A stretch of DNA of 64,000 bases from Cordylochernes scorpioides (Eukaryota; Arthropoda; Arachnida; Pseudoscorpiones; Chernetidae). The stretch is taken from contig CP092870.1 in the NCBI GenBank assembly GCA_030710605.1, forward strand, positions 98,236,592 through 98,300,591. Direction: 5' to 3'. Numbering within the stretch: position 1 is the first letter of the stretch; each line of letters opens with the position of its first letter. Made by a program: the position numbers and the translations under genes. Under the pieces are notes generated by a model. That model ran no database searches, was not told the origin of the DNA, and saw only the letters and a list, made by a program, of their open reading frames with translations. Positions 1-64,000 of the stretch are shown here, one piece after another.

Positions 1-898
1 CATTCGCAAAGTGCTTGCCTCCAAGGTGCCACTTGAGTGCTGGAAAAAGATGGAAGTCGCTTGGGACAAGTTCCGGAGAATAAGGTGGATGTGTGAAAAT
101 TTCCCATTTGAAGTTTTCCATAGCCATAACTTTGCCTGCAGAGATTGTGACCTTCGCCTTTTTTGGTGCACTTTCCTCAGGCTTCTTCCACACCATGCTC
201 TGTCGTTTTGTTTCTGGAGTTGAATGATGCACCCAGCTTTCATCTCCAGTGACAATATAGGAAAACAGTTGATCTCCATCTCTTTGATGCATTTCCAGGA
301 AAGCTCGGGCTGCCTCCATCCGTTGTTGCTTGTGATTTTCCAAGAGCAAACGTGAGACCCATCTTGCGCAGACTTTGCGAAAATTCAATTGTTCCAATCG
401 AAGAGCATCCAATTTCGATTCCAGGAGGCAGTCGAATCATTATTTCGTCAATGGTGACGCGGCGATCTGCTTCCACCACATTCCGAACAGCAGCAGCGGC
501 TGCATTGTCCCGTAGCAGTAACGGGCCTGCCGCTTCGCTCGTCATCATGCACGTTTTGCCGTCCTTCTAAGAACCATGAACGCCATCGGCAAACCATTGG
601 ATGCTCATACATTCTTCACCATACACTGACACTAAATCGCGATGAATATTGACCGCAGTTTCATTTTTCGCCGTGAAAAAACGAATTACAGAACGGAGTT
701 CGCAAGTGGACACGTTCACCAGTGGTAGCTCCATGGAAACTGAAGCGCTACGGACTTGCGCGTACGAGTAGAGTGATTTTGAAGGTGACCAGCTTCCAAC
801 GCATCCTAGTGACCATTTCTTCCATACTAACTAATTTTTACAACGTTTCGTTTGCAGAAAAAAAAAAATAGGGAAACTTATTTATTGGATGGCCCTCG
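1..898 (-). mobile_element. mariner element relic with broken transposase, cut by window edge
   Basis: The right end carries a mariner-like terminal inverted repeat (reads CGAGGGCCATCCAATAAAT on the minus strand) followed by the target TA at 899-900. Reading leftward on the minus strand, recognisable transposase blocks appear in several frames: the N-terminal helix-turn-helix part (around 720-560, with ELRSVIRFFTAKNETA), a block at 548-240 with RRVTIDEIMIRLPPG, a WKKPEEKAPKK-like stretch near 210, and the block around the third catalytic Asp near 80-1 (PPYSPELVPSDFHLF, then KWHLGGKHF). The block expected around the second catalytic Asp (HDNARPH in the family) is missing, so there is an internal deletion. 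An in-frame stop near 570 and several frame changes make it a dead copy. The left end lies outside the window. Confidence 0.88.
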
Positions 899-965
899 TA
901 TTGGTCAATCAGATATTCTTAATAACCCATCCTCCCATATTTCATCAATATTATTATTCTTTTTA

Positions 966-1268
966 TTATCCCTAGTACACCTAGTATAGGCCATGATAGT
1001 CATGGTGGGTAGTAGTTGATGACTGCCTTTTACTGTAAGTGTACCACATGTCTATGCATGTGGAAATCAATTCGACATTTAAACTTACAAGTATGCCAGA
1101 ACCCCGTTACTTGCACTCACTGGTGGGGTTGGACTTTTACATGAATCGGAGGCCATTGGAACATTTTATTATTATTTTTTTTTTAAAGTGTCCAATACGG
1201 GATTCGATCCTAGTTCATGGCTGTCTGAAACCGACGGTTTATACCATTGCTCTACCGACCTCAACATT
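966..1268 (-). repeat. tRNA-derived SINE, family 1 (full copy)
   Basis: On the minus strand this begins with a tRNA-like head (A-box-like GGTGGACGAG... and B-box GGATCGAATCCC in related copies), followed by a body ending near a CATGATTATCATGG-type palindrome. Related copies lie at 7502-7650, 24302-24392, 29205-29445, 32233-32480, 50573-50860, 51655-52105 and 62185-62560. The head resembles a class II tRNA (Ser/Leu type), an inference from the GGACGAGTGG-like A box. The spacing of A and B boxes and copy number support a Pol III-transcribed SINE. Confidence 0.75.
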
Positions 1269-1344
1269 AAGATAAACAGCTCAGAAGATATATAAATGTA
1301 CCAAAACATTAGATTCACAATCCTGAACTATTTTTGTGATATTT

Positions 1345-1455
1345 TAATAATGAAACTTCCTACTGCTCTCACTTCAATGATAAAATATTGGAAGGACCCT
1401 GCTAATCAATGGAGAACTCTCCCAGCGGTTTCGCCAGTTTATATCACAGGCCTTC
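1345..1455 (+). repeat. GAGGGC-type short repeat (MITE fragment)
   Basis: Diverged copy of a repeat found about 18 times in this window. Its core reads CTTACTGCGATGAAAAA, then GGGAGGGCTTGGCTCATCAG, then CCCTCCCAGCGGTTTCGCC. Fuller copies (6203-6909, 49042-49232, 63402-63775) have inverted terminal repeats, so this is best read as a non-autonomous DNA transposon. Confidence 0.6.
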
Positions 1456-1714
1456 TTAATATTTTATCATTACAGTAAAAGGCGCAGTAAAGGGAATCAT
1501 GTTTAATTTCAAGAAAGAATGAAAAATTTGCACATGAATAGGATACCAAGCTTGTAGAGCATATCATGATGATTGTCATGATAATATCCAATGCATTCTT
1601 GGAGGGAATTCTTGTTGGAGGTATTTAAAGCATGGACAAAATCATTGATGATGAGACAGATCTTTCCACTTCTTTTCCTTTTGCAGAAAGGACAGTTGGA
1701 AATGTCTTATTATA

Positions 1715-1767
1715 ATTCCTTACTGCGCCCATACTGGAATGACAAAATATTGGAAGGGCCTGGCTCA
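1715..1767 (+). repeat. GAGGGC-type repeat, left half split by Helitron
   Basis: The repeat runs to GGCCTGGCTCA at 1767 and resumes as TCAGT at 2342, on the far side of the Helitron. This is the pre-insertion site of the Helitron at 1768-2341. Confidence 0.65.
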
Positions 1768-2341
1768 TCCCTATATATATATAAATGAATGTATGTGTGT
1801 GTGTGTGTGTCCTTTATGCCTGACCAAACCACTCATTGGAACGCCATGAAACTTTGGGAAGTTATTTAGTATAGTACTGGGAAGGTTTCTAGCAAATAAA
1901 ATTTTTGAAATAACTTTTCGCCTAAAAATAATCAAGATAAATATTCTAATTTATCTGTTATAAAATTCAACAATCTGCTCTAAATATTATCATGATTACG
2001 ATGATTTTGTAATGTAGAAAATTAGGAAAGACAAAATTCAGGATGACACGGCAATTTATTTGAGACAAGAATAATGATACAATTCCAAGGCAAGATACTA
2101 TTTCTTTAACTTCCAATTACCTAGAGAACCAATTAATATTGATTTTATTCAACTTATCGAGTATTTTTCAAGGGGACTGGGGAAAAATGTTCACTTTATC
2201 TAGAGATTCAAATTACGAGTTTCAAATTATCAAAATATATCTTTTTTTTTAAATAAGTTTATAGAGAATTGTTTTAACAAATGTTCGTTAGACAAACCTT
2301 TACTCGGGTAAAACCCGGGCGAAGCCGGGTACATCCGCTAG
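1768..2341 (+). mobile_element. Non-autonomous Helitron, family A, complete 574 bp
   Basis: Starts TC(CC)TATATATATATAAA and ends with a GC-rich hairpin (CCCGGGCGAAGCCGGG) followed about 7 bases later by CTAG, the Helitron 3' signature. It sits between A (1767) and T (2342), the canonical Helitron target, without target duplication. No Rep/helicase ORF is present, so it needs a helper in trans. The interior (about 2010-2200) includes a segment with GACAAAATTCAGGATGACA that also occurs in LTR family 2 of this window, so it probably captured LTR sequence. Related copies are at 22466-23215 and 23411-24178. Confidence 0.88.
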
Positions 2342-2568
2342 TCAGTAATATAAAGAAAGATTCTGATTTCTTGTCAATCTTATATAGCATCATTCTCTTT
2401 CGGGAAAACTCTCCAATAAGATGGAGAATTGGATCTTTGTAAGGACTTTGTGGAATAGAAGATGTCAAGTATTGAGATAAACTGATAATATTTCTGTGAT
2501 CTTCTACTGACTCAAATTACCTTTACCTAAATATCATCATCAAATTAGCGCCGTCTATCGCTGAATCA

Positions 2569-2650
2569 GTCTGGAGATTAAAATGCCGAAACCGCTGGGA
2601 GAGTTCACCAATGATGAGCCATACCCTTTCTCTCTCAATTTTTTTATCAT
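2569..2650 (-). repeat. GAGGGC-type repeat fragment
   Basis: Minus-strand copy with the recognisable CGAAACCGCTGGGAGAG...TGATGAGCCA segment. Immediately upstream (2546-2564) is a TAGCGCCGTCTATCGCTGA motif related to the recurring AGATGGCGC motif. Confidence 0.6.
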
Positions 2651-2694
2651 TGTAGTATAAATATAGAACTGTATAAATAGGTTTGAATTATATG

Positions 2695-2900
2695 ACACTC
2701 ATGGAGACAAAACTTAAGGAAGTTGTACCTTTCAGAATTTATATCAGAAATAAGTCAATAACTCTGAAAGATATTACAGTGACCTTTATTGAAGACACAC
2801 GAGATGACTAAGTATGGACAAAATTACCTGTCTCCTTCAAAAAAAAAAAAAAAAAATAGGCGATATCAAAACGTTTCCTCAAGTCTTGTCCTCGAGTGTA
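2695..2900 (+). mobile_element. CACTCATGG-type MITE
   Basis: About 205 bp, with inverted ends: left ACACTCATGGAGACAAAACT and right (reverse complement) ACACTCGAGGACAAGACTTG. The interior contains TCGGGATTCAGACAATAACT-like sequence in sister copies, a CTTTATTGAAGACACACGAG block and an internal A-tract. Other copies are at 32752-32976, 43181-43345, 46970-47120, 51828-52004, 52456-52668, 52908-53055, 54117-54348 and 56529-56715. TA is plausible as the target, which suggests a Tc1/mariner-type MITE. Confidence 0.75.
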
Positions 2901-3018
2901 TTTAAAAAGAAAAATTAGTGGCAAAAAATAAAATAAAAAACAATCAATATAATTTTAAATCTCTTCGGCTGTTTCAATGCTCTCTCCTCCCGTAGGATGT
3001 TATAAAATCGAAGCCGCC

Positions 3019-3062
3019 CCTGTACTGATGAAGGGCCATAGTCCGAAACCATAGTATACGGG
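3019..3062 (+). ncRNA. Hammerhead ribozyme motif, family P1, in Penelope-like end
   Basis: Stem I: CCTGTA (3019-3024) pairs with TACGGG (3057-3062), six pairs including one G-U. Core CTGATGA occupies 3025-3031, stem II is GGGC-CATA-GTCC (3033-3044), GAAA is 3045-3048, and a short stem III AC-CATA-GT (3048-3055) precedes A at 3056, the expected cleavage base. One extra A (3032) sits between the core and stem II. Minimal hammerheads with a very short stem III are known from Penelope-like retroelements. The downstream sequence (TTGTTGG... AACTGGTGTTGTGGCTT) recurs beside the sister motifs at 25742-25786 and 48801-48846. Confidence 0.75.
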
Positions 3063-3421
3063 TTGTTGGTTTTCTGAGTTTAGCAAAACTGGTGTTGTGG
3101 CTTATTCTTTGATCTGAATCCGAACATTCTCTCTGCTCAGAATTATCAACAAAATGTTTTAGCTTGGTGCGTTTTTATAAGGGAGAGAAAATTCTTTGTC
3201 TAAAGTCATCGCCTATTTCCCTACAAACCTTTAACAAAGTTTATGTATGTAATACATTTAATCCTTTAATTTTTAATCTCTTATTTCTCGATATATGCAA
3301 ATACGTGACGCTTTACGTGTATTTAGGAAATCGTATATGTATATAAGTAGAAATAGGGATTCAAAATAATCATTTCCCTGAGTGACAGGAAATCATTGAA
3401 ACATCGGGAATTAAATAAATA

Positions 3422-3701
3422 CACCTATCCCCCGATTTACACGGTACTTGTTTTACACGTTTTCGCTTTTATACGGTTTTCCAAATAAGTTTTTTTTTGT
3501 TTGTTTTTATCGCACTATACTAAATGCTACTGTGATTGAACACATGCGCTGTGTACACATCTCACGAGGAATCCCGAGCTTATGTGCTGACTTGCTGCAC
3601 ACGCACACTGTGTGTGTATTTCTAATTTAAAAAAAAAAATAATTTTCGATTTACACGTTTTTCTCAGGAACGTATCTACCGTGTAAATCGGGGGATAGGT
3701 G
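3422..3701. mobile_element. pogo/Tigger-like MITE with CACCTATCCCCC ends
   Basis: 280 bp bounded by TA on both sides (3420-3421 and 3702-3703). Inverted ends read CACCTATCCCCCGATTTACA on the left and the exact reverse complement on the right, followed by CGGTA on each side. No coding capacity. The CCCCCGATTTACACGG motif resembles TcMar-Tigger termini; the class assignment is inference from the TIR and the TA target. Confidence 0.82.
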
Positions 3702-3703
3702 TA

Positions 3704-6094
3704 ATTGGTTGATGTTGATGTGTTTTTTTCCAAACCAACTTTCAACCAACAAATGACCAACAAAAATAAAAATTATTGTTACATCAGAACTCCATCATAA
3801 GAAATTTTCCAAATATACATATTGACACACCGATGGTCCTTTCTGGAGTTGGTCTCTTCATGTTAGATGAGGAAAGTTAGACTTTGTTGGTTCTTTTAAA
3901 ATGGTCGCTTAGAGAGGTAGGTCTTTAATGGAATATCCTCTCTCTCTCTCTGTTATATACATTCTTAATACTTCTTACCATATTTACATATAGCATCAAT
4001 ATATGCAAATTTTATATAAAATTTGCATGTCATCCTGATTATTTGCATATTTTATGCTCATATAACTTGCAAGATATTTTTGTTGTTGTCAAATAAGTTT
4101 TAATTGAAATAGTTATAAAACGTTAAATAGTTATAAGCTCTTAATAATTTTATTTATAATTTACTACTGTTACGATAGAAGATCAACAAATAGACAAAAT
4201 AAACATTTAATACATGTAGAAATGAAAAAAAAAGTATAAAATTTCTATAGGACATTTAGTTGTCTTTGATGTTTAGCATATTGAAGGCGATTCTAATTAT
4301 TTGGTTATCTCAGTTTTATGTGGAATCTTGATCTGTTAAGATTCTATTCTTAAAGTACTGTAGATAATTTATCTTGGTGAATGAAGGAATTCTAACCGAA
4401 GTTAACCAATCATCAGAGGTATTGTAAATTGAACACAAAGCTTTCGAACAGCTCTCTTCTGTACGTATAAATCTAGGCTAGACGGGAACCTGGAGACACT
4501 GCTGTAGGAGAACAGATATTAGAATTCACGTAATCCAAAAAATGCTTTTACTTTTGTCTTATCGATTTTAGTCAAATTTTCGTGTTTTTTTGTTGTTGTT
4601 TTTTTTTAATGAAACATCGAGTATATTTTTTCATCTACGACATATATTGGTAACTATACTTTATACTACGGGTAGTTGGCGACTTGTGTACGCTACAGTA
4701 GAACCTCCATGAGAGTACATTCCTGCTAGTGGACACCTCTCTACATAGGACAGCTTTCATCGCCAAAATTACCATTTTTTCCATATAGCTGCTCTCCAGT
4801 ACACCTCTTTCTAAAATATATTTTAACTCTACAACTAGGTGTTGTCTTTTAGATATTTGTCTACGATTTTGCATATAGGCTCTTATATTGGATAGTTGGA
4901 GGTTTCCGGGTTATGACTTATAATAAATTGTACAGTACTTGTTGTTCATTTGGTTAACTCATGTTACTGGAGCATGGTAAAGTCGCCAAATACCCCGATA
5001 CTGTACTTGGAATAAAAGATAAAGAAACGTAAGAATAGAAAAGCTAAATAGGCCATGTGTGCTACCCTAAGTACAGTATTAAATTAAAAAAGCATATATT
5101 AAATTTAAAAAATGTAATTACCAATATTTCAGTTGACTAAACGCCAATCTTTTTAAAAGTATTCAGCCAAAAAGCTTTTAGACCAACTGAAATATTGATA
5201 AATAACTTTTTTTAAAATCCAATATAGGCTCTTTTTAATTAAAGATCTATAAGTCGATTGTTCAATTTTCAATAAGTGCAGTATGTAAATAATAAATTTG
5301 CATACCATTGTTTAGATCGAAGTCATTATACCCATTCATATGGCTAAAACCTCCATTTTCTGACATTTTAAAATTTATTTTTACGAAACGAAAAAAAAAG
5401 AAAAATTTAAAAGCTCATTCTCTTATCTTAATACAAACAATAATATTTTGAAGAGGATGATGATAAATTTAATTACAACAGAGTATTGCTATTTTTAAAT
5501 TTTAAAAATAATATAACCATAAGTAATTCTTAAAATTAAAGATACTTCGGCCAGTAAATCTTTTTTTATTGTCTCGACATTTCGACAAAAATCTTTTGTC
5601 AGGAGCGAAATATATTTACGGGGCTGCTAACCAGAATGGATGATTTTTGAGCCCAAAGTATGGCCATTTTCACGTGTTATAACATTTATAAATTAACTAA
5701 ATTGCATACTAATTCTTGTACATATTTCAAATTATATTTCTTTTCTTTCTATGTTTAGTTTACCTTTAAATTGCAAGTGTACCTAGTGGGACATAGCGCT
5801 CAAGTAGAAATAAAAATAAAGATGTTATAGCATTTATTCTATGAAATTATTTATAATTTGCATAAATGTGACACGTGGTAAATATGTTTGAATTTATTTC
5901 TCTCATAGATTTAGCGTGTGACTAAAGAATATCTCAAAATTAACACAAGAAATATAATTATAAGAAAAATTCATCTCCTGATATTAAAACTAAAAGTGCT
6001 GATGGCTTGCGCCATTTGTCAGAATAAATATCAACCAATCGTTGGATTATTCCAGAAAAGCATGAGAAAGAAGCATAAGAAAACAATCCAATAC
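3704..6094. other. AT-rich stretch with decayed repeat pieces, no gene seen
   Basis: Holds microsatellite-like CT runs (3940), a diverged piece at 4693-4860 starting ACAGTAGAACCTCCATGAG that resembles pogo-type ends (a similar piece is reversed at 33410-33555), an imperfect inverted pair at 5110-5225 (AATATTTCAGTTG... CAACTGAAATATT) of the Penelope-like P5 type, and a decayed P3-type motif on the minus strand at 5560-5605. No ORF looks conserved. Confidence 0.5.
5560..5605 (-). ncRNA. Decayed hammerhead-like motif, family P3
   Basis: Minus strand reads CTCCTGAC, then AAAAGATTTTTGTCGAAATG and TCGAGAC. Compared with the intact copy at 24966-25008, the bases completing the CUGACGA core and the first arm of stem II are deleted, so it should not fold into an active ribozyme. 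Confidence 0.5.
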
Positions 6095-6180
6095 AATAGT
6101 CGGTCGATGAGACCGTGGATGATTCCCGACAGTCACGAACCGGGATTGAATCCCGCTTTTAATTTAGTTTAATATGTGAA
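6095..6180 (+). repeat. SINE family 2, 5' tRNA-like head
   Basis: Head with GTCGGTCGATGAGACCG..., CCCGACAGTCACGAACCGG and GATTGAATCCCG (B-box-like), followed by the TTAATATGTGAATAACCTTC body start. A better copy is at 59440-59625 and a reversed one at 14638-14815. This copy stops at the foldback element beginning at 6203. Confidence 0.65.
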
Positions 6181-6202
6181 TAACCTTCACATATATTATT
6201 TA

Positions 6203-6909
6203 ATTATAAAACTATTTTAGTGACGTATTATTATTTTTAAAATAAAACAATTTCTACTGTCCTTACTGCGATGAAAAAATTAAAGGGAGGGCCTGGCTCA
6301 TCAGTGGTGAACCCTCCCAGCGGTTTCGCCAGTTTAATCTACCATACCGCTGTTATATTGCATTTTTGGAACTTCCTTTTATAGGTGACCGTTGTAAGAA
6401 TCTTGGAATGGGTATTTTAGAAGAACTATGGACATAAGCTTTTAGGACAGCAGAATTAAATATAATTATAAATATATAATATGCTTCGAGCAATCGCTCT
6501 TCCGCAAATATAAAATTGTGTCTTTTATTAGAACAATAATGTTATGATTTACTAGAGCGCCATCTGTTATCAAATTAAAAACTATTTTAGTGGCGTATTA
6601 TTCTTTTTAAAATAAAACAATTTCTACTGTCCTTACTGCGATGAAAAAATTAAAGGGAGGGCCTGGCTCATCAGTGGTTTCCAAGATTCTTACAACGGTC
6701 ACCTATAAAAGGAAGTTCCAAAAATGCAATATAACAGCGGTATGGTAGATTAAACTGGCGAAACCGCTGGGAGGGTTCACCACTGATGAGCCAGGCCCTC
6801 CCTTTAATTTTTTCATCGCAGTAAGGACAGTAGAAATTGTTTTATTTTAAAAAGAATAATACGCCACTAAAAATAGTTTTATAATTTGATAACAGATGGC
6901 GCTCTAGTA
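6203..6909. mobile_element. Foldback element: three GAGGGC-type copies, about 205 bp inverted arms
   Basis: A forward copy (6203-6406), a spacer (6407-6550), a second truncated forward copy (6551-6680) and an inverted full copy (6681-6909). The arms 6203-6406 and 6681-6887 are almost perfect reverse complements; 6551-6680 also pairs with 6781-6909. Both outer ends of the inner pair carry AGATGGCGCTCTAG. The spacer (ACTATGGACATAAGCTTTTA) matches the inner part of the full-length element at 63402-63775, so the structure arose from inverted insertion of full-length copies. No coding capacity. Confidence 0.8.
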
Positions 6910-6924
6910 AAACATATATTATTT

Positions 6925-7000
6925 ACTGTTTCAATTATCATGAACTAGGTTGCTCTTGTTGAGCGGTACCTATTAATGTGATTTTGAACCAGTGATATAT
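6925..7000 (+). repeat. SINE family 2, 3' tail fragment
   Basis: Carries CATGAACTAGGTTGCTCTTG and GAGCGGTACCTATTAATGTG, the tail seen also at 59560-59620 and, reversed, at 14640-14700. Just downstream (7009-7030) is CAGATGGCGAAAGCCATCAG, a small palindrome with the recurring AGATGGCG motif. Confidence 0.6.
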
Positions 7001-7410
7001 TTATTTCGACAGATGGCGAAAGCCATCAGCAACTTTTAGTTACACGTCAGTAGAGATGCCTTTTTTCCTAATTCATCCACATGATCTCAGCATAATTTCA
7101 CTCTTTTGAACTATAATTTTAGTATAGAAAATCACAGATTTCGAATTTTAAAATTGTATTTTTTGTTTTTCATGAAGTCATACACACTGTATAGAGTCCT
7201 GTACGGACTAGCCAATCGGGTAAATGGTATCAAAAACTTCACAGTTTAAATACATATTCAAATAAAAAAGGCATACCTGAATATGTTAATATGTTTGTTT
7301 TGATTATTTTCAACTTAATAATTTGGGTAAAGATTCTTAAAATAGTTGCAAAGGTTTAAACAAGATATACCAATCAGGATAATTGTAAAAAGTTCCTTTA
7401 TTAAGGTAAA

Positions 7411-7443
7411 ATGGCAAGTTTTCAAGTGTTAGCTCATCATCAG
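7411..7443 (-). ncRNA. Hammerhead-like motif, family P7 (weak stem II)
   Basis: Minus strand: CTGATGA core (7437-7443), a poorly paired stem II region, then GAAAACTTGCC. A related sequence without an intact core is at 40650-40684 on the minus strand. It looks like a diverged Penelope-type motif; activity is doubtful. Confidence 0.4.
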
Positions 7444-7501
7444 GTTAATTATTTTGCAAACACCTTTATATACAAGTATATTGAGTTAAGTTTTTTTTGT
7501 T

Positions 7502-7650
7502 TATTCCTTAGTACACGTGGTACAGGCCATGATAATCATGGTGGATAAAAGTAGGCGACTGTTTTTACTGTAAGTGCACCACATGTCTACACATGTGAAA
7601 AGCAGTTCGACTTTGCACTTAAAAATGTGCCAGAGCCCCGTTAGAGTTAA
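7502..7650 (-). repeat. SINE family 1, truncated
   Basis: Shares GGTACAGGCCATGATAATCA, TGTAAGTGCACCACATGTCT and GCCAGAGCCCCGTT with the family. The tRNA-like head is missing. Confidence 0.7.
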
Positions 7651-8169
7651 GTTTTGTTAATGAGTGCATATTCAATGGATCACCTTATAACTCAAGATAC
7701 ACATTCGTTTTTTGTAATTTTCCATGAAAAATTTGCATAAAGTTTGCTGATTTCCGTTCATAAAGTTTTCAATGTTCTTCTTCATGGCTATTTTAATCTT
7801 GGGTGTTAGACTTAAAAGAAAAATTAAGTACAAAGGCGTTAGAGCGCATGATTAAAACCGTGATCATCAAAACGGGAAATTACCCGTGCAAGAAATGACT
7901 CATGTAATAATTGACTTATTTCCTGAGTTGTATGGCATGAAGCACCGTTTGAAATACCACACTGCATAATAACACTTACTTTATAATTTATGAATCAGTT
8001 AAATTCAATTTTTAATCATTAAAAAAAAACTGTTTTTTATCAAAATTTACATCTTTGACATGAATTCGCCCAATAGAAGTCAGCCTACTCTACTGTACAT
8101 ATATGGCCGCCGGACCTTCAGTCCTGGATCTTTCCAGTTGATCTCGAGGACCACTCCATCACCATTTCT
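7651..8169. other. AT-rich stretch, nothing recognised
   Basis: Sequence without a convincing ORF or a repeat match elsewhere in the window, apart from a short palindromic AACGGGAAATTACCCG at 7872. Confidence 0.4.
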
Positions 8170-8283
8170 TCAGTCACAAAGTACGCGATCTAAGTTTTCC
8201 TCGTAGATCACGAAATACGTGGTGTCGCTGAAGACCCGCTGGCGATTCTCCACCAAACTCTGCAGCGGTGGTAGAGGCGCCAT
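8170..8283 (-). CDS. Possible coding fragment, unrecognised
   Basis: A 37-residue minus-strand reading frame starting MAPLPPLQSLVENRQRVF and ending at TGA (8170-8172). It is the most GC-rich piece between the AT-rich flanks and its codon use looks protein-like, but it is short and I do not recognise a family. It could be an exon end, a captured fragment or chance. No clear splice sites were seen. Confidence 0.2.
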   Translation of the reverse strand: MAPLPPLQSLVENRQRVFSDTTYFVIYEENLDRVLCD

Positions 8284-8338
8284 GTACATTGTACATATAT
8301 ATTTTTTTTGAAAATAGAGCAATCCATAAATAAATCTT

Positions 8339-8405
8339 TAATTAAAAAGGCATATATTGGTAAAATAAATGATATTTTGATCCAATATATGCCTTTTTAA
8401 TTAAA
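8339..8405. repeat. Short palindrome, AAGGCATATATTGG type
   Basis: AAAAAGGCATATATTGG (8344) and its reverse complement CCAATATATGCCTTTTT (8380) flank about 20 bases. This is the shortened form of the P5 Penelope-like palindromes at 42601-42786 and 44018-44165. Confidence 0.6.
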
Positions 8406-8411
8406 TATATA

Positions 8412-8779
8412 TAATAAGATCCTGTCGACTCTTCTGTGATATGATCCTGTCGACTTTCAGTGTGGCATTATGATAATAATGTGGGGAGAGAGAAATAAGG
8501 AAACAACAAGTTTGGAAGATGGGACCCAGCAAACCGAGAGAGAGAGGTAGCGCGTGGGCCTGTCACTGCGTAACGCCGTCTTGTGTGGCCACCACCCCCC
8601 CCCCCCCCCCCCCCCCCCCCGACTATCTAAAAATAGTCCGGCAGGGTTCCCATCAAAGCCCCCTCCGGCATGTGGTCAGTCGTTTAAAATGGCCGTAACT
8701 TAGCTTTCTATCGACGTCTCTCTCTCGTTGACTGTAGGTTTACTTTATTATTCCTGGAAGAGCATATATTATGACATAT
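8412..8779 (+). repeat. 5' LTR of the 8.4-11.3 kb element
   Basis: Contains two GATCCTGTCGACT motifs, a CGAGAGAGAGAGGTAGCGCG stretch, a C-run at about 8590-8620 (about 30 C), ACTATCTAAAAATAGTCCGG, and ends GAGCATATATTATGACATAT. Exact ends are uncertain by up to about 20 bases, because the 3' copy is preceded by one extra unit of the CCTGTCGACTCTTCTG repeat. Confidence 0.65.
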
Positions 8780-8891
8780 GGCCCCCGTTGAAGAAGCTGA
8801 ACATGGTTTGAGTATACTTAAAGCTGGTGAAGCCAGGGATAGAGAAGTAATTTTACAGTTGAAATTAATTAAGGTTATGGTGACATAGTTT
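8778..8891 (+). CDS. Short frame at start of LTR element interior, unrecognised
   Basis: Begins MAPVEEAEHGLSILKAGE two bases after the end of the LTR and runs 37 codons to a TAG. It overlaps the putative primer-binding site, which makes real translation doubtful. A possible Gag remnant is inference only. Confidence 0.2.
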
Positions 8892-8961
8892 TATGTAAAT
8901 AAAATATTGTATAGTACACAAGTAAATATTATTTACAAGCAGTTTTACAACACCGGAGAGT

Positions 8962-9213
8962 TTGATATTTAAGGAAATTCTTGAAATTATCAAGGTTATA
9001 AAAGGCTATATACAACAAAATCTAATGTATTATAAGGGAAATGACATTGAGGAGTGTGAACAAGGAGAAGGGGAGTCACAAACACATGATGAAATTCTGG
9101 AGATCATTAAGGCTGGGGGAACTCTACACTTTAAGCTATTTTTTCAGGCGGACATGGCAAGGGGAAACTTGGCATGGGCCTTCTATGCTATAGGCGTAGA
9201 GCACGATAAATGA
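8962..9213 (+). CDS. Unrecognised short frame in LTR element interior
   Basis: 83 codons (an NTG start; no ATG opens it), rich in Glu, Ile and Lys with DEILEIIKAG repeated in spirit from the preceding frame (LSILKAG). No known motif. It may be a decayed Gag piece or chance. Confidence 0.2.
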   Translation: MIFKEILEIIKVIKGYIQQNLMYYKGNDIEECEQGEGESQTHDEILEIIKAGGTLHFKLFFQADMARGNLAWAFYAIGVEHDK

Positions 9214-10920
9214 GGTTGAGGTTGGAAATTGTGTGAGCTCAGGACTGAGGTAAATATAAAACTACATACAATGTTAGAACTTTGGCGAACAGAGCGAGGG
9301 GAAACTTGCCCTGGGCCAATCTAACTTATCTATGCAGTTACTTGTGTAGCGAGTCCGAGGGGAAAAGTCCCGTGTGTAGGTGAGGAAGTTGAATGGACTT
9401 ATATTTAATTTGCGGAAAGTATGCGCGCACAGTGCCAAAAATTGGGACGAGGACGGCGTTGTCCGTTACAAGTGACAAGCTGCTCGGACACGAGGTGTTT
9501 GAACCTTCGTGGGAGCTTGTGCAAGGCGATGATTTCGCGGTGGGTTGAAAGTAAGACCCATGTCTGCGCGAAATGATGACGGACCGGACAGAATCAGCGA
9601 CGATGCTTAACGTACCTCCGTGGGAAATATCGAAGGTAGGCTATATCGTGCTGGTTTGGACAATGGACAAACATAGATTTGAAGACAGGGTCCGTGTGGC
9701 GAACGTGTGGCGCAAGAAGAAGGAGCGAACTGTGCCGCTCGATGTAGATTGTTCAAGTGAGAACAAAAGGGAGTTGATAAATATCTAGCAGTTAGTAAAT
9801 CTGCATCCTGTGACGAACACACCATTGGCTAGATGGTGTGGGTCGGTGGATATGCTAGAGATGAACTACGAAATATATTATCATAAATGAAGGGCGAAGG
9901 TTAGGATTTTGAAATTACAATATAGAAGTTCGATAATTGATTAATCAATAATTCTCTATAAAAGGTCCTGAGCTGGTATAAGGTTAACAAAGTTGTAAGA
10001 ATGAGAGGGGCATTCAGGGAAAGATAGATAAGAGTCACCAAGGGTTGGTTGTAAGCAAGGCTCACGTGGTGGTTGGAATTCTTCGACGCCTGAATTACAG
10101 GGTGAATGTTGAGTCGTTTAGGTAAAGAAATTATTTTTCGTGAGCCGTGCTTACAAGTAGGAGAGGTCATATACAAATAGGTATACAAAAGTTTAGGTGC
10201 TGGTGGCATATTTTATAAATAAATTGATTATGAAAAATCTATTGTTAATAGTAAAAATCGTAAAGCATTAATAGGTAGAATTCCTTTTTTTTTTAAGTTA
10301 CGTTAAAATGGAAATTATTTAATTAAAATGACGATTGTTAAATTCTACTGGTAAGGTAACTAATTAAATGAGTTACAAATATCTAGATAAATAATATGGA
10401 GAATAAAATAATTGTTAATAGGCGTGGAGAGAATAAATGGAGCTAATTATGTAAATATTGGGACAATTTACAAGGAATGACTTATTTAAAGAATGAATGG
10501 TAGGAGTTAAAACAATTATACTCACGAGTTATGTTGGTTTAGGGTGCAGGAAAGTTCATTGAGCTTCGGGAGAGTTCTGTCTGTGACACTGTGCGTACCA
10601 GTGTTGTACATCACAGTAGCGGCAGGGATATGGCGGAGTCTTGTCCATGATGGAGGAAGATGTCCTGCCCTGGCACGGTGGTCGTTCTTGGGTAGATCTA
10701 GTGCTGGAAGAAGTGCGTGGCTGCTCCATCTCCGTCGTAGGTGAATACTTCTTCGGGATCACGGTTCAAAGGTTGGCGAAGAAGGGGTTGAGGGCTCGAA
10801 GAGGAGTGGTTACAGTTGAGTTGGGTTTGGCCGATCATCGTGGCTTGGCTTCTTGTTCTTCATACTCCGGTATATGAGGGATTTGCTTCCCGGCCAGGTC
10901 TCATCCTGTCGACTCTTCTG

Positions 10921-11280
10921 TAATAAGATCCTGTCGACTCTTCTGTGATATGATCCTGTCGACTTTCAGTGTGGCATTATGATAATAATGTGGGAGAGAG
11001 AAATAAGGAAACAACAAGTTTGGAAGATGGGACCCAGCAAACCGAGAGAGAGAGGTAGCGCGTGGGCCTGTCACTGCGTAACGCCGTCTTGTGTGGCCAC
11101 CACCCCCCCCCCCCCCCCCCCCGACTATCTAAAAATAGTCCGGCAGGGTTCCCATCAAAGCCCCCTCCGGCATGTGGTCAGTCGTTTAAAATGGCCGTAA
11201 CTTAGCTTTCTATCGACGTCTCTCTCTCGTGACTGTAGGTTTACTTTATTATTCCCGGAAGAGCATATATTATGACATAT
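10921..11280 (+). repeat. 3' LTR of the 8.4-11.3 kb element
   Basis: Differs from the 5' LTR by a few single-base changes and by a shorter C-run (about 20 C at 11102-11122). The high identity points to a recent insertion or recent gene conversion. Confidence 0.65.
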
Positions 11281-11297
11281 ATATATATATTTAAAAA

Positions 11298-11392
11298 AGA
11301 TGCATATATTGGATTTCTAATTATTTTTATTGTTCCAATATTTCGAGGGGCAACTCGCCTCTCTTTATCGAGGATGTTTGTGTTTTTCACTA
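11298..11392 (-). repeat. Penelope-like end, type P5, single arm
   Basis: Contains TTGTTCCAATATTTCGAGGG and GCAACTCGCCTCTCTTTATC, the same arm found as a full palindrome at 42601-42786. On the minus strand this gives GATAAAGAGAGGCGAGTTG followed by CGAAATATT, a stem followed by GAAA that resembles a decayed hammerhead half. Confidence 0.6.
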
Positions 11393-11939
11393 GAACACGC
11401 GCGCACGCGTACACCACTCTCGTTCTACAAGGCCAATGAAAGAACTGTATCTTTGACTCAACTATTGCCTTCAGTTTATATACAGCAAATAATTATATTT
11501 ATATTTAATATTATAGACTATTATTTTATCTATGGAAGATATAGAGATTCATATACAACACAGTGTAATTGTAAAAAAATGTATTTACATATTAATTCTA
11601 AATTAAAAATTTTTAAATATATATAAGTAGAATTAAATATAATTTATATGAAAGATAGTTGGTATTAGAGAAGGAGTAATGATAATTAAAAACAAATTAT
11701 TTAAATATTACTTTTAGGGTATCAAAACGGTTTTTTTAAGTAACAATTTAGGGTTATAACAAGTTCACGCTATTGCATCGGCAGTTACGCGTCATGTAAG
11801 CTGAACATAGGAGACAAAAAGGAAGAATTGAAGGTATTAGGATAAGAAAAAGAGCAAAGACAGAACCATGTTATCTTTTTATCAAACATTTAAAGTTAAA
11901 AGAAAGAAAATTTAAATTATATATAAATATCATTTTAAA

Positions 11940-12290
11940 ACAATAGTGTAGACTGTGTACTTTTGCATGTATGGCGACCGCACTTTGCTTCAGCGAGCGC
12001 GAACTGGGACAAAGCTTCAAAACACATACGGGCGGAAGAATGGCGGCCCCACTATGCCTTGGCAAGCGCGTGCTGGGAGAACACGTCACTACGCATGCGC
12101 GGGCGTCATCTGGAACTTTCTAGCGACTGGCGCGGTAAACAACAAGGCCTGCTCCCAACGGCCGTTACTTCAACCGTTACTTCTTTTCTCTTTATATATT
12201 TCTGGCTTTTAAATAAATTAATTTTAATTTTATCAGCGGCCTTTCCACAAGCCACACCAACACATCACGCAACCATCCCACACATGTATT
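11940..12290 (+). repeat. GC-rich island, possible solo LTR
   Basis: An isolated GC-rich block (CGCACTTTGCTTCAGCGAGC, ACGCATGCGCGGGCGTCATC) followed by CTCTTTATATATTTCTGGC and AAATAAATTAATT, an order reminiscent of LTR promoter and polyadenylation signals. There is no second copy in the window, so solo LTR is an inference; a decayed CpG-rich promoter is an alternative. Frames across it are not conserved-looking. Confidence 0.35.
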
Positions 12291-12454
12291 GACAAGATGT
12301 CAATAGAATCATGTTAATTGTCTACTGTATATAGCTTACAGAACCTGGTTACATTCTAGAAAGATCTCACTAAGATTAACACGAATGTTGAGATAGTAGA
12401 ATTTTTATAACTAACCTCTATTATATTTTGAGTCAAAAGGCGATCCATCAATTA

Positions 12455-12632
12455 AGTTTATATAAAAGGGCGTACCTGGATCTGTAAAGAAATAAAAATT
12501 CTCAAAATATTTCGAGAGATTGCTCCCTCTTTAGCACTGTGCAATAAATTGATAAAGAGGGAGCAATCTCTCGAAATAGTTTGGGATTTTTTTTTTTTAC
12601 AGATCCAGGTACGCCCTTTTATATGAACTTTA
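12455..12632. repeat. Palindromic Penelope-like pair, type P5b
   Basis: Arms of about 80 bases share TATAAAAGGGCGTACCTGGA, TCTGTAAA and TCGAGAGATTGCTCCCTCTT in opposite orientation around a short centre (12534-12550). The plus strand of the right arm reads TTGATAAAGAGGGAGCAATC then TCTCGAAAT, i.e. stem plus GAAA. A shorter version is at 33313-33405. Confidence 0.75.
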
Positions 12633-12763
12633 TTATATTGTCACGGTGAAAATTAGGAAAGACAAATTTCAGGATGACACAGCAATTTATTTAAGACAAG
12701 CACAAATTAAAAAATTGATTATATACAAGAGAAGCAATGAGGAAAGTTTGGTAATAATATATA

Positions 12764-14180
12764 CTGCGTGACATTGAAAATGGAACACCAAGAAATAGTG
12801 GCCAGAAAATTATGCAAATTTCAGGGTAGATGCGCCTAACCGAGTTATGCAAATGATGTAAAATGCGCAGCTCTCGTGCGCACATGGAGAAAGATATAAG
12901 GGAGGAACTTGCTGAAAGGACAGTATTCGTGTCGTTATTTCTTCAAGGAAAATCATTGTAGAAATTTTGTTCTTGTGTCAAAAGACACGTGTAATAACAG
13001 AGAATGCCAGGTCATCGTAAACGGAGGCAGTTCAAGCAGACAGACGCTTTTACGAGGGGCATGGTGATCGGACTTGAAAAGGGCAGGTTGGTCCATACGT
13101 CAAATCGCAGCTGATACACACCTGGTGCGTCCACGGTGCACCGACTGTGGAGAAGATGGTTGGAACAAGGAAATGTGGCCAATTTATAGGAATGTCGGTG
13201 CAACCAGAGTGACTTCAGCACGTGTGGATCGGCGTATCCTTCGACAAGCAGTGGCGGGCCCCACAAGCCACTTGTACCGCCATCCTGCAACATGTGCAAG
13301 ACACCCTAGATCATTCCATCTCGACCAGAACCATTTCCCGTCGAATGGTTGCTAATGGCTTACACTCATGCCGTCCGCTAAGAAGACTGCCATTGACCCC
13401 ACCGAATAGGCGCCAACGTTTGGAATGGTGCCGGGCTATATCGACGTGGATGACGGAATGGTACAGGGTCGTGTTCTCAGATGAGTCGCGTTTCTGCTTG
13501 TCCAGTGATAGTCGCCGTGTACGCGTGTGGCGTCGACGTGGAGAAAGGTCCAATCCGGCAGCAATTGTGGAACGCCCCACCGTGCGACAACGTGGAATCA
13601 TGGTTTGGGGCGCATCGCGTATGATTCCAGGTCACCTTTACTTCGTATTCAGGGCACTATGACGGCCCAACGATACGTTGATGATGTGCTGCGACCGGTG
13701 ACACTCCCCTACCTCAGGGGTACCCAATGCCCTTTATCAGCAGGATAACTCCCGACCGCACACTGCTCGCATTAGCCAACAAGCTCTGCAAGATGTACAG
13801 ATGCTTCCCTGGCCACCGTACTCTCCTGATCTCTCACCAATCGAGCACGTCTGGGACATCATTGGACGCCGTTTGCATGCCTTGCCACAGCCGCGTTCAG
13901 AAGACGAACTGTGGCAAATGGTTGGAGAGGGAATGGAGAGCCATCCCTCAGGACGCCATCCGTACTCTGATTGACTCTCTACCTAGACGTGTTGCTGCGT
14001 GCATCGCCGTCCGCGGTGGTCCTACTTGCTACTAAGCCGACGCCGTTCTCGCTCTGTATTATGACTATCATTTTGAAATAAAGATCACTTATAGTTCGTC
14101 CCTGTCTCTCTCTGTCTGCCGAGTTTCATCACTTTATGGCCACTATTTCTTGGTGTTTCCATTTTCAATGTCACCCAGTG
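12764..14180 (+). mobile_element. Tc1-like transposon, 1.4 kb, inactivated
   Basis: Bounded by TA at 12762-12763 and 14181-14182. Inverted ends share GTGACATTGAAAATGGAA and ACACCAAGAAATAGTGGCCA; the left end has a two-base deletion and one change against the right. It carries a frame-shifted transposase gene (13004-14035). It is inserted in one LTR of the 12.6-15.1 kb element. Confidence 0.9.
13004..14035 (+). pseudogene. Tc1-like transposase pseudogene
   Basis: Starts MPGHRKRRQFKQTDAFTRG; then the helix-turn-helix part AGWSIRQIAADTHL appears in another frame (13074), followed by RVDRRILRQAVA, SISTRTISRRMVANGLHSCR (13320), and the catalytic parts: FSDESRFCLSSDS (13470), YQQDNSRPHTA (13735) and PPYSPDLSPIEHVWDIIGRR (13810), with the C terminus RRVAACIAVRGGPTCY then TAA. 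The DDE residues are all still visible, but at least four frame changes split the gene, so no transposase can be made. The length and block order match full-length Tc1 transposases of about 340 residues. Confidence 0.9.
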
Positions 14181-14220
14181 TATATAAACATCAAAATTAA
14201 TATAATATGTTAAAAAATAA

Positions 14221-14562
14221 ATACTTTTCTACATAGCTCCTTCCCTATTAGAGCTGTGACCTACAGCTTGCAAATATTGTAGATACTGACATGGATCTGA
14301 CGTGCTTCTGCCAAATATTCCCTCGGAATCTTGGAACTCTGTCTCTAGTAGCTTAGCGTCCTTTCTCTTACGGCGTGAAGAGCGGCTTTGTCGTCGTATC
14401 GTCTATAGGAACATCGTCATCTTGGAAGGAAGTCTTGGCTTTGACACAGCGGTGGAATCCTGGAGCCAGTCTCTGAAAATGTAGATAACAGCACCCATGG
14501 CCTCAATGTTTTCTCGGCAATCCTCACTTTGTCTTCCCTAATTTACCCAGCATCTCCACCAA
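14221..14562 (-). other. Short interior of LTR family 2 element
   Basis: On the minus strand begins with the GGTGGAGATGC leader, followed by a stretch with a modest frame containing SRRKRKDAKLLETEFQDSEG and DPCQYLQYLQAVG. I do not recognise it; a Gag remnant is possible. Confidence 0.35.
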
Positions 14563-14637
14563 AATGTAACATAGAAAATAAGGAAAGACAAACTTCAGGA
14601 TGACACAGCAATTTATCTAAGACAAACACAAATTACC

Positions 14638-14815
14638 TGGTTCAAATCACATTAATAGGTACCGCTCAGCAAGAGCAACCTAGGTCATGATAATTGAACA
14701 ATGAATAATATGTAAAGGTTATTCACATATTAAACAAAATGTTAACACGGGATTCAATCCCGGTTTATGACTGTCGGGAATCGAGGGTGTTACCCACTCG
14801 TCCACCGACTTTTAT
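14638..14815 (-). repeat. SINE family 2, nearly complete
   Basis: Minus strand: GTCGGTGGACGAGTGGGTAA (A-box region), CGGGATTGAATCCCGTG (B-box region), TTAATATGTGAATAACC, CATGACCTAGGTTGCTCTTG and the GCGGTACCTATTAATGTG tail. It splits the LTR of family 2: ACACAAATTA occurs on both sides (14627 and 14819), a likely target-site duplication. Confidence 0.75.
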
Positions 14816-15218
14816 AAACACAAATTAAAATTAATTAAATACAAGAGAAACGCAATGTGAGCAATGTTTACGCAGAGTAATAAAATATATAAATATCTAA
14901 ATTAAAATATTCTGTTAAAAAAAATAATATAAATTTTACTACAATATTTAAGGAAGGAAAAGCTCCATATCTTACTTAAGTGAATTTAAACTGAAATCAA
15001 GTACCATTCTGATGACAAAAACAACAAAAATCATTAAAAGTTTTTAAAATAATTTTGATAAGTGTGATTATCAAACTAAGCTAGATATTCAGTTACAGTT
15101 TAAATAAATATAGTGGTTCAGCGCCACACTTATTTTAAACCGTTTCACAATTTTTGAAAGATATATATCTGACTTATAAACACAAGGTAATAAGACCAAA
15201 TCCAAATAAATAAATAGT

Positions 15219-15262
15219 GTGTGACGTTTCGGTAACAGCGTTGTTACCATCTTCAGACAAAA
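15219..15262 (-). ncRNA. Hammerhead ribozyme motif, family P2, left arm
   Basis: Minus strand: CTGAAGA (15250-15256), a seven-pair stem II GGTAACA/TGTTACC, GAAA, palindromic stem III ACGT and C as the expected cleavage base, then ACACAC. One extra base lies between core and stem II. The two-base-pair stem III suggests function as a dimer or not at all. Confidence 0.62.
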
Positions 15263-15320
15263 GTACTGAATGAGAAATTTTACCACAGCATGGTTTAAAT
15301 AGTTACTTCTCATTCAGTAC

Positions 15321-15367
15321 TTTTGTCTGAAGATGGTAACAACGCTCTGTTACCGAAACGTCACACA
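15321..15367 (+). ncRNA. Hammerhead ribozyme motif, family P2, right arm
   Basis: CTGAAGA (15327-15333), stem II GGTAACA (15335-15341) with TGTTACC (15348-15354), GAAA (15355-15358), ACGT (15358-15361), cleavage base C (15362). TGT before the core pairs with ACA after the cleavage site as a short stem I. Same caveats as the left-arm copy. Confidence 0.65.
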
Positions 15368-15419
15368 CTATTTATTTATTTGGATTTGATCTTATTACCT
15401 TGTGTTTATAATCTATAAT

Positions 15420-16180
15420 CCAAATTGTGCCTTATCATTTTTATACCTGACGTGGTTTATTATATAACTAGAAGAAATACGAATTGATGCTATGGAGGTT
15501 TTGTGTAAGTTTTCCCCTAGGTTCTCTTTGGTTGCTGATTAGAGCTGCTCCACTGATTGGTTGATTGCAACGAAATTGTAACGAGTTTCTTTGTCATAGC
15601 TGAAGCTCTTTTTATGAGCTTTGAATTTTCTAATTCCATTCCCTAAGAATCGGGTAGAATAAAAACTTAAAAACTGCTGAATGCCAAGGATAAAAAAGGG
15701 TCTCGGTGACAATAGCAATCTGTTGACCATAAAGTCTGAATTCTAGGCTGCTGTGTGTAACAGATGTTCCAGATGGAGAGCCGTGACTTCCCTGTGTTCC
15801 TGGTCTACTAACGACGTTGTTGCAGGATCTAGCTAGTGTTAGACAGTAGCTATTGACAGCGGGGCGGGTTTTAGCGCTTACATCCCTGTGGTGATCACAT
15901 TAGGGACTGGTGTTGTCTGTAGAACCAGAGAATGGTGGAAACATTCACAGATCGCGTTTTTTAAAATTCCTGTTCTCTGAGAAATAAACTCTTAAAAATT
16001 GTATGTAGAATCTTTTCCAAACTGCATTCATGTAAAATCAATTGCAATATTTTTTGCCTGCTAAGAATATTAAAGAATTTATTACACTCTACAAATCAAT
16101 TCTGCCAGTCAATGTGTATATATAATAGTACGCCATATATATACATATATACATATCTACACAACAAATTATAAATCGAT
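15420..16180. other. Unassigned stretch
   Basis: Moderately AT-rich DNA with no repeat match to the rest of the window. 15730-15910 is less AT-rich (GATGTTCCAGATGGAGAGCC) but has no convincing frame. The last part (16110-16160) is a TA/CA simple repeat. Confidence 0.35.
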
Positions 16181-16183
16181 TTG

Positions 16184-17171
16184 TCATCCAATAGGAAGTA
16201 TGATAAATCTATAGTCGAACGAAGGAATTGAAAAGTAAATCTTATTAAAATAATATTTAAGTAGATAAAATTTATTTGATAATGCTTGACGTATCATTCT
16301 GCGTTGCATTCCTAAGCACAAGTTCATATGGATAGTGTAGATTTCCAATGCGAAAAGCATTATAACCAGCAAACTCGATCAAAATATCTATAGCCAAGGG
16401 AAATAGGGGTAAAAATTTTGAAATTTAAAAAATTTCATAAGAGAGAAAGGAGATGTCAAGAAAATTATTAAGACGTCCTGCAGCTAATGATTGAAATTCA
16501 TTTAGATGTTTTGGTAGTTCACAAATAAATTGATTGATTGAAAATATTAAAAAGTAGATCAGATCATGTCCAATAATCAATTTTCCTGATTCCAATATAG
16601 CTTCCATCACCAAACAGAAACCAGCTTGAGAATCAAGATTCGATAAATTATCTTGAAATTCTTTATTTAACTTTTCAAATTTTCTATCGATGATTTCTAG
16701 AAATTCTTTTTCTTCTTGATTCGTTGAATTTTTTAGCTAACTTAGCTTTTACAATCTGTATTCTTTTAATATTTAACTTATATTCGTTTTCAATTTCTTT
16801 CGCTTCTTTTGGTAATCTTCTAAACGCTGAGAGGATATTCCTTTTTGAAAATTTGTATTCAGAGTTTCTCTATATCTTTTATTAACCATTGTGTAATTCC
16901 CTGGGTTGATGAGGAAGCTAAATATCTCACTAGTTATTGTGCAGGGGGAATAACGAAATGTTGCTAGACCAAACTGAAAAATTCCTGTTTGGATAGTCAA
17001 GCGATGAAACTTTTTGTACCTTTCTTCAAGACTTTCATTAAAACAAAGATGTTTGAACGGATTCTTCCACCTATTCATCACTATTTCAACACACAGGAAA
17101 TCAGCTTCTCTTATTTTTTTCCTTAACATTTTAAGTTCTTTAGCAAAATTTTCCTTTGTAACAATAATCAT
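16184..17171 (-). pseudogene. PARN-like (CAF1-family poly(A) ribonuclease) intronless relic
   Basis: Starts at ATG 17171-17169 with MIIVTKENFAKELKMLRKKI and reads EADFLCVEIV, LEERYKKFHRLTIQTGIFQF, GLATFRYSP and FNTNF-like NTNFQKGISSQRLEDY, which follow the N-terminal order of PARN (NF...EADFF, EERYQKL, FLLFQFGLCTF, RNGIPYLNQEEE). After one frame change and stops (16776-16680) comes AGFCLVMEAILESGKLIIGH, ELPKHLNEF and NNFLDISF, then FAGYNAFRIG and NKFYLLKYYFNKIYF. Known PARN catalytic acids are Asp/Glu of IDGEF, Asp of GHNMLLD and Asp of GYDAY; here these read VEIVM, GHDLIYF and GYNAF, so the nuclease site is lost. Human PARN is longer (about 640 residues); the C-terminal RNA-binding part is missing. 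No introns are seen over 1 kb, suggesting a retrocopy. The related PNLDC1 is an alternative parent. Confidence 0.82.
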
Positions 17172-17199
17172 GACTTGTCAAAAAAAATATTCTCTCTCG

Positions 17200-17843
17200 T
17201 TTTCTTAATTAATAAACCGTATCTTTGTAATAGTTACTAGTAACACAATTATATACATACTAATTAAACGTAGCTTATGCAAATTTGGCTTTTGCTCATA
17301 AAAGGTAGCTATGTAAATAGAAATCTATATATATATTTCAAATTTTCATATTTTTTTATTTTAAAATAAAAATATAATATGTTTTATTATTAAGAAAAAG
17401 ATAGAGTTTTAAAACAATCAGTGTTTAGATTTTTCCATGATATCTTAGTTCTAAACTCCGCCTTATATTGGCCTCTGTTAAGGTAAAACTTCAAGGAACC
17501 ATTTAGACTTATTTAGGAGCTTCTTAATGAGGCATTGCTAGATTATTTGTAAATATTCTAATATGCAAATACATATATCTAAAAATAAACATAGACAACC
17601 AACATTTCAAGTTTTAAAAAAAAGACAAAAAAGATATGATTGAGAACTTCACAGGCTATCAACACAAATTCGATTCAATCTTCAACCATCATAATTCTTT
17701 GTAATTTGATTGTTGTTCTTCAAATGTGTAATTACTTTAGATAATAATTGACAATAACAATAAACAACAAAAGTTTTATTAAGGAATTCCATCTTGTTAT
17801 GATTCCCCATATAAGAAAAAAATGAAACCAAATATTTACATAA
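17200..17843. other. AT-rich stretch, no gene seen
   Basis: Simple AT-rich sequence. Small frames here show no conserved features and no repeat family was matched. Confidence 0.4.
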
Positions 17844-18003
17844 TTTGTAACAAATAAATTTACTGGCAATGTGTTTTTTTTTTTTCAATAATATCATCAA
17901 ATATTATCTCTACAGACTTTCCTGCAATGATGTCTGTAGAGATAATATTTGATGATATTATTGAAAAGAAACACATTGTCAGTAAATTTATTTGTTACAA
18001 ATT
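17844..18003. repeat. Palindrome, TTACTGGCAATG type
   Basis: Arms 17844-17917 and 17932-18003 share AACAAATAAATTTACTGGCA and AATATTATCTCTACAGAC in opposite orientation, around a 14-base centre. It is followed by AACGATAGATGGCAATT. The same design with a different centre is at 45784-45973, and a single arm is at 56190-56250. Confidence 0.8.
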
Positions 18004-18399
18004 TTAACGATAGATGGCAATTGAATTTATAAATTTACATAATTAAAGAGGTATGAGAAGATAGATTTGTTTTATATATAAACATGTTTTGATTTTATTT
18101 GTGAGGTTATTTTTCCTTAGACCGGTTTATGATAATTATATAGTTGTTCTATGGCTATGTTTTCTGATGTCATTTTAATAAGTTGAACTGGTTCAAAATA
18201 ACAATAATTGACATAACTAGGGTCAGATTGTAAGGAAGAGTTCCTCAAAAACCCGGTTCTAAGTTATCAAATCCTTGTAGAATGGTTGAGATGACAAGAT
18301 GGATGTTTGTAGTTTGCTCTCTTTGCTGATTGGTATCAGAGAGGTAAGGAATCCAGAAAGCATTTTTTAAAAAAGAAGTGAATCTTGTAATCATTGTTG

Positions 18400-18530
18400 T
18401 TGTTGTATACAATGAAGAGCCTCAGATGTCTCCATGTATCTCTATCAAAGCAGTCGCAATGTCTTCTATCTTAGGTGTGTAAAGCTGCTGTTCTGGATCC
18501 ATGTCAATTTTCCTCCTTTTTTTATTATGC
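18400..18530 (-). pseudogene. LINE 3'-end fragment
   Basis: Minus strand contains ACACCTAAGATAGAAGACAT and TGGAGACATCTGAGGCTCTT. In one frame it reads DTWRHLRLFIV followed by an AAC/ACA-repeat tail, which resembles the Trp-rich C-terminal end of RTE/Jockey-type reverse transcriptase ORFs. Two related pieces are at 62230-62420. The family assignment is tentative. Confidence 0.45.
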
Positions 18531-18781
18531 AATAAAGGAACAGGCAAGCTTGCCATTTATATTCTCAAATAGGTTGTAATATTAAAAGTATAAAAACATG
18601 AAGATATAACAAAGTGATAATATATGATGAATAAAGATGATAAAGCTAGGTCACATGCTACAGCGTCCGTTAAAACATACTTACAAGTTTATACGTACTT
18701 ATTTGTATATATTATCAACCTTTTATTCACATTTTCCTGGAATCGCGTTTTTGAGCTACTACTTCATGATACTTTTAGTAA

Positions 18782-18871
18782 TTAATAAAAAAAGGCATTT
18801 CCTAATCGTACAACTGAAAACCAACAGCAGCTTTCAGTTGTACAATCAGGAAATGTCTTTTTTCTTAATTT
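18782..18871. repeat. Short palindrome, GGCATTTCCTAAT type
   Basis: AAAAAAGGCATTTCCTAATC plus GTACAACTGAAA on the left pairs with TTTCAGTTGTACAATCAGGA on the right around CCAACAGCAGC. The flank TTTATCTACCTGATCCAAGT recurs at 44465-44510. Probably another Penelope-like terminal pair. Confidence 0.65.
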
Positions 18872-19009
18872 ATCTACCTGATCCAAGTACAAATTCACTT
18901 TTGTACTATTTACCACTTTTAGTGATGTATAGAAAATTCCAAAATATAATTATTGTATTTTTCTCTGAAAAAAAAAAGATAGTCAACGTTTATATTATTA
19001 ATTAATTAA

Positions 19010-19270
19010 TCTATATATATAAAATTGAATGTCTGTTTGTTTGTTTGTTTGTACTCTATAGATTCAAAAACCATACATCCAATCGCCGTGAAATTTTGGG
19101 ATATTATTAGGTATATCACCGAAAGGTTTTTGAAAAATAATTTCATGAATATCTTGAATATCCTTAGAGTTATTTGCAGATTTGTAGATTTAACTCGCAA
19201 GCAGCGCCCCCATTGTGACGATGTTAACAAGTTTTCTTATCACTAAGAACTAAGATGATTTTCTATTATG
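19010..19270 (+). mobile_element. Helitron 5' part, family A'
   Basis: TC at 19010-19011 opens TCTATATATATAAAATTGAA, preceded by A. The following 240 bases (CATACATCCAATCGCCGTGA, CGCAAGCAGCGCCCCCATTG) match 22466-22695 and the reversed copy at 23940-24178. After TCACTAAG (19242) it departs from those copies and enters the 32-bp minisatellite, so the minisatellite may belong to this Helitron. Confidence 0.75.
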
Positions 19271-19426
19271 ATATAAAAAGCCAACAATGAAGAGTGAATG
19301 TAATATAAAAAGCCAACAATGAAGAATGAATGTAAGATAAAAAGCCAACAATGAAGAGTGAATGTAAGATAAAAAGCCAACAATGAAGAATGAATGTAAG
19401 ATAAAAAGCCAACAATGAAGAGTGAA

Positions 19427-20254
19427 TCTACTTATATATTTGCCTTATTCTGTCTGTTTGAAGCTCACGGATGGGATTTTTCATAACCATCGGTGGTTCA
19501 GTGGTAGAATGCTCGCCTGCCAGCGCGGGCGGCCCGGGTTCGATTCCCGGCCGATGCATTTTTTTGTTTTTACAATTTTTAAAACTCATTTATATATTAT
19601 ACAAGAATGACATCCACGGCGCCAATTTATAATTGTAACGAATTGTATTTGAATAAAAGCATTTAATCGGGTAAAACCCGGGGCGTTGCCCGGGTCATTC
19701 ATATATATAATAATTGTATAAACGAATGCAAGACAAAATCACCGCGAATGTTTTCTTTTTTTTAAGGCAATTTCTTTTAAGGCAATTATCGTTATTTATC
19801 GTTAATTTTTGTTTCGATTTTATTGAAAAAAAAACGATATGTGCCTTTAAAAAATGATCTTTATTACTATGCAGTTTTCTATTTAGTCAATATACCTAAG
19901 TTCATGTTGCAAATGTAATTATCTCTATCGATTTAGTAGGTGAAATGCAAAAAAAAAAATCGACATGATGAAATATTTATGAAAATTCACATTTTTTTTT
20001 TATATTTTCAAGACACACACAGTTTGGGGCGGGACGTTTCACAAGAGAGCCACCCACGGCGCCAATTTAAAATTGTAACGAATAGTATTTTAATTAAAAC
20101 ATTTTAAAAACACACAGTTTGGAACGGGACGTTTCACAAGCGTGACATCATGGCGCCAATTTATAATTGTAACGAATAGTATTTGAATTAAAACGTTTTT
20201 AAAATATATACGCACTCGGGTAAAACCCGGGCGTTGCCCGGGCCATTCGTCTAG
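19427..20254 (+). mobile_element. Helitron B1, complete 828 bp, inserted in minisatellite
   Basis: Begins TCTACTTATATATTTGCC and ends with hairpin CCCGGGCGTTGCCCGGG, CCATTCGT and CTAG (20251-20254). Left flank AGTGAA and right flank TGTAAGAT join to restore an unbroken minisatellite unit, which proves A|T insertion without duplication. It carries a tRNA-Gly-like copy near the 5' end and internal near-duplicates of the 3' segment (CACAGTTTGG... ATTTATAATTGTAACGAAT). No transposase gene. Confidence 0.92.
19487..19558 (+). tRNA. tRNA-Gly(GCC)-like copy in Helitron B1, probably pseudogene
   Basis: CATCGGTGGTTCAGTGGTAG opens the D-arm/A box, GCTCGCCTGCC holds anticodon GCC, and GGTTCGATTCC is the B box; CCGATGCA closes the acceptor and a T-run follows at 19559. 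Against an ordinary animal tRNA-Gly there is a C for G at position 1 and one inserted G after the anticodon, which disturbs the anticodon stem. Confidence 0.8.
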
Positions 20255-21290
20255 TGTAAGATAAAAAGCCAACAATGAATAGTAAATGTAATATAAAAAG
20301 CCAACAATGAAGAATGAATGTAAGATAAAAAGCAACAATGAAGAGTAAATATAATATAAAAAGCCAACAATGAAGAATGAATGTAAGATAAAAAGCCAAC
20401 AATGAAGAGTAAATATAATATAAAAAAGCCAAAAATGAAGAGTGAATGTAAGATAAAAAGCCACAATGAAGAGTAAATGTAATATAAAAGCAACAGAGTG
20501 AATGTAAGATAAAAAGCCAACAATGAAGAGTGAATGTAATATAAAAAGCCAACAATGAAGAATGAATGTAAGATAAAAAGCCAACAATGAAGAGTGAATG
20601 TAATATAAAAAGCCAACAATGAAGAATGAATGTAAGATAAAAAGCCAACAATGAAGAGTGAATGTAAGATAAAAAGCCAACAATGAAGAGTAAATGTAAT
20701 ATAAAAAGCCAACAATGAAGAATGAATGTAAGACAAAAAGCCAACAAAGAAGAGTAAATATAATATAAAAAGCCAACAATGAAGAGTGAATGTAAGATAA
20801 AAAGCCAACAATGAAGAGTAAATGTAATATAAAAAGCCAACAGAGTGAATGTAAGATAAAAAGCCAACAATGAAGAGTGAATGTAATATAAAAAGCCAAC
20901 AATGAAGAATGAATGTAAGATAAAAAGCCAACAATGAAGAGTGAATGTAATATAAAAAGCCAACAATGAAGAATGAATGTAAAATAAAAAGCCAACAATG
21001 AAGAGTGAATGTAAGATAAAAAGCCAACAATGAAGAGTAAATGTAATATAAAAAGCCAACAATGAAGAATGAATGTAAGATAAAAAGCCAACAATGAAGA
21101 GTAAATATAATATAAAAAGCCAACAATGAAGAGTGAATGTGAGATAAAAAGCCAACAATGAAGAGTAAATATAATATAAAAAGAACAGAGTGAATGTAAG
21201 ATAAAAAGCCAACAATGAAGAGTGAATGTAATATAAAAAGCCAACAATGAAGAATGAATGTAAGTTAAAAAGCCAACAATGAAGAGTAAA

Positions 21291-22128
21291 TCTCTATATC
21301 TCTATCTACTTATATATTTGCCTTATTCTGTCTGTCTGAAGCTCACGGATGGGATTTTTCATAACCATCGGTGGTTCAGTGGTAGAATGCTCGCCTGCCA
21401 CGCGGGCGGCCCGGGTTCGATTCCCGCGATGCATTTTTTTTTTTTTACAATTTTTAAAACTCATTTATATATACAAGAATGACATCCACGGCGCCAATTT
21501 ATAATTGTAACGAATAGTATTTGAACAAAAGCATTTAATCGGGTAAAACCCGGGCGTTGCCCGGGTCATTCGTATATAATAATTGTATAAACGAATGCAA
21601 GACAAAATCACCGCGAATGTTTCTTTTTTTTTAAGGCAATTTCTTTTTAAGGCAATTATCGTTATTTATCGTTAATTTTTGTTTCGATTTTTTGAAAAAA
21701 AAACGATATGGTGCCTTTAAAAAATGATCTTTATTACTATGCAGTTTTCTATTTAGTCAATATACCTAAGTTCATGTTGCAAATGTATTATCTCTATCGA
21801 TTTAGTAGGTGAAATGCAAAAAAAAAATCGACATGATGAAATCTTTATGAAAATTCACATTTTTATTTTTATATTTTCAAGACACACACAGTTTGGGGCG
21901 GGACGTCTCACAAGAGAGACATCCACGGCGCCAATTTATAATTGTAACGAATAGTATTTTAATTAAAACATTTTAAAAACACACAGTTTGGAACGGGACG
22001 TTTCACAAGAGTGACATCCATGGCGCCAATTTATAATTGTAACGAATAGTATTTGAATTAAAACGTTTTTAAAATATATACGCACTCGAGTAAAACCCGG
22101 GCGTTGCCCGGGCCATTCGTCTATCTAG
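21291..22128 (+). mobile_element. Helitron B2, 838 bp
   Basis: Begins TCTCTATATCTCTATCTACT directly after minisatellite unit ...GAGTAAA, then follows B1 base for base apart from small indels. It ends with the CCCGGGCGTTGCCCGGG hairpin, CCATTCGT, CTAT and CTAG (22125-22128); the extra CTAT before CTAG is unlike B1 and B3. The next base begins another Helitron-like 5' end, so the two lie head to tail with no gap. Confidence 0.85.
21365..21433 (+). tRNA. tRNA-Gly(GCC)-like copy in Helitron B2, probably pseudogene
   Basis: Anticodon arm CTCGCCTGCCACGCGGG is intact and the B box GGTTCGATTCC is present, but bases are missing in the T-arm/acceptor junction (CCCGCGATGCA for CCCGGCCGATGCA), breaking the acceptor. 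T-run follows. Confidence 0.8.
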
Positions 22129-22465
22129 TCTATATATAAAAGTCAATTTCTGTCTGTCTGTCTGTTTCGCGATAAACTCAAAAACTACTGAACCAATTGG
22201 TACCAAATTTTGCATGTCGCTTATAAACCTGAGGAAAATTTTCGGCTGCATTTTGATTTGTATTTTTGGCTATTTCTTTTTTTTCATTTGAAGAACTTAT
22301 TTTACGCGGACTAATCCGGAATGGAATGAATACCTAAATATGGCCATTTTTTTAAGCATCGGTGGTTCTGTGGTAGAATGCTCGCCTGCCACGCGGGCGC
22401 CCGGGTTCGATTCCGGCCGATGCTTTTTTTTTTTTTTTACAATTTTTTAAAACTCATTTATGTTA
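22129..22465 (+). mobile_element. Helitron-like 5' segment, family C, with tRNA-Gly copy
   Basis: Opens TCTATATATAAAAGTCAATT with a CTGT repeat, then AAACTCAAAAACTACTGAAC, a stretch typical of Helitron 5' regions in many invertebrates. It carries a third tRNA-Gly copy and then the ACAATTTTTTAAAACTCATT segment shared with B1/B2, before being interrupted at 22465 by the next Helitron. Confidence 0.7.
22356..22423 (+). tRNA. tRNA-Gly(GCC)-like copy in Helitron C, probably pseudogene
   Basis: Has the correct GCATCGG 5' acceptor strand and GGCCGATGC 3' strand with a long T-run. A deleted G after GCGGGC and a deleted C in the T-arm (GGTTCGATTCCGG) spoil it; a TTCTG replaces TTCAG in the A box. Confidence 0.8.
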
Positions 22466-23215
22466 TCTTATATATATATAATTGAATGTCTGTCTGTCTG
22501 TACCTATAGATTAAAAAAACATACATCCAATCGCCGTGAAATTTTGGGATATTATTAGGTATATCACCGGGAAGGTTTTTGAAAAATAATTTCATGAATA
22601 TCTTGAATATCCTTAGAGTTATTTGCAGATTTGTAGATTTATCTCGCAAGCAGCGCCCCCATTGTGACGATGATAACAAGTTTTCTTATCACTAAGTTTG
22701 TTATCTTAAATATTATTTATCAAAAGTAAGATTATCTCAGGATGACACGGCAATTTATTTGCGACAAGAATAATGATATAATTCCAAGGCGAAGATACTA
22801 TTCCTTTAACTTCCAATTACCGAGAAACCGATTAATATTGATTTTATTCAACTATCGAGTATTTCTCAAGGGACCGGGGAAAATGTTCAACTAGATAAAA
22901 CTATGATTTCTAATGTAGAAAATTAGGAAAGACAAAAATTCAGGATGACAAGGCACACAGGGGACCGGGAAAAAATGTTCACTTTATCGAGATTCAAATT
23001 ACGAGTTTCAAATTATCAAAATATATCTTTTTTATTTTTTAATAAGTTTTTATAGAATTGTTTTAACAATGTTCGCTAGACAAACCTTTACTCGGGTAAA
23101 ACACACGGCGAAGCCGATACGTTTTATAAGCTTAAAGGATTGATTTTTAACAAATGTTCGTTAGACAAACATTCACTCGGGTAAAAACCCGGACGAAGCC
23201 GGGCACATCCGCTAG
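22466..23215 (+). mobile_element. Helitron A'2, complete 750 bp
   Basis: TC (22466) opens TCTTATATATATATAATTGA and CTAG (23212-23215) closes it after the hairpin CCCGGACGAAGCCGGG, between A and T. It has family A' 5' sequence joined to the family A 3' half, including the LTR-2 piece (CAGGATGACACGGCAATTTA) and a tandemly duplicated 3' end (ACTCGGGTAAAAC at 23091 and 23175). Confidence 0.85.
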
Positions 23216-23410
23216 TATATATATAAAAATGAATTTGTGTGTGTGTGTGTGTGTCTGTTTGTCCTTTATGCCTGACCAAACACACTCATTGTGAACGCCA
23301 TGAAATTTGGGAAGTTATTAGTGTAACTGGGAAGGTTTCTAGCAAATAAAAATTTTTGAAATAACTTTTCGCCTAAAAATATCAAGGTAAATATTCTAAT
23401 TTATCTGTAA
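23216..23410 (+). mobile_element. Helitron family A 5' fragment
   Basis: ATATATATAAAAATGAATTT, a GT repeat, TTTATGCCTGACCAAACACA and GAAATTTGGGAAGTTATTAG match 1768-1950. It lies between the two inverted A' copies and is broken off by the insertion at 23411. Confidence 0.78.
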
Positions 23411-24178
23411 CTAGCGGATGTGCCCGGCTTCGCCCCGGTTTTAACCCGAGTGAAGGTTTGTCTAAACGAACATTTGTTAAAACAATTCTATTTAAGCTTA
23501 TAAAACGTACTCGGCTTCGCCCGGGGTTTTACCCGAGTGGTAAAGTTTTTGTTGTCTAGCGAACATTGTAAAAACAATTCTCTAAAAACTTATTAAAAAA
23601 TAAAAAAGATATATTTTGATAATTTGAAACTCGTAAATTTGAATCATTCGATAAAGTGAACATTTTTTCCCGGTCCCTGTGGCCTTGTCATCCTGAATTT
23701 TGTCTTTCCTAATTTTCTACATTAGAAAATCATAGTTTTATCTAGTGACCATTTTTTTCCCGTCCCTTGAGAAATAATCGATAAGTTGAATAAAATCAAT
23801 ATTAATTGGTTCCCTCGGTAATTGGAATGAAGTTAAAGAATAGTATCTTCCGCCTTGGAATTGTATCATTATTCTTGTCGCAAATAAATTGCCGTGTCAT
23901 CCTGAGATAATCTTACTTTTGATAAATAATATTTAAGATAAACAAACTTAGTGATAAGAAAACTTGTTAACATCGTCACAAGGGGGGCGCTGCTTGCGAG
24001 ATAAATCACAAATCTGCAAATAACTAAGGATATTCAAGATATTCATGAAATTATTTTTCAAAAACCTTTCCGGTGATATACCTAATATATCCCAAAATTT
24101 CACGGCGATTGGATGTAATGGTTTTTGAAACTATAGAGTACAGACAGTAAGACGACATTCAATTTTATATATATAAGA
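23411..24178 (-). mobile_element. Helitron A'3, complete 768 bp, inverted
   Basis: On the minus strand TC (24178-24177) opens TCTTATATATATAAAATTGA and CTAG (23414-23411) closes it, again between A and T. It is the inverted partner of 22466-23215, with the same duplicated 3' end. The flanking sequence right of it (24179-24201) is also the reverse complement of the flank left of 22466. Confidence 0.85.
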
Positions 24179-24201
24179 TAATATAAATTGAGTTTTAAAA
24201 A

Positions 24202-24301
24202 NNNNNNNNNNNNNNNNNNNNNNNNNNNNNNNNNNNNNNNNNNNNNNNNNNNNNNNNNNNNNNNNNNNNNNNNNNNNNNNNNNNNNNNNNNNNNNNNNNN
24301 N
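24202..24301. other. Assembly gap (100 N)
   Basis: A run of exactly 100 N placed in the continuing right arm of the large inverted Helitron repeat; a fixed-length gap of unknown true size. Confidence 0.99.
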
Positions 24302-24392
24302 TCTATCATTGTGGTGCACTTGCAGTAAAAGCAGTCGCTAACTACCCACCATAATTATCATGATCAGTACCGCGTATATTAGAGACAAGTAA
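24302..24392 (+). repeat. SINE family 1 tail fragment
   Basis: TGTGGTGCACTTGCAGTAAA, AGCAGTCGCTAACTACCCAC and ATAATTATCATGATCAGTAC match the 3' part of the family in plus orientation; the head is lost in the gap. Confidence 0.7.
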
Positions 24393-24965
24393 AAAAAAAT
24401 AAATTTAAAATAATATTTGCATATATTGATATGGAGATATCAAATAGTAAACTATGCGATAAGTATAATAGAGAAGTAGAATTTATAAATAGAATAGAAA
24501 AAAAAATCGCTATAGCAACCCCCCTAGCAACATATTTTAATCAGAGGAAACAGTAATTAAGAAACATAAAAATGCTATAATTATATCAATTCTACGGCTA
24601 ATTAAAACTCCAGGAATGTTGTCAAGATATGACATCCTAATTGAACAAGAGGGTAATTTTGTTGTAGCACAGGTTCGATACAGGTAAGATCAATTATTTT
24701 TTCATTAGCTTCCTGGCGTAATAACACACCAAGGCGTGGTCTAATGAATAAATTTTCTGATAGGTTCACAGAATCTCTGTGTTCTAAGTGACAATCAATC
24801 TTGTATATCTGGCAGAGATCATTCGTCTGCTTGCTAATTCCTTGCTAAGCCGGACTTCTGAACATTTTAATTCTTTCTAGATACATCCTCGACTTTCGTA
24901 AAGATAGAGGCTGCCTGGCCGGCATTCATATTTATATGAAAAATAGACACTTGGAGGTTTTTATT
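24393..24965. other. Unassigned stretch
   Basis: AT-rich sequence followed by more balanced DNA around 24640-24920; no conserved frame, no repeat match seen. Confidence 0.35.
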
Positions 24966-25008
24966 TTCTCAACGTTTCGACAAAAATCTTTTGTCTTCGT
25001 CAGGAGAA
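24966..25008 (-). ncRNA. Hammerhead ribozyme motif, family P3
   Basis: Minus strand: stem I TTCTC (25008-25004) pairs with GAGAA (24970-24966); core CTGACGA (25003-24997); stem II GACAAAA-GAT-TTTTGTC, seven pairs; GAAA (24978-24975); palindromic stem III ACGT; T as cleavage base. One extra A precedes stem II. A full five-pair stem I makes this one of the best hammerhead folds in the window. Confidence 0.75.
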
Positions 25009-25319
25009 GTAAATAAAACATTTGGCAAGGCGTTAAAAATTGTTCTCTAATTGTATATTTAACATTTCCTGGTCATGGCACATTTTAAACATCGAGGATA
25101 AATTTCTAACCAGACGATAGCTAGCTACTGTTGCGATAATTGCAGACGACGCTGAAAGTTCGCTGACTTCCGTTTAAAAAAAAAAGCCTTGGCCTCAATC
25201 AGCGTGTGAAGACCTCTGTGGGACACAAGGGAGCAATGTTCGCAGCTGGGAGGGGCAAGTGTGTTGCGGTATTTTCAACATGAAACATTTTTCAGGCAAC
25301 ATTAAGGCACAAATGTTTC

Positions 25320-25560
25320 TTTTATGTATAAATAAAACGTCTACTGTCCTTACTGCGGTGAAAAAATATTGGGAGGGCTTGAGCCAAGTTTCTCATTTTT
25401 GAGTTACTTACTTGTAATTACATGTAAAATCTTCTGCAAACCTGTAAACGTATATATGCCCTAAATATGCCTTCCATTGAAATCATTCAATACAATAATA
25501 GAGCGGTTTGGAGATTGGCGAAAACGTAGAAAGGGTTCACCAATGATAAGCTAAGCTTTT
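25320..25560 (+). repeat. GAGGGC-type repeat, interrupted copy
   Basis: AAACGTCTACTGTCCTTACT and TATTGGGAGGGCTTGAGCCA at the left, GCGAAAACGTAGAAAGGGTT and AATGATAAGCTAAGC at the right (reverse orientation), separated by 110 bases. A decayed inverted pair of the family. Confidence 0.55.
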
Positions 25561-25601
25561 TTCTTTAATATTTCCTATTGTCTATATAAAAAGCATCTCC
25601 T

Positions 25602-25626
25602 CCCCCCCCCCCCCCCCCCCCCCCCC
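25602..25626. repeat. Poly-C run
   Basis: About 25 C residues followed by an A-run, a length-unstable tract similar to those in the LTR pair at 8590 and 11102. Confidence 0.95.
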
Positions 25627-25741
25627 AAAAAAAGCGCTAAAATAATGAATTTTGTTTATCACCTCAGTACAAAACGTATTGGTGGTGGTGATGAATGAGC
25701 CACAACACCAGTTTTGATAAATTCAGACAAAAATCCAACAA

Positions 25742-25786
25742 CCTGTATACTATGGTTTCGTGTTATAGCCCTCATCAGTACAGAGG
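25742..25786 (-). ncRNA. Hammerhead ribozyme motif, family P1
   Basis: Minus strand: stem I CTCTGTA pairs with TACAGG, including one wobble; core CTGATGA (25778-25772); stem II GGGC-TATA-ACAC is degraded to two good pairs; GAAA; stem III AC-CATA-GT; A as cleavage base. Downstream (minus) is the family flank TTGTTGGATTTTTGTCTGAA and AACTGGTGTTGTGGCTCATT. Confidence 0.65.
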
Positions 25787-26049
25787 CGGCTTCGATTTCA
25801 AAACATCCTACGAGAGAAGTTATGAAATAAGTCGAATTTACCATAATTTCTATTATTTATCTATAAACGTATAGTTTTGATTATTTTCAATCATAAGAAA
25901 CATTAATCCCAAAAGAATTTGTTAACATTTCCGATAGCTGTAATTCTAAAAATATATATATATAAATGTATATGTAAATATGTTTTTAAAACACTTTCGA
26001 TTTCGATTAAATAGAAAACGTGCTTTGATTCTCGATTCAGATATATCAT

Positions 26050-26945
26050 TGATAATTTATTGCTAAAAAATGATACACCTATTGAATTAAATAATAAATT
26101 TGCATAAACCGCCGATATGTAAAGAGCGTCCCGATAGGTCAAAGGTCAAATAGAACAATATGGCGATCTATGAATGGTTGGTAGTGTTGCCAGGTAGAAT
26201 GGTTATAAATGATGGAACATCTGCTAGAGACAGCGTTTAGAACAGATGCCCTCTCCAATCACAATTGGAACAATCTATTACTGGAAATTATTCTGACTGG
26301 CGGAATGCTCTCCCATAGAGAAAATCCTTTAAAACCTGAACACTAGCACATAATGTCAGAATGGTAGCAAGGATTGACCCACTTCCCCACAGTATTTACA
26401 TATCCAAAGGTAAAAACGACGTTATCTCAATATCACTTTTTAAAACATCAAATAGCATATAGCACCGTATAAAATAGTATGTAAATCAATTGCTTATGCA
26501 AATTTTATCCAATAGTTTTCGTTGTATAGTGTCTAAAAGCCTTTACAAATCATAGCTAATTGATTCGATAAGATATCTAGCATTTAAACTAGTAGTGAGA
26601 AGTATATATAATAAAGGCCATTGTGTAAATAGGATTTTATGCAGTGATTTCTGATGCTCACCAGTATGGACTGGTGCTGAGCCCTATTACTTGCATCCTG
26701 AGTGGATTGGTGAGCTGAACCAGTTGACCAGGAAGTTCCATGCTGAGGTTGAATCTGGCCATAGATCTAGGATTGAGGTGGGAACACTGGCAACACTACC
26801 AACCATTCATAGATCGCCATGCCATTTGTTCTATTGCTGTTTGACCTTTGACCTACCGGGACGCTCTTTACATATCGGCGGTTTATGCAAATTTATTATT
26901 TAATTCAATAGGTGTATCATTTTTTACCAATAAATTATCAATCAA
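26050..26945. repeat. Inverted repeat, 150-bp arms
   Basis: Left arm 26052-26205 (ATGATACACCTATTGAATTA, CATAAACCGCCGATATGTAA, CGTCCCGATAGGTCAAAGGT) and right arm 26780-26942 are reverse complements with few differences. The 570-base centre includes a LINE fragment (26650-26790). No target duplication was recognised. Confidence 0.8.
26650..26790 (-). pseudogene. LINE reverse-transcriptase C-terminal fragment
   Basis: Minus strand includes GGAACTTCCTGGTCAACTGG and reads PDSTSAWNFLVNWFSSPIHS followed by a stop. The same end is at 54040-54116 (PDSTSSWDFLVNWLH). The short domain and its placement at the end of an ORF fit a non-LTR retrotransposon. Confidence 0.5.
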
Positions 26946-27309
26946 GCAGGATAGCTGTCTGTATTCTATGTCTCAGGTAAGCTGGACAACTGATGGTCCC
27001 AACTAGCCGTCCACTATTGTTGTAAAATAGAGGATAGTTGTGTGTGCGAGTATCAATGACCTTACAGAATTCTCACACCAAATTAGATTCCTCACCACAA
27101 CTTAATGAGTGGAACTTGAGTGCTCCATTATTGGCCTGAGGGAAGGTTTATAGGGCCGTAAATCTAGGGGTAGTTTCCTTGGTCGTTTGGCTGGAAGATG
27201 ACTTGGAACTACGCAGCTGTACTACAGCTTAGTTCCTCCTTTCTCAACTGAATTCTACTTTTAACTTAGTTGATTAGGTACACTTTAGATTATAGATTAG
27301 AAACATAGG
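26946..27309. other. Unassigned single-copy-looking stretch
   Basis: Less AT-rich than its surroundings (TGGTCCCAACTAGCCGTCCA, GGGAAGGTTTATAGGGCCGT). No frame longer than about 50 codons looks conserved and no repeat copy was found. Confidence 0.3.
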
Positions 27310-27352
27310 TAATATGACTACATTCAAATAAATAGTATATGACGTTTCGGTA
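27310..27352 (-). repeat. Penelope-like P2 end, truncated
   Basis: AATAAATAGTATATGACGTT followed by TCGGTAATAAC is the outer part of the P2 arm (15181-15240); the ribozyme core beyond stem II is missing. Confidence 0.6.
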
Positions 27353-27891
27353 ATAACTAAATAAATATGTAACTATAGGTCAATCAATATATACAGATAT
27401 ACGCAACTATAGGTCAATAAACAGCTATATGCAACTCTAGGTTAATACGCAACTATAGGTCGATATACAGCTATATGAAACTCTAGGCCAATATGCAACT
27501 ATAGGTCAATATCCAGCTATATGCAACTATAGGTCAATATGCAGTTATATGCAACTATAGGTCAATATGCAGTTATATGCAACTCTAGGTTAATATGCAA
27601 CTATAGGTCAATATGCAGCTATATTCAACTATAGGTCAATATGCAGTTATATGCAACTCGATGTTAATATGCAACTATAGGTCAATATGCAGCTATATGC
27701 AACTATAGGTCAATATGCAGCTATATGCAACTATAGGTCAATATGCAGCTATATGCAACTATAGGTCAATATACAGCTATATGAAACTCTAGGTTAATAT
27801 GCAACTATAGGTCAATATGCAGTTATATGCAACTATAGGTCAATATGCAGCTATATGCAACTATAGGTCAATATACAGTTATATGCAACTA

Positions 27892-28681
27892 TCTATATAT
27901 ATAATTGCCTTATTCTGTCTGAAGCTCACGGATAGAATGCGCGCCCATTGGCTGCCGGCGAACACGTGTCCTCCCTGCCCCCCTCTAGACAACCCTGTTA
28001 TCAGCTGTGTGATACATACACCTGTCTATAGCGACCATTCTAGACAACCCTGTTATCAGCAGTGTGTTACATCAATCTGTCTATACAGACTACCCTGTCT
28101 ATAGCGACCACTGACCACCCTGCCTATAGCGACCACTCTAGACAACCCTGTTATCAGCTGTGTGATACATCCACCTGTCCTTACAGACCACCCTGTATAT
28201 AGCGGCCATTCTAGATAACCCTGTTATCAGCTGTGTGATACATACACCTGTCTATAGCGGCCACTCTAGACAACCCTGTTATCAGCTGTGTGATACATAC
28301 ACCTGTCTATAGCGGCCACTCTAGACAACCCTGTTATCAGCTGTGTGATACATCCACCTGTCTATACAGTCCACCCTGTCTATAGCGGTCACTTTAGGCA
28401 ACCCTGTTATCATCAGTGTGTTACATTCACCTGTCTATACAGACCACCCTGTCTATAGCGGTCACTTTAGGAAACCCTGTTATCAGCAGTGTGATACATA
28501 CACCTGTCTATACAGACCACCCTGTCTATAGCGGTCACTCTAGACAACCCTGTTATCAGCTGTGTGATACATACATCTGTCTATACAGACCACCCTGTCT
28601 ATAGCGACCACCCAAGACAACGTTTTTAAAATATATTCGCACTCGGGTAAAACCCGGGCGTTGCCCGGGCCATTCGTCTAG
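27892..28681 (+). mobile_element. Helitron B3, complete 790 bp, carrying its own minisatellite
   Basis: Begins TCTATATATATAATTGCCTT and ends with hairpin CCCGGGCGTTGCCCGGG, CCATTCGT, CTAG (28678-28681), inserted between A (27891) and T (28682) of the 28-bp minisatellite. The 5' stretch TTATTCTGTCTGAAGCTCAC matches B1/B2, but the tRNA-Gly segment is absent and replaced by a short GC-rich piece and a second tandem repeat at 27985-28620. Confidence 0.93.
27985..28620. repeat. 55-76 bp minisatellite inside Helitron B3
   Basis: Units contain CTAGACAACCCTGTTATCAG, CTGTGTGATACATACACCTG and TCTATAGCG(A/G)CCACT; longer units add an extra CAGACCACCCTGTCTATAG. About ten units. No coding function inferred. 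Confidence 0.9.
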
Positions 28682-28845
28682 TAGGTCAATATGCAGCTAT
28701 ATGCAACTATAGGTCAATATGCAGTTATATGCAACTATAGGTCAATATGCAGTTATATGCAACTATAGGTCAATATGCAGCTATATGCAACTATAGGTCA
28801 ATATGCAGCTATATGCAACTATAGGTCAATATGCAGCTATATGTC

Positions 28846-29204
28846 AATATCGTAAGCGATGTATCGATGACTTGATCGATGCATCAATCAGTTGGGACAA
28901 ACTCCCTCATTAGATTGTCAAACAACTGGCGACACTGAAATGGGAAAATGGCGTGCAGCTAAGTTGTAGCGAAGTTATTGAAAATAAAATATGACTCTTT
29001 TTCTTTCTAAACTGTTACCTCACTTACATATTGGTTGATGTATAGCTCTGATAGCATGGATCCATTGTGTCTTTCTCCCATATTTACATAATACTCACTT
29101 TTGATTTAAATCAAAAATTGATATTTATAGCGATTATTATTTTATTAATTTTTAGAAATATTTTTTCTATAGACTTTATTTATACACTAGACGAGTGTCT
29201 GTTT
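28846..29204. other. Unassigned stretch
   Basis: Sequence after the minisatellite (CGATGTATCGATGACTTGAT) passing into AT-rich DNA. Nothing recognised. Confidence 0.35.
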
Positions 29205-29445
29205 ACGGATGTCTGTCTGCACCACATGTCTACACGTGAATAAAGCAATTCGATTTTTTGCACTTACAAGTGTGTTTCAGAGCCCCGTTTAGTTACTTGA
29301 ACTCACTGATAGGGTTGAACTTTTGCAAGAATCGGGGGCTAATGAAGTTTTTTTTCAGGAAAAAAGTTCTCAATGCGGGATTCGATCCTGGTTCGTGACT
29401 GTCGAAAATCGACGGTTTATATCACTCGTCCACCAACCCTCTTTT
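29205..29445 (-). repeat. SINE family 1, full copy
   Basis: Minus strand head: GGTTGGTGGACGAGTGATAT, CGACAGTCACGAACCAGGAT, CGAATCCCGCATTGAGAAC; then body GGGGCTCTGAAACACACTTG. This is among the best copies for reconstructing the family head. Confidence 0.8.
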
Positions 29446-30091
29446 CTATCCTTATAAAGGTGAATTATATATTGGCCGAAAGGTCGTGAGAATAAAGAAT
29501 TTCATTTGGTCAAAGTATCGTTTCAATAACGATTTCTAAAAATAACAAAATAAGAAGGTTCAAATTATTATCCAAAAAAAAAAAAAAAACACACAGCGAT
29601 ATAAAAACAATAGAAACGAGTACAAAAATGAATATTATTCCTGCCGTATATTCCTAGTTACATATTCCAATATCCCTCTAACCAACCGATATGATAATCC
29701 ACAGATCCTTCTAAATCCCCAGTTATTAAAGCCCTAGCTAGATCCAGCTTCTATCCCTAATCCACATGTGTGGGGATACATTCTTTCAATTCTTTGGAAA
29801 TTTGCATGGCTACTCTATATAGTCCATATATACATATTGTCATTTGCTGTCTTTTACAGTCTTTTACTTTAGGTTAAAAGTTAGGAAATTTTATTCGATA
29901 TATTTTCTAGTAAATACATTTTTACTTGAAGATTTATTTTGGATTAACTCCAACACACAATGTCGTCTGTGAACAGAAGGATATTTATTTTTCCATAATT
30001 CGGTAAATAGATACTTGGCATGTCCCCGCATCCTCATATAGAGAAAGTTGTTTAGAAAAAGGATAAATAAATATTATAATGAAATAAATAA
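29446..30091. other. AT-rich stretch, no gene seen
   Basis: No conserved frame or repeat match. An A-run with CACA lies at 29574-29595. Confidence 0.35.
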
Positions 30092-30165
30092 TGCTTCTAA
30101 GGCTAAGTTTCTTGGACACCCGTTTATTTTCAAGTTTTCCAACTTGTCAGTCCTTCAACAGGAGT
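30092..30165 (-). repeat. Hammerhead-like Penelope end, type P6 variant
   Basis: Minus strand: CTGTTGAAGGACTGACAAGT, TGGAAAACTTGAAAATAAAC. The CTGTTGAAG...GAAA...layout follows the P6 group (45443-45782), but the core is CTGTTGA, not CTGANGA, so cleavage activity is not expected. Confidence 0.45.
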
Positions 30166-30182
30166 ATCACGTTAACAAATAA

Positions 30183-30515
30183 ATGATAAATACTTTAATA
30201 GAAAGTATTGTTGGAGATATCGGTTTTTCTCTTCATAAGAAAATGGGTACCGTTGCCAAGTTAGTCACCTTGGACCAGATTTTGGTCGAATATTCCAAGG
30301 GGTCCAGTGAAGGGACCCCAGGGAGGTGTGGTCGGATACAAATTATTATTTACATATTTCAAATAGTTATGATATTGAGAGAAATACTCGTGTTGAAGAG
30401 GACTGAGAAGTCCGAAAGCTTGAAAATAAAAGGTTGTACAAGAAACTTATCCCTGGAAGCTTTATTTAGTTCATTGTATTATAAATCAAGGAAAAACGTG
30501 TTTATTTATAAATAA
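30183..30515 (+). CDS. 110-codon open frame, unrecognised
   Basis: MINTLIESIVGDIGFSLHKK... with a hydrophobic patch (IIIYIFQIVMILREILVL) at about residues 55-72. Codon use and composition look like chance AT-rich sequence, though 30230-30340 (GGACCAGATTTTGGTCGAAT) is less biased. No family recognised. Confidence 0.15.
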   Translation: MINTLIESIVGDIGFSLHKKMGTVAKLVTLDQILVEYSKGSSEGTPGRCGRIQIIIYIFQIVMILREILVLKRTEKSESLKIKGCTRNLSLEALFSSLYYKSRKNVFIYK

Positions 30516-30659
30516 GTATCATTTTATAAATTCTAGTAAGTTGATGTTACTGCGGGATGTCCTGGGAACCGAGGATGTCAGCATGCCACCGTCCGTCCGG
30601 GCTGACGACACTTTCCCCGGGAAGTTGGTGACAGTTGTGTCATCTGCGCTTTGTGTGGT

Positions 30660-32232
30660 CTGTGGCATTGTTCCCTGGTCCCTCACCTCTCTGCTGCACT
30701 ACTGTTCCCTGGTCCCTCACCTCTCTGCTGCACTACTGTTCCCTGGTCCCTCACCTCGCTGCTGCACTACTGTTCCCTGGTCCCTCACCTCTCTGCTGCA
30801 CTACTGTTCTGTGATCCCTCACCTCGCTACTGTTCCCTGGTCCCTCACCTCTCTGCTGCACTACTGTTCCCTGGTCCCTCACCTCGCTACTGTTCCCTGG
30901 TCCTTCACCTCTCTGCTGCACTACTGTTCCCTGGTCCCTCACCTCGCTACTGTTCCCTGGTCCCTCACCTCGCTAATGTTCCCTGGTCCCTCACCTCGCT
31001 GCTGCACTACTGATCCTCACCTCGCTAATGTTCCCTGGTCCCTCACCTCGCTACTGTTCCCTGGTCCTTCACCTCTCTGCTGCACTACTGTTCCCTGGTC
31101 CCTCACCTCGCTACTGTTCCCTGGTCCCTCACCTCGCTAATGTTCCCTGGTCCCTCACCTCGCTGCTGCACTACTGATCCTCACCTCGCTAATGTTCCCT
31201 GGTCCCTCACCTCGCTGCTGCACTACTGATCCTCACCTCGCTACTGTTCCCTGGTCCCTCACCTCGCTGCTGCACTACTGTTCCTCACCTCGCTGCTGCA
31301 CTACTGATCCTCACCTCGCTGCTGCACTACTGATCCTCACCTCGCTACTGTTCCCTGGTTCCTCACCTCGCTGCTGCACTACTGATCCTCACCTCGCTAC
31401 TGTTCCCTGGTCCCTCACCTCGCTGCTGCACTACTGTTCCTCACCTCGCTGCTGCACTACTGATCCTCACCTCACTGCTGCACTACTGATCCTCACCTCG
31501 CTGCTGCACTACTGTTCCCTGGTCCCTCACCTCGCTACTGTTCCCTGGTCCCTCACCTCGCTAATGTTCCCTGGTCCCTCACCTCGCTAATGTTCCCTGG
31601 TCCCTCACCTCGCTGCTGCACTACTGTTCCTCACCTCGCTAATGTTCCCTGGTCCCTCACCTCGCTACTGTTCCCTGGTCCCTCACCTCGCTACTGTTCC
31701 CTGGTCCCTCACCTCGCTGCTGCACTACTGTTCCCTGGTCCCTCACCTCGCTACTGTTCCCTGGTCCCTCACCTCGCTGCTGCACTACTGTTCCCTGGTC
31801 CCTCACCTCGCTACTGTTCCCTGGTCCCTCACCTCGCTGCTGCACTACTGTTCCCTGGTCCCTCACCTCGCTGCTGCACTACTGTTCCCTGGTCCCTCAC
31901 CTCGCTGCTGCACTACTGTTCCCTGGTCCCTCACCTCGCTAATGTTCCCTGGTCCCTCACCTCGCTAATGTTCCCTGGTCCCTCACCTCGCTGCTGCACT
32001 ACTGTTCCTCACCTCGCTAATGTTCCCTGGTCCCTCACCTCGCTACTGTTCCCTGGTCCCTCACCTCGCTACTGTTCCCTGGTCCCTCACCTCGCTGCTG
32101 CACTACTGTTCCCTGGTCCCTCACCTCGCTGCTGCACTACTGTTCCCTGGTCCCTCACCTCGCTGCTGCACTACTGTTCCCTGGTCCCTCACCTCGCTGC
32201 TGCACTACTGTTCCTCACCTCGCTGCTGTTTT
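30660..32232. repeat. 1.6 kb composite minisatellite
   Basis: Built from modules TTCCCTGGTCCCTCACCTCG, CTACTG or CTAATG, and CTGCTGCACTACTG, giving 26- and 34-bp units and shorter TTCCTCACC/GATCCTCACC variants in changing order (about 55 units). The GC content is far above that of the surroundings. Open frames on both strands (for example 30541-31140 and 31590-32360, HYCSLVPHL repeats) are products of the repeat. Confidence 0.95.
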
Positions 32233-32480
32233 TAGACCATACGACCCGGGATCAAATCCCATATTGGTTAATTTTTTATAACAAAAAAAAAAAAAAAAAA
32301 AAGATCCAATGTGGCCCCTCATTCTTGCAAAAGTCCAACCCTACCAACGAGTGCAAATAACCAAACGGGGTTCTCACACACTTGTAAGTGAAAAAGTCGA
32401 ACTGCGTTTTTCACACGTGTAAACATGTGGTGCACTTACAGTAGAAGCAGTTGCTAACTACTCACCATGATTATCAAACG
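32233..32480 (+). repeat. SINE family 1, plus orientation
   Basis: AGACCATACGACCCGGGATC, AAATCCCATATTGGTTAATT, an A-run, then CAATGTGGCCCCTCATTCTT, GTGGTGCACTTACAGTAGAA. It abuts the minisatellite end at 32232. Confidence 0.75.
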
Positions 32481-32751
32481 TTTTGGGATAAGTATCACCA
32501 TTGTTTGCCATGGTGCTCTCTTGGACTCAGGAACGAGGTTATATAAAACGAAATGTTTCAATACAAGGCTTTGGTTGTTGTAGTTACAGCTTCGTGTGTT
32601 TTGTATATGCTGTTTTTGTTATAGGGGTATTTTTAACGCTCGATTAATGTATGTCAGTGTTATAGTGATTTTTCCGGTACTCAGTGTAGGAGTACACGTC
32701 ATGGTAAAACTGTTTCAATGAAGAATTTAAAACCGGGATCTCTGAATGTCG

Positions 32752-32976
32752 TATACACTCATGTAGAAAACTTAAGGAAGTGGAAAGTTTTTGATATCGC
32801 CGGTCGTCTATTTTTATTTTATTTTTTGAAGGAGACAGAGGTAATTTTGTGCACACTTGGTTATCTCGTGTGTCTTCAATAAATATCACTGTAATATCTT
32901 TCAGAGTTATTGTCTGAATACCGATATACATGCTAAAATGTACAATTTCCTTTGTCCATGAATGTAAACGACCATG
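32752..32976 (-). mobile_element. CACTCATGG-type MITE
   Basis: Left ACACTCATGTAGAAAACTTA and right TTCCTTTGTCCATGAATGT inverted ends, with the A/T-rich middle and GAGGTAATTTTGTGCACACT, ATCTCGTGTGTCTTCAATAA. Shadow frames across it (for example 32644-33015) are not genes. Confidence 0.75.
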
Positions 32977-33312
32977 CCAAACAAATGACTTATGTCTTAA
33001 AATCAACAACAGCAATAAGAGAGACCTGTAACTTTGCTACATGTTCCCGGAAAATTCCCGAGGACAAGAAAGATCGCCTAAGTTAGATTGCTTCATCAAG
33101 ATGGGTGGCGACATTTGCTGATGTCATTTTATGATAACATTTATGTCCAGCTGTTCGGGGTCATATGTTCAAACTGGGGGTCACAACATTTTCTAACTAG
33201 GTCGCTGGGTTTCTAGTTTTACTTTTCTCTCATTCATTTACACTGTAGAACTACATCCTTGTAACGGACAACACTTAGTTACAGATTGAGTCAAAAGGCG
33301 ATCCATAAATTA

Positions 33313-33405
33313 AGATTATATAAAAGGGCGTACCTGGATCTGTAAAGAAAAAGACAAAACAATTTTTTTCTTTACAGATCCAGGTACGCCCTTTTATATA
33401 AACTT
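33313..33405. repeat. Palindromic Penelope-like pair, short P5b form
   Basis: Arms ATATAAAAGGGCGTACCTGG plus ATCTGTAAAGAAA and reverse complement around 14 bases. It is a deletion version of 12455-12632 lacking the central stem-GAAA part. Confidence 0.75.
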
Positions 33406-33969
33406 TGTTACAGAGCCAAAGTCTCCTTTAGGCAGAGGTAACCTCTTACCAGAGAGTGGATAAATAGTAAAAATGATAATTTTTGCAAATGAAAACTGTC
33501 CTCTATAGAAAGGTGTTCTTTAGCGCGAGAGTCCTCTCATGAATGTTCTACTGAATATATAAACAAGTTTTTTAAAATTAACATGGCACTAGCTATTGTG
33601 CTTAGCGTGCGTTAATGGAAGGCTAGTAAAATGGACCTCTATTCTAATCAATGTCACCGTTTTACAAGAAATGTACCATTCTGGGAACCAGGTAAAACTG
33701 GTGGAATATGGACCCTTGACTGTTGAAATCTGTGATACTTTAACCATCATTGCAGGTTAGTTGAGCATTGGAAATTAAATGGTACTAGCTATTAAACACA
33801 TTTTATATATTTTTATAAATAATTGTACCAGTAATGTACAACTAATGAAACGGGAAATTGGCAAGTTTTAAATGTAGAGATTCTACTACACATGTAGACA
33901 TAGTGGTGGACACACATGGTGAGTTATTTACAGTATTAACTGTCACTTGTATGATAAACAACATGAAAA

Positions 33970-34220
33970 TATCTAAAGAGACAAAGGTCGCCTCACCCGT
34001 CAAAATAGACGTTAAGACTAGACGCCATCTATTGACCGTCGCCGCAAACTAGCGGCCTCGGGTCGGTGACAAAGCCACAACACCAGCTTTTCAGTTTGCC
34101 AAAGCTGGTGTTGTGGCTTTGTCACCGACCCGAGGCCGCTAGTTTGCGGCGACGGTCAATAGATGGCGTCTATTCTTGACGTCTATTTTGACGGGAGAGG
34201 CGACCTTTGTCTCTTTAGAT
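33970..34220. repeat. Long palindrome, P1 Penelope-like body pair
   Basis: Arms 33970-34090 and 34102-34220 are almost exact reverse complements (GACCGTCGCCGCAAACTAGC, GGCCTCGGGTCGGTGACAAA, GCCACAACACCAGCTTT) with an 11-base centre. Each arm matches the sequence that follows the P1 hammerhead at 48801-48846. Both arms contain GACGCCATCTATTGACC, a form of the recurring AGATGGCG motif. Confidence 0.85.
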
Positions 34221-35619
34221 CAATATCCTCCCGGCAAAATTTCCATGAAAATATCTGTCATTGTCTTTTCCATTCCCATGTTTGATTGACAAAGGCAGTA
34301 CGACACCCTTTTTCTATAATCTATAAGACCTACAAAAAATACAAAGTAGTTATATTCAACTTAATCTGTAATTATTTCTATTAAAATTTAAACGTTTCCT
34401 GATGTTCTCACTACAATTTATAAATATTAAGAGGGGGCCTGGCTCATCAGTGGTGAACCCTACCAGCGGTTTTGCCAGTTTAATCATCCATACCGCTATG
34501 GTATTGTATTAAAAATGAAGAAAGATTTGACGCGCTATTTAATTAAATAATGAGAAGGAATATTTTCCATTATCAACTCAAAAGTACAAAGATATTGCCT
34601 AATTAATTTTATTTTTTAATATTTTAATATACACCACCTATACACGATTATAATAGCAGGTATTTTGATAATTATTAATTATAATTAACTATCAAAACTA
34701 TTGGGAGAGTTGACCTTACCCATACCTAACTCTTACGTCAAATGTCCCATCACATAGTAAACAAACAAATATAATTACAGCAATAAAAAATCCTTTAAAA
34801 CTGAGATGTTTTAAAATATAAACATATATTATGCAATATCCAAGAGAGGAGTCTAAAAAACACATATTTACATAATTTCCATACATAAAAGACCAATCGT
34901 ATGCGTGAAATGCTAATAAACAAGCTCAATATCAACATAGATTTGCATAGCTATCGTCAATATGCATATAAGATTGAGAAAGGAACTCGGGCAATAAACT
35001 GGAACAATGGCGGACGTAGGGAAAAAAATTACAGGCGGTAGGTCAAGCTTATTTATAGCAGACGCCATTGATCCGTTCTCTCTTCGTTTGCCACGCCAAC
35101 TTGCGTATTTACGTAGACATTTATCGTCTGCAATAATAGTTAGCGATATTCTTAACTAACACTTTCCTTCCTTGTTTTACTTGGATATAAAAATTAGCGC
35201 CATCTAGCGGTGTTTAATCCAACTATTTTTGTGATTCTCTTTCTGTTCTATTTATAGAAAGGTTAATTCATTTGGGAACGTTTATAAATAGAATTTTCAC
35301 AAAACCGATTACAAAATACTAAATTGGGAATTATAATTTACATCTTTTTTTTGTGAACTTGATGTACTTTGTACTACTGTATATGTATTCACTGTTTACA
35401 CGTTTGAAAAAAAATTCGACATTACAATTAGAAGGTACCTAAGATTTTATACTTATCTAGGAATTCAATTTAACTAAATAAGTTATCTGGCTTCGCCCGG
35501 GTTCTGGCCGAGTGAATATTAGCCCGACCAAAACAATTAGAAGTATTGACGGTGAGCAAAAATGATGATGAATATATTTATAAAATGAAAGGACTTAAAA
35601 GCACGAATGTTTCTTTTTA
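34221..35619. other. AT-rich stretch with a GAGGGC fragment and a CTCF-like site
   Basis: A GAGGGC-type fragment lies at 34425-34500 (TTAAGAGGGGGCCTGGCTCA). 34975-35150 is less AT-rich (CAATGGCGGACGTAGGGAAA) without a conserved frame. A Helitron 3'-end remnant is seen reversed at 35485-35515 (TCTGGCTTCGCCCGGGTTCT). Confidence 0.4.
35195..35212 (-). promoter_or_regulatory. CTCF-like motif
   Basis: Minus strand CACCGCTAGATGGCGCTA fits the CCASYAGRKGGCRS-type CTCF consensus closely. Binding is not shown by sequence; it may simply be part of a repeat end. Confidence 0.3.
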
Positions 35620-35800
35620 TACATAATACAAACTTCTACTGCCCTTACTGCGATGAAAAAATATATTGGGAGGGCTTGGCTCATCAGTGATGAACCCTCC
35701 CAGCGGTTTCGCCAATTTAATCCATCAGACCGCTTCTCAGAGCTCTAATACTGTATTGGACGATTCTGTTTATATACGAAGCACTGAAGGGTGGAATCTA
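35620..35800 (+). repeat. GAGGGC-type repeat, good copy
   Basis: AAACTTCTACTGCCCTTACT, TTGGGAGGGCTTGGCTCATC, AACCCTCCCAGCGGTTTCGC, and the 3' half CTAATACTGTATTGGACGAT. Preceded by ACGAATGTTTCTTTTTATAC, as at 63425. Confidence 0.7.
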
Positions 35801-35828
35801 GCTGGAGGGCGAGAGGTAGTGAGGACAT

Positions 35829-35875
35829 TGTGACCTGACGAAGTGAAGAACCGACTTTGAAATCACGTGGCTCCA
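35829..35875 (+). ncRNA. Hammerhead-like motif, family P4
   Basis: CTGACGA (35835-35841), stem II AAGT/ACTT with a nine-base loop, TGAAA, then TCACGTGG with palindrome CACGTG. The base pair before the cleavage site is lost (GG for GU), so activity is doubtful. Confidence 0.4.
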
Positions 35876-36231
35876 ATGTTAAGATTGTTGAATGTCGCAG
35901 GACACATTACCCATCTTAATATTCTAGTCTTGATCATTTTTATTGCACAGCTTTCTGCCATCCCAAGTACATAGTAGAAGTAGAGATTCTGGTCGAACTG
36001 GATCTTGAACATCTGTAGGCCAAGTAACGTTATGATTTGCATAGACGGAAGGACAGATATACCATATGGCAAGGGATACACGCGGAGGAATACAAAGTAG
36101 TGCCATGTGCTATTATCATACGGAATATGAATGACCTTGTTCTCTTGGTCACATCACAGGCGCTTTTTCAAGACTTGCCTTTAGATAGTTTTTTAAAGGA
36201 AGTCTAAGTTTGCCTTTTCCATCAAAAGAAG

Positions 36232-36593
36232 TGACAGGTGGCATCAGGACATTCCCAGGCCAACAAGATGGTGCTAGTGGTGAGGAACGACCTCAAGATA
36301 GGCAAGGGCAGGATTGCTGCTCAGTGCTGCCATGTTTCCCTCTGTCTACCGCAGAGCCCTCATCAAGAAGCTCCACATCCTAAAGTTCTGGCAGGTCTTC
36401 GGAGAGGCTAAGATCGTCTTGAAGGCGGACTCTGTGGAATGCATGATGTGTCTGGTGCCCAAGGAGATTGGCATCCTGACCAGTGTCATCACAGACTCAG
36501 GTCACACCCAGATGGCTCCGGGGAGAAAAACTGTGCTGGCTCAGCCCCAGAAGACTTATTGATCCAGTGACAGGCCATCTAAATCTATTATAA
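36232..36593 (+). pseudogene. PTRH2: Peptidyl-tRNA hydrolase 2 relic
   Basis: PTRH2 (Bit1) releases peptides from peptidyl-tRNA in mitochondria/cytosol. From 36265 the sequence reads [20 protein letters not shown], the near-invariant start of the Pth2 domain ([20 protein letters not shown] in animals). After a frame change near 36330 it continues with [49 protein letters not shown], then changes frame again near 36540 and ends LIDPVTGHLNLL before TAA (36591). The order and spacing match the whole 115-residue catalytic domain in one intronless block. The N-terminal membrane anchor is absent, and an in-frame TGA lies upstream at 36232. A processed pseudogene is most likely; two sequencing errors in a real single-exon gene are the alternative. 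Confidence 0.9.
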
Positions 36594-36847
36594 ATTCTTT
36601 TTATTTTTGTATAAAATCTATCATCACACTGCTGAAGCTTGCAACGGCAGGATTCACTTCTAGAATTGACCAACTACCTCTAGATAATCTGGCCATCAGG
36701 ATTTATAGGGATTTCTCAATTTGCATCACTAACGGCTTTACATACCCTCTTCTTGAATTATAAGAATAATGGTGAAGATCTGCTTTATGAGTCTTGAACA
36801 TACAACCTGGACCATGCTGACGAGGTCGAAACGCCTAAATAATAGTA

Positions 36848-37584
36848 CAGTGGTACCTCGACATACGAGTTTAATTCGTTCCGCAACCTTGCTCGTATCT
36901 TGAATTACTCGTATCTCGAAGCAAATTTCCCCATACAAAACAATTGAACTACCATTAATCCGTTCCAACCTCCAAAATGTCAGCCCCAGTTATTTTTGTT
37001 ACGTGGTTTTAAATAATAAAAACGTATTTATAAATATTAAATATTTATTGCACAAAAACAAAAAAGAGAATGTAAAGAAATAAATTAGATATCCTCACTG
37101 GTCTTTGCCTTTTTCGCTACATTTTTCTCGCTTTCACCTGTAGGCCGTTTAGAAAAAACATGTCCAAGGAGGTTTGTTTCTTCCTCCCTCTCAGAATGTT
37201 CCGGAAATGAGTTAGGCAAGTGTCATTAAAAAGGTCAGATGCACGACCTGTTGCAACTTTTTCTGGGTGTTTTTTCCACGAACTGTGAAACTCTCTCCCA
37301 CATTCCTAAGATCTCCTTTATCTCACTTGTAGAAATAACCTCCTCCTCTGACTCCTCAAAGCCAATTACTTGCATAACCTCAGTATGCTGCTGTGACTGT
37401 AACTCTTGTATCTCCTCAGTCGTCAGTTCCTGGGTGTGCGCGTGATGGCGCGACTGCGTGTTACTACCGAACCGAACTCGTATCTCGAATTTCGCTCGTA
37501 ACTAAAAGCAAAAAATCACTTGCTCGTCGGCTCGTATCTCGAAAAACTCGTATGTTAAGGCGCTCGTATGTCGAGGTACCACTG
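36848..37584 (-). mobile_element. Tigger-like (pogo) transposon relic, 737 bp
   Basis: Perfect inverted ends CAGTGGTACCTCGACATACG, each flanked by TA (36846-36847, 37585-37586). The outer regions repeat CTCGTATCTCGAA motifs. On the minus strand the interior contains the C-terminal end of a Tigger transposase: ELTTEEIQELQSQQ (37420), then in another frame SDLFNDTCLTHFRNILRGRK and KQTSLDMFF (37150). The DDE catalytic core is deleted, so the element is non-autonomous. Confidence 0.9.
37090..37440 (-). pseudogene. Tigger transposase C-terminal remnant
   Basis: Acidic segment EELTTEEIQELQ...EESEEEVIS followed after a frame change by an FFxR-type tail RGRKKQTSLDMFF, which in TcMar-Tigger proteins sits at the extreme C terminus. 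No HTH or DDE part remains. Confidence 0.75.
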
Positions 37585-37599
37585 TATTTTTCTTGATAT

Positions 37600-38334
37600 T
37601 TCAAAAGACTGTAATTCTCAACTGGTATCAAACTCTCAATTCTTATTTAAAAAAAAAAAATAGAAAAATGTGCCCAATGAGGGATTCGAGCCCGGGGTCG
37701 TTGAAAACCAAATGGAGAGTAAAAGAGACAACTAGTTAAGAAGGACGGGAGTCTGAAATATTGAAGGTTTGAATAAAAATGAAATAACCAGGAAATAAAC
37801 CAACACGTCCAGCTTTGTTTATTTCTTCTACTTGTGCTGAGTGAGTTCCTTTCTACGATACCTCTGCCCTCCATTATTTACTGAGGAAGTAAATTTGGTG
37901 AAGATACTCCGAGTTGATTTGTTCTATCCAAAATATGGAAGAAGAAGGTTTTAAAATTCTTTATTCACTTGTATCTTTGTTTAGTGTGTGTGTGTGTGAT
38001 CTGGGTTTTATCATAATTAAATAATAACGTAAAAGTCTGATTTTTCGAATTATTATTTAAATATTATTGTCTGAATACCGATATACATTCTAAAAGGTAT
38101 ACCTTTCTTATGTTTTGTGCGTGAGTGTATATATTTATATATTGATAATAATTTTAAATAACAAAAATAATAATTAGCGCTAAAAATGGATTTGACGTTA
38201 TTAATGTTTGTTGTAGTAGTATAATTATATATATAGTGATAGAGAAGATAAATATTGATTAATTAATTATTATAATGATTTTTCCAACCCCCATAATATG
38301 CAACTTAGTCTGTTATCAAACTTGATTGGCATAT
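37600..38334. other. Mostly AT-rich stretch
   Basis: A SINE family 1 head fragment is at 37665-37705 (GGGATTCGAGCCCGGGG, reversed). A P1-like flank and MITE fragment GTCTGAATACCGATATACAT is at 38069. Nothing else recognised. Confidence 0.4.
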
Positions 38335-38690
38335 TGGGGAGCTAAAATTAGGACAGTTACTCCTTCCAGACCTAGTTCTACATGGTGTCAAACTTTTATT
38401 TGCATATTCGAATATTTTGTATAAACGCAATCTACGAATAACCAGTTTTTGCACTAATTTCCGTATTACGGGGTAAAACCTATGACAATTACTCCTTCCA
38501 GACCTAGTTCTATATAGTGTAAAACTTTTATTTGCATAGTTAAATATTGTGTAAACTCAATACACCATTAGAGTCTGTTATTGCACTAATTTACATATTA
38601 CGGGATAAAAACTAGGGCAGCTACTCCTTCCACACTATATGGTGTCAAAATTTAATTTGCATAGATCAAACAATGTATAAACGTATGCGG
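38335..38690. repeat. About 122-bp tandem repeat, three copies
   Basis: TACTCCTTCCAGACCTAGTT followed by TGGTGTCAAACTTTTATTTG and TATTACGGGGTAAAACCTAT occurs at about 38358, 38489 and 38617, with 10-15% divergence. The third copy is truncated. Confidence 0.8.
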
Positions 38691-38737
38691 AACAAAGATA
38701 AACACTTCGTTTACATATGCGGCACAGTTAACTTCCT

Positions 38738-38814
38738 CCAGTTTATATACCCACATCTCCACCAATGGGAACACTCGAGGAAGCCCTGTGTTCCACTCCA
38801 TTATATTTCCCTGA
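38738..38814 (+). CDS. Possible internal exon, unrecognised
   Basis: A pyrimidine-rich acceptor CTTCCTCCAG ends at 38738 and a donor-like GTATCAG follows at 38829. One frame reads YIPTSPPMGTLEEALCSTPL then YFPDHYNDG. Composition is protein-like and GC-richer than its flanks, but no family is recognised and no partner exon was found. Confidence 0.25.
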
Positions 38815-38879
38815 TCATTACAATGACGGGTATCAGACGAGATCTCGTTAACCTCAAACCATTGTAGTAAAAAATACTT

Positions 38880-39384
38880 AGTGCTATTCAGGTTAACTAT
38901 CTCACTTTAGGTAGATAATGTTGCTCTGACTTTGTTGTCATCTACTTCTATAGGATCTCTACAGCCTCTACTTGTAATTTTGATTTCGCCGATGTCTTCG
39001 GAGTTATTGAAAGTTCTGTTAATACTCAGCTCTCAATAGTGGATTCATCTCATTGCAAGTTTTGCTGGAATTCTGAGTTGTTGTCAAAATAATTCGACAA
39101 TGATATTTTTGTTGGAATGGTAGATTATTGTTGGAATCATTCAACAATGAAAAGTTTTTTTGATTTTAAATTTGCCTACGATTTTTTTTTCTCGTTAATA
39201 TCTTCTCGGTGATTATCTTTTATAATGAAAGTTTTGTTGGAATGTTTTGGGTGATTGCGATGTAATATGTAAAAATTTTGCTTGAATGCTAAGTGATTTC
39301 CTTCAATAATGGAAATTTTGTTGGAATACTGGGCTATTGTTGGAATTATTCAACAATGGATATTTTGACATATATGACAAAAAA
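38880..39384. other. Stretch with irregular TTGTTGGAAT repeats
   Basis: ATTGTTGGAATCATTCAACAATG (as two parts) and variants recur at 39060-39360 on both strands, forming small hairpins beside the 16-bp minisatellite. No gene seen. Confidence 0.45.
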
Positions 39385-39740
39385 AATTCCAACAACCCAA
39401 ATCCCGACAACCCAAAATCCCAACAGCCTAAAATCCCGACAACCCAAAATCCCGACAGTCTAAATCCCGACAACCCAAAATCCCGACAGCCTAAAATTCC
39501 AACAACCCCAAAATCCCGACAGTCTAAAATCCCGACAACCCAAAATCCCGACAACCCAAAATCCCAACAGCCTAAAATCCCGACAACCCGAAATCCCGAC
39601 AACCCAAAATCCCGACAGCCTAAATCCCGACAACCCAAAATCCCGACAGCCTAAAATCCCGCAATACAAAATCCCGACAGCCTAAAATCCCGACAGCCCC
39701 AAAATCCCGAACAACCAAAATCCCGACAGGGACAAAATCC
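39385..39740. repeat. 16-17 bp minisatellite
   Basis: About 21 units of AAAATCCCGACAACCC alternating with AAAATCCCGACAGCCT. Frames in both directions (for example 39303-39638 minus, GCRDFGLSGF repeats) are artefacts. One inverted unit lies apart at 40057-40085. Confidence 0.93.
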
Positions 39741-39821
39741 CACAAATAGAAAGTCTAAGCAAGTATAAGAAGTTGGCTTCAACTGAGAGGGAAGAATGTT
39801 AAAAATATTTTCACACATAGA

Positions 39822-40010
39822 AAATTAGGAAATACATAAACATGACACGGCAATTTATATAAGGTAGCACAAACTAAAATTAGTAAAATACCATTGAAAC
39901 AATGAGGAAAATTAACTTGAGTAGCAAAATATAAAAATAATATCATTAATAAACTGTTCATAAAATAATTGATGTTTTTATACAATATCCAATTTTCCAT
40001 TAACGAAATT
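39822..40010 (-). repeat. LTR family 2, solo or partial copy
   Basis: CATAGAAAATTAGGAAATAC, ACATGACACGGCAATTTATA, then GAAACAATGAGGAAAATTAA follow the LTR-2 order of 12645-12745. Confidence 0.55.
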
Positions 40011-40599
40011 AAATTCTTTATTTTCTCACTCTAATTTAATTTGTCAGAGGAGACACCGTCAGGATTTTGGGTTGCCGGGATTTTGACCCAGCTTTATGAT
40101 CCTCATCACAGAGCCCTGATTTCCCTGATGAAACCCCCGTAGATGGCGGACAATGCCTCATTATCATCGGTAAGTCATCTCCTTGCCTCCCACAACAATA
40201 AACCTCCCGAAACCGCCCAAACAATCAGAGTAAGAAAACAATAAGGACCGTAATACACCTCAATCTTTCTAAAAATATCTCTAATTGTGGTGATAGATGT
40301 CAGATTAGAATGAAAGAGGAAGTGCTCTGAAACAATTTTACCTTTTTTTTATTGTTTTCAATAAAACAATTTCCTACTGCCCTTACTTAAATGATAAAAC
40401 TACTGGTAGAATCTAGCTCATCAATAGTAAACCTTTACAGCGGTTTCGCCAGTTTAGTCTGTCAAAGCGTTTTAATATTATATATTGGGATGTTTTCTCT
40501 TTATTTTTGACGGAAATTTAGAGGAATTCTTGGTAGTTATTTGAATAACGTATGGCCAAATTATTTGGCGCACAGTATAAATATCAAATATTCTTTAAT
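40011..40599. other. Mixed stretch
   Basis: Contains the isolated inverted minisatellite unit (40057-40085), TGTAGATGGCGGACAATG-like sequence at 40138, and a diverged GAGGGC-type copy at 40370-40480 (CTACTGCCCTTACTTAAATG). No conserved frame. Confidence 0.4.
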
Positions 40600-40920
40600 A
40601 TAATTGCATAAAATTATAAACACAATATAACAATCAGCACAACTTAAACTGGCAAGCTTTCAATCGTTATCTCATCATCGTGTTTATAAATATTCAAATA
40701 TAATGTTTATGAAAAAAACTTTTCGCGATAAGTTTGTTTATTACAAAAACCGCGAGCTTTCGATCTTCAACGGGCAAAATTATATCTAAGAATGAACCCG
40801 TACACACCTACACTTAGATCTAATTTTGCCCGTTGAAGAACATGTGCTCGAAAACTCGCTGTTTTGGCGATAAACAAACTTATTGCGAAAGGTTGTTGGG
40901 TATTTTTGATTTTTTTATGA
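40600..40920. repeat. Cluster of decayed Penelope-like ends (P6/P7)
   Basis: Minus-strand P7-like end at 40650-40684 (GATTGAAAGCTTGCCAGTTT), then an inverted P6 pair: GAGCTTTCGATCTTCAACGG (40750, minus) and CCCGTTGAAGAACATGTGCT plus CGAAAACTCGC (40828, plus). Cores are CGTTGAAGA, not CTGANGA, so they look non-catalytic. Confidence 0.5.
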
Positions 40921-41939
40921 ACAGTATATTCAAATATTTACAAATATAAACAAACAAAACACAACAGCAAAAGCCTTTATTGAGGACCTCTCGTCCTATA
41001 AAGGATTCGCCAGTTTACAGAGTAAGAGAAGAGAACTAAGAATACAGAGAGAAACCTATAAGTAGTAGGTATAGTGTAGTATTTTCTACACTGTGACTAT
41101 ATACAACAGCAGCAACAAGTCTTTTACTGGAATCAAAGTCCCATACAGGATTCGTCATTCTAATCCTGACAAAGATTATTTGCATATAATTATTTACATC
41201 AATTAGATTATGTATATTGCCTCCCCTTCTCTTCAGCCGTCTTCCAAAATTTGAACAACGCAAAAGCTCCAGCTCTGTTTCTCACCACCTCATTCAACAG
41301 TAGCTCCAAAGAGAGTCCCCCAAGGCCTATTTCACTGAGGAGCACTTCTCGTATATTTACAAATATATACATAGCGTATTGATATTTGGGGGAAAAGAAA
41401 GCTAATTTGAAAAATAAAAAGCTGAATAGTTTCAAATTTTGAGTTGCATAGCATTGTTGTTGTAGGATTCTACGTTACAGCCACTGAACTGGCAATTGGC
41501 CGTCTCCTTGTTTTGGAGCAGATTCCCAGAAAGTTGTATAGTGACCTTCCAATATGCTTATATGGTAACTTTCTACAATCACTCGAACACGGTAATGTGA
41601 CGTGAAAAATATTGGAAGTTTCTGGCTTTATCAGTGGTGAACTCTTGTAGCGATTTCACTAATTAGAACGGTCTCATTATGTCTATTTGTAAATCAGAAA
41701 AATTTATATATTGGAGAGGGTAGTCAAACACTTATTTATTTATTTGAAAATAAATGGTATTTAGAGAAACAAAGTTTTAGGTATCAAAAACAAGAATAAG
41801 ATATGAACATTCAATGAAGAAAGAACAATATACTACTTGGTTCTCTTGTAAAACATCTAAACGAATTGTTTTAAATTAAATTACATAGTGATTTTGGAGT
41901 AATTTTGCATATTTAGAAAATAAAAGCAATTAAACAAGA
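40921..41939. other. AT-rich stretch with one coding-like patch
   Basis: Minus strand 41345-41215 reads EVLLSEIGLGGLSLELLLNE then VVRNRAGAFALFKFWKTAEE before a stop; GC-richer than the flanks and somewhat protein-like, but unrecognised. A weak GAGGGC-type fragment lies at 41545-41660. Confidence 0.3.
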
Positions 41940-42100
41940 ATGTTTATTTTGAACACAACAAACTTCTACTGTCCTTACTGCGATGAACGAATATTGGGAG
42001 GGCTTGGCTCATCAGTTCATCAACCTCCCAGCGGTTTCTTCAATTTAATCTACCAGACCACTTCTTAGAGCTCTAATACTGTATTGGACAATTCTAAATA
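41940..42100 (+). repeat. GAGGGC-type repeat
   Basis: AACTTCTACTGTCCTTACTG, ATTGGGAGGGCTTGGCTCAT, AATACTGTATTGGACAATTC; the middle is slightly degraded. Confidence 0.7.
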
Positions 42101-42479
42101 TAAATTCTGCACTGATATGCATATTGTCATAGTTTCTCGCATTAATCACTATACGCGCTTCGGGTTTTTAGTCCTATACATTGCAGTGTAGGTATCATTC
42201 TGGCTTTTTACATTTCCCCCTTTTCACATATGTGTTGTACAATGTGGTTTAAAATCGTAGATATTCACATGTGGCACACATAAAATGAAGGACGCGTATT
42301 TTGAGAAATGTCATAAAGAAGTTAATGATCATCGACATTATTTTGCAAGATGGAAAAAAACTGCCATTTGCATTAATTAATGGCTAATGAAGGAGAACAT
42401 AAATATGGATTTTAAACCTTTTTTAATGGTATTGATTCCACTCTGGATCTCTCCTCGAGTTGTGATAGGGTGGTGTGTA

Positions 42480-42595
42480 GAGAGGTGAAACTTGGTCGTC
42501 CTATATGTAAATAGGTAGCGTATGTAAATAGATAGCTTATGTAAATAGGTAGCGTATGTAAATAGATAGCTTATGTAAATAGGTAGCATATATAT
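42480..42595. repeat. About 19-bp tandem repeat, TATGTAAATAGRTAGC
   Basis: Six units of TATGTAAATAGGTAGCG / ATAGATAGCT; related units resume at 42836-42900 beyond the palindrome, so the palindrome appears inserted in this array. Confidence 0.75.
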
Positions 42596-42600
42596 ATATT

Positions 42601-42786
42601 TAAAAAATATGCATATATTGGATTTATAATTATTTTATTGTTCCAATATTTCGAGGGGCAACTCGCCTCTCTTTATCGAGGATGTTCTAGTAAAAACACA
42701 AACATCCTCGATAAAGAGAGGCGAGTTGCCCCTCGAAATATTGGAACAATAAAATAATTATAAATCCAATATATGCATCTTTTTAA
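42601..42786. repeat. Near-perfect palindrome, Penelope-like P5 pair
   Basis: Arms 42604-42686 and 42701-42785 match almost base for base (TGCATATATTGGATTTATAA, CCAATATTTCGAGGGGCAAC, TCGCCTCTCTTTATCGAGGA) around a 14-base centre. Each arm, read toward its outer end, gives ATAAAGAGAGGCGAGTTGCC then CCTCGAAATATT: a stem followed by GAAA. Confidence 0.88.
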
Positions 42787-43180
42787 AATATAATTTTAAT
42801 TATGGATTGCCAAATCTTCAATATATATATATATAGATGCCTTATGTAAATAGATTGCTTATGTAAATAGATAGCTTATATAAATGGTTGGCTTATGCAA
42901 TTAATGTGAGGTGTTATGTAGTTAGGTATATTTAAGTATATAGATTAGTTATATTGTAGCGCACCTTGAAATTTTAAATATAACAAAAAACGAAATGTAA
43001 ATTTACTTAATCTGTTTCAATGAAAAGTTTTCTAGTTGTGTCATTTATATGTCAAGGATCAATTCTAAAAAAGCGAGGCTTTATTCTTGTGCGGCTTTAA
43101 ATCTATATTTATTGTAAATACATATTCACAATGGAATTACATTCGTATAAGTAGATTAAAATATATGAAATATATAGGTA

Positions 43181-43345
43181 TACACTTGTGGATAGAACTT
43201 AAGGAAGTGAAAATCTTTGATGTCGCCGGTCGTCTTTTTTTTTTTTTTTGTTTCTAAGAAGACAGATGAAATTTTGTTCCCACTTGGTTATCTCGTGTGT
43301 CTTCAATAAAGGTCACTGTGTATTAAATATCTTTCAATCCCGATA
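43181..43345 (-). mobile_element. CACTCATGG-type MITE, truncated
   Basis: Left ACACTTGTGGATAGAACTTA; CACTTGGTTATCTCGTGTGT; the right inverted end is missing, replaced at about 43345 by the P1 Penelope-like end. Confidence 0.65.
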
Positions 43346-43354
43346 TACTTGGTA

Positions 43355-43399
43355 GCTGCATACCATGGTTTTGGGCTATGGCCCTCATCAGTACAGGGG
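43355..43399 (-). ncRNA. Hammerhead motif, family P1, GAAA changed to AAAA
   Basis: Minus strand: stem I CTGTA with TGCAG (one wobble), core CTGATGA (43391-43385), perfect stem II GGGC-CATA-GCCC, then AAAA where GAAA is required, palindromic ACCATGGT stem III and A as cleavage base. The single G-to-A change would abolish cleavage. Confidence 0.68.
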
Positions 43400-44017
43400 G
43401 CAGCATCGAGTTCATAACCTCTACGAGAAGAGTTATAAAATCGGTTTGAATTTACCAAATGTGGCTGAATGTTTATCATTGCTAGTAAATTGGTGGCTTG
43501 TCCTGACTGCTCTCGTGAGTATTTTAGATTGGAGAGCGGTCATATGAGGGGACAGCATATGAACTTTTTATTTTTTATATCAAAACCTGACTTTTTTCTA
43601 TTTTTTTTTCTTTTTCACATACACACACACACATACACACATATATATATATATATATTATATAATCTAAAATACAAATATTTTATTTTTTTTTTTAAAC
43701 ATATATTTTATTTTTTCATTCATTGACTGTTCTGCATTTTTGACCATATATTCAAAAAAATATCACTTTTAATTATTATTGTTGTAAATATGTATATTTA
43801 ACCCTACCTATCTTTTATTCACGATTATAGAATTCATTATATAAATTCTATATTCCTGTGATATAAATAATTTTATATGTATATTTTACTTCAAGATATT
43901 CAAAATAAAAATCTGCTTGAAAGGTAAATAATTATTTTTATTTTTCCACGACTGCACCTCTTTTCAACAATCAAACACACAAAAATTTTCTAATCTATAA
44001 CATATATATATATATAT
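43400..44017. other. AT-rich stretch with CA/TA simple repeats
   Basis: (CA)n and (TA)n at 43617-43665 and long T-runs. No gene seen. Confidence 0.4.
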
Positions 44018-44165
44018 AAAGACATATATTGGATCAAAATATCATTTATTTTACAAATATTTCAGTTGGCTGAACGCCAACCTTTATCAAGGTATTATAA
44101 CATTTTAAAGTGTCAAAATCCAATATATGCCTTTTTATTTAAAGATTTATTTATGGATTGCTCTA
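44018..44165. repeat. Imperfect palindrome, Penelope-like P5
   Basis: ACATATATTGGATCAAAATA at the left against CAAAATCCAATATATGCCTT at the right; centre with TTCAGTTGGCTGAACGCCAA. The minus strand gives TTGATAAAGGTTGGCGTTCA then GCCAACTGAAATATT, a stem followed by GAAA. Confidence 0.65.
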
Positions 44166-44654
44166 TTTTCAAATATCTATATATATATATATATTATTCA
44201 GTGAGTAAGGCCACAAGTTGGAGATAACAACCGCCACGTCCAGTTCCTGGCTCAGTTGTGAAAATGACACAGCACATTCTTATGTTGGCTCAAATCACTT
44301 GTTTGCTTTGTTTTTTTTTTAATTCTTTCTAGTTGTTTTAATAACAATTCTCTCTCCAAGATTAATCTTAAATTTCACTTAAAATATTAACAAAAATCCT
44401 TTTTATCATTATTTGATTTAAAATATTATATTTTTTCGTTGCACGATCACAGGAGATGTCTTAATTTATCTACCTGATCCCAGTACAATTTCACTTTTGT
44501 ACTGTTTCTTTCACACATATTTACATATTAAAAACAAATAAGGCCTATACTAACCAGGAGCACATGTGCTTTTTATTTTTTCCCCACATATTTATATATT
44601 TAAATTTGAAAAAGGAACAATAAAATTCAGTAAAGAGTTTCTTTTAATTTTTTT

Positions 44655-44770
44655 TTTTTTTGCAATTTTTGGAGCAAATTTTCTGCTCTTCAACGGGCAA
44701 ACACTTCTATGTACAATATAATATGTACAATAATAATTTGCTCGAAAGCTTGCAAAAAAAAAAAACTATT
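44655..44770. repeat. Inverted pair of decayed P6 ends
   Basis: TGCAATTTTTGGAGCAAATT, TTCTGCTCTTCAACGGGCAA on the left against ATTTGCTCGAAAGCTTGCAA on the right. Core GTTGAAGAG is not canonical. Confidence 0.45.
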
Positions 44771-45442
44771 AACCTGAATTTCATTGTTCCTTTTTCAAAT
44801 AATTTCTAGATAACTATTGTTCACATAAAATATATTTAAATACTAAAATCAAATATTTAAAAAAATCGATTTTGTGCTTCTATATTTATAACCCAGGTTC
44901 CTGGAGCGGAGAACGCCAACTACCCATTTTGTGCTTTAAAAAAAAAGTTTCCTAACGAAGTTATGCATACAGTTAAAATAACAGATTTCAAACCGTGATT
45001 ACATTCCTTTTAAAATTTACTGATTTTTTTTTCAATCTAAAAAAACTACAGACAATTTCTATCGTTTGATAAAGTCTCATTTATTACGCAACAAGGCCAT
45101 CTCTCTCAGTAAAAAACAATTATTACATCCAAAAAAAGCTCTCCATATCTGCATATCTGTAGGGCTATGTAACCATGGTTACCACCTAGTTATAATTTAA
45201 TTATTGGATTCAATCAATAGTTTGTCTCGCTCGTCTGTCGTTAGGCAACTGTGTAACTATTCTAATAAGGTTTAACTATTTTATAATAGTTAAGGAGGGA
45301 AAAAAGCTACCTCTCCTGTGGTGATTGTGAAACTAAACATTGCTGATGGCGTGCACCATCTATCGGAATAAATATTAATAAAGTGAGATGATTTATATTA
45401 TTAATAGAAGAACAAAATCGTGAGACGGAGAGTTTATTGTAA

Positions 45443-45782
45443 TGTTTTATTTATTTATTTATACGAGCTTTCGAGAATTTCTCACTTTTTCAACAGGAAT
45501 TAAAAATAAGAATGTATAAGAGAATAAATTGTTGTATTTTATTTGTTTGAACTTTCGAGCATTTCTCACTTTTTCAACAGGAATAAAAATAATAACTTAT
45601 AAGAGAATAAATTGTTGTATTTTATTTTTACGAGTTTTCGAGAATTTCTCACTTTCAACAGGAATAAAAATAAGAACGTATAAGAGATAAGAATGAATAT
45701 AAGATAATTAATTGTTATATTTTATTTACACGAGCTATCGAGCATTTCTGCCCTTCAACAGGAATAAAAATATAAGAACGTT
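45443..45782 (-). repeat. Tandem array of about 84-bp hammerhead-like units (P6), four copies
   Basis: Unit contains, on the minus strand, CCTGTTGAAAAAGTGAGAAA, TTCTCGAAAGCTCGTA and TTATTCTCTTATACATTC. The TCGAG landmark occurs at 45471, 45555, 45638 and 45738. Each unit has the order CTGTTGA - stem - GAAA - palindromic AGCT - C, i.e. a hammerhead-like layout with A6 replaced by U. A reversed single unit lies at 46016-46095. Confidence 0.7.
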
Positions 45783-45783
45783 A

Positions 45784-45973
45784 AAATTTTACACAAATAA
45801 ATTTACTGGCAATGCGTTTCTTTTTTTTAAATCTCTACAGACCTTACTGCCTTGATATGATTTAATGATATAATGATATAATCATTAAATCATATCAAGG
45901 CAGTAAGGTCTGTAGAGATTAAAAAAAAAAAAAAAGAAACGCATTGCCAGTAAATTTATTTGTGTAAAATTTT
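45784..45973. repeat. Long palindrome, TTACTGGCAATG type
   Basis: Arms 45784-45868 and 45881-45973 (ACAAATAAATTTACTGGCAA, CTCTACAGACCTTACTGCCT, TGATATGATTTAATGAT) with a 12-base centre; followed by ACGATAGAGGGCAATA. Same family as 17844-18003 with different centre. Confidence 0.85.
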
Positions 45974-46095
45974 AACGATAGAGGGCAATAAAATTTAATT
46001 TACTAATATAAGAACGTATTTATTTATTCTCTTATATACCTTCTTATTATTATTCCTGTTTAAATTGAGAAATTCTCGAAAGCTCTTACAAATGC

Positions 46096-46449
46096 AAATT
46101 TAAAAAAATTATTTCAAGAAACTCTTCGCTTCACGATTATGTTCTTTTGATAATAAATTGCTCCAGGTGGTTATTAAATTTATGCGATGTTGATTTATTT
46201 TTATATTTTTCCGAATATTTTCTTGATAAATTAAGCTATTTAATCCGATAGATGGCACACACAATCAGTAACGTTCGATTACATGATATGAAGCTTTTTT
46301 TTCTCTATTTTTCAGTTTGATAGGTTATAATCGTTTGTTTTTAAATATAAAAAAATCTATTTGTTATGTAACGTCAATTATAATGTAGTGATTTAATAAA
46401 TGGTATATATCAGTAATTGGTTATCTTTTTAAATGTCAGTAATTCAAAA
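46096..46449. other. AT-rich stretch
   Basis: Includes CCGATAGATGGCACACAC at 46246, a form of the recurring motif. No gene seen. Confidence 0.35.
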
Positions 46450-46554
46450 ATGAGATTGGTATCAGGCCGGGTCTTGTCAAAAGTTAACCTGGCGGTTGTT
46501 TCGGCTCTTGGCTTGACAACTCTACCAATCTACTTAGACCTTGTATGGAGTTAA
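46450..46554 (+). CDS. Possible 34-residue micropeptide or first exon
   Basis: ATG AGA... encodes MRLVSGRVLSKVNLAVVSAL then GLTTLPIYLDLVWS and a TAA. It has a basic N terminus and one hydrophobic stretch (about residues 13-29), the layout of small mitochondrial or ER single-span proteins. Local codon use is more balanced than in its AT-rich flanks. A GTATGG at 46542 could be a splice donor, making it a first coding exon. I do not recognise the family; chance cannot be excluded. Confidence 0.35.
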   Translation: MRLVSGRVLSKVNLAVVSALGLTTLPIYLDLVWS

Positions 46555-47196
46555 AAGGAGAAAACAAGGAATTTTGGAAATAAATTAAAATTTAATCTTT
46601 ATATTTATAATTTGAATTCTTGATGTGTGTGTGTGTGTAACAAATGTGTAATGTGTATTTAATTGTGATCAGGTATGAAATACTGATATGAAGTTTTGAT
46701 AATTTGTCGAATGACTTTGTAAATCTAATTTGTTTTCTCATTGATTCGTTTTTTTTAATTGTCTTTTTTTTTTAATATAGAATTTTATACGAATAAAAAA
46801 ATCTGTAAAATAAAATTAACGTTAATATTTAAGTGAGTTATTTTTAACTTTTTCTCTAAGCGTATTGCTCCATCAAATTTGGGATTTTGTATGGAACTAA
46901 ATGGAAATGTAAAAAATAAGGGAAATTTGGGAATAAAATTTTAAAAAATAAAATAAAATGTATACTCATTGACTGAACTTCAGAAAATAAAAAGGCTTTA
47001 AGGTCGCCGGTCTTTTTTTTTTTGAAGGAGATGGAGGAAAATTTGTTTACTCTCGTTTGTCTTAAATAAAGGTCACTTTGTATCAAATGTCTTTCAGAAT
47101 TATTGTCTTAATCCCGATTTTGACGAGAGATGTGACCTTTGCTTTTTATAGATCAACTTCCTCCCGGCAAAATTTCCATCATATTGTATCGAAGTA

Positions 47197-48519
47197 CGAG
47201 GTATGTTCAAAAGGTATCGCGACTTTTGAATTTTCGCGGGTTACGTATATTCGAATTTCGATCTTTTTGTGGCTTTATGTTGGTACTCATGTCTCTCACT
47301 TATGCCGACAAGCTCGGCCATTTTTAATGTTCACTTAATTGTTGACAGCTGCTTTGCTTGCAGGTGTTTTGGATCGTCTTCGATTTTTACCTATTAAAAA
47401 AAAATGGATCAAAGAACCTGTATCAAATTTTGTGTGAAAAACGAAATTAAGTGCGCGGATGCATTCCGAATGTTGACTGTGGCATACGGAGAAGCTACCT
47501 TGGACCGAAGCAACGTTTATCGGTGGTACAAAATGTTCTCAGAAGGCCGAGAAGATGTGAACGACGAAGAGCGTGCCGGACGCCCGAGCACTTCAACAAC
47601 AGACGAAAAATTAATTAAGTGGAGAAAATGATATTGGCCAATCGTCGAATCACCGTTAGAGAAGTTGCTGAGGACCTAAACATATCGATTGGCTCGTGCC
47701 ATTCGATTTTTATCAATGATTTGGGCATGAGACGGGTCGCCGCGAAATTCGTACCAAAATTGCTCAATTGCGACCAAAAACAGCATCGCATGAACATTGC
47801 TAATGAGATGTTGGACTCTGTCCGCGACGACCCAAATTTGCTCCAGAGGGTCATAACTGGTGACGAAGCGTGGGTTTATGGTTATGACGTGGAAACCAAA
47901 GCTCAATCATCTCAATGGAAGCTGCCGCACGAACCAAGACCGAAAAAAGCGCGCCAAGTTCGGTCGAATGTGAAAGGTTTGCTGACAGTTTTCTTCGATT
48001 GCAGGGGCGTGGTGCATCATGAGTTCTTGCCACAGGGTAGAACGGTCAATAAGGAATATTACCTGCAAGTTATGCGCAATTTGCGCGAAGCAATCCGCCA
48101 GAAACGCCCGGATTTGTGGAAGAACAAAAATTGGCTTTTGCACCACGATAACGCCCCTGCTCACACATCGTTGCTTGTGCGCGACTTTTTGGCCAAAAAC
48201 AACACACTAGTGATGCCGCAACTACCGTATTCCCCAGATCTGCCCCCCTGTGACTTTTTCTTGTTCCCTAAACTGAAGAGGCCCATGAAAGGACGACGTT
48301 ACGCTACGCTTGACGAGATAAAGACGGTATCGAAGGAGGAGCTGAAAAAGATTTTTAAAAATGATTTTTTGAAGTGCTTCGAAGATTGGAAAAAACCGTT
48401 GGCACAAGTGTATAATATCTCATGGGGATTACTTTGAAGGGGACAAAATAGGTATTCATGAATAAATAAATAATTTTTGAAAAAACACAAAAGTCGCGAT
48501 AATTTTTTAACACACCTCG
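47197..48519 (+). mobile_element. Full-length mariner transposon, 1.3 kb
   Basis: Flanked by TA (47195-47196, 48520-48521). Inverted ends: left CGAGGTATGTTCAAAAGGTA, right (reverse complement) CGAGGTGTGTTAAAAAATTA, both continuing to TCGCGACTTTTG. It is inserted in the body of a P1 Penelope-like copy (CCTCCCGGCAAAATTTCCAT just upstream). Contains one transposase gene with two frame changes. Confidence 0.93.
47404..48465 (+). pseudogene. mariner transposase, two frameshifts
   Basis: Starts MDQRTCIKFCVKNEIKCADA with the paired-type HTH (FRMLTVAYGEATLDRSNVYR, WYKMFSEG) in 47404-47631; a one-base frame change near 47610 is followed by EKMILANRRITVREVAEDLN and the rest to 48437. The DD34D triad is intact: D in ITGDEAWVYG, D in LHHDNAPAH, D in SPDLPPCDFFLF, with 34 residues between the last two. 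A second frame change near 48395 (an extra C after AAAAAA) diverts the C terminus; the expected ending HKCIISHGDYFEGDKIGIHE lies in the other frame and stops at 48463-48465. Length in total matches family members of about 350 residues. Only two lesions suggest recent activity or sequencing errors. Confidence 0.93.
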
Positions 48520-48629
48520 TATTTATATTTTACACTAGTATTAACAGAGTATCATTTTTTATGTTTATATTTTACTACTCTGTAAACTTCCCTCATTCCT
48601 TATCTTTTGTTTATCACTCATAGTTTGTT

Positions 48630-48700
48630 CTTGCCTGAAATAAATTGTTGTCTCATCCCGAAGTTGGTCTTCCCTAATTTTCCACGTAGCAATATTTTGT
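48630..48700 (+). repeat. LTR family 2 end fragment
   Basis: GAAATAAATTGTTGTCTCAT, CCCGAAGTTGGTCTTCCCTA and ATTTTCCACGTA correspond to the LTR 3' end in plus orientation, about 15% diverged. Confidence 0.5.
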
Positions 48701-48800
48701 CCATAGATTTGGCCCAGCCACTCTACCAGATAAACATCTCTTCGGCAGATTGTCAAGATTTGATTTGATCCCTTGTTGATCTCATGGAATAAAGTCCGCC

Positions 48801-48846
48801 CTAGACTGACGAGGGCCATTAGCCCGAAACCATGGTCTCCAAGTGG
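48801..48846 (+). ncRNA. Hammerhead ribozyme motif, family P1, best core
   Basis: CTGACGA (48806-48812) is followed directly by a perfect stem II GGGC-CATTA-GCCC (48813-48825), GAAA (48826-48829), an eight-base palindromic stem III ACCATGGT (48829-48836) and C (48837), the expected cleavage base. Stem I is weak: AG before the core pairs with TC after the cleavage site, and beyond that pairing is patchy. A palindromic stem III favours a dimeric hammerhead as described for other short-stem-III types. Confidence 0.75.
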
Positions 48847-49026
48847 ATATTTCTCAGTATTCCAAAAGCTGGTGTTGTGGCTTTGTCACCAATTTGAGGC
48901 CACTAGTTTACGGAGACAGTCAATAAATGGCGTCTAGTTTTGAAGTTTATTTTGACAGTAAAGACAACCTTTGCTTTGTTTCTATCAATTCCCTCGCGAC
49001 AAAATTTCCATCTATACTGTTAATGC
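48847..49026 (+). repeat. P1 Penelope-like body downstream of the hammerhead
   Basis: AAAGCTGGTGTTGTGGCTTT, GTCACCAATTTGAGGCCACT and CGCGACAAAATTTCCATC match one arm of 33970-34220 and 63250-63395. Confidence 0.7.
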
Positions 49027-49041
49027 TATTATGACGGTGCA

Positions 49042-49232
49042 CTAGCGCGCCATCTGTTATCAAATTACGAAACTATTTTAGACGCATAATATTCTTTTTG
49101 AAATAAAACAATTTCTACTGCCCTTACTGCAATGGAAAAATTAAAGGGAGGGCCTGACTCATCAGTGGTGAACCCTCCCAGCTGCTTTTATTTTAAAAGA
49201 ATATTACGCGTCTAAAATAGTTTCGTAATTTG
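49042..49232. mobile_element. Foldback MITE of the GAGGGC type
   Basis: Inverted ends of about 55 bases (CAAATTACGAAACTATTTTA, GACGCATAATATTCTTTTTG against CAAAAGAATATTACGCGTCT-like right arm) flank a GAGGGC core (AAAGGGAGGGCCTGACTCAT). CTATTATGACGG occurs directly on both sides, at 49027-49038 and 49235-49246. The left part includes GCGCGCCATCTGTTATC, a form of the recurring motif. Confidence 0.78.
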
Positions 49233-49430
49233 ACTATTATGACGGATTGAAAACAGCATTTCCCCCATATTTCACAGAGAGACAACTCTGTGTGTGACCT
49301 TGGTTTATCATCATCATCATGGGGAGTTATCTAGGTTACAGATAATGGGGGTAGATAATTGTGGGTGGTCCCAATGTCACTCTAGCTACTGGAAACTACC
49401 TTATATCTATCTACACGTAACTTCTCAATA

Positions 49431-49767
49431 TGACATTTCAAAATTATCCCGCATGTGTTTCTTTTAAACGAAAAATCGAAATTTATGTTTAAAGAGAAAC
49501 AAGGATTATTTCTAACCCTAGGGATGAAGTATGAAAGGATGAATTGTGAAGAGCAATGATAAACGTAAAAATAAAAGTGTCCACAAAGTGAACACTGTGG
49601 GTTCGATTCCCATCCCTGGACACTTTTTTTTTCTGTTTATCATTACTCTTCACAATTCATCCTTTCATACTTCATCCCAAAGGTTAGAAATAACCCTTGT
49701 TTCTCCTTTAAAATAAATTTCGATTTTTCGTTTGAAAGAAACACATGCGGAATCATTTTCAAATGTC
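49431..49767. repeat. Inverted repeat, 134-bp arms, tRNA-like stem in the loop
   Basis: Arms 49431-49565 and 49636-49767 share GCATGTGTTTCTTTTAAACG, AGAGAAACAAGGATTATTTC and GATGAATTGTGAAGAGCAAT in opposite orientation. The 70-base loop holds the tRNA-like sequence at 49577-49623. Confidence 0.85.
49577..49623 (+). ncRNA. Minimal tRNA-like stem with Pol III terminator
   Basis: GTGTCCA (49577-49583) pairs perfectly with TGGACAC (49617-49623) like an acceptor stem. Inside are a four-pair hairpin AGTG-AA-CACT and a five-pair T-arm GTGGG-TTCGATT-CCCAT with a B-box GGTTCGATTCC. Nine T follow at 49624. There is no D-arm or anticodon arm, so it cannot decode; it is probably a deleted tRNA or tRNA-derived SINE head. 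Confidence 0.6.
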
Positions 49768-50009
49768 GTTTTACAATCATAAGCCGCATTATATTGTATT
49801 ATAAACTTCTAAATATACACGTAGACCTTGTAGATCACCTGTGTCTGAATACAGTTTTATTGTCCAGGTAGTCAGTGACATATGTACGCTCCATTAACTT
49901 ACTGTGCGCTGGTGTTTCAATTAAAATTGTGACGTGTTTCTTTTTTTTTTTCTAAAACGTTATGAAAAGATCGTAACTAAAAAACGTCGTTTAAAGTTAA
50001 TATGTACAT

Positions 50010-50095
50010 ATAAACTGGCGAAACCGCTGAAAGAGTTCACTACTGATGAGTCAGTCTCTCCTTTAATTTATCATTGCAGTAAGGACAGTAGAAAA
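50010..50095 (-). repeat. GAGGGC-type repeat
   Basis: AAACTGGCGAAACCGCTGAA and ACTGATGAGTCAGTCTCTCC with AGTAAGGACAGTAGAAAATT; minus orientation. A plus copy lies at 50395-50490. Confidence 0.65.
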
Positions 50096-50394
50096 TTATT
50101 TAATTTTAAAAAGTATCATACACGTCAAAAAAGTAGTTTAAATTGTACATATTTACATAATTATTATGTAACTAGGAATGTATGCAAATTTGATGGGAAC
50201 TTTCTCAGTAGTTTCTTTCCTTCATAGTAGTGAGACGTCATTTTATCGCCTCTCTGGTAGATTTAGTAATGCTAGATTTGGAATGAATATTAATGATTTG
50301 CTTATGCCTAGTATGGAGATATAAAAACACGGTGGATAATCTAGAATTGAAATTATTTTTATGCCTATTTTTAATTTAATCTAAAAATACTTTC

Positions 50395-50490
50395 CATATA
50401 GTCCTTACTGCAATGTAAACAATATTGGTAGGGCCTGGTTCATCAGTAGTGAACCCTCTCAGCAGTTTCGCCAATTTTATCTACCATATC
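50395..50490 (+). repeat. GAGGGC-type repeat
   Basis: TAGTCCTTACTGCAATGTAA, TATTGGTAGGGCCTGGTTCA, ACCCTCTCAGCAGTTTCGCC. Confidence 0.65.
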
Positions 50491-50572
50491 GCTCTTTTAT
50501 TATATTGGGATGTTCTTCATATATATTTAGTACTTTAAAAGAATTATTAATTTAGTATTTTAAAGTGGTGGT

Positions 50573-50860
50573 ACTTATCCTAAGTACAGGTCATAATAAT
50601 CATGGTGGGTAGTAAGCGACTGCTTTTACTGAAGTGCACCCCATAATTACACATATATACTTATATTGTACTTACAACTGTGCCTCAGCCCCGTTTGGTT
50701 ACTTGCACTCTCTGGTGCGTTTTGCACTTTTGAAAGAATTAAGGGTGATTAAAAGTTTTTTTTTTTTTTTAGGAAAAAGTTTTTAATGCGGGATTCGATC
50801 CCGGGCCGTTGTGTCAAACATCGATGGTTTATCCCCCTACTCCACTACAACCCTCTGTAT
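50573..50860 (-). repeat. SINE family 1, full copy
   Basis: Minus head: TGTAGTGGAGTAGGGGGATA and CCGGGATCGAATCCCGCATT; body with AACGGGGCTGAGGCACAGTT and CCACCATGATTATTATGACC. Confidence 0.75.
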
Positions 50861-51124
50861 TCTAAGGTAAATACGGATATATAGGTTTGCGTTGTGCTCT
50901 CTTTGGAAACAGTAGTCTAGAAATACAGCTAATTTTGTGATCGTGGTGACACCGGTAACGAAAAATTCATACTTAGTTGGTCATACTAGCAATTTAGCAT
51001 CAAAACCTATCAAATTGTGAACACATAAAATTTTAAACTAACATTGTACAAATTGATATACTATTTAACCAACACTTCACCCTACGTATTGCTTTCAAAA
51101 ATATCAGCAAACAAATCTAAGGTA

Positions 51125-51224
51125 NNNNNNNNNNNNNNNNNNNNNNNNNNNNNNNNNNNNNNNNNNNNNNNNNNNNNNNNNNNNNNNNNNNNNNNNNNNN
51201 NNNNNNNNNNNNNNNNNNNNNNNN
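51125..51224. other. Assembly gap (100 N)
   Basis: Fixed-length N run directly beside a 30-bp tandem repeat, so the true gap probably contains more repeat units. Confidence 0.99.
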
Positions 51225-51478
51225 GAAGTCCTGACAGGTTTTCCCCTGAGATCCTGTAGAAAGGTTTTGGCCCCCCTGAAGTCTGTAGAAAGGTATTGTT
51301 CCCCCTGAAGTTCCTGTAGAAAGGTTTTGTTCCCCCTGAAGTCCTGTAGATAGGTTTTGTTCCCCCTGAAGTCCTGTAGAAAGGTTTTTCGCCCCTGGAA
51401 GTCCTGTAGAAAGGTTTTGTTCCCCCTGAAGTCTGTAGAAAGGTTTTCGCCCTGAAGTCCTGTAAAAGGCTTCCAGAC
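51225..51478. repeat. 30-bp minisatellite beside gap
   Basis: About eight units of GAAGTCCTGTAGAAAGGTTT plus TGTTCCCCCT. On the minus strand the 30-bp period keeps an open frame of ten-residue repeats like DFRGNKTFLQ (51607 leftward into the gap), including non-repeat sequence upstream (FLKLFNILSGFRVWKPF). Whether this is coding is undecided; single-base length differences between units argue against. Confidence 0.85.
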
Positions 51479-51654
51479 CCGAAAGCCAGATAGTATATTA
51501 AATAATTTCAAGAAACTTATCCCGGAACTCTCTGACGTCTTCACCATCCAAGTATTAACGACACGGCCGAGTGTTTCCAGGGATTTTCTGGAAGGTAAGA
51601 GACACACATACCTACGCTGGTTGGGGTCAGAGTGATTTAAACTGTCGCTTTTCG

Positions 51655-52105
51655 ACAGCTACCACCGGGATTGAATCACCGTATTGGGCACTTTTATTCT
51701 GAAAAAAAAAAAAGTTACAATGATAACTTCCACGCCAACCGATTCTTCCAAAAATCCGACCACTAACTGCAATTAACCAAACGGGGCTCTGGCACACGTG
51801 TAGATGAAAAGTCGAACTACACTCATGGACAAACTTGTACTTTCAGCATGTATCAGGATTCAGACAATAATTCTGACAGATATTTGATACACAGTGACCT
51901 TTATTGAAGACACAAGAGATAACCAAAGTATGAACAAAATTACCTCTGTCTCCTTCAAAAAAGACTTTACATTTCCATAAGTTTTGTCATGAGTTTACAT
52001 ATGGCAAAGTCGAACTGATTTCTACATGCGTGATCATGGGGTGCACCTTACAGTAAAAGCAGTCGCTAAACTACACACCATATGATTATCATGGTGTATT
52101 TACGA
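51655..52105 (+). repeat. SINE family 1, interrupted by an MITE
   Basis: Head CTACCACCGGGATTGAATCA, body TTCCAAAAATCCGACCACTA and CCAAACGGGGCTCTGGCACA, broken at 51826 by the MITE and resuming at 52005 (GCAAAGTCGAACTGATTTCT, GGGTGCACCTTACAGTAAAA). Confidence 0.72.
51828..52004 (+). mobile_element. CACTCATGG-type MITE inside a SINE
   Basis: CACTCATGGACAAACTTGTA at the left, TTTTGTCATGAGTT at the right, with TA next to each end. The insertion dates the MITE as younger than the SINE. Confidence 0.75.
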
Positions 52106-52129
52106 TAAGTACCACAAACGTACAATGGA

Positions 52130-52265
52130 ATGATGATGATGTTTTATTCATCCATTCAGCAGCAGCAGGAGGGCGGTTGAGCAAGATGCTGCACGGAGGT
52201 CTGGCATGATGCCTCTATTCTTTAGTAAGTGATGTAGACCTTGTCTGTCTAACATACAACCGTCC
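52130..52265 (-). pseudogene. Possible LINE 3' end
   Basis: Minus strand reads LLKNRGIMPDLRAASCSTAL then a stop and AATAAAACATCATCATCATT, an ORF end followed by a trinucleotide tail as in several LINE clades. Identification is tentative. Confidence 0.35.
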
Positions 52266-52379
52266 GTGTTTTTACTCCCTGGTGGGATTATTGAAGTAGA
52301 AGTGTGTGATGTTTAAATGGCAAAAATATCATTTTATAAAGCTAGATGAATGACCAGAGCAATCAATGTCCCTGATTCT

Positions 52380-52455
52380 TGTAAAAATCCGATCACTGAG
52401 TGTAATTAATCAAACGGAGCTATGGCACACATGTGTAGATGCAAATTCGAATTAC
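52380..52455 (+). repeat. SINE family 1 fragment
   Basis: TTCTTGTAAAAATCCGATCA and CAAACGGAGCTATGGCACAC, cut at 52455 by the next MITE. Confidence 0.6.
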
Positions 52456-52668
52456 ACTAATGGACAAATCTTAAGGAAGTTGTACCTTTTAACATGTATG
52501 TCGGGATTGAGACAATAACTCTGAAAGATATTACAGTGACCTTTATTGAAGATACACGATACACTAAGTGTGAACAAAATTGCCTGTCTCCTTCAAAAAA
52601 AAAAAAAAAAAGACGACCGACGACATCAAAGACTTTCTACTTTCAAAATTTTTGTCGATGAGTGTAAA
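52456..52668 (+). mobile_element. CACTCATGG-type MITE
   Basis: CACTAATGGACAAATCTTAA left end, AAAATTTTTGTCGATGAGTG right end; full 213 bp with A-tract and GACGACCGACGACATCAAAG. Confidence 0.78.
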
Positions 52669-52689
52669 TCTATAAACCGTTATATCGAA

Positions 52690-52907
52690 CTTACAGACTA
52701 GGGCCGCTGACAAAACCACAATGCGGCCCTATAGATGGTGAGGCTTAGATTTTGGGCATATTTTTGATAATCTTTCTTGTATATCTAAAGCTACATCTCC
52801 AGTAAAGGGTTGGTATATACATTGGGTCTTGGCAAGAAGCCGCAGTACAATATCGAGTGACAGAGTCCATTGGGCGGGGTGCGACTTCCAGGACAATGAG
52901 CGACCTC
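52690..52907 (-). CDS. Unrecognised coding-like piece between two MITEs
   Basis: Minus frame reads SLSWKSHPAQWTLSLDIVLR then LLAKTQCIYQPFTGDVALDI and QERLSKICPKSK. It is GC-richer and more protein-like than the flanks. No splice sites were convincing and I know no family; it could be a captured exon. Confidence 0.25.
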
Positions 52908-53055
52908 CACGACCTTTATTGGAGACACACGAGATAACCAAGTGTGAACAAAATTGCCTCTGTTTCCTTAAAAAAATATATATAAATAAATAAGACGACT
53001 GGCGACATCAAAAACTTTTCACATCCTTAGGTTTGGTCCATGAGAGAGTGTAAAT
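52908..53055 (+). mobile_element. CACTCATGG-type MITE, left-truncated
   Basis: Starts inside at CGACCTTTATTGGAGACACA; right end TAGGTTTGGTCCATGAGAGA. Confidence 0.65.
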
Positions 53056-53440
53056 TCTCCTATCTAATTTTAATATTTTAGGTAGTAGTAAAAAATGATG
53101 ATAAAATTATATTAATTAAATAATATCATCATTACTCCTTAATAATGGATTTTTATTGAAACAATCGTTGGGGGTTCACTCAGAAAGAATTTAGGCGAAG
53201 CCATGTATGTCATTCGGTTACTATATAACAAAAAAACTGACCTTAAAATTCCCGGATTAAAGAACAAAAAAGGTTAAGACGAGTATTATCGCTGTTTGTA
53301 AACCTTCGGATGAAGTTTTTTAATCCTCTCTCGCTTCAGTCGAGGTCACACCCAGGGCGGCTGTATCCCGCCAAACGATGGGGTCAGCACTTTTTTGTTT
53401 GAAACGGCTCAAATAATTCCTCTTTCTTCAAATCCATTTT

Positions 53441-53755
53441 TTGGCTCAGCTCTGTGGAATTACGATAACTTTTTGCTTCGTTTGTTGAAATTATACATTT
53501 TAAGTTGCATATCTCTATATAAGGTATCGTCGCAGAATTAATTAATATTTAAATATAATATATATGTATTCATCAAACATATTCTATTCTTGTCTCAAAA
53601 GGGAATATATATATTTTGGCCCAGCGCTCTGTGGAATTACGATAACTTTTGCTTCGTTTGTTGAAATTATAAGTTGCATATCTCATTGTAAGATATCGTG
53701 GCAGAAATAATTAATATTTAAATATTTCAAATATAATATATATGTATTCATCCCA
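53441..53755. repeat. Direct repeat of about 138 bp
   Basis: GCTCTGTGGAATTACGATAA, CTTCGTTTGTTGAAATTATA and AATATATATGTATTCATC occur in 53441-53575 and again in 53616-53755, about 90% alike with small indels. Could be LTR-like or a simple segmental duplication. Confidence 0.7.
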
Positions 53756-53779
53756 ACATTATGTAAATATTATATTCTC

Positions 53780-54116
53780 AAGACCATTCGACCAGATCCG
53801 TCAGGAGAATTGCTTCCACTCCAAGTCATCTCCTCAAATTTCTACCAAAATCCGCCATGGAGAGGCCCCCACCACTATCCTCATGGCCATGTATTGGCAG
53901 ACATTATACGTGTGCATCCCGAAACAGATCCTACCTGCATCCACCGTTCAGATGAGCTACAGACAGTCGATCATCTTCTCTTCAGCTGTCCAGTATTCCT
54001 GATACATAGGATGCAAACAACTATCCTGCTTGGACTGACCGTCACCTCAATCCTAGATCTATGGCTAGCCTTCCAGACTCAACCTCATCATGGGACTTCC
54101 TGGTCAACTGGTTGCA
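53780..54116 (+). pseudogene. LINE ORF2 C-terminal fragment
   Basis: One frame reads GHVLADIIRVHPETDPTC, IHRSDELQTVDHLLFSCPVF and LIHRMQTTILLGLTVTSILD. The C...(H)...D.LQT.DH.L..CP pattern is the zinc-knuckle-like end of non-LTR reverse transcriptase ORFs (Jockey/R1/I-type). A frame change near 54055 leads to PDSTSSWDFLVNWLH, shared with 26650-26790. The MITE at 54117 cuts it off. Confidence 0.65.
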
Positions 54117-54348
54117 TATACACTCATGGGCAAAATTAAGGAAATTTGTACATTTTTGCATGTATATCGGGATTCAGACAATAAGATATTTGATACACGG
54201 TGACCTTTATTGAAGACAACACGGGATAACCAAGTGTGAACAAAATTGCCTCTGTCTCCTTAAAAAAAAAAAAAAAAGATGACCGACGATATCGAAGACT
54301 TTCCACTTTCCTTAAAAAACTTGAAGTGTATATGAGTGTATGAGTATG
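54117..54348 (+). mobile_element. CACTCATGG-type MITE
   Basis: ACACTCATGGGCAAAATTAA left, AACTTGAAGTGTATATGAGT right (diverged), with the usual TCGGGATTCAGACAATAAG and CAACACGGGATAACCAAGTG interior. Confidence 0.75.
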
Positions 54349-54424
54349 TATATATAAGGTCTGTAGGAATAGGTTTTAATGATCAAAAAGTAGGATTACG
54401 ATATTTTTTTTAAATCAATTTTCA

Positions 54425-54439
54425 ACGATAGATGGCGCT
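54425..54439 (+). promoter_or_regulatory. CTCF-like motif variant
   Basis: CGATAGATGGCGCTG, one of the closest matches in the window to the recurring motif. Confidence 0.25.
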
Positions 54440-56528
54440 GTTTGCATGTGTGTATGTAAAAAAGTAAAGAAACAACACACCATAAATCGAACTAAGTATA
54501 TTGGTTACATTTCTACAAATATATTTACATAACATCCAAGATATCATATTTACATCATATCATACAGATATATCAATAGACCTTTGCGAAAGCTTTCTAC
54601 ATAGTTTAAAATGCAAATTCTTTTTTTTTTTTTTAGGGGAATAGGGGGCAAATATATATACATTGGTATTATATAAGGATTTGGAGAAGGTTTTTATTTA
54701 CATAAAAAAGAGTTGAAGGCAGTTTAGATGTAAAAAAAAGACACTCTAAATATATGAGGCACACCATTTTTGCATAGCTTTTTTTATACTCGCAGAATAT
54801 TTTTTCAAGGCTCAATAAAAATCATTTGCATAGGATACGTATTTATACTTTGTGTTATAAGGTACACAGTGGAAGTTATCTTTTGGGATTATTTTTCATG
54901 TTATTATTTAAAAAAAAAAAGCAACAAAAAATATATTTAAAAAGCAGATTGGATCAGGAATAACAGAAGACATTAAGTAAGTCTTTTGTTTAATTTTATT
55001 GTTTTTCTATTATATATATGTAGGAATTTGTTTGAAAATAAATATTTTTTGTTTAGGATTCCCTTCATTGTTTTCTTTCGCTAGCCAATTAGAAACAAGC
55101 GTTTTTAAATGGGTAGGGATAAACATGGCAAGATATCTTCCTACCTCCCATATAAAAATAAAAAAAAAATCAAACGACAAATCTCAATAAGGTATGTATT
55201 TATCTAATATGTTTTTGATTTTAATTTATTTGAGGTTGTTTTATATATAAATTCTAAATATTTTGTTTTAAAACGTTTATTATTTAAGTAAACAAAAAAA
55301 AAAGGCATGCACTCGAGTTCGTCTGGCTAATAATTCCAAGATTAATTAAACAATATATAGCGCATTGTGTATGTAGACGATTGACATTAAACGTTTTTGC
55401 TGTTTTTTAATTATGAATTTTCTACAATTTCAAAGGATCTTTCCATAGTTGCGTTAAATACGATTACAAAGAATAAACATTCAAGTATACACTATAAAAG
55501 TACAATCAACATACAATAGTTGTAGCTTAGATCTTTTGGATTAAATTAGCGAAATTACTGGGAAGGTGATTAACCAAACCTTCCCAATTATTTTTCATAT
55601 ATTTGATTATTAATTGTAGAAATTTGTCCTTTATTTAAAGAAAAAATAAATAGTTTGAATGTGTTTCAATTTTTTTCTTTATACTTCTAAGATTAAATAA
55701 CTTGATTATTTTTATAATAAATTTAAACTATTTTTGACGCGCATGATTCTTTTTAAAATAAATCAATTTTCTACTGTCCTTACTGCAATGATAAAATATT
55801 TTTTCATCGCAATAAGGGTAGTTCTTATAACTGATGGTGCGTTAATCACATCATATTGATTATTCATATACAATCAAAATTATAAATAAATGGCCCAATA
55901 AAAGTGAAAATTATAAATAAATAAACGTTTATTTTAAAATGATATATTTACAACTATTATTTTAATGAATTGTAAATATTTCATGTTTTAATTTTCAAAT
56001 TTTATATTATATAAATATATATAAAGTTATATATAAATAAAATTTTAATATTTTATTCACTTGAGTTAATAAAAGAAATTTATTGCGAAAGGAAATAACT
56101 TTATTTATAATACTAATTTTTAAAAATAATTAATAAATTTAAAATTAAAATTAAATAAAAATAAAAATAATTTTTAATGTAAAAAAGAAATACGTTGCCG
56201 GAAATTTTTATTGTTACAAATTTTATCGATAAATGGCAATTAAATTTATAAATGTCATTTTGAGAGTATTTATTGATTTTTTTTAGAAATGTTTATTATC
56301 AAATATAGGCATATGGTATAGAACATTAAGTGTACCACATTTGACCATACCGTTTTTAATTTATATATTTAAAAAAAAAAAACCTACAGATTCTATAATT
56401 AGTCACCACAATTAGAGCAATGTCTGACGAAGAGTCTGGTGTTCGTATGTTTTTAAGTAAAATTTTAAGTTTTATGCGAAGAAAAGTTTAAAAACGAATG
56501 TTGATTAAAGTCTCAAATGTTGATATAG
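54440..56528. other. Very AT-rich stretch, possible small exons only
   Basis: Two weak splice-bounded pieces: 55088-55190 (acceptor TTTTCTTTCGCTAG, donor AAG|GTATGT; frame QLETSVFKWVGINMARYLPT ending in a stop) and 56414-56438 (ATGTCTGACGAAGAGTCTGG before GTATGT). A GAGGGC-type fragment at 55745-55800 and a single arm of the TTACTGGCAATG palindrome family at 56190-56250. No gene can be assembled. Confidence 0.35.
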
Positions 56529-56715
56529 ACACTCATGGAGAAAACTTAGGAAGTTGTACCTTTTACCATGTATATCGGGATTCAGACAATAACTCTGAAA
56601 GATATTACAGTGACCTTTATTGAAGACATACGAGATAACGAGTGAACAAAATTGTCTAAAATAAAAAATAGACGACTGGCGACATCAAAGGCTTTCCATC
56701 TCAAGGTTTGTTCAG
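56529..56715 (+). mobile_element. CACTCATGG-type MITE
   Basis: CACTCATGGAGAAAACTTAG left end; TCGGGATTCAGACAATAACT; right end degraded (TCAAGGTTTGTTCAGAAGTG). Confidence 0.72.
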
Positions 56716-56999
56716 AAGTGTATATACTGAATATTGTACTTTTTACATATAAGTTGCGATGCAAACAACAATAGTTGTAGCGGCGTGGTAGGTTAAATTG
56801 AAGACACATTGGCCATCCGTAACATGGTCAGGAGATTCTTTAAAAAACATCTACGAGATTATAGTTTTGACAAATGTTCCTAAATACGTTAAAATCAAGT
56901 AAAGAAAACTCTTTTTTTTTATGGAGAAAAGTAAAAATAAAATCCAAACTATATATGTATGAATACAAACAAATAACGCTTTTTTTAAATCAAACAACT

Positions 57000-57090
57000 T
57001 CCCACTGCCCTTATAGAGATGAAAAATATTGGAAGGAGCCTTGCTCATCAGTGGAGAACCCTCCCAGTGGTTTCGGCAGTTTAATATTCC
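57000..57090 (+). repeat. GAGGGC-type repeat
   Basis: TTCCCACTGCCCTTATAGAG, AATATTGGAAGGAGCCTTGC, CCCTCCCAGTGGTTTCGGCA; diverged. Confidence 0.6.
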
Positions 57091-58070
57091 ATATGGAGAG
57101 AGAAATTCCACACTGTGCGCTTAATAAAAAACTTTGAAACATCATTTTTTTTTTACATTCCACACTTTTAAACTAATTTTTATATTTCATAGCAAAACCT
57201 ATAATAATAATAAGAGATAATTTTGATATAATGTTTTTTTTTTTTTTTTTTGTGAAATTATATTTGACTATCCTTTTTTAACTCTTCAAAGTGTGTGTTA
57301 TAATTTTAAAAAAGTGTTCATTTATATATTTGTTTGGGAATCTTTTTGAAGAGGTAAAAAAAGAGAGTGAGAGAGGAGATATGCAAATATAATAAATTTA
57401 TCACAAAAGATATCGTTAAACGTCTGAGATGGTTTCTTTGGATGCCTTGAGGGCAGGACCAAATGACAAACCATAACCTGGTGGTCATTTTGTTACAATT
57501 CCATAATGATCCCTCCACTAATCGATACGCTCCATTTTATGAGGATATTAGTGATGTTACCACATATATATATATACTTATATAGCCCTATATTATTTCT
57601 ATAGGGAGGTCGCGCTGTAATATTCCTAAACAGTTATTCAAGGCCGCATCTTTTGGTCCCATCGCGTGGTCAATTGGTCAAAAGTAATTATTGATTTTTT
57701 TTTTCATAGAAAAAAAAAAAACTGTTATTAATGTTTACACAATATTGGAACTTGTATTTAAACATTTTCCCTTTTTTTCTAGAGCGTCGATTTTGTTTTG
57801 AATTTTTTTTTTTTTTTTGTAAATATATGAATGCTAGATGTAGTCCGCGTCTATTTTTTTTTAATTTAAAAATAACCTTAAATGTATATGAACCTAGTAG
57901 ACAACACACAAAATATTTTTGTAATATTAATAAATTTACTGTCACGCTCGCTTTTATTATGATAGCTTTTCTATTATGACACAGCTCTTTGATATATACA
58001 TTTCTTGATTTATTGGGAAGTCTTTTTGGACCAGATTTTTTTGGTCGTTGAGGTACTGCATCACTTCGTC
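57091..58070. other. AT-rich stretch with long T-runs
   Basis: 57420-57560 is less AT-rich (GAGATGGTTTCTTTGGATGC) but shows no convincing frame. Nothing recognised. Confidence 0.35.
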
Positions 58071-58079
58071 TACACTACA

Positions 58080-58116
58080 CTGACGAAGGCCAACTTCCCG
58101 AAACGAGTACGTGGTT
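58080..58116 (+). ncRNA. Hammerhead-like motif, family P4
   Basis: CTGACGA (58080-58086), stem II GG-CCAACTTC-CC, GAAA (58100-58103), stem III ACG-AGTA-CGT, then G where a non-G cleavage base is required. Structure is hammerhead-like; the G suggests an inactive copy. Confidence 0.5.
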
Positions 58117-58197
58117 AACCTTTATTGATTTTTCAAGAGAATTGGTTGACCAAATCTTATGGAATAACCTAAATCAATATTTAGTTGAATTTAATTT

Positions 58198-58213
58198 CCA
58201 CTAGATGGCGCTC
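58198..58213 (+). promoter_or_regulatory. CTCF-like motif, best match
   Basis: CCACTAGATGGCGCTC is a full match to the core CTCF consensus. It lies about 90 bases downstream of the P4 hammerhead motif. Occupancy cannot be inferred from sequence. Confidence 0.35.
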
Positions 58214-59439
58214 GACCATGCTCATGTGAGCGGTCAGGATTGTTTTTTTATTATTATTATATATACATATATAACAATTTGTTTATTATATATATTTTAT
58301 AGATATAAATATAAGTTGGCGTGGTGAATTCGCTTATAAGACTAAATGTCACAATAAAGGATTTTGTGTATTGGAAATCTAATGAAAATGAATAATATAT
58401 ATTCACTAAAACATCCAATAACTATTTTTTTTATAGACGTGATGTCAAAATTTTTACTGGCTGTATCTAGGGAATAAGAAAATGTTTATTACAAAACAAG
58501 AAGGAAAAATATGAAGTCATAAGGAAAAAATAAAGTTACAACTTGGGTATTTATATATGGAATTATTTTACAACAGGTGTCGACATTTTGCTAGTATTTT
58601 TTCCTCTTTAAGGTCTTTACCAATATAGATTTGCATATTTCCCCTGGAATTCCCGGTCAAAAATGAAGATTTAATTTCTCAGAGAAAAAATAATAGAGAA
58701 ATATTCACATAGTGTGTGTGTGTGTTTTTGTGTGATTTGTGTTTAAATATATAAACTAAAAACAAAATACTAAAATAAAAAACTAGGATACATAAATCAT
58801 ACTTTGGTTCATCTACTTAATTTGATATGCGTTTTAAAAGTATATTTATCTAGTTTTTTTCACATATATATAAAATGATATGCAAATTCCTAATGCAGCA
58901 TTTTATCTTTGGACTAAACATTTAGCTTGAATACCGATATATTTGACTAACATTGTTTTATGTAAAAATAGAAAAAAAAAATGGAAGAAAATGTATCAGA
59001 TTAAGAAAAGAAAAGGCTTCTATTGATCGTGTAAACTGAACGATGATGATTGTTTGCACTATCTATCGAAAAAGGAATCAACTAAACCTTTATGTTTCAA
59101 CTCCAGAATATATTGGACGTTTTGTTTATATTTATGCCAATAGATGGCGCAAAACCATCGTTTCCACGCGATCAAGATAATATATATATTTAAATTTATT
59201 TAAGTGTTAGAAATTAAATATAGGAATGATTTTTTTTTCAATGATGATAATTTTTATTAAGGGATTAAAATTTAGAACATGTATTGTAGTTGTTATAGGT
59301 ATTTTTTGAAAATCAACTATATATTTGCATTCACCAAGTAAATAAATATTTATTTAAAAAAGAATTAAAAATAAATTACAATTGAACTCTATTACATATT
59401 TCCGACCATATCTAATGTGTTCATTGAAGTAGATGAAAT
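58214..59439. other. AT-rich stretch, no gene seen
   Basis: No conserved frame. CCAATAGATGGCGCAAAACC at 59137 is another form of the recurring motif. Confidence 0.4.
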
Positions 59440-59625
59440 AACAAGTCGGTGGACGAATGGGTAACACCCTCGATTCCCGACAGTCATGAACCAGGATTGA
59501 ATCCCACGTTAACATTTTGTTTAATATGTAAATAACCTTCACATATTATTCATTGTTTCAATTATCATAAACTAGGTTGCTCTTGTTGAGCGGTACCTAA
59601 TAAAGTGATTTTGGAACCGGTTGAA
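59440..59625 (+). repeat. SINE family 2, best full copy
   Basis: Head GTCGGTGGACGAATGGGTAA, CCCGACAGTCATGAACCAGG, ATTGAATCCCACG; body TTAATATGTAAATAACCTTC; tail AACTAGGTTGCTCTTGTTGA and GCGGTACCTAATAAAGTG. Confidence 0.8.
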
Positions 59626-60529
59626 GTAGATGATAGGTGTCTAAATAAAAATAAATTTACAAAATTCTTTTAATAAATCGTTGAGAAAACAAATTTAACA
59701 TTTTAGTTTCATTTATATTTTATATAAAACGTAAAAAAAAAAACTTATTCCTGGAGAAAGATGATGTTTTCATCTTAATAATAATATAAGAAATTATTTT
59801 TTATTGAAATAATATATATTATTTATAATTATTATTTATTATAACACGCGCGCGCTGTAGAAGGGGATTTCATGCCCGAAACTATAGGATAAGAATTAAA
59901 TTCTTTAAATATAAACTTATCACCTGGAAACTTGGTGATTTCCACCTTAAATAAGTGAGTGTATTCTCTTTGTTTTTTTGATGCGACCAGTTAAAGGTAT
60001 AGTACTCCTCAACAGAGGATGAGTGGGAATACTTTTTTTTTCAATGGAACAATAAAAAAAAAAACGATAAAATAATTAGTTACGAACTTGTGTCATTTGG
60101 TACACTACAGAATGTGTGCGTGTTCACACAATCTCTCAATCATACAAAAATTCTTAAGAATTATTTAAAAATTTACTTTTTCTCGTTGATTTTTTAGATA
60201 TCCATCTTTTTTTTAACCACTTAAATATTTTATGAATCGTTAAATACGATAAAAAAAAAGCTTCCAGGAGAGACTCTTTGAATATTGAAAAAAAATATAT
60301 ATATATAGAAAAACGTATTTTTTTAAAAATAAATTGAGGCAGTTTGGGAGTTTTTCAGGAAGGAGTTCTGAACCAAAAGGCATAATGCTGTTTAAATTCC
60401 AGAAACAAACAAACAAAAAGATTATTTTGGAATATTCAGTTGAAAACTTGCTTCTATATAGACACTGTTGAGAGAATAAATGGAAACCAAATCACAGAAA
60501 TAAATGATGTTAAAGATATTAGAGAGCAG
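59626..60529. other. AT-rich stretch, no gene seen
   Basis: A/T runs and small hairpins only. Confidence 0.4.
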
Positions 60530-61060
60530 AAAATACACCGTAGACATCATGCACTTTGGAATTAGAGAAAAGAGAGGACGTCTACTTGCTGTTTGCTCTT
60601 TGTAGACGATATATGGTATATAAACGAGGACAACATAGGAACACACACAAATGGGGGAAGTCTGAAAGAGAATCTGAAGCAAGGGAATAAATACCAGTTT
60701 GGGATTCCAGAAAAAGGAAGCCCTCAAGCATCTACTTTCTGTCTATCCTATGTAGATGCAATGGAATGCAAATTAAACAACATAAGAACAAATGAATAAA
60801 GTTTTAGAGGGAATCTGAGGCAAATGCATAAACACTATGCACAGTTTGGAATACCAGAAAGGAAGATTCACACATCTACTTGCTTGTCCATTCTTGTAGA
60901 TACCGTGGAATGCAAAAAAAAAAGAAGAACAATACAGGAACATATGGTAATCGGAAGCAAGAGAGCTTAAACACCATGCATTTCAAATTCCCATCAAAAG
61001 GAAAGTTTCAAACATCTACTTGCTGTCCATCCTGTGTAGACGTGGTTGAAGAGGAGCAAG
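60530..61060. repeat. About 150-bp tandem repeat, 3-4 diverged units
   Basis: Landmarks CATCTACTTGCTGTCCATCC, TGTAGACG and GGAATGCAAA recur at about 60575, 60730, 60870 and 61015, with TTTGGAATACCAGAAAGGAA before each. Units are 15-20% diverged with indels. Lies beside the exon candidate at 61110-61440. Confidence 0.7.
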
Positions 61061-61109
61061 GAGTTATAGCAGCCACGTTACGGTAGACAGATAGATATCC
61101 AAAGACACG

Positions 61110-61440
61110 GTCTACACGTTAGACGCTGCACGAAGTCCAGTAGTCTAGCACGGTTGGCAGGTCCAACGTTGGTACATTCCGCCAGCACGACGTACATGAA
61201 GAGATCCAGGTTCCTGGGAGCAGTCCGACGGTAGAAGACCAGCCGGGAGAGTCCCAGCTCGTGCGGCAGGTTGAGATAGACGAGCCGTGCTCCAGTCCAG
61301 TCCTTCCAACTGTCCTCCAGGACTTCGCTGAACGTCGAGTCCAGGGACTTGAATCCCATGAAGATATAAGCCTTCATGTCGCTGTTGGGTGGCTCGAGCC
61401 CCTGGACTAGGCTGGTAGTGTCGGATCTCCGTGTAGACAC
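61110..61440 (-). CDS. Internal exon candidate of an unrecognised host gene
   Basis: GC-rich island in AT-rich DNA. On the minus strand a splice acceptor GGCTGGTTACAG ends exactly at 61441. The open frame reads SDMKAYIFMGFKSLDSTFSE then VLEDSWKDWTGARLVYLNLP, HELGLSRLVFYRRTAPRNLD and LFMYVVLAECTNVGPANRAR. Alternating hydrophobic and charged residues look like a folded extracellular or cytoplasmic domain. GT dinucleotides near 61110-61118 could be the donor. The first 40 bases also read VYTEIRHYQPSPG in the frame that would continue from the exon at 62694-62824, so a one-base error or an intervening exon is possible. I cannot name the family. Confidence 0.55.
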
Positions 61441-61474
61441 CTGTAACCAGCCACAGTATAAGTTTATCTTAAAT

Positions 61475-61510
61475 TCCTAGTTCACCTGGTACAGGTCATG
61501 ATAATGTATG
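61475..61510 (-). repeat. SINE family 1 terminal fragment
   Basis: AGTTCACCTGGTACAGGTCA plus TGATAAT, the tail end of the family, directly upstream of the exon candidate. Confidence 0.5.
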
Positions 61511-62184
61511 TATAAATATATATATATAGATTAATATATAGTTTCCCTATTTGCACAGATCTATAAATATAAATAATGTTTATTTTTATTAGCACAATCC
61601 ATCCTCTTTCAGTTCTCTGTTTTTCTAAAACCATATATGTTACCTGTTCTTAAAAAACCTTATATAAGGATAATTATATCGTTGTAAGTAAAAACGGATA
61701 AAACCAGCAATAAATCCACAGTTTGACGCTGTGAACGTAAAAAAACCCAAAATCATCGATAAACCTTGTACGTCCAAAGTTTTTTGCTAAAAGTCCCCTA
61801 TAATTACCAGGGCAACAAATGAATGGCATTCACACGGCCACCGCACCTATCTGAACGCAATTACAGGATAATTATAAACCCGGTAGTTTTTCTGGGAAAT
61901 GATACTTAGCGTAATCGCCAAGAAACAATGCCGAGACTTGTCAGAACATGCGCAAGATCTGATAAAACACATCTCAAAAACACCTATTTACACACTGGTT
62001 CAATAAAATTCGAGTAATTTTATTTACATCACAGTAGGTGTTAAAACACATGTTGATGTTGATTGCCATAATATGGTGTGATTGTATTGTATCTTATATT
62101 TACAATCCTCTTAAGTTTGGAATGTCTTAGAATCTTGATTATTTTCACTGAATTGTCTTAAATATCTTGTTTGGTGCTGGTGTT
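61511..62184. other. AT-rich stretch (possible intron)
   Basis: Between the two exon candidates. No frame or repeat recognised. Confidence 0.35.
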
Positions 62185-62560
62185 ACTTATCCCAAGTACG
62201 CCATGATAATCATGGTGTGGGTAGTTAGCAACTGTTGCTGTTGTCGTGTCCAACGAAGAGCCTCAGATGTCTCCATACCTCCCTATCACAGTCGCAATTT
62301 TCTCTATCTTGGGTGTGTAAAGCTGCTGTTCTGGGTCCATGCCAATTTTCTGTTGTTGTTGTGTCTCTCTATTAAAGAAGTCGCAATGTTCTCTATCTTG
62401 GGTGTGTAAAGCTGTAGTAAGCGACTCTGCTTTTTACAGTAGGTGCCCCACATGTCTACACATGTAAAAAACAGCTCAATCTTTGCACTTACAAGTGTGC
62501 AAGAGCTCTGTTTAGTTAAATGCCCTCACTAGTGAGGTTGGACTTTTGCATGAATCCTGT
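62185..62560 (-). repeat. SINE family 1 copy with inserted LINE fragments
   Basis: SINE tail ACTTATCCCAAGTACGCCAT and CATGGTGTGGGTAGTTAGCA is followed by two LINE-end pieces (62235-62345 and 62370-62415, GAAGAGCCTCAGATGTCTCC), then SINE body again (GTAAGCGACTCTGCTTTTTA, GTGAGGTTGGACTTTTGCAT). Confidence 0.6.
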
Positions 62561-62693
62561 TCAGTTAATTGTTTCATCCAATATGAATATGTGGGTGCTA
62601 AAGAACACACTTTGCTATACACGAATCTCAAGGTTGAGACACAGATTCAGTGAATTGTTTCAACAATAGGAATGTGTTTGTTGAAGAACTCAC

Positions 62694-62824
62694 CTTGCTG
62701 GACACGGAACTGTTCCCCAAGGTCGTCAGGTTTGAGGAAGTCGAAGCTGTTTGTGGTCACCTCGACGGAGTGTATCACAGGAAACATCACTGGACACACC
62801 ACTCTGGTTGTCATAATAGCCACA
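62694..62824 (-). CDS. Internal exon candidate with strong splice sites, unrecognised
   Basis: Acceptor CCTCCCTCCCACCCAG ends at 62825 and donor AAG|GTGAGT begins at 62693, both near consensus. The single open phase reads VAIMTTRVVCPVMFPVIHSV then EVTTNSFDFLKPDDLGEQFR and VQQ. Ends in phase 1. It lies upstream, in minus-strand order, of the exon candidate at 61110-61440, so the two may belong to one gene whose other exons fall outside. No family recognised. Confidence 0.6.
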
Positions 62825-62839
62825 CTGGGTGGGAGGGAG

Positions 62840-63245
62840 GCACTTACGGAGAAATAAAGAACTTAAGATTGAGGAGCATGGTGCCACTAAAGGCCACAAA
62901 GGACCTGAAAAAGAGCAGAGAAACTGACGAAAAAGAATTAGATGGATGGACTTGATGGGAAGCTATGAAGAAAAGAACTCAGTTGCGTAACTGACCATGA
63001 GCAAAGAAACTAACGAAGAAGAATGATGGACTGGATGGTAAATTATGTAAAAATATTTTTAAAAAGCGTTCAATGGCATAACTGACTAGAACAGAGAAAC
63101 TGAAGAATTGAACTGATGGACTGGATGGAAGCTATGAAGAGAAAAATAGAAGAACTCCAGATGGATAAGCATGTGCCACTTGAGACCACAGAACCTGTTT
63201 AAAATCAGAGAAACTGAAGAAGAAAATAAATCTATAAAAATTAAG
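62840..63245. repeat. Imperfect tandem repeat of about 85-100 bp
   Basis: GATGGACTGGATGG and AGAGAAACTGA(A/C)GAA recur at 62915, 63000, 63100 and 63200 with GCTATGAAGA between. Weakly conserved, no coding function inferred. Confidence 0.55.
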
Positions 63246-63249
63246 GCTG

Positions 63250-63395
63250 CTTCTTCCGACAAAAAAGCTGGCGTTGTGACTTTGCCACCGACTCGAGTCC
63301 TTTAGTTAGCGGATACGGTACTGCGCCTAGTTTTTGACGAGAGAGGCTACCTTTCTTTGTATAGATCATTATCCTCCCGGCAAAATTTGCATATA
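63250..63395 (+). repeat. P1 Penelope-like body fragment
   Basis: AAAGCTGGCGTTGTGACTTT, GCCACCGACTCGAGTCC and ATCCTCCCGGCAAAATTTGC match the arm of 33970-34220; the hammerhead itself is missing. Confidence 0.65.
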
Positions 63396-63401
63396 TATGA
63401 A

Positions 63402-63775
63402 AAACGAAATGAAGACATTAAGACGAGAATGTTTCTTTTCACAAATAAATCAAACCTTTACTGTCCTTACTGCGATGAAAAAATATTGGGAGGGCTTGGC
63501 TCATCAGTGGTGAACCCTCCAGCGGTTTCGCCAATATATATAATCTACCAGACCGCTTCTTTAGAGCTCTAATACTGTATTGTATCATTCTACTTTTATA
63601 TGCTTCACTGAAGGGTGAAATCGTAGAAATGGTATTCAAGCAAACTATGGACATAAGATTTTAGGACAGTAGAATTACATTCAAATGTTTGCATCGAGCA
63701 ACGATCTTCCGCAAACCGAAGTTTGATATATTTGGGGAAAGAAACATTCACGTCTTAATGTCTTCATTCGTTATA
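63402..63775 (+). mobile_element. GAGGGC-type MITE, full length with inverted ends
   Basis: Left AACGAAATGAAGACATTAAG plus ACGAGAATGTTTC and right (reverse complement) AACGAATGAAGACATTAAGA plus CGTGAATGTTTC. The interior has the family core (GGGAGGGCTTGGCTCATCAG), TCTAATACTGTATTGTATCA, and ACTATGGACATAAGATTTTA. This copy shows that the numerous short pieces are parts of a 374-bp DNA element. Confidence 0.8.
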
Positions 63776-64000
63776 TATAGATGGTGTGTTATTGCTTTGT
63801 ATTAATATATATGAAGAATAAAAATCCATATATTAGCTGATAGATATGTCATCGAGATACTAAATACTTTAGTGGAATAAGAAAGGGAGTAGACACATCT
63901 GTGGTTAGTACGTAAGAAGGTACTGCTGGATGTTTCAGAAAGTATCGTATCTGGGAGGAGATAGAGAAAGATATCTCAATGATTATCATTATATCACTAA
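63776..64000. other. AT-rich end of window, nothing recognised
   Basis: No gene or known repeat identified. Confidence 0.35.

Follow-up and report, generated by a model that had tools for sequence, protein, structure and literature searches.

Type I hammerhead ribozymes are recognised by the core CUGANGA, a GAA, the pair A15.1–U16.1 and any nucleotide other than G at position 17. Minimal hammerheads of Penelope-like elements that act as dimers were reportedly described by Cervera and de la Pena in 2014 and by Lunse, Weinberg and Breaker in 2017. According to passages of PMC7761336, minimal type I hammerheads are dispersed in thousands across animal genomes, some of them in Penelope-like pseudo-LTRs, a location also given in part of PMC11167929. 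The repeats that carry type I hammerheads in animals measure 150–450 bp, have a GC content below 50% and are bounded, where target-site duplications are present, by duplications of more than 4 bp (sections of PMC7229834). For these animal hammerheads, excerpts of PMC7229834 and PMC6466107 report a stem III of two base pairs closed by a tetraloop as well as loops of palindromic sequence, by which a pair of ribozymes can cleave as a dimer. The former arrangement is called similar to invertebrate hammerheads in a passage of PMC7229834, which also mentions an axolotl type in which a palindromic tetraloop caps one base pair, and better cleavage as dimers. Double hammerheads in eukaryotes, as a passage of PMC6466107 puts it, require a palindrome in the stem III loop together with a tandem arrangement.

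The family considered here, P1, lies in the window, by which we mean the whole 64-kb stretch of DNA that was analysed. In our view P1 is likely to be an interspersed, non-coding short element, at least 210–230 nt long, present as two diverged subfamilies and carrying a minimal type I hammerhead; its copies are probably those of a decayed, non-autonomous, retrotransposed element. It resembles the metazoan non-LTR retrozymes, as portrayed in parts of PMC7229834, in its apparent size range, its apparently low GC content, the absence of any protein found and its type I hammerhead, and further in the two-bp stem III with tetraloop and in a direct repeat of more than 4 bp, seen at one insertion. It differs from them in that its ribozymes are damaged, its outer ends are provisional and no tandem copies occur within the 64-kb window, which counts against reading it as a retrozyme. 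We recognised no published description of this exact family, a weak negative because most repeat libraries lie outside the text of papers. The kind of ribozyme is already known from animal retroelements, and P1 is a real but ordinary, worn example, adding one more short minimal-hammerhead element to those known.

Hammerhead motifs were located at all four places where the sequence-only reading had put them; these are copies 1–4 below, whose motifs begin at 3019, 25786, 43399 and 48801, respectively.

3019–3062, plus strand: hammerhead copy 1; stem I of 6 bp (one a wobble), core CTGATGA, stem II GGGC/GTCC, GAA, stem III AC/GT with a CATA loop, A17
25742–25786, minus strand: hammerhead copy 2; stem I of 6 bp (one a wobble), stem III AC/GT with a CATA loop
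43355–43399, minus strand: hammerhead copy 3; stem I of 5 bp, stem II GGGC/GCCC, palindromic ACCATGGT
48801–48846, plus strand: hammerhead copy 4; stem II GGGC/GCCC, palindromic ACCATGGT at 48829–48836, C17

The outline common to the four is CTGA(T/C)GA, a stem II led by GGGC, (G/A)AAAC, CAT(A/G)GT and a stem I partner. The ribozymes had been called complete, but each of the four has at least one defect. Copy 1 has one extra A between the core CTGATGA and stem II; two of the four pairs of stem II are broken in copy 2 (GGGC/ACAC, giving G-A and C-A); in copy 3 the catalytic GAA has become AAA, G12 being changed to A; and the inner stem I of copy 4 contains two mismatches in six (A-C and C-A). 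The GAAA ascribed to all four loci is thus present in three of them but reads AAAA in copy 3, and the GGGC/GCCC stem, likewise ascribed to all, holds for copies 3 and 4 but not for copies 1 and 2. Counted by stem, three of four copies are whole over the 5–6 bp of stem I, three of four over the 4 bp of stem II, and all four over the 2 bp of stem III. The core columns are intact in three copies, copy 3 being the exception (G12A), with the extra A of copy 1 adjoining the core. Across the four copies 10 of 11 core columns are constant as against 20 of 47 other columns (Fisher p = 0.004), and across the three copies with GAA (copies 1, 2 and 4) the counts are 11 of 11 and 27 of 47 (p = 0.005), a test biased to an unknown degree because the loci were originally picked by their core motif. 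With that selection bias, the constancy of the core would speak for past function. As they now stand in the window, the copies have the look of ribozymes that have decayed and are probably weak or dead.

Compensated changes in stem I had been put forward as direct evidence for conserved folding, and this argument does not hold. Copies 1, 2 and 3 have one and the same 5' strand, CTGTA, and vary only on the 3' side, by way of G-U wobbles. Scoring 12 pairs in each of four copies gives 48 cells, of which a single one, in copy 4, is changed on both sides; this was equalled by 116 of 500 shuffles, and covariation in stem I was rejected as proof of folding, there being no excess over shuffles. The pairing register itself fares better: 89.6% of the 48 cells are paired in the hammerhead register and 16.7–43.8% when the partner strand is slid by 1–3 columns, which favours the hammerhead register, with the reservation that these sequences also served to derive the structure. 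When each locus was folded, the minimum-energy fold differed from the hammerhead fold in four of four copies. For copies 1–4 in order, the hammerhead fold has energies of −7.0, +2.3, −6.9 and −1.5 kcal/mol, or −11.0, +0.9, −9.9 and −9.3 kcal/mol when other pairs are allowed, and the minimum-energy folds have −19.5, −12.3, −16.1 and −17.9 kcal/mol; the fold z-scores are −1.90, −0.04, −0.68 and −1.54. For the longer RNA 48733–49012 the fold does not exceed shuffles in stability (z = −0.24).

Two further families of hammerhead-like sites are present. The first, at 24971–25003 on the minus strand, consists of CTGACGA, a stem II of 7 bp, GAAACGTT, in which the ACGT of stem III has no loop, and a stem I of 5 bp; it has a ruined relative at 5563–5600 on the minus strand. 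The second is an inverted repeat at 15174–15411, each arm of which carries CTGAAGA, stem II and GAAACGTC; stem III is loopless and stem I has 3 bp. Its two cores are as follows.

15223–15256, minus strand: hammerhead core in one arm of the inverted repeat
15327–15362, plus strand: hammerhead core in the other arm

The pattern CTGAYGAN{8,22}GAAAC has 5 matches in the window against 0.14 expected: three P1 loci, the site at 25003 (minus strand) of the first further family and a doubtful one at 58080. Copy 3 escapes the pattern because it reads AAAA. A strict rule asking for all three stems is passed by one of the four P1 copies, copy 1, the shuffles (n = 30) giving a mean of 0.07 per window and a maximum of 1. 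A relaxed rule, which also admits a loopless stem III and for which the listing of sites allowed slightly wider cores, finds four sites (3019 and 15327 on the plus strand, 25003 and 15256 on the minus strand) against a mean of 0.045 and a maximum of 2 in 200 shuffles. One of these sites is a P1 copy (again copy 1) and three come from the two other families. The hammerhead motifs in the 64-kb window are therefore real, yet among the four P1 copies it is copy 1 alone that passes even the relaxed rule.

Covariance models from Rfam gave no hammerhead match over the whole window, whether at the gathering score or at E ≤ 10, in a scan run without a positive control. On short stretches they found no hammerhead at copies 1, 2 and 4, copy 3 being covered by the whole-window run only, and they also passed over the sites at 15327 (as a short stretch) and 24971–25003. 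The sequence-only reading had named such a miss as grounds for refutation; it is not decisive, since the two other hammerhead-like families were missed as well and the scan had no positive control. As P1 and the two families with loopless stem III all go unreported by Rfam here, counts based on Rfam only could miss families of this sort. A covariance model and one profile were built from the P1 copies themselves and match those copies by construction. Up to E = 10 the covariance model has 13 matches; beyond the four loci these comprise nine sites, of which the best has E = 0.18. That best E value is the one obtained for 58080, which was considered as a fifth member (profile E = 0.0047) and rejected: it has the core order with G at position 17, and is chance or ruin. 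Exact-pattern scans of viral contigs and of contigs from prokaryote genomes each returned 0 stretches.

The copies are part of longer related stretches, some of which have no hammerhead.

2957–3183, plus strand: copy 1, stretch in common with copy 2; outer ends provisional
25627–25850, minus strand: copy 2, stretch in common with copy 1; outer ends provisional; a 25-base homopolymer adjoins at 25602–25626
43356–43458, minus strand: copy 3, consisting of the motif and the part upstream of it, with a different repeat attached immediately downstream
48801–49010, plus strand: copy 4, motif and downstream body; upstream end provisional
33970–34245, no single strand: head-to-head pair of bodies of the copy 4 type, without hammerhead, with the 13-nt direct repeat CATGAAAATATCT on either side
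63261–63391, plus strand: body of the copy 4 type without hammerhead
47105–47178, plus strand: body of the copy 4 type, 3' end only

All four loci had been said to share one flanking body. They are indeed related, since blastn aligns copy 1 with copy 2 over 128 columns (85%), with copy 3 over 75 columns (83%) and with copy 4 over 88 columns (76%), but the shared body is smaller than supposed and is not common to all four. The sequence AAACTGGTGTTGTGGCT starts 65–72 nt after the motif start in copies 1, 2 and 4 (with one mismatch in copy 4) and is absent at copy 3 with up to 3 mismatches allowed. Copies 1 and 2 have more than 100 nt downstream in common; the two together share with copy 4, firmly, only the motif and ~45 nt downstream, so that to speak of one family is to use the term loosely. 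Copy 3 runs into an unrelated repeat right after stem I and has only its upstream side in common with copies 1 and 2.

Leave-out profiles point the same way. A profile of the copy 4 body, built from copy 4, the pair at 34 kb and the copy at 63262 without copies 1 and 2, matched 45 nt of copy 1 (E = 0.0033) and 29 nt of copy 2 (E = 0.012); the part of it beyond GTTGTGGCT found no match in either, and the profile recurs at 47105 (E = 7e-13). The tail of copy 1 used as a query found copy 2 (E = 7e-8), and most of this tail also matched the body at 34090–34241 (E = 7.6e-5). An upstream profile of copies 1 and 2 matched copy 3 (E = 7.8e-5) and gave no match to copy 4. These profiles separate two subfamilies, one of copies 1, 2 and probably 3, the other of copy 4, the pair at 34 kb and the copies at 63261 and 47105; what connects the two is the motif together with the sequence immediately following it. 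A profile drawn from both subfamilies hit nine places at E up to 1, six of them its own input. A single body at all four loci was thus rejected on the basis of blastn and the leave-out profiles, and an element of about 280–300 nt was cut back by the latter to the stretches common between copies, 210–230 nt with provisional outer ends. Over these provisional ends the GC content is 0.37–0.42.

Body copies that have lost the 5' part, two of them inverted, sit inside the 13-nt direct repeat, and the presence of CATGAAAATATCT on both sides of the pair at 33970–34245 suggests one insertion event. Around copies 1, 2 and 4, with their provisional ends, the best direct repeats are of 8 nt, 7 nt and none of at least 6 nt, respectively, which is not convincing. 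The pair also forms a near-perfect palindrome at 33971–34220, its 120-nt arms being the two bodies of the copy 4 type, with a microRNA-like Rfam match below the gathering score. The microRNA-like Rfam matches that we examined (e.g., 34053–34138 and 15232–15353) are inverted repeats and do not count as evidence for microRNAs. The repeat joined to copy 3 has an internal run of A and aligns at eight other places, its positions being 2691, 32978, 43411, 47171, 51806, 52451, 52835, 54116 and 56523. Its ends are possibly inverted (the best 18-mers in three copies match with 3, 3 and 5 mismatches, compared without a control), and it is perhaps a small DNA transposon; at 43411 and 47171 its copies abut broken P1 pieces, the internal position of the junction being much the same in both. 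The homopolymer beside copy 2, of 25 C on the plus strand at 25602–25626, lies next to or inside that copy, and another of 26 C is found at 8595–8620.

The window thus holds the hammerhead motif in related copies, truncated and inverted bodies and one 13-nt direct repeat. If P1 is the interspersed non-coding element that we favour, it would be transcribed, and its hammerhead would cleave the RNA at the base of the two-bp stem III, on the 3' side of A17 or, in copy 4, of C17. A helper reverse transcriptase from another element, possibly a Penelope-like one, would then copy the RNA into the genome, where the reinserted copies would at times be 5'-truncated or inverted.

Of the earlier proposal of a dispersed, hammerhead-bearing retroelement family, the short interspersed copies stand, but membership of a Penelope-like element does not follow from the proteins. 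Outside four tandem-repeat or N regions, the 64-kb window has 99 open frames of 75 aa or more; a Pfam search of them all (E = 0.01) found no reverse transcriptase or GIY-YIG domain, and a crude regular expression for GIY-YIG in the six frames of the window also found no match. Motif-bearing P1 copies are overlapped by three open frames of 75 aa or more, none of which has a Pfam family. Pfam families were found in 10 of the 99 frames: pieces of mariner or Tc1 transposase (six), CAF1 (two), DUF7153 (one) and PTH2 (one).

It is nonetheless possible, and we hold it as a tentative second reading, that in P1 we see a solo pseudo-LTR from a Penelope-like element, its hammerhead placed as is known for that group, and not an independent retrozyme. 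Such pseudo-LTRs do carry minimal type I hammerheads (passages of PMC7761336 and PMC11167929), 5' truncation and inversion are both seen here, and the two other families of the window have a loopless stem III ACGT, much as in the described minimal variants without helix III. P1 is itself like the minimal dimer-acting hammerheads of Penelope-like elements in its reduced stem III and in the dimer-capable palindrome of two copies. It is unlike them in having, where they have none, a stem III of two pairs and a loop, an arrangement that an excerpt of PMC7229834 likens to invertebrate hammerheads. Neither a Penelope domain nor a pair of pseudo-LTRs was seen, and the lack of a Penelope protein in 64 kb counts against the pseudo-LTR. 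That the motif is a coincidence, matched by chance in one ancestor of an ordinary repeat and inherited by the other loci, is very improbable: the empty Rfam scan, covariation no higher than in shuffles and the fact that related loci are not independent events speak for it, but the full three-stem motif is rare in shuffles and, in loci admittedly picked by their core, the core columns stayed constant while the rest diverged.

The interspersed element that we prefer has one feature that differs between its copies. The palindrome ACCATGGT was found at 48829–48836 in copy 4, as had been reported, and it occurs in copy 3 too. An eight-base stem III is impossible within one molecule, where only 2 bp can form, closing a CAUG loop. 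Between two molecules it can be modelled. With the core held open, dimers of copies 3 and 4 (RNA ACCAUGGU) have all 8 stem III bases paired between the strands and lie 11.4 and 12.0 kcal/mol below two monomers; stem II forms hairpins, and stem I forms between the strands in the outer or a shifted register. The copies with ACCATAGT (RNA ACCAUAGU) gain 4.0 and 4.2 kcal/mol, with 0 and 3 of 8 bases paired between strands, and the three sites with loopless ACGT gain 6.0–7.0 kcal/mol, with 0 of 4 bases so paired. When the dimer folds are unconstrained, copy 3 keeps this form and copy 4 pairs part of its catalytic core. As a prediction, the ACCAUGGU dimer follows the double-hammerhead plan, and two such ribozymes may join through a shared 8-bp stem III and cut as a dimer. 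The palindromic stem III had been thought possibly undescribed; its kind is already in print for animal type I hammerheads (parts of PMC7229834 and PMC6466107). The short stem III recalls the satellite hammerheads of newt and axolotl, one axolotl type of which has a palindromic tetraloop as well, but that type has a one-bp stem III in satellite-like repeats (as given in portions of PMC7229834), and P1 consists of dispersed single copies.

The mixture of palindromic and non-palindromic stem III could be a natural test of dimeric cleavage. We regard it as unlikely that it represents two stem III alleles within one family, a self-pairing, dimer-forming ACCATGGT and a non-self-pairing ACCATAGT. 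Were this so, copies might differ in cutting alone or only in pairs, and activity would be set by copy number or tandem arrangement.

Some other contents of the window may be recorded. The DUF7153 frame (61081–61476, minus strand; E = 1.9e-33) and the PTH2 peptidyl-tRNA hydrolase frame (36302–36559, plus strand; E = 7.8e-10) are possibly exons of host genes. There are three tRNA-like genes, two of them called tRNA-Gly; together with the transposase pieces and the CAF1, PTH2 and DUF7153 frames they would fit an animal genome. The sequence TAGATGGC, which we take to resemble the core of a CTCF site, occurs 10 times (at 34160, 34031, 18011, 40140, 46249, 54429, 58202, 59141, 36581 and 35206) against a mean of 1.24 and a maximum of 4 in 100 shuffles, and its occurrences apparently belong to several different repeats.
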